Below are positions 1-41,233 of a stretch of DNA of 41,233 bases, piece after piece. The notes under the pieces are model-generated. The model searched no databases. It saw only the letters and a list, made by a program, of their open reading frames with translations, and had not been told where the DNA came from. Location: positions 1 to 41,233 of the IMG/VR virus record IMGVR_UViG_3300043499_000049; one strand, given 5' to 3'. This DNA comes from a virus. Positions within the stretch are counted from its first letter, which is position 1. Each line of letters starts with the position of its first letter. A program made the position numbers and the translations under genes.

Positions 1-50
1 TCGAACGTGAAATGGCGAGTTTCCATCGTCGCCAAGTAAATGCTATTCAT
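1..50 (-). CDS. 5' fragment (duplicate) of the junction-spanning small gene
   Basis: An ATG on the minus strand at position 50 begins a protein starting MNSIYLAT. It runs off the left edge of the window. The intact reading frame is at 40905-41156, so this is the same gene seen twice because the circle was cut inside it. Its start overlaps the end of the upstream gene (stop at 43-45). Confidence 0.7.
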   Translation of the reverse strand, partial: MNSIYLATMETRHFTF

Positions 51-127
51 TGGAATATGTCCCCATCTCCAGATTATCGACAATCGCGCCGACCGACTCC
101 CACAGCAGGTCAACGTCGGTGCCCGCG
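1..127. repeat. Left copy of the 127-bp terminal direct repeat (circle closure)
   Basis: These 127 bases are identical to 41107-41233. The exact length and identity are what a de Bruijn assembler leaves when it closes a circle with k=127, so this is most likely an assembly overlap rather than a biological terminal repeat. It contains the first 50 bases of the minus-strand gene whose full copy is at 40905-41156, and the last part of the gene at 43-252. Confidence 0.93.
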
Positions 128-252
128 TGCAGTGCGAGCAGGATCTGCTCGCTCATGTTCCCCCGGTCGCGGATCACTTGAATCAGCGCGGCCAGGACGC
201 ACCCGTTTTCCGGGTGATCCGCAACCGGGGTCCCGCAATTCGGACAGTTCAT
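43..252 (-). CDS. Small protein with N-terminal CPNC motif, unknown function
   Basis: A 69-residue protein begins MNCPNCGTP. The CxxC near the N-terminus, with a further Cys at about residue 18, hints at a small zinc-ribbon-like knuckle, but only three Cys are present, so metal binding is unproven. The start is supported by a strong upstream ACAAAGGGGGAAACCT stretch and by an ATGA overlap with the stop of the preceding gene (249-251). It lies in the run of small leftward genes that probably form the early region. No family is recognised. Confidence 0.7.
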   Translation of the reverse strand: MNCPNCGTPVADHPENGCVLAALIQVIRDRGNMSEQILLALHAGTDVDLLWESVGAIVDNLEMGTYSNE

Positions 253-698
253 AGGTTTCCCCCTTTGTAACGCTCCATTCCCGGCAGCGTATTGGGGCCG
301 GACTCGAACGGCTGCGGCGGGCTTTGCCGCGTCCTGGATGGCCCGCCCGTCGGGAATCGCTGTTTTAGATTCTGGTCCGCGTACCGCGCCACCGACTTGC
401 TGCGCGGAGCGAACTCCGGCGAGCTGCTGCAATACTTGCGCGTCAGGCTCTCCAGTTTTGCGGCCTTGTAGGGGATCGCGTCCTTTGTAGAGCGCATCCC
501 GCTGTAGTCCAGCGGCACGCCGAACAGCCGCAGGCCGGCGATGCCATAACGATCCGCGACATCCTCGCATCGCTCCATTGTCCATCGGGTGTCGGCCTCG
601 ATCACGATGGGACCAGTGGCCTTGTGTTGCGTGAATGCGGCAAGGGCACGCACGCGGATCGCTTCATGGTAGTCCTGATCTTGATGCAGATAACTCAT
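249..698 (-). CDS. Hypothetical small early protein
   Basis: A 149-residue protein begins MSYLHQDQDY. Longer upstream starts exist, but ATG 698 follows GACGAGGAAACC, a good ribosome-binding site, and an ACCCTACAAG motif shared with neighbouring start regions. The N-terminal half resembles a folded soluble domain; the C-terminal third is Ser/Pro/Arg-rich and probably disordered. The final codons double as the ribosome-binding region of the next gene, with which it overlaps by ATGA. It contains a CTACAAAGGACGCG element inside the coding sequence (482-488). No family is recognised. Confidence 0.65.
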   Translation of the reverse strand: MSYLHQDQDYHEAIRVRALAAFTQHKATGPIVIEADTRWTMERCEDVADRYGIAGLRLFGVPLDYSGMRSTKDAIPYKAAKLESLTRKYCSSSPEFAPRSKSVARYADQNLKQRFPTGGPSRTRQSPPQPFESGPNTLPGMERYKGGNL

Positions 699-757
699 GG
701 TTTCCTCGTCTTGTAGGGTTGAATTGGCCCCCGCTAGGGGGGCCAGGCGGGGCGTGG

Positions 758-1255
758 TCAGCCGTGGAGCCAAATCTCGCACTGGCGCACCACTGCGGCG
801 GTATAGGCCTCTTGCAGATCGTGCTCGTTGAACTGCGCCGCGCCTGCTGTCGATGCGTTGCACAGGCGGATGACCATCGCACCCACGGCGGATGCTGCGG
901 GAAGATCCATCACGCTATCGGGCAGCGCCGCAGAGAACGGCATATCCGTCACCTCATCACGCACAAGCGTGGGCGCTGTGAAGTAAAGCCGACCCTCCAC
1001 GCTCATAATGCACTCGCCGTCGGACCCATAGATGCCCATAACGGCCTCGTCACGATCCAGAATGTGGCTCGCGTCGTCAGTGATCTGGATAAATCCGCCG
1101 CTCGGGAGATACTTTATCCACGCCGTGCAGTGGCCCCCCGTTTCGTTGACGTTAAAGCCTTGATGCTTCAATTCCACCACAAGGCCGCGGGGCATCGCGC
1201 CGAAATCGTATTGAGGGCGCACATTGAAATTGCGTTTTGTAAGATCATGATTCAT
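758..1255 (-). CDS. Hypothetical small early protein
   Basis: A 165-residue protein begins MNHDLTKRNF. The frame is open further upstream, but ATG 1255 follows CCCTACAAAGGAGCAATTTCC, the clearest combined repeat-motif/Shine-Dalgarno in the region. Composition is that of a mixed soluble protein with no membrane segment and no motif I can assign. It sits in the leftward small-gene run, 59 bp upstream of the next start. Confidence 0.65.
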   Translation of the reverse strand: MNHDLTKRNFNVRPQYDFGAMPRGLVVELKHQGFNVNETGGHCTAWIKYLPSGGFIQITDDASHILDRDEAVMGIYGSDGECIMSVEGRLYFTAPTLVRDEVTDMPFSAALPDSVMDLPAASAVGAMVIRLCNASTAGAAQFNEHDLQEAYTAAVVRQCEIWLHG

Positions 1256-1325
1256 GGAAATTGCTCCTTTGTAGGGTGAAATTCTGCGGGGGGCGCGTCC
1301 AGGATTGGAGCGCCCCGCCAGCGGG

Positions 1326-1907
1326 TCAGTTGAAATAGCGACGTGCGATGCGCTGCCCGAACTGCGCGCGGAATGTGCGTCGGAGCCAATCGCCGGGGGT
1401 CTGGTTGCCAACGATGTCCACCACATGGCCGCGCGTGGTCCCGCCATTGGCCGCGAGCCACTGCTGCGCGGCCTCGCGGGATGCGTGCAGGTAAGGTGCT
1501 ACGCGGTCCTGCCCATGCCACGCGTCCACGCGCCACGCCGTGGGCGTGGGCATCGACGCCCGCCGCGCCTCCCACAGCGCAGACGCGAGCACAGCGCACA
1601 CTGCGCGGCGGTACTCGGTCGGGAAATACTGACCCGTGCAGTAGTCCAATCGCAGCCCCTTGGGGGTGTCGGTCAGCGTCAGGCGTCCCGAATAGGCGCG
1701 GAACGCTTCGCGCAGCTTGGCCTCGGGAATGCTCGATGTCATCAACTCCACTTGCCGCAGCAGCATCTCCGCATCGTGGCGATCCTGCGTGATGCTGCGC
1801 GACTCGGCGCGATAGCTCGCGGCATCGCCGTAATTGCGGGGGTCCATGCCGGGACGCTGTGCGATGAACGCGCGCAGCAGTGCAATGATCTTGTCTCTGT
1901 TTTCCAT
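1326..1907 (-). CDS. Hypothetical early protein
   Basis: A 193-residue protein begins MENRDKIIAL. The start follows CTGACAAAGGACAATC, an AAAGGA Shine-Dalgarno with suitable spacing. The N-terminal half is rich in Arg and Glu and likely helical; the middle carries WRVDAWHGQDRV. The pattern of a daily-life small phage 'morphogene' is absent and no catalytic motif is visible, so function is unknown. Several out-of-frame ORFs over this gene on both strands lack such start signals. Confidence 0.65.
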   Translation of the reverse strand: MENRDKIIALLRAFIAQRPGMDPRNYGDAASYRAESRSITQDRHDAEMLLRQVELMTSSIPEAKLREAFRAYSGRLTLTDTPKGLRLDYCTGQYFPTEYRRAVCAVLASALWEARRASMPTPTAWRVDAWHGQDRVAPYLHASREAAQQWLAANGGTTRGHVVDIVGNQTPGDWLRRTFRAQFGQRIARRYFN

Positions 1908-1947
1908 GATTGTCCTTTGTCAGTAGTCAGTGTGAAAGTGCTTAGGG

Positions 1948-2043
1948 TTAGGTGGACGCGAGGCGCGAAATTTCGCCTGGCCCAAATCCAGGTTTTGGGC
2001 ATTCCGAAAATTCGCCCTTTGTAGGTGTGGTCGGCGTGGTCAT
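1948..2043 (-). CDS. Possible 31-residue ORF coupled to the upstream gene
   Basis: ATG 2043 overlaps the stop of the upstream gene (ATGA) and reads 31 residues beginning MTTPTTPTKG. The interval 1908-2039 otherwise has no gene. Against it, a CTACAAAGGG motif lies inside this frame and is followed by another ATG (MPKTWIW) in a different frame, which could be the real initiation point of a longer overlapping ORF. Either or neither may be translated. Confidence 0.3.
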   Translation of the reverse strand: MTTPTTPTKGEFSECPKPGFGPGEISRLAST

Positions 2044-2369
2044 TGCGCGGCCTCGTCTTGTGCTGCTGCGATGGCGAGGTGATGCGTGGCGAACGGGCCA
2101 ATGGGGGGCGAGTCGGGCAGGCATCCGGGCAGGCAGTGCCAGTAGAACCATCCGCCCTCTATGCCCTCGTTGGCGATGATCGCGTCGATCATCTGCTCGC
2201 GGATGCGCGAGTTCATGGACGCGAGCCGGAACTCATGCCGACGCGAGTATTCCCAGACTGTGTCCTCGTCGAGTACTGCGGCCTCCTCGGCGGTAAGTTG
2301 AAACACCTCGCAGTCGGGCAATGCATGGGGGTCTGCTGCGCGTGCGGGGGTGCTGTAAAAAGATGTCAT
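2040..2369 (-). CDS. Hypothetical small early protein
   Basis: A 109-residue acidic protein begins MTSFYSTPAR. ATG 2369 follows CGAGGACACACC, a good ribosome-binding site. The protein has a short predicted helical centre (DEDTVWEYSRRHEF) and an Ala-rich C-terminus, with no membrane segment. Its stop overlaps an ATG (ATGA) for a possible 31-residue ORF. The family is not recognised. Confidence 0.6.
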   Translation of the reverse strand: MTSFYSTPARAADPHALPDCEVFQLTAEEAAVLDEDTVWEYSRRHEFRLASMNSRIREQMIDAIIANEGIEGGWFYWHCLPGCLPDSPPIGPFATHHLAIAAAQDEAAQ

Positions 2370-2410
2370 GGTGTGTCCTCGTGTGGTGTGGCTCAGGGTT
2401 GGGTGATGGT

Positions 2411-3061
2411 CTAGCGTTGGTCTTGGTGCGGGATGTAGTAGCACTCGCGGTCGGTCGGGTCTTGCCGCGCGTCAGGGTGTAGCAGCAGGTCGGTAGACGC
2501 GTCCAGAGTGATGCGTCCCGCGTCCACCATCAACTGTGCGGTGGCCTGCATCGCGTCGGGCATCTGCCAATGCAGCACAGCGCCCCCCGCGTCGTACAGG
2601 TAGCCCAACACGGACTGCCATGCGGCCTCGTCGTCGGGCAGTGGGGCCATCTCGTTGGCGAACGCGCCCCCATCCGCGTAGTAATTGGCCTTGGCGCACA
2701 GGATGCGCGTCTGACACTCGGCAATCACGGCCTGCATCAACGCGATGTACTCGCCGGCATCGTTGCATCCGCCCAACTCGTCTGCGGCCTGCAGGGCGTT
2801 CATGGTGTCGGCGTAGATGCTGCCTTGATTCTTGTCCACGGGCGGATAGGCCGCGACGATGCGGTAGTCCTCGGCGGAGTAGTCCATGCCCGCTTCGCTC
2901 ATGCTGCGGAAATGCGCGGAGAGTTCATCTGCGGCCTCATCACGCGTGGCATAGGTGACGGGGGTCTCGTCGTCGCCATCTTGGCGAGTGACGTTCTCCC
3001 ACTCGCCATTGGCGTGGAGGAGTTCGATGGCATAACGGAGCGTGGGTTGGCGTGTGGTCAT
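2411..3061 (-). CDS. Hypothetical acidic early protein
   Basis: A 216-residue acidic protein begins MTTRQPTLRY. ATG 3061 follows GAAAGGACACACC; the same GGACACACC-ATG block precedes the next gene downstream (2369), so the two initiation regions look duplicated. The N-terminal 80 residues, with a tyrosine-rich DYSAEDYRIVAAY strand-like segment, resemble small phage proteins that present short query-like domains, but I cannot name a family. Another reading frame through 2472-2768 is a shadow. Confidence 0.65.
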   Translation of the reverse strand: MTTRQPTLRYAIELLHANGEWENVTRQDGDDETPVTYATRDEAADELSAHFRSMSEAGMDYSAEDYRIVAAYPPVDKNQGSIYADTMNALQAADELGGCNDAGEYIALMQAVIAECQTRILCAKANYYADGGAFANEMAPLPDDEAAWQSVLGYLYDAGGAVLHWQMPDAMQATAQLMVDAGRITLDASTDLLLHPDARQDPTDRECYYIPHQDQR

Positions 3062-3072
3062 GGTGTGTCCTT

Positions 3073-3147
3073 TCAGAATGCGAACGCGTTGATAACGTGC
3101 AGGGTGGCGGATGCCGTGAGTGCGACGACGATAAGGGCGCGGATCAC
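3073..3147 (-). CDS. Tiny 24-residue membrane ORF, GTGA-coupled
   Basis: GTG 3147 overlaps the stop of the upstream gene (GTGA). The frame reads 24 residues, almost all hydrophobic (ALIVVALTASATL core), ending at 3073. It fits exactly between two neighbours with no spare bases, and its last codons adjoin the AAAGGA ribosome-binding site of the next gene. This fit and the single transmembrane-like segment support a real micro-gene, but length alone allows chance. Confidence 0.45.
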   Translation of the reverse strand: MIRALIVVALTASATLHVINAFAF

Positions 3148-3383
3148 AGCGCGGCCTCTGCGCGGTAGATGGTGCGCCCCTCGCGGGCTGCGAAGAACTG
3201 GTCACTGTGCGCGACCCAATTCCAACCCTTGGGCGGGGCCACACCTGCGGCGGGGCAGCACCAGTAAGAGTCACCCAAGGTGTAGACGGCGCAGGACTGC
3301 CGCCCCGCTTGGTAGCGTGCCTCGTTCATCTCCTGCACGCTCATGCCGAGCGTAGCGCCGATGATCTCGTTGGCCCGCTTCAT
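3144..3383 (-). CDS. Hypothetical small early protein
   Basis: A 79-residue protein begins MKRANEIIGA. ATG 3383 overlaps the TGA of the upstream gene (ATGA), which fixes the start by translational coupling. It contains a Trp/Cys pair (SYWCCPA) and a C-terminal segment FFAAREGRTIYRAE. No family is recognised. It continues the chain of overlapping genes that begins at 3547. Confidence 0.65.
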   Translation of the reverse strand: MKRANEIIGATLGMSVQEMNEARYQAGRQSCAVYTLGDSYWCCPAAGVAPPKGWNWVAHSDQFFAAREGRTIYRAEAAL

Positions 3384-3547
3384 TGCGCGGCCTTGGCGCG
3401 GGCTGCACGCTTGGCCGCACGGCGCTCATCACGGGTGCATTGCCACCACGCGGTGACAGCGCCAGCGAGGACTGCAACGAGTGCGAGCAGGAAGAACGCG
3501 CCCATCGTGTATGCGAGGACTTGCCCTACTTGGTCTTGATAGCTCAT
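3380..3547 (-). CDS. Small single-pass membrane protein (first gene of leftward arm)
   Basis: A 55-residue protein begins MSYQDQVGQV. One clear hydrophobic segment (about residues 14-36, core FFLLALVAVLAGAV) is followed by a very basic tail (RDERRAAKRAARAK), predicting an inner-membrane protein with its C-terminus in the cytoplasm. ATG 3547 follows TAGGAGACACC, a strong ribosome-binding site. It is the first gene of the leftward arm, next to the large intergenic region, so it is probably expressed very early. Early phage membrane proteins often act on the host envelope or superinfection; that role is inference. Confidence 0.65.
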   Translation of the reverse strand: MSYQDQVGQVLAYTMGAFFLLALVAVLAGAVTAWWQCTRDERRAAKRAARAKAAQ

Positions 3548-3684
3548 GGTGTCTCCTAGTCAGTTGTCAGTGTGTTACGGTAGGTCAGACCAGAGTCTAA
3601 ACCATAAAGTTCCTACCCCCCTAGCACTTTCTGAGGCGCGCCGACGAGCGGTAGTTATCGAGAATGGTTCGCATATAGATCACG

Positions 3685-3698
3685 ATCCAATATTGGAT
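3685..3698. promoter_or_regulatory. 14-bp perfect palindrome ATCCAATATTGGAT
   Basis: ATCCAATATTGGAT reads identically on both strands. Related half sites occur nearby: GATCGAGATTGGATCG around 3808-3823 and GATCCAAATCC near 3945. A dyad of this kind in an AT-rich intergenic region suggests a dimeric DNA-binding protein or initiator site. Confidence 0.45.
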
Positions 3699-3736
3699 AA
3701 AATATAGTGGATGGGGGTCCAATTATCTGCGAAACC

Positions 3737-3762
3737 AAACTAGCAAGGGGGGGTGCTAGTTT
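3737..3762. terminator. 9-bp stem-loop followed by T-run (possible bidirectional terminator)
   Basis: AAACTAGCA and TGCTAGTTT form a perfect stem around an AGGGGGGG loop, and the 3' arm ends in TTTT. The A-run/T-run layout could terminate transcription in either direction inside the control region. The G-rich loop is unusual, and the stem may instead be an operator or origin hairpin. Confidence 0.4.
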
Positions 3763-4033
3763 TGTCGTGTTTTGTTCGATATTGGCAAAATCGCTTTTTT
3801 ACAGCGGATCGAGATTGGATCGCTAAGGCGCTGAGACATTTGAGCAATCACTACAATTAGATTACTACTCTATAGGGAAAAGATAATAATAAGTAATATA
3901 ATATATGGTTATATGCTACTGTAGCTATATAGGAAACGTCGTCCGATCCAAATCCGCCCCCGCGATTTCGGCCACCCAAACTATGAATATCCCCCGCGAC
4001 TTTTAGGCGCAGCCTGGCACGCATTGTGCCTAA

Positions 4034-4049
4034 GTTAGTGCTCACTAAC
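4034..4049. promoter_or_regulatory. Operator-like palindrome, copy 1 (perfect)
   Basis: GTTAGTG-CT-CACTAAC is a perfect 7+7 inverted repeat with a 2-bp centre. It is the best member of a family found at 4079, 4101, 4197, 31441 and 40527. The form resembles operators of TetR-type dimers; that comparison is from general knowledge, not a search. Confidence 0.6.
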
Positions 4050-4078
4050 CAGGGGTGAGCGAACACTCGTTCGATGAA

Positions 4079-4094
4079 GTGAGTGCTCACTAAC
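4079..4094. promoter_or_regulatory. Operator-like palindrome, copy 2
   Basis: GTGAGTG-CT-CACTAAC differs from copy 1 at one base in the left arm. It lies 45 bp after copy 1, roughly four helical turns, and 22 bp before copy 3, roughly two turns. The sites would therefore face the same side of the helix. Confidence 0.6.
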
Positions 4095-4100
4095 CTGTGG

Positions 4101-4116
4101 GTGAGTGCTCACTCAG
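4101..4116. promoter_or_regulatory. Operator-like palindrome, copy 3
   Basis: GTGAGTG-CT-CACTCAG keeps the AGTG-CT-CACT core. It is the third of four copies upstream of the terminase genes. Confidence 0.55.
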
Positions 4117-4196
4117 GCAAGAACCGTGCCACCTTGACCCCGGACGAGACTCCTGGCCGGCGCTGGCTCCGGGCCGGGACGCACCCGCAATCAGCA

Positions 4197-4212
4197 GTCA
4201 GTGCTCACTGTT
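4197..4212. promoter_or_regulatory. Operator-like palindrome, copy 4
   Basis: GTCAGTG-CT-CACTGTT keeps the AGTGCTCACT core and ends inside the adjoining parS-like palindrome. It lies about 33 bp before the small terminase start. Confidence 0.5.
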
Positions 4213-4224
4213 CCACGGGGAACA
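4209..4224. promoter_or_regulatory. parS-like palindrome TGTTCCACGGGGAACA
   Basis: The site matches the proteobacterial ParB-binding parS form TGTTCCACGTGGAACA at 15 of 16 positions (T to G at 4218). It is followed by a second inverted repeat, GGGGAA-CAT-TTCCCC (4217-4231). No parA or parB gene is visible here, so if used it would bind host ParB; it may also be a chance dyad or hairpin in the 5' leader of terS. Confidence 0.4.
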
Positions 4225-4244
4225 TTTCCCCTATCATCGCGCCA

Positions 4245-4619
4245 ATGGACGACGACCCCACCCCACCTTTGCCGCGGCTGGAGCCGGAGTTGCTTCTGCC
4301 TGCGCTCCCGCTCCTGCCGGACGCGCCGGCGGAGTACGTCAACCCGAACGCGGTGATCCCGGCCCTGCCCTCCCAAGCAGAGCAACTGCAGACGCATATC
4401 ACCGCCGCCATAGCGGACACCCTGCACAAGATCGACGTGCGGAGTCACCTCGAGATGCTCGCGCGCACCGACCCCAAGACCTTCCGGCAGTGGGTGCAGA
4501 TGGCCCTGCCCGGCCCCGCACAGCGCGGGCCGACGCAGGCCAACATCATCAACGTGCATAACGCGCTCCCGCGCTCGCCGCTGGACGCGCTGCCGCCGGG
4601 CTTCGACGTGCATCGCTGA
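4245..4619 (+). CDS. terS: Probable terminase small subunit
   Basis: A 124-residue protein begins MDDDPTPPLP. It ends 1 bp before the large terminase, the usual position of the small subunit, which recognises the packaging site and activates the ATPase. The N-terminal 45 residues are Pro/Leu-rich and likely flexible; residues about 50-90 form a helical region with FRQWVQMALP, typical of phage small-subunit C-terminal parts; the end (NVHNALPRSPLDALPPG) also fits. No classic helix-turn-helix is obvious. The frame is open from 4083, but the upstream part runs through the palindromes, so ATG 4245 is preferred although its ribosome-binding site is weak. Confidence 0.65.
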   Translation: MDDDPTPPLPRLEPELLLPALPLLPDAPAEYVNPNAVIPALPSQAEQLQTHITAAIADTLHKIDVRSHLEMLARTDPKTFRQWVQMALPGPAQRGPTQANIINVHNALPRSPLDALPPGFDVHR

Positions 4620-4620
4620 C

Positions 4621-5967
4621 GTGTACCGCCCGCGCAGTTTCTTCACCGCGTTTCACAACCGCGCCAAGCGGTGGAGTGTCCTGGTCTGCCATCGCCGCGC
4701 CGGCAAGACGGTGGCCGCGATCAACGACATCGTGGCGCGCGCCTTGAATACCGCGAAGGTGGTCTCTCCCAACCCGCCGCAGTACGCCTACATCGCGCCG
4801 TTCCGCGAGCAGGCGAAGCGGGTGGCGTGGGACTACCTGATGCGCGCCACCGCGGCGCCGGGGATGCGGACGGCGACCAACATTGCGGACTTGACCTGCA
4901 CCCTGTTCAACGGCACCAAGGTCATGCTGTTTGGTGCCGACAACCCCGACGCCATACGCGGCATCTACCTGGACGGCGTGGTCATCGACGAGCCGGCGAT
5001 GATGCGTCCCAGAGTCTTTTCGGAGGTCATACGACCTCTCCTGGCCGATCGCAAGGGGTGGTGCGTGTTCATCGGCACGCCGGCGGGGAAGAACGAGTTT
5101 TGGCGACTGCGCGAGGAAGCGCGTAACAACCCCGACGAGTGGTTCTACATGGAGCTGCGCGCGTCACAGTCGGGCATCCTCGATGAGGCGGAACTGAAGG
5201 GCGCGCAGCGCGTGATGAGCGAGGACGAGTACCTGCAGGAGTTCGAGTGCAGCTTCGACGCCGCGATCCGCGGTGCCTATTTCGGCAAGATCCTGAACGA
5301 GATGGGCAACCGCATCGGCTACTACCCGCACGATCCCGTGCTGCCGGTTCATGTGAGCCTTGACCTGGGCTACACCGACAGTACGGCGCTGTGGTACTGG
5401 CAGGCGCTCGGCAACGAGCTGCGCTACATCCGCGCCGAGGAGCACTCGGGCCTGGCCCTCTCGGATTACGTTGACATCATGCGCGCGCAGCCCTACGTCT
5501 ACGGCGACGTGTGGCTACCGCACGATGCGCGAGCGCGTTCGCTGCAGACAGGCCGCAGCATCCTGGAGCTTCTGCGTTACCAGCATGGCATCAAGTGCGA
5601 CATCGCGCCGGAGTTTAGCGTGCAGCAGGGGATTCAATCCGCGCGGTTCGTACTGACCTCCGCGACTACTTACATCAATGCCGACGGGTGTGCAGAGGCG
5701 ATCGAGGCGCTGCGCCAGTACCAGCGCGAGTTTGACGACAAGAAACAGGCATTCAAAGAGCAGCCGAAACATGATTGGACCTCCCACTACGCCGATTCTT
5801 TCCGTTATAGTTCGCTGGTCGCGCATCGCGGGGCGCGAGATTCGGTCAACCGGATAACTCCTCAAAACACACCACTCAGGTACGACCCGACCAAGCCGTT
5901 CGGGGGAAATGTGCGTTTGGAGGACTGTTGGGGCACGGTCCCACAATCCGCGGAGTTGAGGTACTGA
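4621..5967 (+). CDS. terL: Terminase large subunit (DNA packaging ATPase-nuclease)
   Basis: A 448-residue protein drives ATP-dependent packaging of phage DNA into the prohead and cuts the concatemer. Visible elements: Walker A CHRRAGKT (residues 23-30), Walker B GVVIDE (119-124), the IGTPAG coupling-type motif (151-156), and an RNase H-like nuclease domain with acidic residues D248 (SLDLGYTD), D302 (LPHDA) and D392 (HYADSFRY). The start is GTG 4621, one base after the terS stop. The length is typical for podophage TerL. It is followed after 3 bp by the portal gene. Confidence 0.95.
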   Translation: MYRPRSFFTAFHNRAKRWSVLVCHRRAGKTVAAINDIVARALNTAKVVSPNPPQYAYIAPFREQAKRVAWDYLMRATAAPGMRTATNIADLTCTLFNGTKVMLFGADNPDAIRGIYLDGVVIDEPAMMRPRVFSEVIRPLLADRKGWCVFIGTPAGKNEFWRLREEARNNPDEWFYMELRASQSGILDEAELKGAQRVMSEDEYLQEFECSFDAAIRGAYFGKILNEMGNRIGYYPHDPVLPVHVSLDLGYTDSTALWYWQALGNELRYIRAEEHSGLALSDYVDIMRAQPYVYGDVWLPHDARARSLQTGRSILELLRYQHGIKCDIAPEFSVQQGIQSARFVLTSATTYINADGCAEAIEALRQYQREFDDKKQAFKEQPKHDWTSHYADSFRYSSLVAHRGARDSVNRITPQNTPLRYDPTKPFGGNVRLEDCWGTVPQSAELRY

Positions 5968-5970
5968 GTC

Positions 5971-8754
5971 ATGGCGCTCGACAATGATCCATCATCGGGT
6001 CCGCAGACCCGCACTTCCGCTGAACGCCTCAAGGATTTCGGACCCGTCGGCTCCCCCGAGGCGCTGGCGGCGTACTGGAAGGCGGAGATCCACGCATCGC
6101 TGAAAGACCCGTTGCGCGAGCAGTGGCAGAAGCGCGCGGCGCGCATCGTGAAGCGTTATCGCGACGATCGGGGGGACGATGGCATTGCCACGCATTCCAA
6201 GCGATATAACATTTTTTGGTCTAACGTTCAGACCATCATGCCCGCGATGTACGGGAAGCGACCGGAGCCTTGCGTGGTACGCCGCTATCTCGATCCCGAT
6301 AGCGTGGCCCGAGTGGCCGCAATCATTCTGGAAAGAACGCTGTGTTTTCAGATGGACTCGCAGACCCGTTTCTATGATGCGATGCGGTCAGCCCTTCAAG
6401 ATCGCCTTGTTCCCGGCATCGGGACTGTCTGGGTGCGCTATCAGACGGGGCAGGACTCCCCAACCAACACCGTCACCAACGACTACTACGCCAAGCTGAC
6501 CGGGGAGATGGCGGAGGTCGATTACGTCTACTGGGAGGATTTCGGGTTCGTATCCGCGCGGACGTGGGAGGAGGTTCCCGCGGTGTGGCGCATCGTGTGC
6601 ATGGACCGCGACCAGCTTATCAAGCGGTTCGGGCAGAAGATCGGTGAGGAGTGTCCGCTCAATCACATCCCGGCGCGGCACAAGGACGGCGCGGGCAGCA
6701 CTTCCGCGGAGACTGACGAGCCGAAAACCGGCGTGTTCAAGCAGGCGCAGGTGTACGAGATCTGGGACAAGCGCACCAGCAAGGTGATCTGGCTCAACAC
6801 CGACATGGCGGTGCCGCTGGACGTGAAGGACGACCCGGTGCGATTCCCCGGATTCTTCCCGTGCCCGAAGCCGCTGTTCGCCACCAACACCACCGGCAAC
6901 CTGATCCCGATCCCCGACTTCGCGCTGTACCAGGATCAGGCCAACGAGTTGGACAACATCACGCAGCGGCTGAATTCGCTGACCAAGGCGCTGAAAGTGG
7001 TCGGTGTGTACGATCAGGGCCAGGCCGGTGTGCAGCGGATGTTGACCGAGGGTGTCGAGAACCAACTCATTCCGGTGGACACCTGGGCGGCGTTCGCTGA
7101 GAAGGGCGGGTTGAAGGGTGTGGTGGACTTCATGCCCATCGACCAGATCATCGTGGTGGTGGAGAAGCTCTACGAGATCCGCAGCAAGCTGATCGAGGAC
7201 ATCTACCAGATCACCGGCATCTCCGACATCGTGCGCGGTGCGTCCAACCCGTCCGAGACTGCCACCGCGCAGAAGATCAAGGCGCAGTTCGCGTCGATCC
7301 GGCTCGAGGACATGAAGGCGCAGATGGGTCAGTTCGTGACCGACACCTTGCGGCTCATGGGCTGGATCATCACGGAGTTCTTCCCCGAGGACGTAATCAT
7401 CGCGCAGTCCGCGATCATGCAGTCCCCGGACGGGATTTCCGCGATCGAGGACGCGAAGAAGGCTATGGCTCCCCCGCCCGGGCCTCCGCCCGGCCCGCCC
7501 GGTGGGCCACTGCCCCCCGGACCTCCGCCCGGCCCGCCCGGTGCGGGGGGGCCACCTCCACCGGGGCCGGGGATGCCGCCGCCAGGCGCGCTGCCGCCCA
7601 ACGGACTGCCGCCGGGGATGAAGCCGGTGGCGATGCAGATGGGGGCGCAGTCGATGCCGCCGCCGGGCGGTGGGCAGATGGGCGGGGCACCGATGGGTCC
7701 GCCGCCGATGCCGCCGGGGGGTCCGGGGATGGGACCGCCGCCGCCGCCCGGAGGGATGCCGCCGGGAGCGTTGGGGCCGTTTGGCGGTCTGCCAATGGCA
7801 CCGCCGGCGCCGACCGCGGTGGGGATCGTGAAGCAGGCGATCGAGATGCTCAAGGCGGGCAAGGACGTGGACTTCCGCATCGACATCATCGCGGAGTCGA
7901 TGATCGCGGTGGACTACGCCAGCGAGCGCGAGGAGCGCACGGGTTTTCTCACCGCGACCACGCAGTTCCTGCAGCAGGCGCTGCCGCTGGTGAAGCAGTC
8001 GCCCGAAATGGCGCCGCTGGTGCAGCAACTGATGATGTTCGGGGTGCGCTCGTTCAAGGCCGGGCGTGACCTCGAGGGTGTGATCGAGACTTCGATCAGC
8101 AAGTTCGCGTCCACGCCACCGCCGCCTCCCCCGCCCGACCCGAAAGCGCAAGCGATCCAGGCCAAGGCCGCGGCGGACCAGCAGGAGGCGCAGAGCAAGA
8201 TGCAGCAGTCGCAGCAAGCGCACCAGCAGACGATGGAGGCCAACGCCGCCAAGCAGTCGCTCGCCATGCAGCAGTTGCAGAACGATAACCTCGCCATGCA
8301 GCAGGAGTTGAAGCAGTCGGCGGAAAAGCACGCACAGGATATGCGTGCGTTCGCGGAGAAGTTGCAAGCCGAGGTCGAGGCGATTCTCATCAAGGCCAAC
8401 GTGCAAGCAGAGGTGACACGCGATGCGGCAGCAGCTAAGGCGGAGGGACAAGCCCAGCTTCAATCGGTCGCGGTGGATGGTCGGGCTGCGGAGTTCCAGC
8501 AGGGGATTGAGCAGGATGCGGCGAGTCACGCCCAAGCGACTCAGCACGCGGAGGCCGATCACGCAATGAACATGGCCCGTGGGGAGGACGAGCATCAGTT
8601 CGACCTATCGCGCAATGCGGAGGAGCACGCGGCGGGCCTGGCGCGTGGTGACGAGGCCGCGCAGCAGTCGCTCGATCAAACGAAAAAGGTTGGCGAGGTC
8701 ACGCTGCAGCAGAAGAAGGAGGCGGCGAAGATCAAGCCGAAGAAGCCGAAATGA
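5971..8754 (+). CDS. Portal protein with large proline-rich insert
   Basis: A 927-residue protein expected to form the dodecameric head-tail portal through which DNA is packaged. Residues 1-500 carry the portal core, recognisable by position after terL and by the N-terminal pattern KRYNIFWSNVQTIMPAMYG and the helical SKLIEDIYQITGISDIVRG segment. Residues about 501-615 are an extreme Pro/Gly/Met-rich run; residues 620-715 return to folded sequence (FRIDIIAESMIAVDYASERE). PPPPPPP at 716-722 precedes a Gln/Ala/Glu-rich coiled-coil tail to the end. At 927 residues it is far longer than most podophage portals because of the insert and tail. Confidence 0.88.
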   Translation: MALDNDPSSGPQTRTSAERLKDFGPVGSPEALAAYWKAEIHASLKDPLREQWQKRAARIVKRYRDDRGDDGIATHSKRYNIFWSNVQTIMPAMYGKRPEPCVVRRYLDPDSVARVAAIILERTLCFQMDSQTRFYDAMRSALQDRLVPGIGTVWVRYQTGQDSPTNTVTNDYYAKLTGEMAEVDYVYWEDFGFVSARTWEEVPAVWRIVCMDRDQLIKRFGQKIGEECPLNHIPARHKDGAGSTSAETDEPKTGVFKQAQVYEIWDKRTSKVIWLNTDMAVPLDVKDDPVRFPGFFPCPKPLFATNTTGNLIPIPDFALYQDQANELDNITQRLNSLTKALKVVGVYDQGQAGVQRMLTEGVENQLIPVDTWAAFAEKGGLKGVVDFMPIDQIIVVVEKLYEIRSKLIEDIYQITGISDIVRGASNPSETATAQKIKAQFASIRLEDMKAQMGQFVTDTLRLMGWIITEFFPEDVIIAQSAIMQSPDGISAIEDAKKAMAPPPGPPPGPPGGPLPPGPPPGPPGAGGPPPPGPGMPPPGALPPNGLPPGMKPVAMQMGAQSMPPPGGGQMGGAPMGPPPMPPGGPGMGPPPPPGGMPPGALGPFGGLPMAPPAPTAVGIVKQAIEMLKAGKDVDFRIDIIAESMIAVDYASEREERTGFLTATTQFLQQALPLVKQSPEMAPLVQQLMMFGVRSFKAGRDLEGVIETSISKFASTPPPPPPPDPKAQAIQAKAAADQQEAQSKMQQSQQAHQQTMEANAAKQSLAMQQLQNDNLAMQQELKQSAEKHAQDMRAFAEKLQAEVEAILIKANVQAEVTRDAAAAKAEGQAQLQSVAVDGRAAEFQQGIEQDAASHAQATQHAEADHAMNMARGEDEHQFDLSRNAEEHAAGLARGDEAAQQSLDQTKKVGEVTLQQKKEAAKIKPKKPK

Positions 8755-9077
8755 AACGCCGCTTCCGCTATGACAAGGAATCCGACAGCATGGTGGAGAT
8801 ACCGCTGTCGGATGATTTCGAGCCGACCGTGGGCATCCACGGCGACATCGAGCCGTTCCGATCGACCCGTGACGGGACGATCATCAAGAGCAGGGCGCAT
8901 ATGCGCGAATACATGGCGAAGCATAGCCTCGTACACTTCGACGCTACGGCGAAACGGGAAGAAGATCGCTACGCCAAAGGTCACGCAGATCGCGCCCTGC
9001 AAGAACTCTTATACGAAAAAGTGGATAAACTGGTGCGCGATCCAACGGTTCGGAAATATATCCGCGACCGACATTAA
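8751..9077 (+). CDS. Conserved small protein between portal and scaffold
   Basis: A 108-residue protein whose ATG overlaps the portal stop (ATGA). The pattern of a dipeptide-rich N-terminus, HGDIEPFRSTRDGTIIKSRAHMREYM, resembles small proteins found in the same place in many podophages (the 'GDI.P...DG..I.SR..HRE.L' type). Their function is unknown to me; a morphogenesis role is inferred from position. The C-terminal third is charged and helical. Confidence 0.7.
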   Translation: MKRRFRYDKESDSMVEIPLSDDFEPTVGIHGDIEPFRSTRDGTIIKSRAHMREYMAKHSLVHFDATAKREEDRYAKGHADRALQELLYEKVDKLVRDPTVRKYIRDRH

Positions 9078-9095
9078 AACGACGAGGGATTGAAC

Positions 9096-10130
9096 ATGGC
9101 TGAAAATGGTCAGGACGTAACCGCATCTGAGGATGTCACCCCGTCATTGGGTGATGCGCTCACCGCCGCGCTTGAGCGGCAGTCCCTGGTCCCGCCCGCA
9201 GCGGCTGAACCATCGGCCCCCGCCCCTCGTCCGGCCCAAGCGGATGACAAGGCCGCTGCGGTGCCGGGACGCTCGGATGGGCGCGATGAGTTCGGGCGCT
9301 TCAAGCCCAAGGCGGGGGATTCAAACCAGCCTATCCCCACTCCATCCCCGCAAGCGACCGCCCCGGCCCCACCCGCCGCCGAGGCGCCGGCGTCATGGCG
9401 CGACGACATGAAGCCGCTGTACGGGGCGCTGCCGGAGCCGGTGAAGGCGTACGTCCACCAGCGCGAGCAGGAGTTGCAGCAGGGGTTTGAGCGGGTCGCG
9501 CAACGCGGCGGCGTGGCCGAGGCGGTGCTCAACGAGTTCGTGCCCTATGCGGAGATCCTCGCCGCGGAGAAGGCTACGCCGATCGACGCCATGCGGACGC
9601 TGCTGCAGACCGCGCACGCGCTGCGTACCGGCGGGCAGGAGTACAAGAAGGCGATCATCCTGGGGCTGGTGAACCAGTACGGCGTGGACATGAGCACGGA
9701 GTTGAATCCGGCGGTGGCCGCGACCGAGGCCAGGCTCGCGCAACTGACCACCGAGAAGATGTACGGCGCGGCCTCGCAGCAACAGCAGGAGACGCAGCGG
9801 GTTTCGCAGGAGTTCGAGGCCTTCGCCAACGACCCGGTGAACGAGTTCTTCCCGCAGGTGCGTCAGATCATGGGTGGCCTGGTGGGGCAGGGCTACGCCA
9901 AGACGCTGCGCGAGGCCTACGACATGGCGATCGGGATGCACCCGGAGGTGCGGCAGAAGATATGGGATCGGGCGGCACAGGTCAGCACGAACGCGCCGCG
10001 CAAGCGGGCGGCGGCGAACATGAGCGTGTCCAACTCCCCGAACGGGAACATGGTGTCGGCCACGGCGGGGCGCCCACGGGACAACTCGGTACGGGCGTCG
10101 ATCGAGGCGGCACTCGGGGACGCGGAGTAA
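9096..10130 (+). CDS. Capsid scaffolding protein
   Basis: A protein of about 344 residues beginning MAENGQDVTA, placed directly before the major capsid gene as scaffolds are. The N-terminal 110 residues are Ala/Pro/Asp-rich and disordered; residues about 110-290 are helical, with long Glu/Gln-rich segments (HQREQELQQGFERVAQ, SQQQQETQRVSQEFEAF); the C-terminus is basic (PRKRAAANM) and could bind coat protein. A TTG two codons upstream is possible, but GAGG at 9084-9087 fits ATG 9096 best. Scaffolds assist prohead assembly and leave or are cleaved before packaging. Confidence 0.82.
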   Translation: MAENGQDVTASEDVTPSLGDALTAALERQSLVPPAAAEPSAPAPRPAQADDKAAAVPGRSDGRDEFGRFKPKAGDSNQPIPTPSPQATAPAPPAAEAPASWRDDMKPLYGALPEPVKAYVHQREQELQQGFERVAQRGGVAEAVLNEFVPYAEILAAEKATPIDAMRTLLQTAHALRTGGQEYKKAIILGLVNQYGVDMSTELNPAVAATEARLAQLTTEKMYGAASQQQQETQRVSQEFEAFANDPVNEFFPQVRQIMGGLVGQGYAKTLREAYDMAIGMHPEVRQKIWDRAAQVSTNAPRKRAAANMSVSNSPNGNMVSATAGRPRDNSVRASIEAALGDAE

Positions 10131-10140
10131 GTGCTCGCTT
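10128..10140. promoter_or_regulatory. Weak operator-like dyad overlapping the capsid promoter -35
   Basis: TAAGTG-CT-CGCTT keeps the AGTGCTC core of the palindromes at 4034-4212, with a degenerate right arm. It runs into the TTGACA box that follows, so a bound protein would block or alter the capsid promoter. Confidence 0.3.
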
Positions 10141-10168
10141 GACACATTCGTTCGACGGCGGGTAGGAT
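10139..10168 (+). promoter_or_regulatory. Sigma70-like promoter before the major capsid gene
   Basis: TTGACA (10139-10144) is followed after 18 bp by TAGGAT (10163-10168). The -35 is a perfect consensus and the -10 matches 4 of 6. It lies in the 180-bp gap between scaffold and coat genes and predicts a leader of about 135 nt before the coat ATG. A separate promoter here would raise coat protein above the rest of the operon. Confidence 0.6.
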
Positions 10169-10310
10169 TTCGCTGTCAGCCAAATCCGACCACACCCGCG
10201 AGTACTGACGAGGCGAAGCGGGCCAGCGTGTCGGCGCACCCCTGATGGGGCCAGTGTAAACGGCGGCGTGTAGCACAGCGTCCCCCTTTACCCTACCGTC
10301 AGGAGACATC

Positions 10311-11282
10311 ATGGCCTTTCCCAATGCAGCCGTCAGCGATGTGATCGCAACCACGATCCAATCGCGCACCGGCATCGTGGCCGACAACGTCACGAAGAAC
10401 AACGCAATCCTTACCAAGCTGTCCGAAAGCGGCAATATCAAGCCGTTCGGCGGCGGCAACGTCATCATGCAGGAACTCTCCTTCCAGGAGAACGGCAATG
10501 CGGGCTGGTACTCGGGCTACCAGGCGCTCCCGGTTGGCGCGCAGGATGTCATCAGCGCCGCGCAATACGACATCAAGCAAGCCGCAGTTGCGGTCACGAT
10601 GTCGGGCTTGGAGATGCTGCAAAATAGCTCCAAAGAGCAGATCATCGACCTCATGGAAGCCCGCATCAAGGTCGCGGAATCCACGATGTCCAACCTGATT
10701 TCGCAAGGGCTGTACTCGGACGGCACCGCAGCGGGCGGCAAGCAGATCGCCGGCCTGGCGGTCGCGGTGAGCAAGACGCCGACCGCCGCCGGAACGTACG
10801 GCGGGATAGATCAGGTCGCTTGGCCGTTCTGGCAGAACAAGGCACAGATCGCCGCCGGCACGACCGCTGCCAACATCCAGCAACGGTTCAACACCATGTA
10901 CGCGGCAACGGTGCGCGGCGCGGATCACATCGACCTCATCATGGTGGACAACGCGTATTGGGCGCTGTTCATGCAGTCGCTGCAGGCGATCCAACGCTTC
11001 ACCGACAGCAAGATGGCGAAGCTCGGGTTCCCGTCGGTGCAGTATATGCAGTCCGACGTGGTGCTCGACGGCGGCATCGGCGGCTACGATCCGGTGAGCA
11101 CGGCGTACTTCCTCAACACGAAGTACCTGTTCCTGCGTCCGCACCGCGACCGCAATTTCGTCGCGCTCGACCCGTCGAAGCGGTACAGCGTGAATCAGGA
11201 CGCCGTGACGCAACTCCTGGCGTGGGCGGGCAATCTGTGCGTGTCTGGTCGCCAGTTCCAAGGCGTCATGGCCGACGCGTAA
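10311..11282 (+). CDS. Major capsid (coat) protein
   Basis: A 323-residue protein forming the icosahedral shell. Recognised by its place after the scaffold and by patterns seen in a common podophage coat family: NAGWYSGYQALPV, SAAQYDIKQAAVAVTMSG, LEMLQNSSKEQIIDLMEARI and SNLISQGLYSDGT, consistent with an HK97-type fold. The C-terminal part, with FLRPHRDRNFVALDPSKRY, is also typical. ATG 10311 follows CAGGAGACATC, a strong ribosome-binding site. It has its own promoter upstream and a terminator two genes on. Confidence 0.93.
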   Translation: MAFPNAAVSDVIATTIQSRTGIVADNVTKNNAILTKLSESGNIKPFGGGNVIMQELSFQENGNAGWYSGYQALPVGAQDVISAAQYDIKQAAVAVTMSGLEMLQNSSKEQIIDLMEARIKVAESTMSNLISQGLYSDGTAAGGKQIAGLAVAVSKTPTAAGTYGGIDQVAWPFWQNKAQIAAGTTAANIQQRFNTMYAATVRGADHIDLIMVDNAYWALFMQSLQAIQRFTDSKMAKLGFPSVQYMQSDVVLDGGIGGYDPVSTAYFLNTKYLFLRPHRDRNFVALDPSKRYSVNQDAVTQLLAWAGNLCVSGRQFQGVMADA

Positions 11283-11318
11283 CCCTCACCATAACGGACG
11301 AACTCCGAAAGGGAAATC

Positions 11319-11636
11319 ATGGCAATCGACACACCTCTCATTGGCGCGAGCCTCACGCAAGTCTGGAAGCCGGTTGGCGGGGTCACGGTCCCGCCGCAAG
11401 CCGCCGACGCAACAGCACCGTTCGCACTCGGCACGGTGGTCGGCGCGGAACCGGGCAAGATCGCGCAGTTCTGCCGCATCGGTGCCACGGGTGTCGCCAT
11501 TGGCGCGAACGCGGGCATCACGAACGGCGTGTCCGTCGCTGCGGCGGCGGGTAACACATGGAACAACGGCACCGGGCAAGCACTCGTCACGGGCGATTAC
11601 TGCTTCCTGACCACGACGCCGACGTATTCGCCGTAA
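11319..11636 (+). CDS. Small virion protein, possible capsid decoration protein
   Basis: A 105-residue protein begins MAIDTPLIGA. It is Ala/Gly/Thr/Val-rich and predicted mostly beta, with a patch TGVAIGANAGITNGVSVAAAAG. Small beta-rich proteins just after the coat gene are often head decoration proteins stabilising the shell. That is inference from position and size. It follows GAAAGGGAAATC and ends just before a terminator, so it belongs to the coat transcription unit. Confidence 0.65.
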   Translation: MAIDTPLIGASLTQVWKPVGGVTVPPQAADATAPFALGTVVGAEPGKIAQFCRIGATGVAIGANAGITNGVSVAAAAGNTWNNGTGQALVTGDYCFLTTTPTYSP

Positions 11637-11664
11637 CGCTTTACCCTGTCTGGTATTCCCTCAA

Positions 11665-11694
11665 GGCGCGGCGGTCAAACGCTGCGCCTTTTTT
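11665..11694 (+). terminator. Rho-independent terminator after the capsid genes
   Basis: GGCGCGGC and GCTGCGCC form an 8-bp GC stem (one G-U pair) with an 8-nt loop, followed directly by TTTTTT. It closes the coat/decoration transcription unit, 28 bp after the last stop. Confidence 0.85.
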
Positions 11695-11706
11695 CAAGGT
11701 GACGCG

Positions 11707-12654
11707 ATGCCGTTCATCAACGGGTTGGAAGTCAGCGACGTAACGGGGCGAGCGCAAATCGACCTCAACGCGGCGCTGCCTGTCCCGCCCGCGAAGTCGG
11801 CACTCGGCGGGGCGCTGTATTCCAACGCGTCGGGGGTTGGTCGGTTGCAGGTGGACGATAGCGGCTCACCAGCGCCGTTCTCATCGAGCGGTGGGCTTCT
11901 CTACAACGCCAACGGGCAACTGCAAATCCTGATGTCGCTGCCGGGCGGGCAACCGCTCTACAGCAACGGGCTGCGAATTGGTCCGCTCGGCGGCGTGGCG
12001 ATTTCGGCGGGCGGGCCAATCGCGGGGTACGTTCACGGTTGGCCGGTCACGATTGACGGGGCGCTGTGTATTGACTCGGGCGCTCCGGTCATACAGGTCG
12101 TGAACTGGAATCCTGCCGACAAGGGCACCGATGTCACGTTGAGCGGCAGCGACTTGATTGCGACCAGCGGCGGCGCGACGAGCGCGGTGGTGCGTGGCAA
12201 CCTCTCGCGCGCGGCGGGCAAGTATTACTTTGAAGTGGTGCGCGGCTCGGCGGGAACGTCGTACCCGTACATCGGCATCTGCAACGCGGCGTTGCCGCTC
12301 ACCGCGACGACGGCGAACGCAGCGCCCGGTGTGTACGCGGTCGCGGGCAACAACTTCTTCTGCTACGGCCCTGCCGGGATCAACGTCAACACCGGGCAGA
12401 CGTGGGCGAACGGCGACACCGAGATGGTCGCGGTGGACTTCACCGCGCTCAAGGTTTGGTTCGGGCGCAACGGAACGTGGTTCAATTCGGGCAACCCCGG
12501 CGCGGGCACGGGACAGATATTCACGATCCCCGCCGACACTTACTTTCCACTGGCGAACGTGCGAGCGGCGGGAGTGTCCGCAACAGGTCGCTTCGCCGCA
12601 GCTTCGTTTTCTTTTTCCGCGCCCGCAGGGTTCAAGGAATGGGGCGCTTCGTAG
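11707..12654 (+). CDS. Virion protein with C-terminal SPRY-like domain
   Basis: A 315-residue protein begins MPFINGLEVS. Residues 1-130 contain Gly-rich repeats (GGALYSNASGVG, GGLLYNANGQLQ, GQPLYSNGLRIG), perhaps a short fibrous stalk. Residues about 140-315 match the SPRY/B30.2 beta-sandwich by AAGKYYFEVVRG, PYIGICNA and the VWFGRNGTWFNSGNPGAGTG signature. Phage SPRY domains are usually exposed binding modules. Its place after the coat genes suggests a head fibre or decoration protein. It follows the terminator by 12 bp, so expression depends on read-through or another promoter. Confidence 0.75.
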   Translation: MPFINGLEVSDVTGRAQIDLNAALPVPPAKSALGGALYSNASGVGRLQVDDSGSPAPFSSSGGLLYNANGQLQILMSLPGGQPLYSNGLRIGPLGGVAISAGGPIAGYVHGWPVTIDGALCIDSGAPVIQVVNWNPADKGTDVTLSGSDLIATSGGATSAVVRGNLSRAAGKYYFEVVRGSAGTSYPYIGICNAALPLTATTANAAPGVYAVAGNNFFCYGPAGINVNTGQTWANGDTEMVAVDFTALKVWFGRNGTWFNSGNPGAGTGQIFTIPADTYFPLANVRAAGVSATGRFAAASFSFSAPAGFKEWGAS

Positions 12655-12676
12655 TTCAACTGACGAGGACATGACA

Positions 12677-13252
12677 ATGCAAGGAATGATGCCGCAACAA
12701 GAGGAACAGTACGGGCCGATGGCACCCGGCGACGAGATGCTGTACGTCCAGTTCTACATGGGCAGCATGAAGAACGAGGAAAAGAGCGTGGAGCAGGGGC
12801 GCCCGATTTTCGAGTCCGTGCCGTTCGTGAAGATCCTCGTTCCCGGCGACCGCAACACCGTCGTCAATACCATCGTGGACAACAAGACCAAGCGCCGGTT
12901 TGCGAAACTGTGGCACCAGTTCGAGCAGAACAACCAGCAGACGATCGAGGGGTTGCCGATCCGCGAGTGGCCGGCGATCACGCGCGCCCAGGCGGATGAA
13001 CTGTTCTACCTCAACATCGTCACCGTCGAGCAACTGGCGAGCCTGGCCGATGTGTACGGTACGCGCATCATGGGCTTCCAGGACTTGAAGCGTAAGGCCC
13101 AGACGTACCTCGCCGCGGCGAAGGACACTGCGATCGCGGAGAAGCTGTCCTCCGAGAACGCTGCGCTGAAGCAGCAGGTCGCCACGCTCGAGGATCAGAT
13201 CAAGTTGGTCAACGCGCGGTTCGAGAAGCTGGAAGCCGCACAAAAGGCATAG
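12677..13252 (+). CDS. Probable head protein with C-terminal coiled coil
   Basis: A protein of about 191 residues beginning MQGMMPQQEE. A second ATG lies two codons upstream (12671), but GACGAGG is spaced properly only for 12677. The core reads VPFVKILVPGDRNTVVNTIVDNKTKRRFAKLW, then IREWPAITRAQADELFYLNIVTVEQLASL, a pattern like a helix-hairpin-helix 'where to connect' module. The last 55 residues are a heptad-rich coiled coil (ENAALKQQVATLEDQIKLV). It lies between coat and adaptor genes, so a structural or connector role is likely, but the family is not named. Confidence 0.7.
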   Translation: MQGMMPQQEEQYGPMAPGDEMLYVQFYMGSMKNEEKSVEQGRPIFESVPFVKILVPGDRNTVVNTIVDNKTKRRFAKLWHQFEQNNQQTIEGLPIREWPAITRAQADELFYLNIVTVEQLASLADVYGTRIMGFQDLKRKAQTYLAAAKDTAIAEKLSSENAALKQQVATLEDQIKLVNARFEKLEAAQKA

Positions 13253-13255
13253 ATC

Positions 13256-13663
13256 ATGAGCGAGATGACCGAGATGTTGGCGAACCTGCTGATGCAAAAG
13301 ACGGGCAAGGCAGCGGGCTATGACATTACTGATCCGCGTGACCTGTCTCGTATGCAGGAGGATGAGTTCGATGTCCGGCAGCGACTCAAGAACAAGTCGA
13401 TATTCAATCCGCAGGGCATGGCTCCGCGTGGTGAGGACGAGGAGGGGAATAACCTCGCGGGACCGCCTGACCCCAAAGACCCGCAGACGTTGGGCGACAC
13501 ATGGGCAATGGAAGCCAAGCAACAGATGCTGCGGGAAATACTGGAACACGCCAAGTTGGCACCGAAACCGAATCCACAAATTCCGCTGCGCGGGGCGCAG
13601 AACCTCGGTCGGAATAGTGATCGGCCTACCTCGTTGGGCGTAATCACGCAGATGCTTAAATGA
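13256..13663 (+). CDS. Hypothetical small morphogenesis protein
   Basis: A 135-residue charged protein begins MSEMTEMLAN. It is mostly disordered or helical, rich in Pro/Asp/Glu (GPPDPKDPQTLGD). The stop overlaps the adaptor start (ATGA), so it is translated with the connector gene. No family is recognised. Confidence 0.65.
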   Translation: MSEMTEMLANLLMQKTGKAAGYDITDPRDLSRMQEDEFDVRQRLKNKSIFNPQGMAPRGEDEEGNNLAGPPDPKDPQTLGDTWAMEAKQQMLREILEHAKLAPKPNPQIPLRGAQNLGRNSDRPTSLGVITQMLK

Positions 13664-14418
13664 ACTCCACCGTCCTCGATGTGATCCGCACGGCGTGCAT
13701 GGAGATGTCGCTGCAGCCGCCGTCCTCGGTCGCGGCCAACCCGGAGTTGATCCCGCAGCAGCTGTTCGCGCTCTACAACGCGACCGGCGAGATGCTGGTG
13801 AAGCGCCGCTTCTGGCGCAACCTGTTCGGAGAGGCGACGATCAACTGCGTAGACGGCCAGGCCGCATATCCGCTGCCCGCCGACTTCGCGCGCCCGATCA
13901 CGCAGACGGAGTGGGACACCACGAACAAGTGGCCGATGATCGGGCCGGAAACGCCGCAGCAATGGCAATACTTGAAGTCGGGCATCCTCTCCACCGGGCC
14001 GCGCGAGCGGTTTCGCCTCGTCGGTAACACTATCGAAATCTGGCCGGTGCCGGGGGCCAACACGGGCGGCGGGGGTCTGCCGCTGCCTCTCACGCTTTCG
14101 TACTACTACGTCAGCAAGGGTTGGGTAGTCAACGGTGATTGGATTGAAGATCCCACGGTCCTGCCCGTGCGACTGAACAAGGCGGTGAAGGACACCGACT
14201 CCTGCATCTTCGATGACCGGCTGATGATCTCGGGGATCAAGTTCCGGTTCTATGCGGCGAAGGGTTTCGATACGTCATCGTTCGCTGCCGATTGGCAGAG
14301 CAACCTGGATGACGCGATAAGTCAAGATCAGGGCGGGCAGATCCTGTCGCTGGCGCGCTCGCCGCAGTTCCCGGTCATCACGATATGGAACATACCCGAC
14401 GGAAATTGGCCCGGCTGA
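13660..14418 (+). CDS. Head-tail adaptor (P22 gp4-like)
   Basis: A 252-residue protein expected to bind below the portal and close the head after packaging. The pattern is that of the podophage adaptor family: N-terminal VLDVIRTACMEMSLQPPSS, an LFALYNATGEMLVKRRFWRNL helix, then the beta part LPADFARPITQTEWD and PETPQQWQYLKSG. The middle repeats a typical LSYYYVSKGWV strand. Start ATG overlaps the preceding stop. Two small membrane genes interrupt between it and the gp10-like gene. Confidence 0.82.
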   Translation: MNSTVLDVIRTACMEMSLQPPSSVAANPELIPQQLFALYNATGEMLVKRRFWRNLFGEATINCVDGQAAYPLPADFARPITQTEWDTTNKWPMIGPETPQQWQYLKSGILSTGPRERFRLVGNTIEIWPVPGANTGGGGLPLPLTLSYYYVSKGWVVNGDWIEDPTVLPVRLNKAVKDTDSCIFDDRLMISGIKFRFYAAKGFDTSSFAADWQSNLDDAISQDQGGQILSLARSPQFPVITIWNIPDGNWPG

Positions 14419-14419
14419 T

Positions 14420-14554
14420 GTGGAGACAAAACCACGCAGCGCAATGGAGCGGATCGCGGTGCTTGAAGCGAAGGTGCGACTCATTTCGCTGGTGTTGAAG
14501 GGAACCGTCGCGGCAATCGTCGCCGTGGTGGTCGGTTACTTCACGAACAGATAG
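14420..14554 (+). CDS. Small XhlA-like membrane protein (holin candidate)
   Basis: A 44-residue protein read from GTG 14420, with an alternative internal ATG at 14444. An amphipathic ERIAVLEAKV segment is followed by one transmembrane helix (core GTVAAIVAVVVGYF) and a short basic end. That layout matches small hemolysin XhlA-like phage membrane proteins, which assist lysis. It directly precedes another membrane gene, as holin pairs do. It is too short for standard gene calls, and the start is uncertain. Confidence 0.55.
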   Translation: METKPRSAMERIAVLEAKVRLISLVLKGTVAAIVAVVVGYFTNR

Positions 14555-14562
14555 GAGGTCGC

Positions 14563-14763
14563 ATGGAAGGACTCATCGGGATACTCGTAACCGTCGTCGT
14601 TCTCGGTTTGGTGTTCTACCTCCTGTGGTGGCTGATCGGGGTGATCGGACTGCCGGACCCGTTCAACAAGGTGGCGCAGGTTCTCATCGCGCTGATTGCC
14701 GTAGTCATTCTGTTGGGCCTTCTGTTCGGCGGAATCAACATTCCGACCCTCCGTATCCGATGA
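14563..14763 (+). CDS. Small two-helix membrane protein (holin candidate)
   Basis: A 66-residue protein with two hydrophobic helices: residues about 4-27 (LVTVVVLGLVFYLLWWLI) and 38-58 (AQVLIALIAVVILLGLLFGG), joined by GLPDPFNK. The two-helix layout and size fit class II holins, but similar small proteins of unknown role occur in many phages. ATG 14563 follows AGGAGGTCGC, the strongest Shine-Dalgarno in this arm. Its stop overlaps the next start (ATGA). Confidence 0.7.
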   Translation: MEGLIGILVTVVVLGLVFYLLWWLIGVIGLPDPFNKVAQVLIALIAVVILLGLLFGGINIPTLRIR

Positions 14764-16364
14764 AGTCGAACCTGGCGCTCGCCGCCCGGCAAGTAAGCGA
14801 CTTGAAGTCCATCCCGTCTCCGACGGGAGGATTGAACGCGCGCGACTCGTTGATGGCGATGGCGCCAGATCAAGCGATCACGCTCATCAACTTCTTCCCG
14901 CAGAAGTTCGGCGCGCAGCTCCGGCTCGGGTGGGCCAAGCATCAGTTGCTCGTCGTGCCCGCGCCGATCGAGACACTGATGAACTACGCGGCCAGGGACG
15001 GGACGGAGATCCTGTTCGCCGCGGCGGGCAAAACGGTCTACAACGTGACCCCGCAGAACGGGACTCCGGTGAAGGTGCCGAATTTCAACATCCCGTTCGC
15101 CAATGACCGTTGGCAGTTCACGATGATGAACAACGAGAACGCGAACTTTCTCATCATCGTGAACGGGGCCGACATCCCGCAGAAGTTCAACGGCACGGCG
15201 TGGACCGATTGCGTGCTGACCAAGTACGTCAGCACGCCGCCGGACCCGGTGCCGTTCGACCCCAAGAAGATGATTCACGTTCACAGCGTGCATCGCCGCC
15301 TGTGGTTCACCGAGAAGGACAGCGGCAATGCGTGGTATCTGCCGACGGATTTCGCGGAGGGTGAGGTCAAGCGGTTCAGCGTGGGCGAGATATTCCCCCG
15401 CGGCGGCTACTTGCAGTGCATCAAGTCCTGGACCGTGGACTCCGCGACCGGCAGCGACGACCACATCGTGTTCATCTCATCCGAGGGCGACATCGCGGTC
15501 TACACCGGGTTCGACCCGGACGCGACCGACGGATCGTTCACACTCGATGGTGTCTACCGGATTGGCGGCACGATCGGGCGCCGCTGTGCGGTGAAGTACG
15601 GCAGCGACTTGCTGATCCTGTGCGAGGACGGGGTGCTGCCGCTGACCTCCATCCTGGCGCAGTCGAAGGTGCTCGACCCCACGCCGATCACCGACATGAT
15701 CCTGCTCAAACTGAGCGATGACGTGTCTACATACTCGTCGCGGTTTGGGTGGCAGTTGCTCGTCCACAACCGCGACAATCAGCTTTACATCAACGTCCCC
15801 GACCCGCTGGCGAACCGGCAGTATGTGATGAACACCGTCACCGGGGCGTGGTGCCAGTTCGAGAACTACGACGGCCTGTGTTGGGAGATACACAAGGACG
15901 AGGTGTTTTTCGGGATGCCCAACGGCACCGTCGCGCACGGGTGGTTCGGCACCACGGATGCGCTCGACTTCAACGACCTGCGCGGTGGCGCGATCCAGGG
16001 CACGGCCCTCGGGTCATTCGCCTATCTCGGGCGCGGCGCACAGCAGAAGCACATCACGATGGCGCGCGCCTCGCTGCACGCGCCGGTCCTCCCGCAGTAC
16101 CGGCTCGGCTGCAACGTGGACTTCAACATCGAGGACGACTCACCGCCGATCCCGCCGGCGACGGTGTCGGAGGTGGTCGCGCTGTGGAATCAGGCCAAGT
16201 GGGATCAAGCTAAGTGGGCGATCGCATCGCGCATCTTTGGTGAGTGGATCGGCGTGGGCGAGATCGGGTTCTGTGCCGCGCCATTCTTGAAGATGTCCAC
16301 ATCGTTCGGGTGCGTCTGGATCAACACCGACCTGTTGAGCGAGGAAGGCAAGGGCATCCTGTGA
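14760..16364 (+). CDS. gp10-like tail/DNA-stabilisation protein
   Basis: A 534-residue protein begins MKSNLALAAR. The frame is open upstream, but ATG 14760 overlaps the stop of the membrane gene (ATGA). The N-terminal PSPTGGLNARDSLMAMAPDQAI, then NFFPQKFGAQLRLGW, is a pattern common in podophage tail proteins likened to P22 gp10, a beta-rich hub that plugs the portal after packaging. Many short beta-strand repeats follow (ILFAAAGKTVYNV, RRLWFTEKDSGNAWYL, IVFISSEGDIAVYTG), suggesting a propeller fold. The gp10 name is by resemblance and position. Confidence 0.72.
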   Translation: MKSNLALAARQVSDLKSIPSPTGGLNARDSLMAMAPDQAITLINFFPQKFGAQLRLGWAKHQLLVVPAPIETLMNYAARDGTEILFAAAGKTVYNVTPQNGTPVKVPNFNIPFANDRWQFTMMNNENANFLIIVNGADIPQKFNGTAWTDCVLTKYVSTPPDPVPFDPKKMIHVHSVHRRLWFTEKDSGNAWYLPTDFAEGEVKRFSVGEIFPRGGYLQCIKSWTVDSATGSDDHIVFISSEGDIAVYTGFDPDATDGSFTLDGVYRIGGTIGRRCAVKYGSDLLILCEDGVLPLTSILAQSKVLDPTPITDMILLKLSDDVSTYSSRFGWQLLVHNRDNQLYINVPDPLANRQYVMNTVTGAWCQFENYDGLCWEIHKDEVFFGMPNGTVAHGWFGTTDALDFNDLRGGAIQGTALGSFAYLGRGAQQKHITMARASLHAPVLPQYRLGCNVDFNIEDDSPPIPPATVSEVVALWNQAKWDQAKWAIASRIFGEWIGVGEIGFCAAPFLKMSTSFGCVWINTDLLSEEGKGIL

Positions 16365-16840
16365 AGAAAATCGTCATCAACTGCGAAGATCAGATGGCTC
16401 CGTTCATGGATCATATGTGCGACTCGCACGGTGCGTTCGTGGCGGGCCGCTGCGTCGGCCTGATCGAGGTGGCCCCCGAAGATCCCGATCGCGGCGAGAT
16501 CATCGCGTGCGTGTGGTACGAGGGCTACAACGGCGCGAACATGAATATGCACGTCGCGGCGAAGCCTGGCGCACGCTGGATGACGCGCGAGTTCCTGTGG
16601 TACGTCTTTCACTATCCGTTCATCGAGTGCGGCGTGAAGCGCGTCACCGGGCTGGTGCCGGAGATGAACTACGCTGCGCGCCGCTTCGATGAGCACATCG
16701 GGTTCAAGCTGGAGGCGACGTTGAAGGACGCGGCCCCCGGCGGCGATCTCCGCATCTACACGATGTTCAAGGATGAGTGCCGGTGGTTGAAGCCACCGCG
16801 CGGCGTCGTGGTGACGCCCCCGAAAAGGATGGTGAACTGA
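16361..16840 (+). CDS. GNAT-family acetyltransferase
   Basis: A 159-residue protein from GTG 16361, overlapping the previous stop (GTGA). GNAT proteins transfer an acetyl group from acetyl-CoA to an amine. The C-terminal part has the family signature NYAARRFDEHIGFKLEATLKDA, preceded by a strand EIIACVWYEGY; the P-loop (Q/RxxGxG/A) is not clear, so cofactor binding cannot be confirmed. Genes of this type are common in phages at this place between tail and internal protein genes. The target is unknown. Confidence 0.72.
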   Translation: MKKIVINCEDQMAPFMDHMCDSHGAFVAGRCVGLIEVAPEDPDRGEIIACVWYEGYNGANMNMHVAAKPGARWMTREFLWYVFHYPFIECGVKRVTGLVPEMNYAARRFDEHIGFKLEATLKDAAPGGDLRIYTMFKDECRWLKPPRGVVVTPPKRMVN

Positions 16841-18444
16841 TGGGACAACCAGTAGGCGGCGGCGGGCTAGGCGGGAAGCCGGGGCGTGCCCCGAACCCGA
16901 ACTATGGGACCACGGGTGGCGTAGACAACTCCAACGGCGTCTACAACGCGGGCGTGCAGTCGGGCAGTCAGACGGCTTATGCCACGCCGGGCGGAGCCAC
17001 AGGGACGCTTGAGTCGCCCATCAACGCCTACGGCACCACGGGTGCGACAGGTGCCAACTACACCGCACAGACGAGTGCTACGACGGCGGCGGGCTTGCAG
17101 GGGGCGCTACCGAATACTCCGGGGCAGGCGGGCGCTACGGGGGCAACACAGGCGGGCTACACCAACGCGGTGAAGGCACCAGGGAACAGCAAGGCCGGGC
17201 AACCGCCAGCGTCGGGCTACCCGACTGCGAACAACAGCATGACAGCGGACGCGGCCCTCGCGGCGAACCCGCGTCCGCCGGCGTACTCAAGCTACGACGG
17301 CCAACTACACCCCATCGGCGTGACCGGGACCACGGGGGCGGGCGGACTGCCGCCGGGCATCTCGGGCCTCGTCAACAGCAAAATGCAGGGCAAGGGCGCG
17401 CAACCGCCGGGCATGGGCGGCACGGGAGCTGCGGGCGCCACAGGCTCCACCACGGCAGCGGGAGCAACCGGCGGCACGGGTGCGCCGATCGACTACGCGG
17501 CGCAGAGCGGGCGTTTCAACGCGCAGAACGATCCCACGGGCTTCTACGCGAAGTATTACAACAACCAGCAAGCCATGAAGGCGGAAGCTGCCGCCGCGCC
17601 GGATTGGATGAAGAAGGCGCTCGCCGGATCGGATATGGGCGGCGGCACGTTGCAGCAACGCGCGGAGTCGGAGCAGAAGTACGGGGCCGATACGGGCGCG
17701 ACCACGAAGGATTGGAAGTCGATCGTCAACAAGATGTCGGGCGGGAAAGACCCGTATAAAGCACTGTCGGACATCTACGAGATGGCGAAGAAGCAAGGCG
17801 GCGGCGCGGGCGGGGCCGGACAGGCCAACGTCCACCGCGCGCTGATGGCAAACGGCATCGACCCGTCCATCGCCAACCGTCTGCATGAGATGTTCGCATC
17901 GGGCACCGATCAGCAAGGCGCGGCCCGCCGCTTGGGGTTGGAACAGGAGTTCTTGAAGTTCAAGGGTGCGAGTCAGGGGCAGATGGATCAGGCGACGGAA
18001 CTCGCTAACTGGCACGCCGCGAACCGCACTGCGGGCGCGACGGGGGCGGTACAAGGCCCACCGGGGTCTACGGGTCCGATGTTCACAGGCCCGCCGCCGG
18101 GCGCGACAGGCTCGACCGGCGGACAGACAGGTGTTGCGGCAACAGGCAGCGCCGGGACGGACGGCAGTGGACTCATCGACCTCAACAACGGTGCGGCGGG
18201 CGCTGGCGCGACCGGGGCGAACGTCTTGCCGACGGGCGGCGGCGTGGTGACGCCAGAGGAATCGAAGGCCACGCCCGGATTGACGACCGAGAGGGTGCAG
18301 CAAATCGCGCGGCAGTATGGCGTGACGCCGGAAATTGCCAAGCAGCTTTGGCAGCAAATTTTGATGCAGTCGCAAAGCTCCGGCGGCGGGGGTGGTCCCG
18401 GTGGTTCTGGCGGCGACGGTGGTGATGGTGGAGGAGATGAATAA
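16840..18444 (+). CDS. Low-complexity Gly/Ala/Thr-rich virion protein
   Basis: A 534-residue protein begins MGQPVGGGGL, start overlapping the previous stop (TGATG). The N-terminal 220 and C-terminal 170 residues are Gly/Ala/Thr/Pro-rich with collagen-like G-A-T and G-P-P triplets (AGATGSTTAAGATGGTG, GPPPGATGSTGG). The middle (about 225-400) is a folded helical part, with YAAQSGRFNAQNDPTGFYAKYYNNQQAMKAEA split by breaks. It leads the group of internal/ejection-type genes, so it is probably in the virion. Function is unknown. Confidence 0.65.
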   Translation: MGQPVGGGGLGGKPGRAPNPNYGTTGGVDNSNGVYNAGVQSGSQTAYATPGGATGTLESPINAYGTTGATGANYTAQTSATTAAGLQGALPNTPGQAGATGATQAGYTNAVKAPGNSKAGQPPASGYPTANNSMTADAALAANPRPPAYSSYDGQLHPIGVTGTTGAGGLPPGISGLVNSKMQGKGAQPPGMGGTGAAGATGSTTAAGATGGTGAPIDYAAQSGRFNAQNDPTGFYAKYYNNQQAMKAEAAAAPDWMKKALAGSDMGGGTLQQRAESEQKYGADTGATTKDWKSIVNKMSGGKDPYKALSDIYEMAKKQGGGAGGAGQANVHRALMANGIDPSIANRLHEMFASGTDQQGAARRLGLEQEFLKFKGASQGQMDQATELANWHAANRTAGATGAVQGPPGSTGPMFTGPPPGATGSTGGQTGVAATGSAGTDGSGLIDLNNGAAGAGATGANVLPTGGGVVTPEESKATPGLTTERVQQIARQYGVTPEIAKQLWQQILMQSQSSGGGGGPGGSGGDGGDGGGDE

Positions 18445-19530
18445 ATGAGCAAGCCAAGCGCACCAGAGTCCCCCGACTACAAGAGCGCCGCGGAGGCGCA
18501 GGGGAAGGAGAATCGCACCACATCCAATGAAGATTGGATGAAAACTCTCGGCACGCAGTCCGATGCGTACAAGACCACATCCACGACCAAAGACCCGAAC
18601 TCGGCATCGGGGTACCGCACCGACACCACGCTGAACCCGGAGGATCAGGCTCGCCTCGATCAGCAGCGCAGGCTCATGTCGCAGTTGCTCGGGGTCGGCG
18701 GGAGCACGATCAACCAGGTGCAGGACGCGCTCGGCAAGAAGATCGACACCTCCGGTCTGCCCGCGCTCACCGGCAACGTGGACGCCGAGAAGATGGCGCG
18801 GGCCGGGATCAAGGGCGGCACCGACATCAACACCAAGCTGGATACGTCGGGTCTGCAGTCTCTGGCGGACCCCACGCAACTACGTCAGGATGCGTCTAAT
18901 CGGGCCTATGACGCGTTCTCCAAGCGGTTCGAGCCTGCCGCCGCCCGACAGCAGGAAGCGGAGCGCACGCGGATCGCCAACATGGGCGGCGTGACAAGCT
19001 CGGACGCCTCGCGGATGCGGATGCAGGACTTGCTGCAGAGTCAGAATGACGCGCGCACGCAGGGCACCTTCGACGCGGAGAAGTTCGGGCAGGAAGCCGC
19101 GGACAAGATTTCCGCGCAGCAGCTCGCCAATCGCGGCCAGCAGTTCGGGGAGCGCACGGGCGAGATGGACATCAACAACAAGTCCGTGCTGGCGGCACTC
19201 GGCCTCAACAACGCATCCTCGCAGCAGGACATCCAGAACGCATTCACCAACGCGGGCCTCGCCAACTCGACCCGCAACCAGGGCATCCAGGAGCAGCAGG
19301 ATATGCGTCACATGGCGCTGAACGAACTGATGGCGATGCTCTCCGGGACGCAGGTGCAGGGCGGCAATTTCGGGCAGCAGCAGGGCACGACCACCGCCGC
19401 GGCGCCGATCTTCGCCGGCACGCAGGCGCAGGGCGCTTGGGATCAGAACGTCTACAACCAACAGGTCGGCGCGAGCAACGCGCTGGTCGGCGCGCTCGGC
19501 AGCGCGGCGGGCGGGGCGGCGTCGCTGTGA
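18445..19530 (+). CDS. Internal virion / ejection protein candidate
   Basis: A 361-residue protein begins MSKPSAPESP. The N-terminal PDYKSAAEAQGKEN, then 'LNPEDQARLDQQRRLMSQLL', a middle GLPALTGNVDAEKM and RAYDAFSKRFEPAAARQQEAER, match a protein type common in podophages in the internal-protein cluster. It is rich in Gln/Ala/Asn and largely helical, as ejected proteins are. It starts immediately after the preceding stop (18444). Assignment as an ejection protein is by family resemblance and position. Confidence 0.7.
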   Translation: MSKPSAPESPDYKSAAEAQGKENRTTSNEDWMKTLGTQSDAYKTTSTTKDPNSASGYRTDTTLNPEDQARLDQQRRLMSQLLGVGGSTINQVQDALGKKIDTSGLPALTGNVDAEKMARAGIKGGTDINTKLDTSGLQSLADPTQLRQDASNRAYDAFSKRFEPAAARQQEAERTRIANMGGVTSSDASRMRMQDLLQSQNDARTQGTFDAEKFGQEAADKISAQQLANRGQQFGERTGEMDINNKSVLAALGLNNASSQQDIQNAFTNAGLANSTRNQGIQEQQDMRHMALNELMAMLSGTQVQGGNFGQQQGTTTAAAPIFAGTQAQGAWDQNVYNQQVGASNALVGALGSAAGGAASL

Positions 19531-20267
19531 TTTTCAAGCACAAAATCGTCGCGCTGCATTTCAGCGGCGGCAAGGACAGCCTTGCCACGCTGTACTTGAT
19601 GCGTCCGCATTGGGACGACATCACGGTGATGTGGTGCAACACCGGGGACGCGTTCCCCGAGACTCGGCTGCAGATGGACGCGATCCGCCAGCTGGTGCCG
19701 CACTTCATGGAAGTGAATTCCGATCAGCCGGCGCAGACGGCGCGCAACGGGTTCCCGTCGGACGCGCTCAGTGCGTGGGACGCACCGCTCGGGGTCGCCA
19801 TTTTCGAGGGGCGCCCGTATCGCGCGCAGTCCCCGCTTGGGTGCTGCATGGAGAATATCTGGTATCCGATGCTGCGGGCGACCCGGATGCTCGGCGCCAC
19901 GCTGGTCATCAAGGGCCAACGCAACAGCGAGGCGCTGAAGTCGAATATCCGCTCGGGGCACGTCGAGGACGGCGTGGAGTACCTGTTCCCGATCGAGGAT
20001 TGGAGCGACGACGAAGTGTTCGAGTACCTGCTCAAGCATGACGTGCCGGTGCCCGCACACTACGCATACACCAATACCTCGCTCGACTGCCAGCACTGCA
20101 CCGGGTACCTGTTCGAGCCGGCGGCGGCGGGTCGGTTCAAGTATATGCGTGAGCGTCACCCGGAGTTGCACAAGGAAGTGGTGCGGCGGGTGCGCGACAA
20201 CACGTTGGCAGTGGCGTGGGAAACGCGGCACGCGCAAGCGATCCTCGCTGAAAACTATTCGGAGTAA
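19527..20267 (+). CDS. PAPS-reductase-family (PP-loop ATPase) enzyme
   Basis: A 246-residue protein from GTG 19527, overlapping the previous stop (GTGA). The PP-loop SGGKDS (residues 13-18) binds ATP or PAPS; the next strand VMWCNTGDAFPET and the late EDWSDDEVFEYLLKHDVPV fit PF01507-type enzymes. Cys pairs (LGCCMEN and DCQHC) could hold a cluster or act in thiol chemistry. Members reduce PAPS or adenylate and modify nucleotides (sulfur or queuosine-type chemistry). In phages they are common, but the substrate here is unknown, and the location among virion genes is notable. Confidence 0.85.
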   Translation: MIFKHKIVALHFSGGKDSLATLYLMRPHWDDITVMWCNTGDAFPETRLQMDAIRQLVPHFMEVNSDQPAQTARNGFPSDALSAWDAPLGVAIFEGRPYRAQSPLGCCMENIWYPMLRATRMLGATLVIKGQRNSEALKSNIRSGHVEDGVEYLFPIEDWSDDEVFEYLLKHDVPVPAHYAYTNTSLDCQHCTGYLFEPAAAGRFKYMRERHPELHKEVVRRVRDNTLAVAWETRHAQAILAENYSE

Positions 20268-20269
20268 TC

Positions 20270-21892
20270 ATGGCCGGTTACGACTACGCAGCGTCACAGA
20301 GCGCACTCCTGCGGCAGCGCAAGATGGCGGAGATGCTGCAAGCCCAGGCGTTCCATCCGACCGAGATGCCGACCGTGCCCGGCGCGAAGCTGTCGCCGTG
20401 GACGATCGCCTTGAAGGGTCTGCTCGGCGGCATGAGCGCGTATCAAGCGAGCGAGGCGGACAAGGCCGCTGCTGCTGACGCGGCCTCGCGGGAAGCCGGT
20501 GTGTCTGAACACATGAAGGGGATGCCGATGGACATCCCCGGCGTACCGTCGGCACCAATCGAGCAGGAGCAGGTGGGCGCGCCGCCAGCACCGCCTGGAG
20601 GCCCGCCGCCGCAACCGCCAGGGTTGGCCGCGGCGTTCGGCCCCGGTGGGATGCAGGGCGCGGGCGTGCCGCCCAAGGACAACGAGTTCACCGGCTCGGG
20701 GTCGCCGCTCGCCGCAAAGCTGTTGGGCGGCGACACACCGCAGCCGAACCCGCTCACCCCGGCCCCGGAGGGACCGCCCATGCTGCCGCAGCCGCCGATG
20801 GGCGGGGAGGGTGCCGCGCCGCCTCTGCTGCCGCAGAAGCGCGACATGGGGTTCCCCGGCATGATCCCGAAGCTATCCACCGACGCGATCCCTGGTAAGG
20901 AAGCGAGTGGCGAGGATTGGCTCAAGTGGGGCACGGGCTTTAACAAGTACGGTCCTGAGTACGCGGACGTGGGCAAGGCTGTCACAGCGAGTGCGATCAA
21001 GAGCGCGATGCCGATGTCGCCGGACGTGAAGGCCGAACTCCAGATGAAGCACGCGGACAAGAAGGCCGAACTCGATCGGCAGTACGCGCTGTTGGGTCAG
21101 CAACAGGCGCAGTTCGAGCAGAGTGATAAACGCTACCGTGATCTGGAAGCCCAACGGGAGCAGAACCGGCTTGAGGTTGCGCGGTTGACTACGGGTGTGC
21201 AAATGTCGATCGCAGAAATGAAGCGGGATGCGGCGGCGGGGCGGGCGGATGCCGAGAAGGGAACATGGAGCGACTCTAACCGGGTGGACCCGGAGGGGCG
21301 TCAGATCATGTTCAATAACAAGACGGGCAAGTACAAGGTCGCTGGTACGGGTGAGGACTACACGCCTAGCAATGCCACGCCGGTATTCACCGGCCCCGAC
21401 CAGAAGGAATACCGCGGTGCGGTGACGAATCTCAAGGACTCCGATCTGCTCGACAACTACGCGAAGCGCGTGGGCGATCTGAAAGACGAGTTCACGACCC
21501 AATCGGGATTGGCGGCGTCAGCGTCGAAGAAATACGCAGGCAGCGCCAAGTTGAAGGAAGTCACCGGGCACACGGAGGAAGGGCTGAAACTGCGCGGCGA
21601 GATGGAGTCGCACCTGGCTCGCGTGGTCAAGAACCTGATGGGCACCGCGGCAACGAAGGTCGAGGGCGATCGCAACGCGCTGTGGCTCCCGCAGCCGGGG
21701 GATGACGCCGCAGCGCTGATCCGCAAGATGAACGCCGCAGCAGAGGAGCAGCGCAACCGCACGAAGAACAGCACGTCCGACAAGGTGTACGGTCACGCGG
21801 TGAACGCGTCGAAGCCCAAGGCACCCGCTGCACCGGCACCGAAAGCCGCCGGCGGTGACATCCAATCCATTTTGGACCGCAATCAACCCTGA
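20270..21892 (+). CDS. Internal virion protein candidate (Pro-rich/coiled coil)
   Basis: A 540-residue protein begins MAGYDYAASQ after a good CGGAGTAATC ribosome-binding site. The N-terminal QSALLRQRKMAEMLQAQAF, followed by SPWTIALKGLLGGMSAYQASEADKAA, is a pattern common to phage internal proteins. Residues 90-200 are Pro/Gly-rich; 240-330 form a Gln/Arg/Glu coiled coil; a short C-terminal Ala/Pro linker ends the protein. It is probably ejected with DNA or lines the head-tail channel. Role inferred from family and place. Confidence 0.7.
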   Translation: MAGYDYAASQSALLRQRKMAEMLQAQAFHPTEMPTVPGAKLSPWTIALKGLLGGMSAYQASEADKAAAADAASREAGVSEHMKGMPMDIPGVPSAPIEQEQVGAPPAPPGGPPPQPPGLAAAFGPGGMQGAGVPPKDNEFTGSGSPLAAKLLGGDTPQPNPLTPAPEGPPMLPQPPMGGEGAAPPLLPQKRDMGFPGMIPKLSTDAIPGKEASGEDWLKWGTGFNKYGPEYADVGKAVTASAIKSAMPMSPDVKAELQMKHADKKAELDRQYALLGQQQAQFEQSDKRYRDLEAQREQNRLEVARLTTGVQMSIAEMKRDAAAGRADAEKGTWSDSNRVDPEGRQIMFNNKTGKYKVAGTGEDYTPSNATPVFTGPDQKEYRGAVTNLKDSDLLDNYAKRVGDLKDEFTTQSGLAASASKKYAGSAKLKEVTGHTEEGLKLRGEMESHLARVVKNLMGTAATKVEGDRNALWLPQPGDDAAALIRKMNAAAEEQRNRTKNSTSDKVYGHAVNASKPKAPAAPAPKAAGGDIQSILDRNQP

Positions 21893-21894
21893 CT

Positions 21895-24066
21895 ATGGCT
21901 ACCCTAGAGGAAATCGAATCTGCGATCCGCGTAGCCGACAAGGCCGGGCGCAAGGATGATGTGCAGGCGCTCGGCGCGGAATGGCAACGCCTAAAGGCCG
22001 CACCCGCTGCGCCCGCCGCCGCAACGAACGACGTGCCCGCTGCGCCGTCGTTCGAGGATCGCGTCAAGGCATCGCAAGCGCAGATGGCGATCGACGCCGA
22101 CCCCATGAAGGGGATGTCGCGGCTGGAGAAGCTCGCCGCCGGGAACACGCAGAACCTGGTGTCAGGCGGGCGGGCGGTCAAGCAGTTCGTGAACTGGGCG
22201 TCGGGCAACCGCATCTTCGATAAGGACAAGCTGGAGAAGGAGGTCGCGGACGCGGAGAAGATCGACAAGCCGCTGCTGGCCGACCCGTGGGGACGCACCG
22301 GACAGATCGCGGGCCAGGCCGCGATCACCGCACCGTTCATGCTGGCGGGCGCAGCACCCGCCGCCGCCGCCGCGCCGGTCACGCTCGGGATCAACGCGCT
22401 GCGCGAGATGTCTCCCGCGATCGCGTCCCGCACCGCGGCGACGACGGGGATCGGCGTCACTGCTGCGCGCGAGGCCGCGGCGAAGGAAGCAGCGAAGCAG
22501 ACGGTGGGCAACGCGATGGCGAAGTCGGCTGCGACCGGCGCGGTGGAAGGCGCGCTCACCACACCGCAGAGCAAGGACTACTCGCCCAACATGGGCGCGC
22601 TGTACGGCGCGGGCGCGGGCGCGCTCGGTGAGGCCGGGGGTCGCGCTCTCGGGACGGTCATCTCGCCGGCGGTGCTCAAGGGCAACGACCTCATACAGGC
22701 GCAGATCCAGCGGCTGATGGACGCGGGCTACCCGATCTCCACCAAGAACCTCACCAACAGCCCGATGATCCACGGACTCTCGGACACACTCGAGCAGCTT
22801 ATCCCCGGTTTCGGCACGAAGGGGGTGACCAAGGCCCAGGACAAGCTCTACACCAAGACGATGACGCGGGCGGCGGGCGGGGACGCGCTCGAGAACGTGG
22901 GTGCGGCGACCGGCGTGGACATGATGAAAGTCCCGACCGACAAGTTCGCGCACCTCCGCAGCATCCCCGGTGAGGTGAACATCGGCGGACTGCGCGGGGA
23001 ACTCGAGAATTTCCTCCAGGGGACCGCCCGCCTCGACGCCGCCAGTGGCAAGGGGCAGGGGGCGATGCTGCCCAACGTGGTGAAGAACCTCGGGGATACG
23101 CGCATCGGTGCGCCGGTGGCGGACGCCTCGCGCGGGCCTGGCATCCTCAATACGATCGACCAGATGAAGATGGAGAACGGCGCGGGTGTGGTCACGCCGC
23201 GCAATAACACGCTGGGCGAAACTTTCATGGAGTCGCAGCGTCCGGGGCCGGCTTTCGTTATCGACTCCGATGGGACTGCTCGCGCCGTCATGGGCAACGA
23301 TTGGCGGGCGCCGCCGCCGACCGGAGCGCCCGGCCGCAACGCGGCGTCCCCGCGCCGTCCGCCGGAGGTAGGCGCGTCGGTCGATCAGGGGGGTGCCCGC
23401 GAGATGGGGGCCAGTGGCATCCAAGGCACGGTCGCGGACGCCGCGGCGCAGACGGAGCGCGCGGGCATCCCGACCTCGATGACGCGCGACGAGATCATGT
23501 CGTGGCGGCTGCGCTTGCAGCCGATCGCCAACGGCCCGCCGGGTACGCGGGACCGGGAGCAGGCCAAGATGTTGCTGACCGCGCTGGAGAACGAGTACCG
23601 GCTCAAGGTTCCGCAGCATGAGGCGGACCTGTTCGATCAGGCCAAGCGCGAGTTCGGCGTGGCGAGCGATGTCGTGGCGGCGGCAGATCCAAAGCAGACG
23701 ATCCCGCTCAAGGCGGGCAATGTCGCCACCAAGACCATGACGGACAGGCAGCGCAACGCGCCCAAGCCGGGGCTGCAGAAGCTCACGATGGACCTGGCCG
23801 ACCGGCAGGGGAAGGAACTCGGCGGCTGGCCGCGTGCGGCCTACATCGCGGCGCTCAGTGGCGGCGGGTACTTGGGTGGTTCGCAACTGGATTTCGAGAA
23901 TAGTCCGCTGGGGTCAGCCGCCGGCGTCGCCGTTCCTGCGGCGGCGATGTTCGGACTTGGCTCGCAGTCGGGGCGCAAGTACCTGATGAACGACGCGCTG
24001 TCGCCGCTCGCCAAGGAACTGATGGCAAAACTGCTCGCCACGGGCGGCACTGCAATTCAACGATAG
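21895..24066 (+). CDS. Large internal virion / DNA ejection protein
   Basis: A 723-residue protein begins MATLEEIESA. The first 40 residues have the IRVADKAGRKDDVQALGAEW repeat-like motif seen at the N-terminus of many phage ejection proteins. An Ala-rich hydrophobic stretch (about 140-175, IAGQAAITAPFMLAGAAPAAAA) and a C-terminal one (about 635-685, AALSGGGYLGG and AAGVAVPAAAMFGLG) could cross membranes during ejection. The remainder is helical. It is the largest of the internal-protein cluster, just before the tail fibre. The ejection role is inference. Confidence 0.72.
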   Translation: MATLEEIESAIRVADKAGRKDDVQALGAEWQRLKAAPAAPAAATNDVPAAPSFEDRVKASQAQMAIDADPMKGMSRLEKLAAGNTQNLVSGGRAVKQFVNWASGNRIFDKDKLEKEVADAEKIDKPLLADPWGRTGQIAGQAAITAPFMLAGAAPAAAAAPVTLGINALREMSPAIASRTAATTGIGVTAAREAAAKEAAKQTVGNAMAKSAATGAVEGALTTPQSKDYSPNMGALYGAGAGALGEAGGRALGTVISPAVLKGNDLIQAQIQRLMDAGYPISTKNLTNSPMIHGLSDTLEQLIPGFGTKGVTKAQDKLYTKTMTRAAGGDALENVGAATGVDMMKVPTDKFAHLRSIPGEVNIGGLRGELENFLQGTARLDAASGKGQGAMLPNVVKNLGDTRIGAPVADASRGPGILNTIDQMKMENGAGVVTPRNNTLGETFMESQRPGPAFVIDSDGTARAVMGNDWRAPPPTGAPGRNAASPRRPPEVGASVDQGGAREMGASGIQGTVADAAAQTERAGIPTSMTRDEIMSWRLRLQPIANGPPGTRDREQAKMLLTALENEYRLKVPQHEADLFDQAKREFGVASDVVAAADPKQTIPLKAGNVATKTMTDRQRNAPKPGLQKLTMDLADRQGKELGGWPRAAYIAALSGGGYLGGSQLDFENSPLGSAAGVAVPAAAMFGLGSQSGRKYLMNDALSPLAKELMAKLLATGGTAIQR

Positions 24067-24074
24067 GAACCACC

Positions 24075-25232
24075 ATGCCGCGCAACGGGTCAGGTCAGTT
24101 TCTCCTTCCGCCAGCCACCAACCCGGTGGTGCCGGACACCATCATCTCGACGGGGTGGGCGAACCCGACGCTGGCCGACATCGCCAATGCGTTGAGCACG
24201 TCGATCGCCACTGACGGGCAGACGGTGCCCACGGCGAACCTGCCGATGGGCGGGAAGAACCATACCAACGTCGGGCAGGCGCAGACGCTGACGCAGTACG
24301 CGCGGGCCGACCAGGTGCAGGGGTGGACGCTCAACATCGTGGCGGGTGTGGCGGCGGATGTCACCGGCACCAAGTACACCGGCACGGTGCCGTTCGGGAT
24401 CGGCAACGGCGCGGTCGCCATTCCCACGCTGATGCCGATCCTGTTCGTGCCCTCGGTGAGTAATGGCGGACCCTCGACGCTCGCGCTGAACGGCGGGGCG
24501 GAAGTCACCATCCTCAATCAGAACCTGACGCAACTCAGCGTCGGGCAGATCAAGGCCGGACGCCCGTATGCGCTGGCGTTCCTCGCGGGCAACTGGATTC
24601 TCGTCACCAACACCATCGAGTTGACGCAGTTGAATGGGCTGTACCTGCAGCTCGCTGGTGGCACGATGTCGGGCGCGATCGTCCTGCCGGACCCACCCGC
24701 GCTACCGACTCACGCCGCGAACCGTGCGTACGTCGATGCGGCGGTGGTCGGTGGCACGGCGGGCGTGGCGTCGTTCAACACGCGCACGGGTGCGGTCACG
24801 CAACTGTCTAGCGACATCACCAACGCGCTAACCTACACCCCGGCCAACAAGGCGGGGGAGGCTTTCGGCGGCGCCATCTCCGCGCCGGGTAGCTCGACGT
24901 TTACGCGCATCGTCACGACGGACATCAACACCTTGCCCGTCACGCCCGCCACCACGGGTGCGGTGAGTCTCGACGCCTCGGCGGCGCAGAACGTAATCAT
25001 TCCCATGACCGGCAATATCACGCTGACGATCACCAACCCGCCAAGCTCGGGCAACATCATGCGCTTCATGCTGTTCAATACCACCGGGCGCACGGTCACT
25101 TGGCCCCCATCGACGCTGTGGCCGCTGCCCCTGAGCACGGCCCCGGTCCTCGATGCGGGACCGCAGAAGTTCGCCGTCGTCGTCCTCGCATGGTCCGGCG
25201 CGGTGTGGGTCGGTAATGCGGCGGTGTACTGA
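24075..25232 (+). CDS. Tail fibre / receptor-binding protein
   Basis: A 385-residue protein. The first 60 residues (GQFLLPPATNPVVPDTIISTG, then WANPTLADIANALSTSI and TANLPMGGKNHTNVG, each given in part) are a well-known phage tail-fibre N-terminal pattern that attaches to the virion. Residues about 190-250 contain the GGTMSGAIVLPDPPALPTHA-type repeat and ANRAYVDAAV of fibre shafts. The C-terminal 130 residues are beta-rich and end in VWVGNAAVY, the likely receptor-binding tip. Start follows ATAGGAACCACC. Confidence 0.85.
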   Translation: MPRNGSGQFLLPPATNPVVPDTIISTGWANPTLADIANALSTSIATDGQTVPTANLPMGGKNHTNVGQAQTLTQYARADQVQGWTLNIVAGVAADVTGTKYTGTVPFGIGNGAVAIPTLMPILFVPSVSNGGPSTLALNGGAEVTILNQNLTQLSVGQIKAGRPYALAFLAGNWILVTNTIELTQLNGLYLQLAGGTMSGAIVLPDPPALPTHAANRAYVDAAVVGGTAGVASFNTRTGAVTQLSSDITNALTYTPANKAGEAFGGAISAPGSSTFTRIVTTDINTLPVTPATTGAVSLDASAAQNVIIPMTGNITLTITNPPSSGNIMRFMLFNTTGRTVTWPPSTLWPLPLSTAPVLDAGPQKFAVVVLAWSGAVWVGNAAVY

Positions 25233-27670
25233 TGCCCGTAGTCCGTCTTAGCTTCTCCGGGTATCAATCCTCCAACGAGAACGGCGGGGGGAATCACGCA
25301 TGGACTAACGTAGCTGGCGCGGGGTCATCCTCTGCGGGCGCGGGCGCGTACTCCAACCGCGACCCGAACTCGGCGGACATGAACTGGATTCGCTCGCAGG
25401 GCGACGGCGCACGCGGCAGCGCCACGATCCCACCGGGGTCCATCGTCAAGGGCATCGTCGTCGGCTTCCAGGTCCGCTGCGCGGGCGGCAACCAGACCGG
25501 CGGTGTGTACGACGTAGGCATCTTCAAGGCCGGGGCGCTGGTCGCATCGAAGGCGGGCAGCATCGGCAACGGCGCGTCGGTGGGGCCGTTCGGATCGAGC
25601 ACCGACCTGTGGGGATTGGGCGCGCTCGCCACGCCGACGTACTTCACCAATATGTATTTCGGTGTCCATCCGAACTTCCCGAACATCACGTCCGAGATTC
25701 TGGTGTCGGCGTGGGACGGGTACATGGACATCTACTACGACGACCCGGTGCCCACCCCGGCGTCGATCAGCGTCGGTGCGGGCAACAATCAGTCGGCGGT
25801 CATTAACACACAGTTCGCGCAGCAGCTTTACGCGATCGTGCGTGACCAGGGCGGCGTGCCGATGCCGGGGATCAGCGTCACCTTCACGCTGCCCGCGTCG
25901 GGTGCGTCGGGTGGGTTCAACAGCGCGGGCGGACCTAAGACAGCGACGGCGACCACGAATTCGTCGGGCGGTGCGGTGTCGCCGTTCTTCTTCGCCAATG
26001 CGACGACGGGCAACTGGCAACCCGTGGCGGATGTCACCGGCTCAAGCCCGCTCATCTTCACGTTGTTCCAAGCAACGAACAGCCCGGTGCCGCCGGTGCT
26101 GGTGCCGACCACGATCAGCAAGCTCTTGGGCGATGGGCAGCAGGCAGCAGTGGGCACCGCGTTCGCCGTGCAGCAGAAGGTCAAGGTGTTCGATCAGTTC
26201 GTCCACGCGATGAACAACGTCGAGATCACTTGGCCGGTGCCAGGCTCGGGGCCGCGCGGGACGTACGCGGGCGGCACCCCGGCGCACACGTTCACCGACA
26301 TCAACGGCATCGCCACGGCGCCGGTGCTGACGGCGAACCTGACCTCCGGGGCGTGGACGGAGGCAGCGTTCCCCACCGGGTTCGCGGCGGTGGTGGCGTC
26401 GTTCGGGTTCACCAACCTGGCGAACAACGCACCGCCCACCGCGACCACGCTGCAGGTGGTGCAGGGTAACAATCAGTCGGCGGCGCTGAGTACCAACTTC
26501 GCCGTGCCTATCCAGATCAAGGTGCTGGATCAGTACAGTTCACCCGTCGCGGGTGTGTCCGTAACGGGTACGATCCCCTCGGCTGCGAACGGTGCCTTCG
26601 TGTCGGGCGGTGGGCAGGTAGGTGTGGCTGTCACCAACGCGTCCGGTATCGCGGGATTCGGACAGATCACAGCGGGCGGCGTGGTCAGCGCCGGGTGGAA
26701 TCTCTCCATGACCGCTACAGGTACCGGCGGTGTCAGCGTCGGGACGTTCAAGAACGTCGATGCCGTCATCCCGATGGTGCTGGAAATCGCAGGCGGCAAC
26801 AACCAGATCGCCACACCGAATACTGCGTTCGCGCAACCGCTGCGGGTGCGGGTCACGAACGGACTCGGCAACGGTATCCAGAATTACGGGGTCACGTTCA
26901 CCGCGCCGGGCAGTAGCGCGAGCTGCACGTTCACCGGCGGCGTGTCCAGCCTGCTCGTGCTCACCGACATCAACGGTTACGCGCAGACGACGGCGACCGC
27001 GAACGCCAACGAGGGGACGTACAACGTCACGGTGTCTGCGTCCGGGCTGACCTCGATCACGTTCGCCATGCAGAACGGGAACACCTACGCGGCGGAAGTC
27101 TGCACCGCGTTCGTCGTCACCGGCGGCGGCATCAACGTCGCGGGCAGCGGCGTCGGTACCTCCCCAACCGCGTGGTCGAACCCAAGCAGTTGCATCGCGA
27201 CGGCGGGCGGCGGATCGTTCGCGGCCAACCGCGAGCAGCCGCCGAACAGCAACCGCTCGCAGACGTTGCAGCCTTCACCGATCCCGGCCAACTGGACCGC
27301 GATCCCGAACGACGCCAAGATCACGCAGGTCAAATTGTCGTTCTCCGCACGCGGGGTTAACGCCACGGGCACGTTCGGTACGCTGTTCACATCGTTCTCC
27401 GGGATGACCGGGGGCGCATCGCAGTCGGTAGTCGGCATCACCACGGCGTTCGCCAACTTCACCCGCACCATCACCCCGCTCGCGCTCACCACTGCCGCCG
27501 ACCTCAAGGTAGCGGGCGTGGGGTGGAATTTCGTCAACGCCCCGGCGTCCGGCACCGGGGCGGGCACCGGGTTCGACATCAATGGGGTTACAGTATCGGT
27601 CTGCTACCAGACGGTGATCCCGCCGCCTACGCAGCCCGCCGTGCCTCCGCTGTTGCTGTGCGGAAACTGA
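25232..27670 (+). CDS. Surface protein with four Ig-like (Big_1) repeats
   Basis: An 812-residue protein whose ATG overlaps the fibre stop (TGATG). Residues 1-170 form an N-terminal domain; four repeats of about 110 residues begin near 176, 292, 404 and 515, each with a GNNQ/GDGQ...FA..L...V.D..G pattern and ending in a TxxG.A strand, typical of bacterial Ig-like group 1 domains. Residues about 624-812 are a separate C-terminal domain with a WTAIPNDAKITQVKLSFSA strand pattern echoed near the N-terminus. Such domains on phage virions bind host surfaces weakly. It probably acts with the fibre. Confidence 0.8.
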   Translation: MPVVRLSFSGYQSSNENGGGNHAWTNVAGAGSSSAGAGAYSNRDPNSADMNWIRSQGDGARGSATIPPGSIVKGIVVGFQVRCAGGNQTGGVYDVGIFKAGALVASKAGSIGNGASVGPFGSSTDLWGLGALATPTYFTNMYFGVHPNFPNITSEILVSAWDGYMDIYYDDPVPTPASISVGAGNNQSAVINTQFAQQLYAIVRDQGGVPMPGISVTFTLPASGASGGFNSAGGPKTATATTNSSGGAVSPFFFANATTGNWQPVADVTGSSPLIFTLFQATNSPVPPVLVPTTISKLLGDGQQAAVGTAFAVQQKVKVFDQFVHAMNNVEITWPVPGSGPRGTYAGGTPAHTFTDINGIATAPVLTANLTSGAWTEAAFPTGFAAVVASFGFTNLANNAPPTATTLQVVQGNNQSAALSTNFAVPIQIKVLDQYSSPVAGVSVTGTIPSAANGAFVSGGGQVGVAVTNASGIAGFGQITAGGVVSAGWNLSMTATGTGGVSVGTFKNVDAVIPMVLEIAGGNNQIATPNTAFAQPLRVRVTNGLGNGIQNYGVTFTAPGSSASCTFTGGVSSLLVLTDINGYAQTTATANANEGTYNVTVSASGLTSITFAMQNGNTYAAEVCTAFVVTGGGINVAGSGVGTSPTAWSNPSSCIATAGGGSFAANREQPPNSNRSQTLQPSPIPANWTAIPNDAKITQVKLSFSARGVNATGTFGTLFTSFSGMTGGASQSVVGITTAFANFTRTITPLALTTAADLKVAGVGWNFVNAPASGTGAGTGFDINGVTVSVCYQTVIPPPTQPAVPPLLLCGN

Positions 27671-27682
27671 AAGGACGAGACG

Positions 27683-28399
27683 ATGCGTGCAACGGTGGCA
27701 GTCCTGATGCTTGCGCTGACCGGGTGTCAGACCACGATGGACCCGAACTACGCGATCCAGCTGGAGAGCTACCGGCTGACCATCACGTCGCAGCGCGAGG
27801 TCGATGTCGCCAAGGCCCGCGCGGAGGAAGCGCGCTACAACGCCATCGCGGAGATTGCGGTCAAGGGCGATCTGGTGTCGCGGCAGACGGCGATCCTCGC
27901 GCTGGCGCTGTCCGGGCGCGAGGGTGTCGCCGCGCAGCCGGTGCCGGTGCAGTTGCCGCGCATCCCTGAGTCGCAGGAGGACCGCGCGCTCAAGTGGGCT
28001 GCGATCTTCGCGGGGCCGACCATCGCCATAGCTCAAGGGTGGTTCGGGTATAAACTCGGAGTGGCGCAGAGCAACAATCAGGCAAGCACCACGATAGCGT
28101 CCTACAACGCACTAGGCGCGACGGCGATTGCGGGCTACGGCGCGAACCGCGACATTGCCAATGCTGGATTCATCACGGTGAGCGACATCGCCACCGCGCT
28201 CAAGCCGACCACGCCGGTCATCCCCAGCATCACCATCAACGGGAACGGCGTGGTCGGTGATGGGTCATATACGGGCGACAACTCGGGCACCAACTCCGCC
28301 AACCAAGGCATCATCCGGCAAAAGAGTCCCGACACCATCACCCGCACCTGCACGGGCGGCACCACTGATGCCGCTGGCAGTACGAACGCCAACTGTTAA
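27683..28399 (+). CDS. Lipoprotein with internal hydrophobic segment (spanin candidate)
   Basis: A 238-residue protein with a signal peptide and lipobox LTGC (residues 12-15), so it is lipidated at C15. Residues 35-75 are helical and charged; a hydrophobic segment at about 107-125 (WAAIFAGPTIAIAQGWFG) could cross the inner membrane; the remainder is Thr/Asn/Gly-rich. A lipobox together with a transmembrane segment recalls unimolecular spanins that fuse membranes at lysis, but in those the segment is C-terminal, so this is tentative. ATG 27683 follows AAAGGACGAGACG. Confidence 0.6.
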   Translation: MRATVAVLMLALTGCQTTMDPNYAIQLESYRLTITSQREVDVAKARAEEARYNAIAEIAVKGDLVSRQTAILALALSGREGVAAQPVPVQLPRIPESQEDRALKWAAIFAGPTIAIAQGWFGYKLGVAQSNNQASTTIASYNALGATAIAGYGANRDIANAGFITVSDIATALKPTTPVIPSITINGNGVVGDGSYTGDNSGTNSANQGIIRQKSPDTITRTCTGGTTDAAGSTNANC

Positions 28400-28408
28400 G
28401 GAGTCACC

Positions 28409-28918
28409 ATGAATCCGATCTTCGCTCTCATCGTCCCACTGTCCGGCAACCTGCCGGTCGATCCAGGTTTCGGTGTCCCCGGTTTCGGCGGACGCCCCGA
28501 TCAAGGGCTTCCCGGCTACGGACATCCCGATCAAGGACTTCCCGGTCACGGTCACCCCGGCAATGCGCTGCCGATCGCGCCGGTGCGCCCGTCGCCGCCC
28601 ATCGTCCTGCCGCCGGGAATGTGGCCCCCGTCGCTGCCGCCGGGAACGAACCTGCCCGACAACTCGTTGCCGGCGCCGTTGCCGGGACACCCAGCGCACC
28701 CCATCGTCATCCCGCCCGACCCGTCGATCGGCATCAGCCTGCCGATCTACCTGCCGCAGCTCCCGCCGGGGTCCGCGCTGCTGATCGCGCTGCCGCAAGC
28801 GCAGCCGAAGGATGACGACCCGCTGAACGCGAAGCCGGCGATCCTGGTGCAGTCGGGCAAGAAGCCGGTGCTGGTCTACGTCAGCACGGGTGCATCCCCA
28901 AAGTCATCGTACGAATAA
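28409..28918 (+). CDS. Proline-rich repeat protein
   Basis: A 169-residue protein begins MNPIFALIVP. Residues 28-60 repeat a G-x-PDQGLPG unit (27-bp tandem repeat in the DNA), followed by a Pro-rich region (about 65-150) and a short C-terminal strand KPVLVYVSTG. Similar Pro-rich PDQGLPG proteins occur near the end of the late operon in several phages; I do not know their role. The start follows AAGGAGTCACC. Confidence 0.68.
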   Translation: MNPIFALIVPLSGNLPVDPGFGVPGFGGRPDQGLPGYGHPDQGLPGHGHPGNALPIAPVRPSPPIVLPPGMWPPSLPPGTNLPDNSLPAPLPGHPAHPIVIPPDPSIGISLPIYLPQLPPGSALLIALPQAQPKDDDPLNAKPAILVQSGKKPVLVYVSTGASPKSSYE

Positions 28919-28929
28919 CAGGAGGACAC

Positions 28930-29154
28930 ATGACGAACCAACACAAACCCGAATCCGATTACCCGCCGCAGTCGCCGGACGACAAGACGGACCTGCAAAA
29001 CCAGATGGCGCAGGACTTCAACAAGCTCGCGGACGAGGACGATAAGGACAAGAAAGGCAAGAAAAAGGGCAAGGTCTACACGGAAGATCCGAACGACCCG
29101 GCCTACGTCGAGCCGCGCCTGCGCCCCGATTGGACGCCGGATCAGCCTGGCTGA
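28930..29154 (+). CDS. Small charged protein at end of late operon
   Basis: A 74-residue hydrophilic protein begins MTNQHKPESD after a strong AGGAGGACAC ribosome-binding site. The middle is Asp/Lys-rich (EDDKDKKGKKKGK) and the C-terminus Pro-rich; it is probably disordered. It is the last gene of the rightward arm. No family is recognised. Confidence 0.6.
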   Translation: MTNQHKPESDYPPQSPDDKTDLQNQMAQDFNKLADEDDKDKKGKKKGKVYTEDPNDPAYVEPRLRPDWTPDQPG

Positions 29155-29167
29155 CCGCGCACCGCCC

Positions 29168-29204
29168 CGGACGTGCATCCCAAGCGGTACGGGGTGCGCG
29201 TCCG
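29168..29204. terminator. 14-bp stem-loop between convergent arms
   Basis: CGGACGTGCATCCC pairs with GGGGTGCGCGTCCG (two G-U pairs) around a 9-nt loop. It lies in the 57-bp gap where the two arms meet. There is no U-run, so it may block the polymerase in both directions with or without Rho, or protect mRNA ends. Confidence 0.5.
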
Positions 29205-29211
29205 GCACCGA

Positions 29212-29289
29212 TTAATCGTCGCCCCCGAACAGCCCGCACAGCAGCACCACCCAGCACGCGACCAGGAACCACCAGAACAAGTCGATCAC
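29212..29289 (-). CDS. Tiny 25-residue membrane ORF, GTGA-coupled
   Basis: GTG 29289 overlaps the stop of the 41-residue ORF (GTGA). The 25 residues comprise an aromatic-rich hydrophobic helix (FWWFLVACWVVLLCGLF) and an acidic GGDD end. It resembles the 24-residue ORF at 40838 in layout. It is the last ORF of the leftward arm. Likely a single-pass membrane peptide of unknown role. Confidence 0.5.
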   Translation of the reverse strand: MIDLFWWFLVACWVVLLCGLFGGDD

Positions 29290-29411
29290 CAGTTCACCAC
29301 CCCGGAGTCGGTGAGGTACAGGCCGATCAGCACGATCAGCAACGCGCCGATCAGCACACACAGGCCGATCAGCCCGATCTCGAACGGTGACTGCGGACCA
29401 TCGGGCTTCAT
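29286..29411 (-). CDS. Small 41-residue membrane protein, coupled to primase gene
   Basis: ATG 29411 overlaps the stop of the primase-helicase gene (ATGA). The protein has one strong helix at about residues 13-32 (LIGLCVLIGALLIVLIGLYL) between a polar N-terminus and a short tail. Together with the 25-residue ORF it fills the gap to the convergent junction exactly, which argues for real genes. A holin-like role is possible but unproven. Confidence 0.55.
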   Translation of the reverse strand: MKPDGPQSPFEIGLIGLCVLIGALLIVLIGLYLTDSGVVNW

Positions 29412-31408
29412 ATGGCGGGTGTCCCAGTTGGATACAGGTCGATCACCTGTGCGCTCGGATTGCCTGTGGTGGGGATGCGGTAACCGTTCACGTTCTCAAC
29501 GGTGCCGCCGCGGACGACGATGCTCTGCTGACAGAAGTACTTCTCCCACCCGGTATTGATGCGCTTGATCGCCGCCGCCAAGTCGCGGTACATATGCGAC
29601 TTGCGCTTCCATGTCTCGATGCCTAGCGCCTCCATCAGTTCCTCGGATGTCTGGAAGCGGTAACTGACCCCGCTCACCATGATGATGCGGAAATTGTGCG
29701 CGTTGCTGAGAATGCGCTGCAGATCCGCGTCCCACGGTCCCACCTCCATGCGTGCCGCCTGCACCTCCTCGGTGGAGTCGGGCATCGCCCACCACTCGGT
29801 GCCGGCGTCATACACCGCTTGGGCCTCGGCCAGGAGTTGCAGCCGGTTGGCCGCGATCCAATCGGTGTCTATCTTGCCGCACGCGATCGGCCAGAAGCGG
29901 CGGTTGCCGGTCTGGTCACGCAGGAACCGCTCCTCGTTGGTGGTGCCGACCATGATGCTGCGCCGCGCCAAGACCTCGGTTACGGCGCCATAGGGCGGGC
30001 GGATGTGATCGGTCGCGGTCGAGATGATGCCCTTGATGTGGCTGGAGTCGCTGTAGTTCATCGAGGAGAGTTCCGCCAAGTCGATCAACCACCCGCGGTG
30101 CAGCGTCAGTGTGAAGTCCTTGTCCTGCACTTGGCTGTGCGTGGCGACGTATAGATCGTCCCCCGCGATCAGTTCAAGCGACATCGACTTCTTGATCCCC
30201 TGCTTGCCGACCAGGACGAGCATGGTGTCCACCTTGCACCCGGCGTCGTTGGCCCGCGCGATCGCGCTCACCAGCCAGTTGCGGCCCACCGCGCGGGTGT
30301 AGTCGGTATCCACCGTGCCCCACCCGCGCACGAACATATCCTCCAATCGGGGCTTCTTGTCCCACACCGGCAGCGACTCCAGCAGGGTATTGCGCTGCCA
30401 CCGCGGCTGCGCGGCGATCCAGCGCAGCGCGTCGAGCATGGTGCCCTTGGGGACGGTCATGCCCAACTTGCGCTGGAACCACACCTGCTCATCGAAAACG
30501 AACGCCTCGGTGAACGGCACCGGCGGCGGGCCGGTGAGGTAGATGTTGCCGCGCATCACATCGAAGTAGTAGCGGGTGGTGAACCGCTCATGCTTCTCGA
30601 GCACGATGCGGATGTTCGACACCGTGGGCAGCGCGGTCCCGGCCTTGTTGGTGGCCAGGCCGAAAAACTCGGCCACGCTCGCCCAATCCTCATCGAACTC
30701 GGACCCATCGACGCGGGGCAGATCCTCGAACGCGCGCTGATGGTCCGCCACGGGGATACCCATCAGCCAATCGTCCAGACCGGGGCCACGGCCGGGCAGT
30801 GGGGCCGGCAGCAGCACGAACGTCACCTTGATCCCCACGCGCAGGAGCGCCCGCCGGAACGAGCCGCCGGCGCGGTTCACGTCGGGGTTGGTGAGGATGT
30901 CGCCGTCGAGCACCACCTCGAGCAGATCCCCGGTCTGCAGCAGCTCACGGATCGCGGGGTGGACTTGGAAGATCCCGTTCTTGTCACGGCGCACGCCGCC
31001 GTTGCATCCCGGTATGCCGATCGCCGCCTTGAGCAGCATCTTGCCGGCGGCGACCGCCTTGAGTTCACCCTCCACGATCAGCAGCTTCTTGCGCTTATGC
31101 GCGCCCAGCGCCGCCCACGTCATGCCGCCCAGGATGTGCGGGTTCAAGTACGGGTAGGTGGCTGTCTCGGGCGGGAACTTGGCGGCGACCAGTTCGGAGG
31201 TGGAAGGCTGCGTGTACTTGCCCTGCTCGGGCGCCGGGTGGGCGAGGCGCACGCGGTGCATGAGCGGGTGCTGTCGGCCATCAGGTGTGTAGTACGGGAT
31301 CTTGAACCCGCTGATTGCGCCTGTGAAATCAACGGTGTCGGTCGCGTCGATGTCCTCGGGCAGCAAACCGGACGCGGCGAGCTTGTCGAGCATGAACTGG
31401 GATGGCAT
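29408..31408 (-). CDS. TOPRIM/VapE-type primase-helicase
   Basis: A 666-residue protein for replication initiation. The N-terminal part has a TOPRIM-like element LLIVEGELKAVAAGK (about residue 110), which in primases binds metal. The C-terminal half is virulence-associated-E-like (PF05272): Walker A GKQGIKKS (about residue 400), Walker B region GWLIDLAELSSM, then RRSIMVGTTNEERFLRD and GNRRFWPI. ATG 31408 follows CGAGGACACC; a TTG seven codons upstream is less likely. An operator-like site lies 33 bp upstream. It works with the helicase and polymerase encoded upstream. Confidence 0.88.
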   Translation of the reverse strand: MPSQFMLDKLAASGLLPEDIDATDTVDFTGAISGFKIPYYTPDGRQHPLMHRVRLAHPAPEQGKYTQPSTSELVAAKFPPETATYPYLNPHILGGMTWAALGAHKRKKLLIVEGELKAVAAGKMLLKAAIGIPGCNGGVRRDKNGIFQVHPAIRELLQTGDLLEVVLDGDILTNPDVNRAGGSFRRALLRVGIKVTFVLLPAPLPGRGPGLDDWLMGIPVADHQRAFEDLPRVDGSEFDEDWASVAEFFGLATNKAGTALPTVSNIRIVLEKHERFTTRYYFDVMRGNIYLTGPPPVPFTEAFVFDEQVWFQRKLGMTVPKGTMLDALRWIAAQPRWQRNTLLESLPVWDKKPRLEDMFVRGWGTVDTDYTRAVGRNWLVSAIARANDAGCKVDTMLVLVGKQGIKKSMSLELIAGDDLYVATHSQVQDKDFTLTLHRGWLIDLAELSSMNYSDSSHIKGIISTATDHIRPPYGAVTEVLARRSIMVGTTNEERFLRDQTGNRRFWPIACGKIDTDWIAANRLQLLAEAQAVYDAGTEWWAMPDSTEEVQAARMEVGPWDADLQRILSNAHNFRIIMVSGVSYRFQTSEELMEALGIETWKRKSHMYRDLAAAIKRINTGWEKYFCQQSIVVRGGTVENVNGYRIPTTGNPSAQVIDLYPTGTPAI

Positions 31409-31440
31409 GGTGTCCTCGGGGCGGACCAATCACGCTAGAT

Positions 31441-31456
31441 GAGAGTGGTCACTAAC
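31441..31456. promoter_or_regulatory. Operator-like palindrome upstream of primase gene
   Basis: GAGAGTGGTCACTAAC shares 13 of 16 bases with copy 1 at 4034, with a perfect CACTAAC arm. It lies in the 68-bp gap between the helicase stop and the primase start, a plausible regulatory point. Confidence 0.45.
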
Positions 31457-31476
31457 TACAATGGTCTAGTGACAAA

Positions 31477-32880
31477 TTAGGCGGGAACCACTACAGGTTG
31501 TGGTCGCCGCAGCAATGCTTTCAGCAGCAAACTTTGCGTCCGATCCTTGCTGCGGAGCACCTCCGCAACGTCCTCGTCCTTGGTACCGCGAGCCACCAAC
31601 GTATGCACGAACACCTGCCGCGCCGTGTTCCCCTGACGCCATACGCGCGCCGTCGCTTGCTCGTCCCACTCAAGGTTCCACGTCGGCCCGTACCAGATGA
31701 CGTGCATCGCGCTGCCCTGCAGGTTCAGCCCGTGCCCCGCCGATGCGGGGTGTGCGATCAGCACGGGAATCTCCCCTGCGTTGAACTCAGCGATGATGCG
31801 CGTGGTTGTCGTCTTGTTCTGGCCCGTGAGCAGAACCGCGCCGGGGACACTCGCCATCATGCGGTCCCGATCCGCGTCGTACTCGTACAGCAGGAGCGCG
31901 GGTTCGCCTTGCAGGTCGGCAACCAGATCATTCAGCCGCTCCAGCTTTTCGGTGTGGATAAACGCGGCGTCGTGCTGCTCATCATACGCAAAACCGTTCG
32001 CTATCTGGCGCAGCTTGTTGCCCTTTGCCGCCGCATTGGGCGATGAGATTTCCTCGCCGCTGTCGAGCGCCAAGTAGAACTCACGCTCGAACTTCTCATA
32101 CTGTCGCATCGCCTTGTCGGGCAGCGTGACCACGACTTCCTGGCGCACCAACTGCGGCATATGGAACTTGCCGAACGCATCGCTGTGCAGGATCAGCGGC
32201 TTCAGCTTCTCGTTGATATGCTCCGCCGCACCGGGACGCAGCACCCAGGTGTTGAACGTCGTGCCTGGCTTCTGCACCGGGTCGAAGTACGTCATGCGGT
32301 AGTGCGTGATGTACTTGCCTAGCGCACCGCCCATGTCGATGATGTACGCTTGCGTGAACAAGTCCTCGTACCCGCGCGGCGCGGGCGTCCCGGTCATAAT
32401 CACCCGGCGCCCGAACTCATGCAGGATCGCTTTGATGTTCTTGAAGCGCTTGCTGGTACCGTGGCGGAAGTAACTCGACTCGTCCACGATCAGCACGTCC
32501 GCGCCCACCTTGTCGAACTGACGCTCGAACGTGATCTTGTTCATCGGCACCAGCCAATCCAATCCCTCGGGCGTGCATACCAAGATGTCGGCGTTGCTGT
32601 CGCGCAGTATCTTGTCCTTCTTGGGGCCGTGCAGCACGTCGAGTGTCAGGTGCAGATGCGCCCACTTGCGTATCTCGTCGGGCCATACGTTCAACGCCAC
32701 CTGCATCGGCGCCACGATCAGCGCCCGCTTGAACATTCCCTTATCCTTGAGAATCTGCAGCATGGTCAGGACGCTGACGGTCTTGCCCAGCCCCGGCTTC
32801 CACACCAGCCCGGCGTGCATCGTGGTGAGCAGGAACTCGATGCCCTGCACCTGATAGTCATGGGGAACAAAAGTTTTCAT
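31477..32880 (-). CDS. SNF2/SF2 DNA helicase
   Basis: A 467-residue protein begins MKTFVPHDYQ. It uses ATP to move on or remodel DNA during replication or recombination. Motifs: Q-like HDYQVQGIEFL, Walker A PGLGKT (29-34), Walker B VDESS (132-136; S where DEAH proteins have A/H), motif III MTGTPAP, and the C-terminal SAGHGLNLQG and QATARVWRQGN (motifs V-VI), as in SNF2 family proteins. ATG overlaps the nuclease stop (ATGA). The frame is open far upstream into the nuclease gene, but that part is a shadow. Confidence 0.9.
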   Translation of the reverse strand: MKTFVPHDYQVQGIEFLLTTMHAGLVWKPGLGKTVSVLTMLQILKDKGMFKRALIVAPMQVALNVWPDEIRKWAHLHLTLDVLHGPKKDKILRDSNADILVCTPEGLDWLVPMNKITFERQFDKVGADVLIVDESSYFRHGTSKRFKNIKAILHEFGRRVIMTGTPAPRGYEDLFTQAYIIDMGGALGKYITHYRMTYFDPVQKPGTTFNTWVLRPGAAEHINEKLKPLILHSDAFGKFHMPQLVRQEVVVTLPDKAMRQYEKFEREFYLALDSGEEISSPNAAAKGNKLRQIANGFAYDEQHDAAFIHTEKLERLNDLVADLQGEPALLLYEYDADRDRMMASVPGAVLLTGQNKTTTTRIIAEFNAGEIPVLIAHPASAGHGLNLQGSAMHVIWYGPTWNLEWDEQATARVWRQGNTARQVFVHTLVARGTKDEDVAEVLRSKDRTQSLLLKALLRRPQPVVVPA

Positions 32881-33200
32881 TCGGGGAAGTCCGGCAGCTC
32901 GGGGAAGTAGAAATCGAGCGCGTGATACGCCTCGCTCAGTCCGCGCGTGACGACGATGGACGCGCCCGCCTCGCGCAGCTTGACGTGTTCCAACTCCTGC
33001 ATCTTGCTGATGGTGCCCTTCATCGCCTTGATCTCCATGAACAGGATCAGCCCACCGCGGGCGATGATGAGATCGGGGAAGCCCTTGTACGCGGGCGACA
33101 CCATCTTGCGGACGTAACACCCGCGCGAGCGCGCACGGTCCATCACCCGATGCTGGATGTCGGACTCGAGCAAGTCCTTTCCGGCGGGCGCGTTATCCAA
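32877..33200 (-). CDS. VRR-NUC nuclease
   Basis: A protein of about 107 residues if started at TTG 33200. The VRR-NUC fold is visible: ESDIQHRVMDRARSRG, then the catalytic PD of GFPDLIIARG and ExK of FMEIKAM, and a following QELEHVKLREAGA. These are PD-(D/E)XK nucleases with Holliday-junction or flap activity, here next to a helicase. In-frame ATGs at 33275 and 33320 would give longer proteins but overlap the upstream gene by 80-130 bp. The stop overlaps the helicase start (ATGA). Confidence 0.85.
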   Translation of the reverse strand: MDNAPAGKDLLESDIQHRVMDRARSRGCYVRKMVSPAYKGFPDLIIARGGLILFMEIKAMKGTISKMQELEHVKLREAGASIVVTRGLSEAYHALDFYFPELPDFPE

Positions 33201-33933
33201 AGGCGCACGGCCCGGCGTTGGACTTGCGATAAGAACACCAGCGGCAATGAGTTCCCGGCGCCGCCGGGTAGACATCTTCGCGTAGCAACGGAGCAGCGAA
33301 CTCTGCGAATTCTTCTTCAAGACCCGCCTCCTGGGCGCGGATGAACTTCGATAGATCGTCAGCGCGATCGGGTTGGTCGATGTAGTCGCAGCCCACCACG
33401 ATCGCGTCGTGGCCGGGGTAGAGCTTCAGCGCGGCGAGCGCGTACAGGCGCTTCTGCTTCTCATGCTCGGGGTAATACTTGCCGGTCTTGAACTCATGCA
33501 CGCGCACGATGTCGTCGCGCACCAGGATCGCATCGATCACGATGCGGACCCACACGTTCGCGCCGTACCACGGCACCACCTTCCACTCACGGTTGAACGC
33601 AACCTGCTGCTCACTGCGCGCCCCGGCGACGTGCAGATGCAGCAGCCGACGCCGCCAATCTTCGCGGTACGGCAGCGTGGCACCCTCGGGGAACTCCCCG
33701 GTGTTCACCAGATGCGCGAGTTCCTTGTGGATCGCCTGGCCCCGCGCCTGATACTCGTTGTCCGGCTGCGGGATGCGGTCGATCTTCTGGTAACGCACCG
33801 CCAACGGGCACTTCTTGTGTTGGGTCACGACAGAGTAAGACCACGCCTTGATCTTGGGGTAGATCGGCACCACGATCGCCGGCGCGGGCGTCGGACTCCC
33901 CGGCGGGATGTACGGCTCTCCAAATGCACTCAT
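33193..33933 (-). CDS. Cas4/RecB-like PD-(D/E)XK nuclease with Fe-S Cys pattern
   Basis: A 246-residue protein. Features of the Cas4/AddB family: H69 in GQAIHKELAHL, D134 in RIVIDAIL, E147 and K149 in HEFKTGK, then Q160-Y164 (QKRLY). Four Cys at 42, 230, 233 and 243 have the spacing of a [4Fe-4S] nuclease cluster (one distant N-terminal Cys, then CxxC and a last Cys). Likely an exonuclease in recombination. ATG 33933 overlaps the stop of the overprinted WPTP ORF (ATGA), and follows GAAAGGCAAGAC. Confidence 0.88.
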   Translation of the reverse strand: MSAFGEPYIPPGSPTPAPAIVVPIYPKIKAWSYSVVTQHKKCPLAVRYQKIDRIPQPDNEYQARGQAIHKELAHLVNTGEFPEGATLPYREDWRRRLLHLHVAGARSEQQVAFNREWKVVPWYGANVWVRIVIDAILVRDDIVRVHEFKTGKYYPEHEKQKRLYALAALKLYPGHDAIVVGCDYIDQPDRADDLSKFIRAQEAGLEEEFAEFAAPLLREDVYPAAPGTHCRWCSYRKSNAGPCAFG

Positions 33934-35246
33934 GTCTTGCCTTTCATGCTCGGGTCACAGTCGGGGAAGCGGCAGTACGCGGCGGTGCAGGTGCCCGCCT
34001 CGTCACTCCAGTTCGCGCATTGCGTCGATGGCGGCAGCAACAAATTCTTGCGCTTGCGGAGCACAGATTGCGTTTCCCGCGGCACGCAGAGCGCCCACTC
34101 GATTGGGATACCCATTAACCAGAGGGAAAAGTCCGGGTTTAGTTGGCCGCGCTTTTCCGTCGCGGCAGGGGAGCCAGATGGCGTCGGACCAGAAGCCGTT
34201 AGTCGCACCTGGTCCTGCAGGTTCACCGCGTGGCCCCCCGCCTTGCGTGTCTCCGGGTCCTGGCCGTAGCCGCGGAGACTGTTCGGGCTGCACGCCGTCG
34301 GCGTGGCCCACGGCGTCGGCAGCACCAATGCCGCCGCGTCCGCCGGGTTCAGCCCCGGATTCATCCCACGGCGGATCTTCGCTTGGTAGTCCTCCCCGAC
34401 GCCATTGTTGATCGTGTTCGGCGTCGGCCACGGCGCGAACGCTGCTACCGCCAGACTGTTGTTCCATCCCCGTCTGACTGCTTCGTTCTCCGCTGTTTCC
34501 TGAGAGGCGATCACTGAGTTTTGCGCGTTGTTCATCGTCGGTGTCGGCCACCCCACCTGCCACACCTGACGGCCCAGGAGACCGTTCTCGTCCACCGTCC
34601 CCTCGCTGTACCCGTCCTTGTGGTCCCGCGTCGTCGGCGTGGCCCACGATCCCACCAGACCCCCGATCAGCAGCTCGTCCTTGCGATCCCCACCCCGGCT
34701 CGTCTGCCCGCCACCCATCGCGTTCGGCGTCGGCCACGCTGCCATCCGCGCTGCTGTCTCGAGCGGGTTGCCCGCGTTCACTCCCCGCGGATTGTTCGGG
34801 TCCGCGCTCGGGCCACCCGACAGCGCCATCGGAGAAGGCCACCCCACAGAAGTAGAGCCTGGCCCGGATGTGCGGCGCCCCGAAGCCCGCAGCGCATAAA
34901 TCGAGCGCCGCGACGGCAAAACCCTCTCCTTCCAAGTCAGCGTAAACATGGTCGAGCCAAGCAAGCGCGTCCTTGCTTGCAACCTGCTCGCCAAAGATAA
35001 CGCGAGGGCGGCACTCGCGGATGAGATCGAACCATGCCGGCCAAAGGTGCCGCTCGTCCTTGAGTCCGGCCTGCTTGCCGGCGGCGGAGAAGGGCTGGCA
35101 AGGGCATGACCCGGACCAAACAGGTCGGGTGTCAGCCCACCCGGAGCGGCGCAGCGCGTGCGACCAGATTCCAATACCTGCAAAGAAGTGGCATTGGGTG
35201 AATCCGCGCAGGTCATCGGCCCGGACATCGAGGATGCTTCGCTCAT
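33930..35246 (-). CDS. Overprinted ORF with WPTP repeats inside the methyltransferase gene
   Basis: A 438-residue frame begins MSEASSMSGP, in a different frame from the methyltransferase. ATG 35246 has a near-ideal AAGGAG site (35253-35258) with 6-nt spacing. Features: SRLQARTRLLGSTMFTLTWK with RRSIYALRASGRRTSG, six WPTP/WATP-type repeats, and a C-terminal block with GQLNPDFSLWLMGIP and ETQSVLRKRKN. I recall this pattern as a hypothetical phage family accompanying cytosine methyltransferases. It extends 73 bp past the methyltransferase stop and ends in ATGA with the next gene, so it fills an otherwise empty gap. Function is unknown. Confidence 0.6.
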   Translation of the reverse strand: MSEASSMSGPMTCADSPNATSLQVLESGRTRCAAPGGLTPDLFGPGHALASPSPPPASRPDSRTSGTFGRHGSISSASAALALSLASRLQARTRLLGSTMFTLTWKERVLPSRRSIYALRASGRRTSGPGSTSVGWPSPMALSGGPSADPNNPRGVNAGNPLETAARMAAWPTPNAMGGGQTSRGGDRKDELLIGGLVGSWATPTTRDHKDGYSEGTVDENGLLGRQVWQVGWPTPTMNNAQNSVIASQETAENEAVRRGWNNSLAVAAFAPWPTPNTINNGVGEDYQAKIRRGMNPGLNPADAAALVLPTPWATPTACSPNSLRGYGQDPETRKAGGHAVNLQDQVRLTASGPTPSGSPAATEKRGQLNPDFSLWLMGIPIEWALCVPRETQSVLRKRKNLLLPPSTQCANWSDEAGTCTAAYCRFPDCDPSMKGKT

Positions 35247-35337
35247 CAACTTCTCCTTGGGCGATCAGCCCGGCCTTCATTAAATTCCTGAGCCACTCCG
35301 CGGCGAATGCGTCGTTCTCATTGAAGTAAGCAGCCAT
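34003..35337 (-). CDS. DNA cytosine-5 methyltransferase
   Basis: A 444-residue enzyme methylating cytosine C5 with SAM. Motif I CHFFAGIGIWSHAL (49-62), motif IV with catalytic Cys SGSCPCQPFS (75-84), motif VI-like IFGEQVAS (GEQV in place of ENV), motif VIII-like GAPHIRARLYF, and C-terminal motif X LRAAGNAICAPQAQEFV. The long middle (about 180-380) has VADA/VGHAD repeats where the target-recognition domain would be, and this is where the other frame carries WPTP repeats. ATG 35337 overlaps the upstream stop (TGATG). It probably protects phage DNA from restriction. Confidence 0.88.
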   Translation of the reverse strand: MAAYFNENDAFAAEWLRNLMKAGLIAQGEVDERSILDVRADDLRGFTQCHFFAGIGIWSHALRRSGWADTRPVWSGSCPCQPFSAAGKQAGLKDERHLWPAWFDLIRECRPRVIFGEQVASKDALAWLDHVYADLEGEGFAVAALDLCAAGFGAPHIRARLYFCGVAFSDGAVGWPERGPEQSAGSERGQPARDSSADGSVADAERDGWRADEPGWGSQGRAADRGSGGIVGHADDAGPQGRVQRGDGGRERSPGPSGVAGGVADTDDEQRAKLSDRLSGNSGERSSQTGMEQQSGGSSVRAVADAEHDQQWRRGGLPSEDPPWDESGAEPGGRGGIGAADAVGHADGVQPEQSPRLRPGPGDTQGGGPRGEPAGPGATNGFWSDAIWLPCRDGKARPTKPGLFPLVNGYPNRVGALRAAGNAICAPQAQEFVAAAIDAMRELE

Positions 35338-35834
35338 CAGTCGCAGCAGCAGGGATCGCGCGGGCAGGTACCGCGCCCCGCGCACTTGTCAGGGTGGCGG
35401 CAGAACTCCGGGTACGGCACGTTCGACTTGGCGCGGGCGGCGTCGATGTCGCGCAGCAATCCGATGTAATCAATCTGGTACTTTTCTAGCCACGCCGGTA
35501 ACTCTCGCCACCGCTCCGCATCCGCCCGCAGCGCGGCATTCTCGGACTCGGTTTTGCGAACTCGACTACGAGCAGTTTCCATCCAAGTCGGTGCATCGGG
35601 CTTGCGATACTTCTCCGCGACCATCCACTCCATGATGTACGCTGCCGCGTCTTGTTCCCGCTCCAACTCTGCCACGCGGGCCTCGGCTGTCTCGGCGCGG
35701 ACTTGCAGCGATGCGCGACCGGCGCGGACTAGAGCGCGGTAGAATTCCATGCCAAAGCAGGTACCTATGATCGGACCAACTAGGTCATCGGCCTGCTCGT
35801 CGGTCAGCGCCGCAACGTCGGGCTTGTCGCTCAT
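35337..35834 (-). CDS. Hypothetical protein, coiled coil and Cys-rich C-terminus
   Basis: A 165-residue protein begins MSDKPDVAAL, its ATG overlapping the previous stop (ATGA). Residues 45-75 form a coiled coil (AETAEARVAELEREQ), a second helix follows near 95, and the C-terminal 22 residues hold six Cys (EFCRHPDKCAG..TCPRDPCCC), a possible metal site. Longer upstream starts have no support. Function is unknown. Confidence 0.65.
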   Translation of the reverse strand: MSDKPDVAALTDEQADDLVGPIIGTCFGMEFYRALVRAGRASLQVRAETAEARVAELEREQDAAAYIMEWMVAEKYRKPDAPTWMETARSRVRKTESENAALRADAERWRELPAWLEKYQIDYIGLLRDIDAARAKSNVPYPEFCRHPDKCAGRGTCPRDPCCCD

Positions 35835-36019
35835 TTCGTCACCAGCAGATGCACGCCGTCGTCGTTGACCAGGAACCGATCCTTCTGCGCCAGCGCCCAA
35901 TTCATAATCGTGCCGCTCGGCTTCGTGCGCGCCTCCTGATAACCGTTCGCATCGTTATACAAGCGCGCCAGTTCATTCCACGTCAGGCAGCGCTGCTCGA
36001 TTACCACATTCCCACTCAT
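35831..36019 (-). CDS. Small hypothetical protein
   Basis: A 62-residue protein begins MSGNVVIEQR. ATG 36019 overlaps the previous stop (ATGA) and has GGAG 6 nt upstream; an in-frame ATG 4 codons earlier is less well placed. The sequence has a short helix LTWNELARLYNDANGY and a strand-like end. It could be a small DNA-binding or regulator-like fold, but no motif proves this. Confidence 0.6.
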   Translation of the reverse strand: MSGNVVIEQRCLTWNELARLYNDANGYQEARTKPSGTIMNWALAQKDRFLVNDDGVHLLVTK

Positions 36020-36150
36020 AGCATTCTCCATACGACGTAACCCGCCGTGTAACCCATGATGAACCCCAGCGACATCATCGCCGCGCCCACCTTGATCCCC
36101 ACCCGCTTCATGCGTTCCTGCTCATGCACCTGCCACTCGGATAGCCTCAC
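36016..36150 (-). CDS. Small single-pass membrane protein, GTGA-coupled
   Basis: A 44-residue protein from GTG 36150, overlapping the stop of the upstream membrane gene (GTGA). A basic/acidic N-terminal half (SEWQVHEQERMKRV) is followed by a hydrophobic Gly-rich helix (AAMMSLGFIMGYTAGYVV). The longer frame to 36243 lies over the upstream gene and is not supported. Confidence 0.55.
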   Translation of the reverse strand: MRLSEWQVHEQERMKRVGIKVGAAMMSLGFIMGYTAGYVVWRML

Positions 36151-36368
36151 TTGAGCCACCTCTCCCATCGATACAACATCACCACCGCGAACACCAACAC
36201 GCCGACCGACGTGCGCGGATACGCGATCACAAACAGCGCCCACGCCACCACCGTCACCGAACTCACCGCGATCACCACCAGATAAAACCGCAGCTTCTCA
36301 ATCACATCCTCCCTCGTCATCGGTGGATCTGCCAGATCAATTTCGTGATTGCCTTCGTCCCTCGTCAT
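36147..36368 (-). CDS. Small two-helix membrane protein
   Basis: A 73-residue protein begins MTRDEGNHEI, with ATG 36368 overlapping the DNA polymerase stop (ATGA). After a charged N-terminus there are two hydrophobic helices (about 28-48, YLVVIAVSSVTVVAWALFVI; about 53-66, VGVLVFAVVMLY) and a basic end. Layout fits holin-like or envelope-acting proteins. It and the following 44-residue gene form a coupled membrane pair. Confidence 0.6.
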   Translation of the reverse strand: MTRDEGNHEIDLADPPMTREDVIEKLRFYLVVIAVSSVTVVAWALFVIAYPRTSVGVLVFAVVMLYRWERWLK

Positions 36369-38275
36369 GGCAACTCCAATGTTGTGAGATCGTGCCAATT
36401 CGGCCCGCACTCGATGTCCACCAGAATCGGCACCGACAGCGGCATCGCATTCACCATGCACGCACGCAACACCGCCGCTTGCTCCTCGACGTGCGCGTAC
36501 GGCACGCTGATGTTGATCTCGTCATAAACCTGCGACAAGAAGTAGTTGCTGCCACCCGCCTCGCAGTAGCGCGCGATAGCTTCCTTTGTCATGTCCGCCG
36601 CAGACCCCTGGATCAGCTTGTTGGCCTGCTTGTAGTCGAACTCGCGCAGGCGCCCGTTCTTCTTGTCCACCACCGGCGGCTCGACGCTCAGGCGGCGCCC
36701 GCCCAAGGACGTGATGAACCCCTGCTCGCGCGTGCGCTGGATCACCGCCCGGATCAGCCGCTTCAGCCCCGGCAGCGCATCGAAGTACGCGGTGCGGATC
36801 TCCTCGGCCTCGAAATCCGTCACGCCCATCATGCGCGCGAGCTTGGGGATGCCTGCGCCGTAGATGCTGGCGAACGCGACATTCTTGACGTGCTTGCGGC
36901 TCACCACCTTGCCCACCCGCGTTTTAATGAGTTCCTGCGCGAACGCGTGCAGATCGAGCGCCGGGTCCGCGATGTAGGCGTCCTTCATCAGCCCGTTTTC
37001 GTAGTGGGCCGTGACCCGCAGCTCCTGCTGCGAGTAGTCTGCGGAGATCCACAGGCATCCTTCCTCGGGCAGCATGGCCTGGCGCAGGCTCGGCAGCGGC
37101 ATGAGGCCGAACGGCGGCGGCGTTTCGTTCGGGTTCGGCACGTTGGCGAGATTCGGATTGGCCGACGCAATGCGCCCCGTCCTGGTCCCGTTCTTTTCCT
37201 GCCCCCGCACCTGATGCCACTCGGTGTGCAGCCGCCCGTCCTTGGCGGACTTCTCGAGCCACGGCGTGACAAACACCCGCAGCATGGTTGCCGCGGCGTT
37301 ACGGTACGCCAACTGCTGCACCAGTTCCTTGTCGGTGCAGCACCGCGACAACGCCTCCTTGCTCACGCTGCGGGTCAGCTTCTCCTCGACCACCACGACC
37401 GCCGGCGCACCGAACGGCTGCGCCACGGTCAGCGGGAGTTCCTTCGCCACCGCCGCGAACGGCACCCCGTCAGGTGTCTCCCAATGCGTCATCAGGTGCT
37501 CGCGGTCGAGCGCGAACGCCAACTCGTCGTCGCTGTCGATGCTCAACTCGGGCGCGTTCAGCTTGGCCCGGATCTGCGCGTCACACTGGTACAGCGCCCC
37601 GGTCAACTCGACTTCCCACTGTTGTAGCAACTCCCGGTCCACCCGGATGCCGCGGCGCTCGGCGGCGACCAGATGCGGCAGCAGCCGACGCTCCCTGTTG
37701 TAGGGTGCGGGCATCTGGTCGAAGATGGTCGGGGCCAGGAACTGGAACATCCGCCACGTCCGCTCCACGTCCCCGATCGCATAGGGGCCGACGGTCGCCA
37801 CCGGGGCGAACGCGATGAAGGCTCCCCAAGTGCTTTTCTTGGCTTCCTTGATGTTGGCGAGAATCCACTCGCGCACCTCGTCGCGCTCCTCGGGCCTCAT
37901 CTTGAGGAATTTCTCGCTCATCGGCTTCAACGCGTAGGTGTGCTCGTCAGGCGAGTGCAGGTAGGCGAGCAGCAGGGTGTCGTGCCACTTGCGCGGGAAT
38001 GCAATCCCCATGTGCTGCCACGCCACCTCCATGTCGAACTTGGCGTTGTGGAAGATCACGGTGTGCTGCTCGAATGCGCGGCGCACCGCGCGGGTGGCTT
38101 CCTCGAGCGTGATGTTGTTGCCCCGGCCCTCGTCGTGCGGGTGCCCCCACGCGAGGTATTCGCTCTTGCCGTCCGGCCACCGGATCGCCACCCCCACCGG
38201 CTTCGGCGGATAGAACTCGGGCCTGGCCCCGATTCCGAAAGTCTCGAAATCGACCACTGCGTAAGACTCACTCAC
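36365..38275 (-). CDS. Family A DNA polymerase with 3'-5' exonuclease domain
   Basis: A 636-residue replicative polymerase. Exonuclease motif I VVDFETFG (D9, E11) and motif II FHNAKFDMEVA; polymerase motif A LWISADYSQQELR (about 408), motif B RKHVKNVAFASIYGAG, motif C VYDEINISV (about 582). GTG 38275 follows TACAAAAGGACAATTCA with correct spacing, so I use it instead of upstream in-frame starts. It is smaller than E. coli Pol I and lacks a 5'-3' exonuclease domain, like T7-type phage enzymes. It copies phage DNA with the primase-helicase encoded downstream. Confidence 0.93.
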   Translation of the reverse strand: MSESYAVVDFETFGIGARPEFYPPKPVGVAIRWPDGKSEYLAWGHPHDEGRGNNITLEEATRAVRRAFEQHTVIFHNAKFDMEVAWQHMGIAFPRKWHDTLLLAYLHSPDEHTYALKPMSEKFLKMRPEERDEVREWILANIKEAKKSTWGAFIAFAPVATVGPYAIGDVERTWRMFQFLAPTIFDQMPAPYNRERRLLPHLVAAERRGIRVDRELLQQWEVELTGALYQCDAQIRAKLNAPELSIDSDDELAFALDREHLMTHWETPDGVPFAAVAKELPLTVAQPFGAPAVVVVEEKLTRSVSKEALSRCCTDKELVQQLAYRNAAATMLRVFVTPWLEKSAKDGRLHTEWHQVRGQEKNGTRTGRIASANPNLANVPNPNETPPPFGLMPLPSLRQAMLPEEGCLWISADYSQQELRVTAHYENGLMKDAYIADPALDLHAFAQELIKTRVGKVVSRKHVKNVAFASIYGAGIPKLARMMGVTDFEAEEIRTAYFDALPGLKRLIRAVIQRTREQGFITSLGGRRLSVEPPVVDKKNGRLREFDYKQANKLIQGSAADMTKEAIARYCEAGGSNYFLSQVYDEINISVPYAHVEEQAAVLRACMVNAMPLSVPILVDIECGPNWHDLTTLELP

Positions 38276-38308
38276 TGAATTGTCCTTTTGTACTACGTTA
38301 TCCGTGGG

Positions 38309-38349
38309 CCGGTCCCCCACACCGACGTATCGACAGGCGGGGGGACCGG
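38309..38349. other. 10-bp perfect inverted repeat in polymerase leader
   Basis: CCGGTCCCCC (38309-38318) and GGGGGACCGG (38340-38349) form a perfect stem around 21 nt, in the 85-bp gap upstream of the polymerase start. There is no U-run. It may slow transcription or regulate polymerase translation. Confidence 0.45.
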
Positions 38350-38360
38350 GTACTGCTCTG

Positions 38361-38789
38361 TTACGCCGGCGGCGCCCCGAACGGGGTCTGACCGGGGGCC
38401 AATGCCGGGTGCGGCGGCGGCGGGATGGTGTCGGGCGCCTGCAGGAAGTTCCCCGGCACCGGGGCGGCGGGCGCTGCGGCCTGCTGCTGCGCCGCCAACG
38501 AGTCCTTTGTGGCCTGGAACGGCGCGGCGGCGGGCGCTGCCGCCGGGATCGCGGGACCGGGCTTAGGCTTGCTGTAGCGCGCTTCTGCGGCCTTCTTGGC
38601 CGACGCCGAACGCTTCCCGGCCTCGGTGATCGAGTCCACCGACGCCATGATGGTGTCGGCAGTCTCCAAGGCGAACTTCACCTTGGCGCGGGCGGTCAGG
38701 CCCACCATCCTGTCGGCCACTTCCTGCGCCGCGGAGAACACCGCGTTGTCCAGATCGTCGCGGTCTACTGTGATTGATACGGGTTCCAT
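38361..38789 (-). CDS. Hypothetical protein, Pro/Ala-rich C-terminus
   Basis: A 142-residue protein begins MEPVSITVDR. The first 60 residues form a compact helical part (NAVFSAAQEVADRMVGLTARAKVKFALETAD split at breaks), followed by a Lys/Ala linker (KRSASAKKAAEARY) and a long Pro/Ala/Gln-rich tail. It lies between the polymerase and the 255-residue Cys-cluster protein, so a replication-accessory role is possible. ATG 38789 follows AGAGGAAATTGGA. Confidence 0.65.
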   Translation of the reverse strand: MEPVSITVDRDDLDNAVFSAAQEVADRMVGLTARAKVKFALETADTIMASVDSITEAGKRSASAKKAAEARYSKPKPGPAIPAAAPAAAPFQATKDSLAAQQQAAAPAAPVPGNFLQAPDTIPPPPHPALAPGQTPFGAPPA

Positions 38790-38819
38790 TCCAATTTCCT
38801 CTATTGTGATGAGCTGCGG

Positions 38820-39587
38820 TTAGATGCGGGGTGCGGCGGTGGTCTGCTCGAACTGCTCGCCGGCGTCAGACGGCGCGGGGTACGGCTCCTGCAGATCCTG
38901 CAGGTCGAAATCGTGGCGCGTCATAATGGCCTCGAGCACCTCGGGATCGGTGATGTCCGCGACGTAGGCATAGATGAACTTGAACTGGGCCTTGCCGTCC
39001 GGCACCAGTGTCATTTTTGTAATGACGCTGTATGGCGACTTGCCATCCAGGGCCAGCTTCCTGACGTAGTCCGCCCACCCCAACGCGGAGTACACGGCGA
39101 GGCGCACAAACCCCACGCTGCCCTTTTTCACGCCGTCCGCGCTCGTTGTAGCGCCCGCAGGCAGCACCGACAGCCGCCGCAGGTTGCGGCACGCCTTGCC
39201 CTTGCCCGTGCCGCCCTTGGCGGTGCCGAACTTGGACCGGGGGCACCCGTCGCACGCCGCCGCCTGCTTGATGTGCGCCGACGGGTGCGGGACCATCAAG
39301 ACCTCACCCTCATCGTCTGCCACGCCGTAGGCGAAGCACGTCGGAGACTCGATCACATTTGGATCGTACGGGTTTGGGTAATAGGCGTTCTCGAAAATGC
39401 CCGCGGTCACAACAACGTCCATCGTGTTCTTGGGAATCGGCATCTTGTTGAACGTGAGCACGCACGCCTTGGTGCCGAAAAACTGCCCCGGCGCCCGCTC
39501 GGAGTCCGCCGTTTGTTTGGCGAGGGCGTGCAACTTCTGCTGCCACACCGGCAGCGTGCTCGGATCGACTATCGCGTTGTCATTCAT
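38820..39587 (-). CDS. Conserved replication-cluster protein, possible ssDNA-binding protein
   Basis: A 255-residue protein begins MNDNAIVDPS. A CDGCPRSKFGT element and an ACRNLRRL element give three closely spaced Cys in the middle; strands like FKFIYAYVADI follow; the C-terminus is acidic and Pro-rich (PYPAPSDAGEQFEQT). Proteins of this size next to phage polymerases are often ssDNA-binding proteins; I cannot confirm an OB-fold by eye. ATG 39587 follows AGAGGACACTG. Confidence 0.6.
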   Translation of the reverse strand: MNDNAIVDPSTLPVWQQKLHALAKQTADSERAPGQFFGTKACVLTFNKMPIPKNTMDVVVTAGIFENAYYPNPYDPNVIESPTCFAYGVADDEGEVLMVPHPSAHIKQAAACDGCPRSKFGTAKGGTGKGKACRNLRRLSVLPAGATTSADGVKKGSVGFVRLAVYSALGWADYVRKLALDGKSPYSVITKMTLVPDGKAQFKFIYAYVADITDPEVLEAIMTRHDFDLQDLQEPYPAPSDAGEQFEQTTAAPRI

Positions 39588-39596
39588 CAGTGTCCT

Positions 39597-40067
39597 CTAT
39601 TCGCTCGGTTGTAATGCAATCGCATCCAGTGCCACCCTTGTAGCGGGGGCGGCAATGAACGCATTCAACAGCCCGGCCGTGCTGCCGCCGTTCCGACCCA
39701 CTACCCGCTTGGCGTCCTCGTCCAGATCCTTTTCCAGACGCCGTGCCAGCAGCGTTGCCTGCCATGCGAGGTTCCGCACAACGATCATCCTTTGTAGCTT
39801 GCCTTTCCCCCACTGCTCGTTGAGCTGCGTTATCGCAGTCTTGAGCTTTGCCGCCCCATGCGCCTCGTCGGGCACAGTCTCGCCCCACAACTCGCTCGGC
39901 ACGGTGTCGGGGTCGATCCCCAACGCGACCAGGACGCGCTCGTAGTAGACGCGGGATGATGGATGCGTAAGCAGGTAATCGGCCAGTTGCATCAACTCGG
40001 ACTGCTGCGGATGGTTCACCGCATGGTCCGCGAGGGCCAGGCCCAAGGTCAGGTTGTCGAGCTTCAT
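39597..40067 (-). CDS. Hypothetical early protein
   Basis: A 156-residue protein begins MKLDNLTLGL, its ATG overlapping the upstream stop (ATGA). It is mostly helical (MQLADYLLTHPSSRVYYERVL; KTAITQLNEQWGKGKL). A CTACAAAGG element lies within the coding sequence (39789-39795). No family is recognised. Confidence 0.65.
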   Translation of the reverse strand: MKLDNLTLGLALADHAVNHPQQSELMQLADYLLTHPSSRVYYERVLVALGIDPDTVPSELWGETVPDEAHGAAKLKTAITQLNEQWGKGKLQRMIVVRNLAWQATLLARRLEKDLDEDAKRVVGRNGGSTAGLLNAFIAAPATRVALDAIALQPSE

Positions 40068-40462
40068 TCGCTCGCCTTGAGCTTGAGTTGCAGCAACATG
40101 AACCGCTTGATTCCCGGCGGCAGTTCGCCGTTGCTGTCCCGATCAGCCGCCGCTTTCGGGTTCACCCGTTTGTAGAGCAGATCGAACTCGCCCGTTTTCT
40201 GGATGTGCGCGAACAGCGCCGGCCAATTCTCGCCGTTGTAGGTGGTTTTCTGCACCAGTTCCGCAGTCCCATGCACCGATCCCACGGCATTCAACTGCCG
40301 TTCCTGCATCATCAACTCCAGGACGTTCACTGCGGCCTGCAGCGCCTCCTCCTCTTTGTTCAAGATCACCTTTGTAGCGCGCACCGCACGATCCGCGGCG
40401 ATGGCGCGATTGAGCGCCACCGTCACGTCGAATTGCGTTTGTAAATCCGTTGCCGTCGTCAT
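40064..40462 (-). CDS. Hypothetical early protein
   Basis: A 132-residue protein begins MTTATDLQTQ after GACGAGGGAACA. The first 55 residues are a long helix pair (ALNRAIAADRAVRATKVILN split at breaks); the C-terminal half has TYNGENWPALFAHIQKTGEF, a recognition-like fold. An operator-like palindrome and a weak -10 box (TATATT, 40507-40512) lie upstream. Function is unknown. Confidence 0.65.
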   Translation of the reverse strand: MTTATDLQTQFDVTVALNRAIAADRAVRATKVILNKEEEALQAAVNVLELMMQERQLNAVGSVHGTAELVQKTTYNGENWPALFAHIQKTGEFDLLYKRVNPKAAADRDSNGELPPGIKRFMLLQLKLKASE

Positions 40463-40506
40463 TGTTCCCTCGTCGTCAGTGGTGCCCCTTTGTGGGGACG
40501 ATTGGA

Positions 40507-40542
40507 AATATACCGGAGCGAATCCGGTTAGTGCTTACTAAC
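40507..40542 (-). promoter_or_regulatory. Operator-like palindrome with possible -10 box
   Basis: GTTAGTG-CT-TACTAAC (40527-40542) has 15 of 16 bases of copy 1 at 4034. On the minus strand, TATATT (40507-40512) lies 14 bp downstream and would be a -10 whose -35 position is covered by the palindrome. It would drive the 40462 gene and the replication block beyond it. Confidence 0.5.
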
Positions 40543-40813
40543 TTGTGACCTTTTCCGAATGCGTCCTTTGTAGGGCCGCTCGCGCCTTGTCGGTGGTGAC
40601 ACCGTGGGCCAGGATCGCGGCGCCCCACTGGTACGATGCCCGCTCCATCACCTCCTGCAACTCGTCGCGCCTGGCCACAGCCTCGCGATGCGCCTTGTAG
40701 GCATCCCCCGCCACGATTGCGGCGGCACTGTAGGCCCGCGATGCCGTCCTGTAGGCCTCATGCGCGGCGTCCTTTTTCTCAGTCGCCTCTATTACCTGCC
40801 CGATCAGATCCAT
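40538..40813 (-). CDS. Hypothetical small coiled-coil protein
   Basis: A 91-residue protein begins MDLIGQVIEA. It is Ala/Glu/Lys-rich and helical throughout (KKDAAHEAYRTASRAYSAAA, then AVARRDELQEVMERA), probably a coiled coil. ATG 40813 follows CGAGGAGCTACAA. Its 3' end carries a CTACAAAGGA element and overlaps the operator-like palindrome. Function is unknown. Confidence 0.65.
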   Translation of the reverse strand: MDLIGQVIEATEKKDAAHEAYRTASRAYSAAAIVAGDAYKAHREAVARRDELQEVMERASYQWGAAILAHGVTTDKARAALQRTHSEKVTS

Positions 40814-40837
40814 TTGTAGCTCCTCGTCAAATTGCGG

Positions 40838-40912
40838 TTAGTTGTCGCTGCCGTCATACAGGGCGCCCGCCACCACAGCGGCCACCCAAAACCAAAACAG
40901 GACTTCAATCAT
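40838..40912 (-). CDS. Tiny 24-residue membrane ORF
   Basis: ATG 40912 overlaps the end of the upstream gene and follows ACAAAGGGGGGAATCTGGAA. The 24 residues are a hydrophobic aromatic helix (LFWFWVAAVVAGALY) with an acidic DGSDN end, close in layout to the 25-residue ORF at 29212. It fits the space between neighbours exactly. Confidence 0.5.
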   Translation of the reverse strand: MIEVLFWFWVAAVVAGALYDGSDN

Positions 40913-41156
40913 TTCCAGATTCCCCCCTTTGTGGGTCAGCGCGGACCAAAACCTCGCGGTCCCGGTATGCGGTGCCGACATCCATGCGCCGCACCTCGAT
41001 GTCGAAATCGCTGTACCACCCCACGGGCAGGCGCGACTGCTCGCCATGCACGGCGAGGCCCGCGCATAGCGCGGACTGCGCGCCCTCCTCGGTGAGGCCG
41101 ACGGCCTCGAACGTGAAATGGCGAGTTTCCATCGTCGCCAAGTAAATGCTATTCAT
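40905..41156 (-). CDS. Small hypothetical protein at the circle junction
   Basis: An 83-residue protein begins MNSIYLATME. Upstream in-frame starts lie inside the neighbouring gene. The ATG overlaps the end of the gene whose full copy starts at 252 (stop at 41149). The sequence shows an FTFEAVGLTEEGAQSALCAGL helix region, in part, and a GWYSDFDIEVRRMDVG strand region, resembling a small alpha-beta fold. No family is recognised. Confidence 0.65.
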   Translation of the reverse strand: MNSIYLATMETRHFTFEAVGLTEEGAQSALCAGLAVHGEQSRLPVGWYSDFDIEVRRMDVGTAYRDREVLVRADPQRGESGND

Positions 41157-41233
41157 TGGAATATGTCCCCATCTCCAGATTATCGACAATCGCGCCGACC
41201 GACTCCCACAGCAGGTCAACGTCGGTGCCCGCG
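41107..41233. repeat. Right copy of the 127-bp terminal direct repeat
   Basis: Identical to 1-127. Reading through it joins the leftward small-gene run at 3547-43 to the one at 41156-38361 without a break in gene order or orientation, which supports a circular molecule or circularly permuted genome. It holds the 3' end of the gene at 43-252. Confidence 0.93.

Follow-up and report, generated by a model that had tools for sequence, protein, structure and literature searches.

Two-polypeptide C5-cytosine methyltransferases have been described before. In M.EcoHK31I (YGGCCR), motifs I-VIII and X and a predicted recognition domain lie in the large subunit, and motif IX is found alone in the small polypeptide (PMC3404938). 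The gene for its large subunit also contains, in a different frame, the coding sequence of the small one. In M.AquI (CYCGRG), it is motifs IX and X that are held by the small subunit (PMC3404938). A different solution is represented by the multispecific C5 methyltransferases of Bacillus phages (SPR, phi3T type), in which several contiguous recognition units of ~40 residues sit in frame with the catalytic domain on one polypeptide. Finally, an out-of-frame HNH insertion is known from the methylase of the mycobacteriophage ShiLan (PMC11855218), and a survey of Paenibacillus phages gives two DNA-cytosine methyltransferases without comment (PMC6070908). In the open-licence literature that we searched, which did not include the original EcoHK31I paper, we found no description of the overlap reported here.

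The window, i.e. the whole 41,233-nucleotide stretch of the viral record IMGVR_UViG_3300043499_000049, encodes on its minus strand a methyltransferase, M, and in the +1 frame of M a second protein, W, the two sharing 1,244 bp. The original prediction had claimed a 444-codon methyltransferase overlapped on the same strand by a 438-codon ORF, with an AAGGAG of its own 6 nt before an ATG at 35246, a 73-bp extension past the M stop that ends in ATGA coupling to the nuclease gene, and repeated WPTP/WATP motifs followed by a distinct C-terminal block, GQLNPDFSLWLMG. All of these coordinates and features were verified; W has six W[PA][TS]P units as well as GQLNPDFSLWLMG. The M stop ends at 34003 and the W TGA occupies 33932-33930. 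The features are as follows:

34003..35337, minus strand: M, 444 aa, ATG at 35337, catalytic C5-cytosine methyltransferase subunit (activity inferred; PF00145, E 9e-14; phrog_363, 249 bits)
35253..35258, minus strand: AAGGAG Shine-Dalgarno, 6 nt 5′ of the W ATG
33930..35246, minus strand: W, 438 aa, ATG at 35246, +1-frame overlapping protein and proposed specificity subunit (phrog_1008, 86 bits)
33930..33933, minus strand: ATGA, the W stop overlapping the start of the nuclease gene (33193-33933)
34975..35184, minus strand: M motif I FAGIG (35170-35184), motif IV PCQPFS (35086-35103) and motif VI-equivalent GEQVAS (34975-34992)
34855..34881, minus strand: M motif VIII region GAPHIRARL
34186..34824, minus strand: M residues 172-384, predicted disordered near-neutral linker where a recognition domain and motif IX are expected
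34066..34080, minus strand: M motif X core AGNAI (C-terminal helices, pLDDT 76-95)
34866..35039, minus strand: W residues 70-127, predicted helix and beta-hairpin core (AF2), overlapping the M catalytic domain
34737..34841, minus strand: W unit 1 (WPSP...)
34647..34736, minus strand: W unit 2 (WPTPNAMGGGQTSRGGDRKDELL...), homologous to an in-frame mycobacteriophage unit
34551..34646, minus strand: W unit 3 (WATPTTRDHKDGYSEG...)
34431..34550, minus strand: W unit 4 (WPTPTMNNAQNS...)
34311..34430, minus strand: W unit 5 (WPTPNTINNGVGEDY...)
34149..34310, minus strand: W unit 6 and a spacer reaching the motif-IX-like segment
34080..34148, minus strand: W residues 367-389, GQLNPDFSLWLMGIPIEWALCVP, motif-IX-like segment (hhalign; pLDDT about 80 at 371-380)

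Only the exact start of W is left in some doubt. Many relatives begin W a few codons later, at an ATG made by the M codons for 'DV', and because the equivalent of this ATG is present in the window at 35228, the start is uncertain by six codons, either position being possible.

Long open frames in GC-rich DNA call for caution, and W could be an untranslated shadow of M that results from GC-rich codon choice and the conservation of M. High GC does lengthen chance frames, and part of the W-profile signal persists after synonymous shuffling (84-96 bits). The stop counts speak against this reading. In the window, when M codons are permuted synonymously, 4.2 stops would be expected in the W frame, where none is observed (P = 0.0014), and the third frame has 15 stops versus 15.6 expected. 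Likewise, a W profile made without the window scores the window at 280.7 bits, as compared to 84 +/- 14 for the shuffles (maximum 132).

The same holds well beyond the window. W was matched in 73 phage records by tblastn, and all 250 distinct loci, drawn from viral contigs by M (80) and by W (80), from bacterial genomes by W (80) and from annotated phages, have it in the +1 frame of M. The loci taken were those with the best scores, and phages containing W had supplied the seeds of the M profile, a caveat for loci ascertained through M. Across the 54 testable loci found via M alone, the 15,364 overlapping codons contain no stop in +1 (166 expected) and 636 stops in +2 (594 expected). In relatives, stops in the W frame are frequent 5′ of the W start and near absent 3′ of it, synonymous shuffling reduces the W-profile score in all 203 loci (203/203), and the M frame has no stop through the WPTP part, with W-synonymous shuffles predicting 343. 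Two checks proposed with the original prediction thus have an answer: stops in the W frame of close relatives are almost absent, and W homologues outside mere shadow calls exist in moderate-GC phages such as Vaitephage, ZCEC5, N15 and epsilon15 (methyltransferase locus GC 0.46-0.52), which argues against a shadow because chance open frames are rare at such GC. It follows a similar pattern that an ATG with a Shine-Dalgarno sequence is found near the W start in 131/166 loci, compared to 36 expected from M codon shuffles, and that the arginine of VDxRSI is encoded by AGG or AGA 71 times (35 expected), a codon choice that builds AGGAG. In the absence of expression data, this enrichment of start signals is indirect evidence from which translation of W may be inferred.

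Codon-level selection on W could be determined directly, albeit in relatives rather than in the window, because the window itself has no close relatives. To this end, 43 independent pairs of 80-98.5% identity were compared and substitutions classed by their effect in each frame. The single-coded start of M behaves as M only (dN/dS 0.039 for M, about 1.1-2.1 for W). Over the catalytic part, both frames are constrained, with 0.061 for M and 0.285 [0.21-0.37] for W. In the WPTP part, W is at 0.080 [0.06-0.11] and M at 0.67 [0.42-1.10], i.e. not clearly below neutral, and 359/427 changes fall at M codon position 1, which is W position 3. In the last part, near motif X, dN/dS is 0.19 for each of M and W. 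In these relatives, purifying selection thus acts on both frames over the same DNA, the middle part constrains W only, and the dominant constrained frame switches along the overlap, passing from M to W near motif VIII.

A distant, Paenibacillus-type methyltransferase family (Firmicute and marine phages), which was seeded from an annotated methyltransferase, unlike the W-containing M seeds used above, has 0.68 stops per locus in +1 versus 5.29 expected at a GC of 0.38-0.61. After motif VIII, dN/dS in this family is 0.06 for W and 0.69 for M. The dual-coding pattern is repeated here, albeit on small counts.

Taken on stop counts including those of low-GC relatives, start signals, a W dN/dS well below 1 with its changes at W position 3, profile shuffles and the distant family, the shadow reading is contradicted at the sequence level and all but excluded. 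An RNA or DNA element instead of a protein is not favoured either, because constraint tracks the codon structure of each frame. In its overlapping frame, W codes for a protein and is subject to purifying selection, and hundreds of phages and prophages have kept this double coding. The original prediction of dual coding rather than chance is supported far more strongly than its author could argue. Its statement that such dual coding would be exceptional held only in part, since the overlap is widespread and C5 methyltransferases made of two polypeptides have precedents (PMC3404938).

What might the two proteins do? M keeps motifs I-VIII and X. Its profile matches the sequence of M.HhaI over motifs IV-VIII only (M.HhaI 72-173), ending at motif VIII, and its AF2 model aligns to M.HhaI with a Z of 15.2 over 170 of 327 M.HhaI residues. 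Its confidence is high for most of residues 1-167 and again in the C-terminal helices; in between lie about 215 residues predicted to be disordered, mostly at pLDDT 32-50 and without secondary structure. This linker is near-neutral in relatives yet stop-free. With motifs IV, VI and VIII and a Rossmann-type large domain, M alone meets the description of a C5-cytosine methyltransferase by sequence and model, its activity being inferred. By dN/dS, predicted disorder and the extent of the M.HhaI match, no recognition domain or motif IX is recognisable in the M polypeptide.

W, for its part, has an N-terminal core at residues 76-125 that is predicted to form a helix-hairpin (pLDDT about 71-91), followed by WPTP units of a median 36 aa, one to seven per locus, and a motif-IX-like segment. 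Outside residues 76-125 and 371-385 the AF2 model is of low confidence, so a recognition-domain fold of W is possible but not demonstrated. No convincing relative of W was found in the PDB by sequence, the best structural match of the low-confidence model reaching a Z of 4.2. Between their motifs VIII and X, Mycobacterium phage Moonbeam gp69 and similar actinophage C5 methyltransferases carry motif IX and LPTP units homologous to those of W, and W units match those lying in frame between motifs VIII and IX in these enzymes (up to 60% over 109 aa, E 6e-26; window unit 2 versus an in-frame mycobacteriophage unit, 67% over 27 aa, E 8e-7). The W motif-IX-like segment also aligns to actinophage methyltransferases, at an hhalign probability of 92.5% but over 23 columns only. 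L394-L396 have the run LLPTPTxGNATGTNERRGG in frame 0, and L261, L380 and L381 have it in +1.

The actinophage enzymes differ from M and W in that a single polypeptide, read in the methyltransferase frame, holds motif IX and most units, and only the N-terminal W part and the first unit(s) are in +1. This family is a mixed case and not a W-free control, as the N-terminal part of W is free of stops there. In L262 and L348-L379, the array seems split, with the first unit(s) and N-terminal W in +1 and later units in the methyltransferase frame from near the W stop; how these are translated is unexplained.

Units also move. Among pairs of W N-domains at least 85% identical, 28/46 differ in at least one unit, and conversely 286 pairs with N-domains less than 60% identical share a unit at ≥80%; these counts include related loci more than once. 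Loci exchange units irrespective of how the remainder of W is related. By sequence, W has one to seven exchangeable units; that these recognise targets, as the units of a multispecific enzyme do, is an inference.

The nearest known design is M.EcoHK31I, which likewise has motifs I-VIII and X in one polypeptide and motif IX in the other, the separate translation of W being inferred. Here, however, the region of M that corresponds to the large-subunit recognition domain is near-neutral and predicted to be disordered, so that a recognition domain in the large subunit is lacking, and W adds an exchangeable unit array and an N-terminal domain. A sequence relationship between W and the small subunit is not established. 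As in M.AquI, catalytic motifs and part of the recognition function would be on different polypeptides; unlike in M.AquI, motif X remains in M and not in the small subunit. SPR/phi3T-type enzymes are alike in having several units but have them in frame with the catalytic domain. ShiLan resembles our locus in having an out-of-frame ORF within a phage methylase gene, but this ORF is a homing-endonuclease insertion element and not an enzyme part.

The original prediction gave no function for W; the evidence points, by inference from sequence, to a specificity subunit of the overlapping methyltransferase. As the best explanation, and a likely one, we propose a two-subunit C5 methyltransferase in which the catalytic gene also encodes, by overprinting, the specificity subunit. 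M and W would be two separate proteins from overlapping frames of one locus that jointly form one enzyme. M would provide motif X as well as the domain for the cofactor and catalysis (motifs I-VIII). W, initiating at its own Shine-Dalgarno and ATG inside M, would provide the small N-terminal domain, the array of ~36-residue WPTP units, which may act as exchangeable target-recognition cassettes, and the motif-IX-like segment. Methylation would label the DNA of the phage as a defence against restriction by the host. What the sequences show is coding, selection, homology and cassette exchange; expression, M-W binding, methylation, target choice by the units and protection from host restriction are inferred. 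Against the proposal stand the lack of protein, binding or methylation data, the motif-IX match of merely 23 columns, and the actinophages with units split between both frames, which a simple two-protein model does not fully explain.

Two other readings accept that W is coding. In the first, W is translated and selected but stands outside the methyltransferase, e.g. as a separate regulator or counter-defence protein overprinted on M. M and W could indeed serve different roles, and the W N-terminal domain, for which only a low-confidence model is available, has no recognisable relative among solved structures. However, W carries exactly what M is missing (motif IX and the units), its units have in-frame homologues within methyltransferases, and W without M was not found among the 160 loci collected by W. 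We consider this reading unlikely. In the second, ribosomes would read motifs I-VIII in the M frame and then slip into the W frame, in which the units and motif IX are encoded, yielding one fused enzyme. The change of the constrained frame near motif VIII fits this idea, as do the actinophages that resume later units in the other frame near the W stop. Yet W has its own Shine-Dalgarno and ATG far upstream, and its N-terminal part is both under selection (0.285) and predicted to fold. Nor did we find a conserved slippery-type sequence at the M-W junction beyond what both proteins need, and frameshifting also appears improbable. In L156, L161 and L203, W is joined to M in one frame; these were rejected as frameshift signals and look like one-base indels that shift both frames. 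In L253, a single-base indel seems to yield a chimeric annotated start. For all four loci, natural mutation and sequencing error cannot be distinguished.

Annotation has largely missed one partner or the other. Most records examined annotate only a single frame of the pair. In one Paenibacillus phage record, the overlapping ORF appears under the remark 'Not called by any program'. A few records have W but miss the catalytic ORF: L007 2591-3145 (Cy-LDV1_g54 'methyltransferase'), L004 2903-3511 (phiKX2_110) and L261 2110-2784 (RPTV1_580). Similarly, the family that W matches, phrog_1008, bears the name 'DNA methyltransferase', but no catalytic motif of a methyltransferase is seen in W; phrog_363 is the catalytic family. 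In the E. coli prophages L254, L256 and L259, methyltransferase genes with an uninterrupted frame have been entered as two partial pseudogenes each, the variable linker being the apparent reason.

Some loci have acquired additional elements. L011 (EBPR siphovirus 2; methyltransferase 2501-4996) has an in-frame intein-like insert exactly at PC/QPFS, which begins CFPAGALVLTKRGYVEI and ends VVHN before C; because the W frame has stops inside the insert, W can start only within or after it. In L004 (Komagataeibacter phage phiKX2), an HNH-endonuclease-like ORF directly follows the motif-IX-like segment in the W frame (about 3512-4033), out of frame with the methyltransferase and resembling ShiLan (PMC11855218). 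L247 encodes a second, different methyltransferase directly downstream (3866-4802), also with a W-like ORF in +1.

With hundreds of homologues and measurable selection in both frames, M and W constitute a long same-strand dual-coding locus in DNA phages that offers a built-in near-neutral segment and, in the actinophages, a natural frame-swapped comparison. A bolder reading, to which we lean only slightly, is that of a widespread class of phage C5 methyltransferases whose target-recognition domain has been displaced to an overlapping frame as a separately translated cassette subunit. One locus would then encode a multispecific enzyme. Cassette recombination could change its specificity, and the catalytic frame, being a neutral linker there, would tolerate this. 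Should W be the specificity subunit, cassette content could make it possible to predict the methylation motifs of many phages, and the origin and persistence of long overlapping genes would become directly testable.
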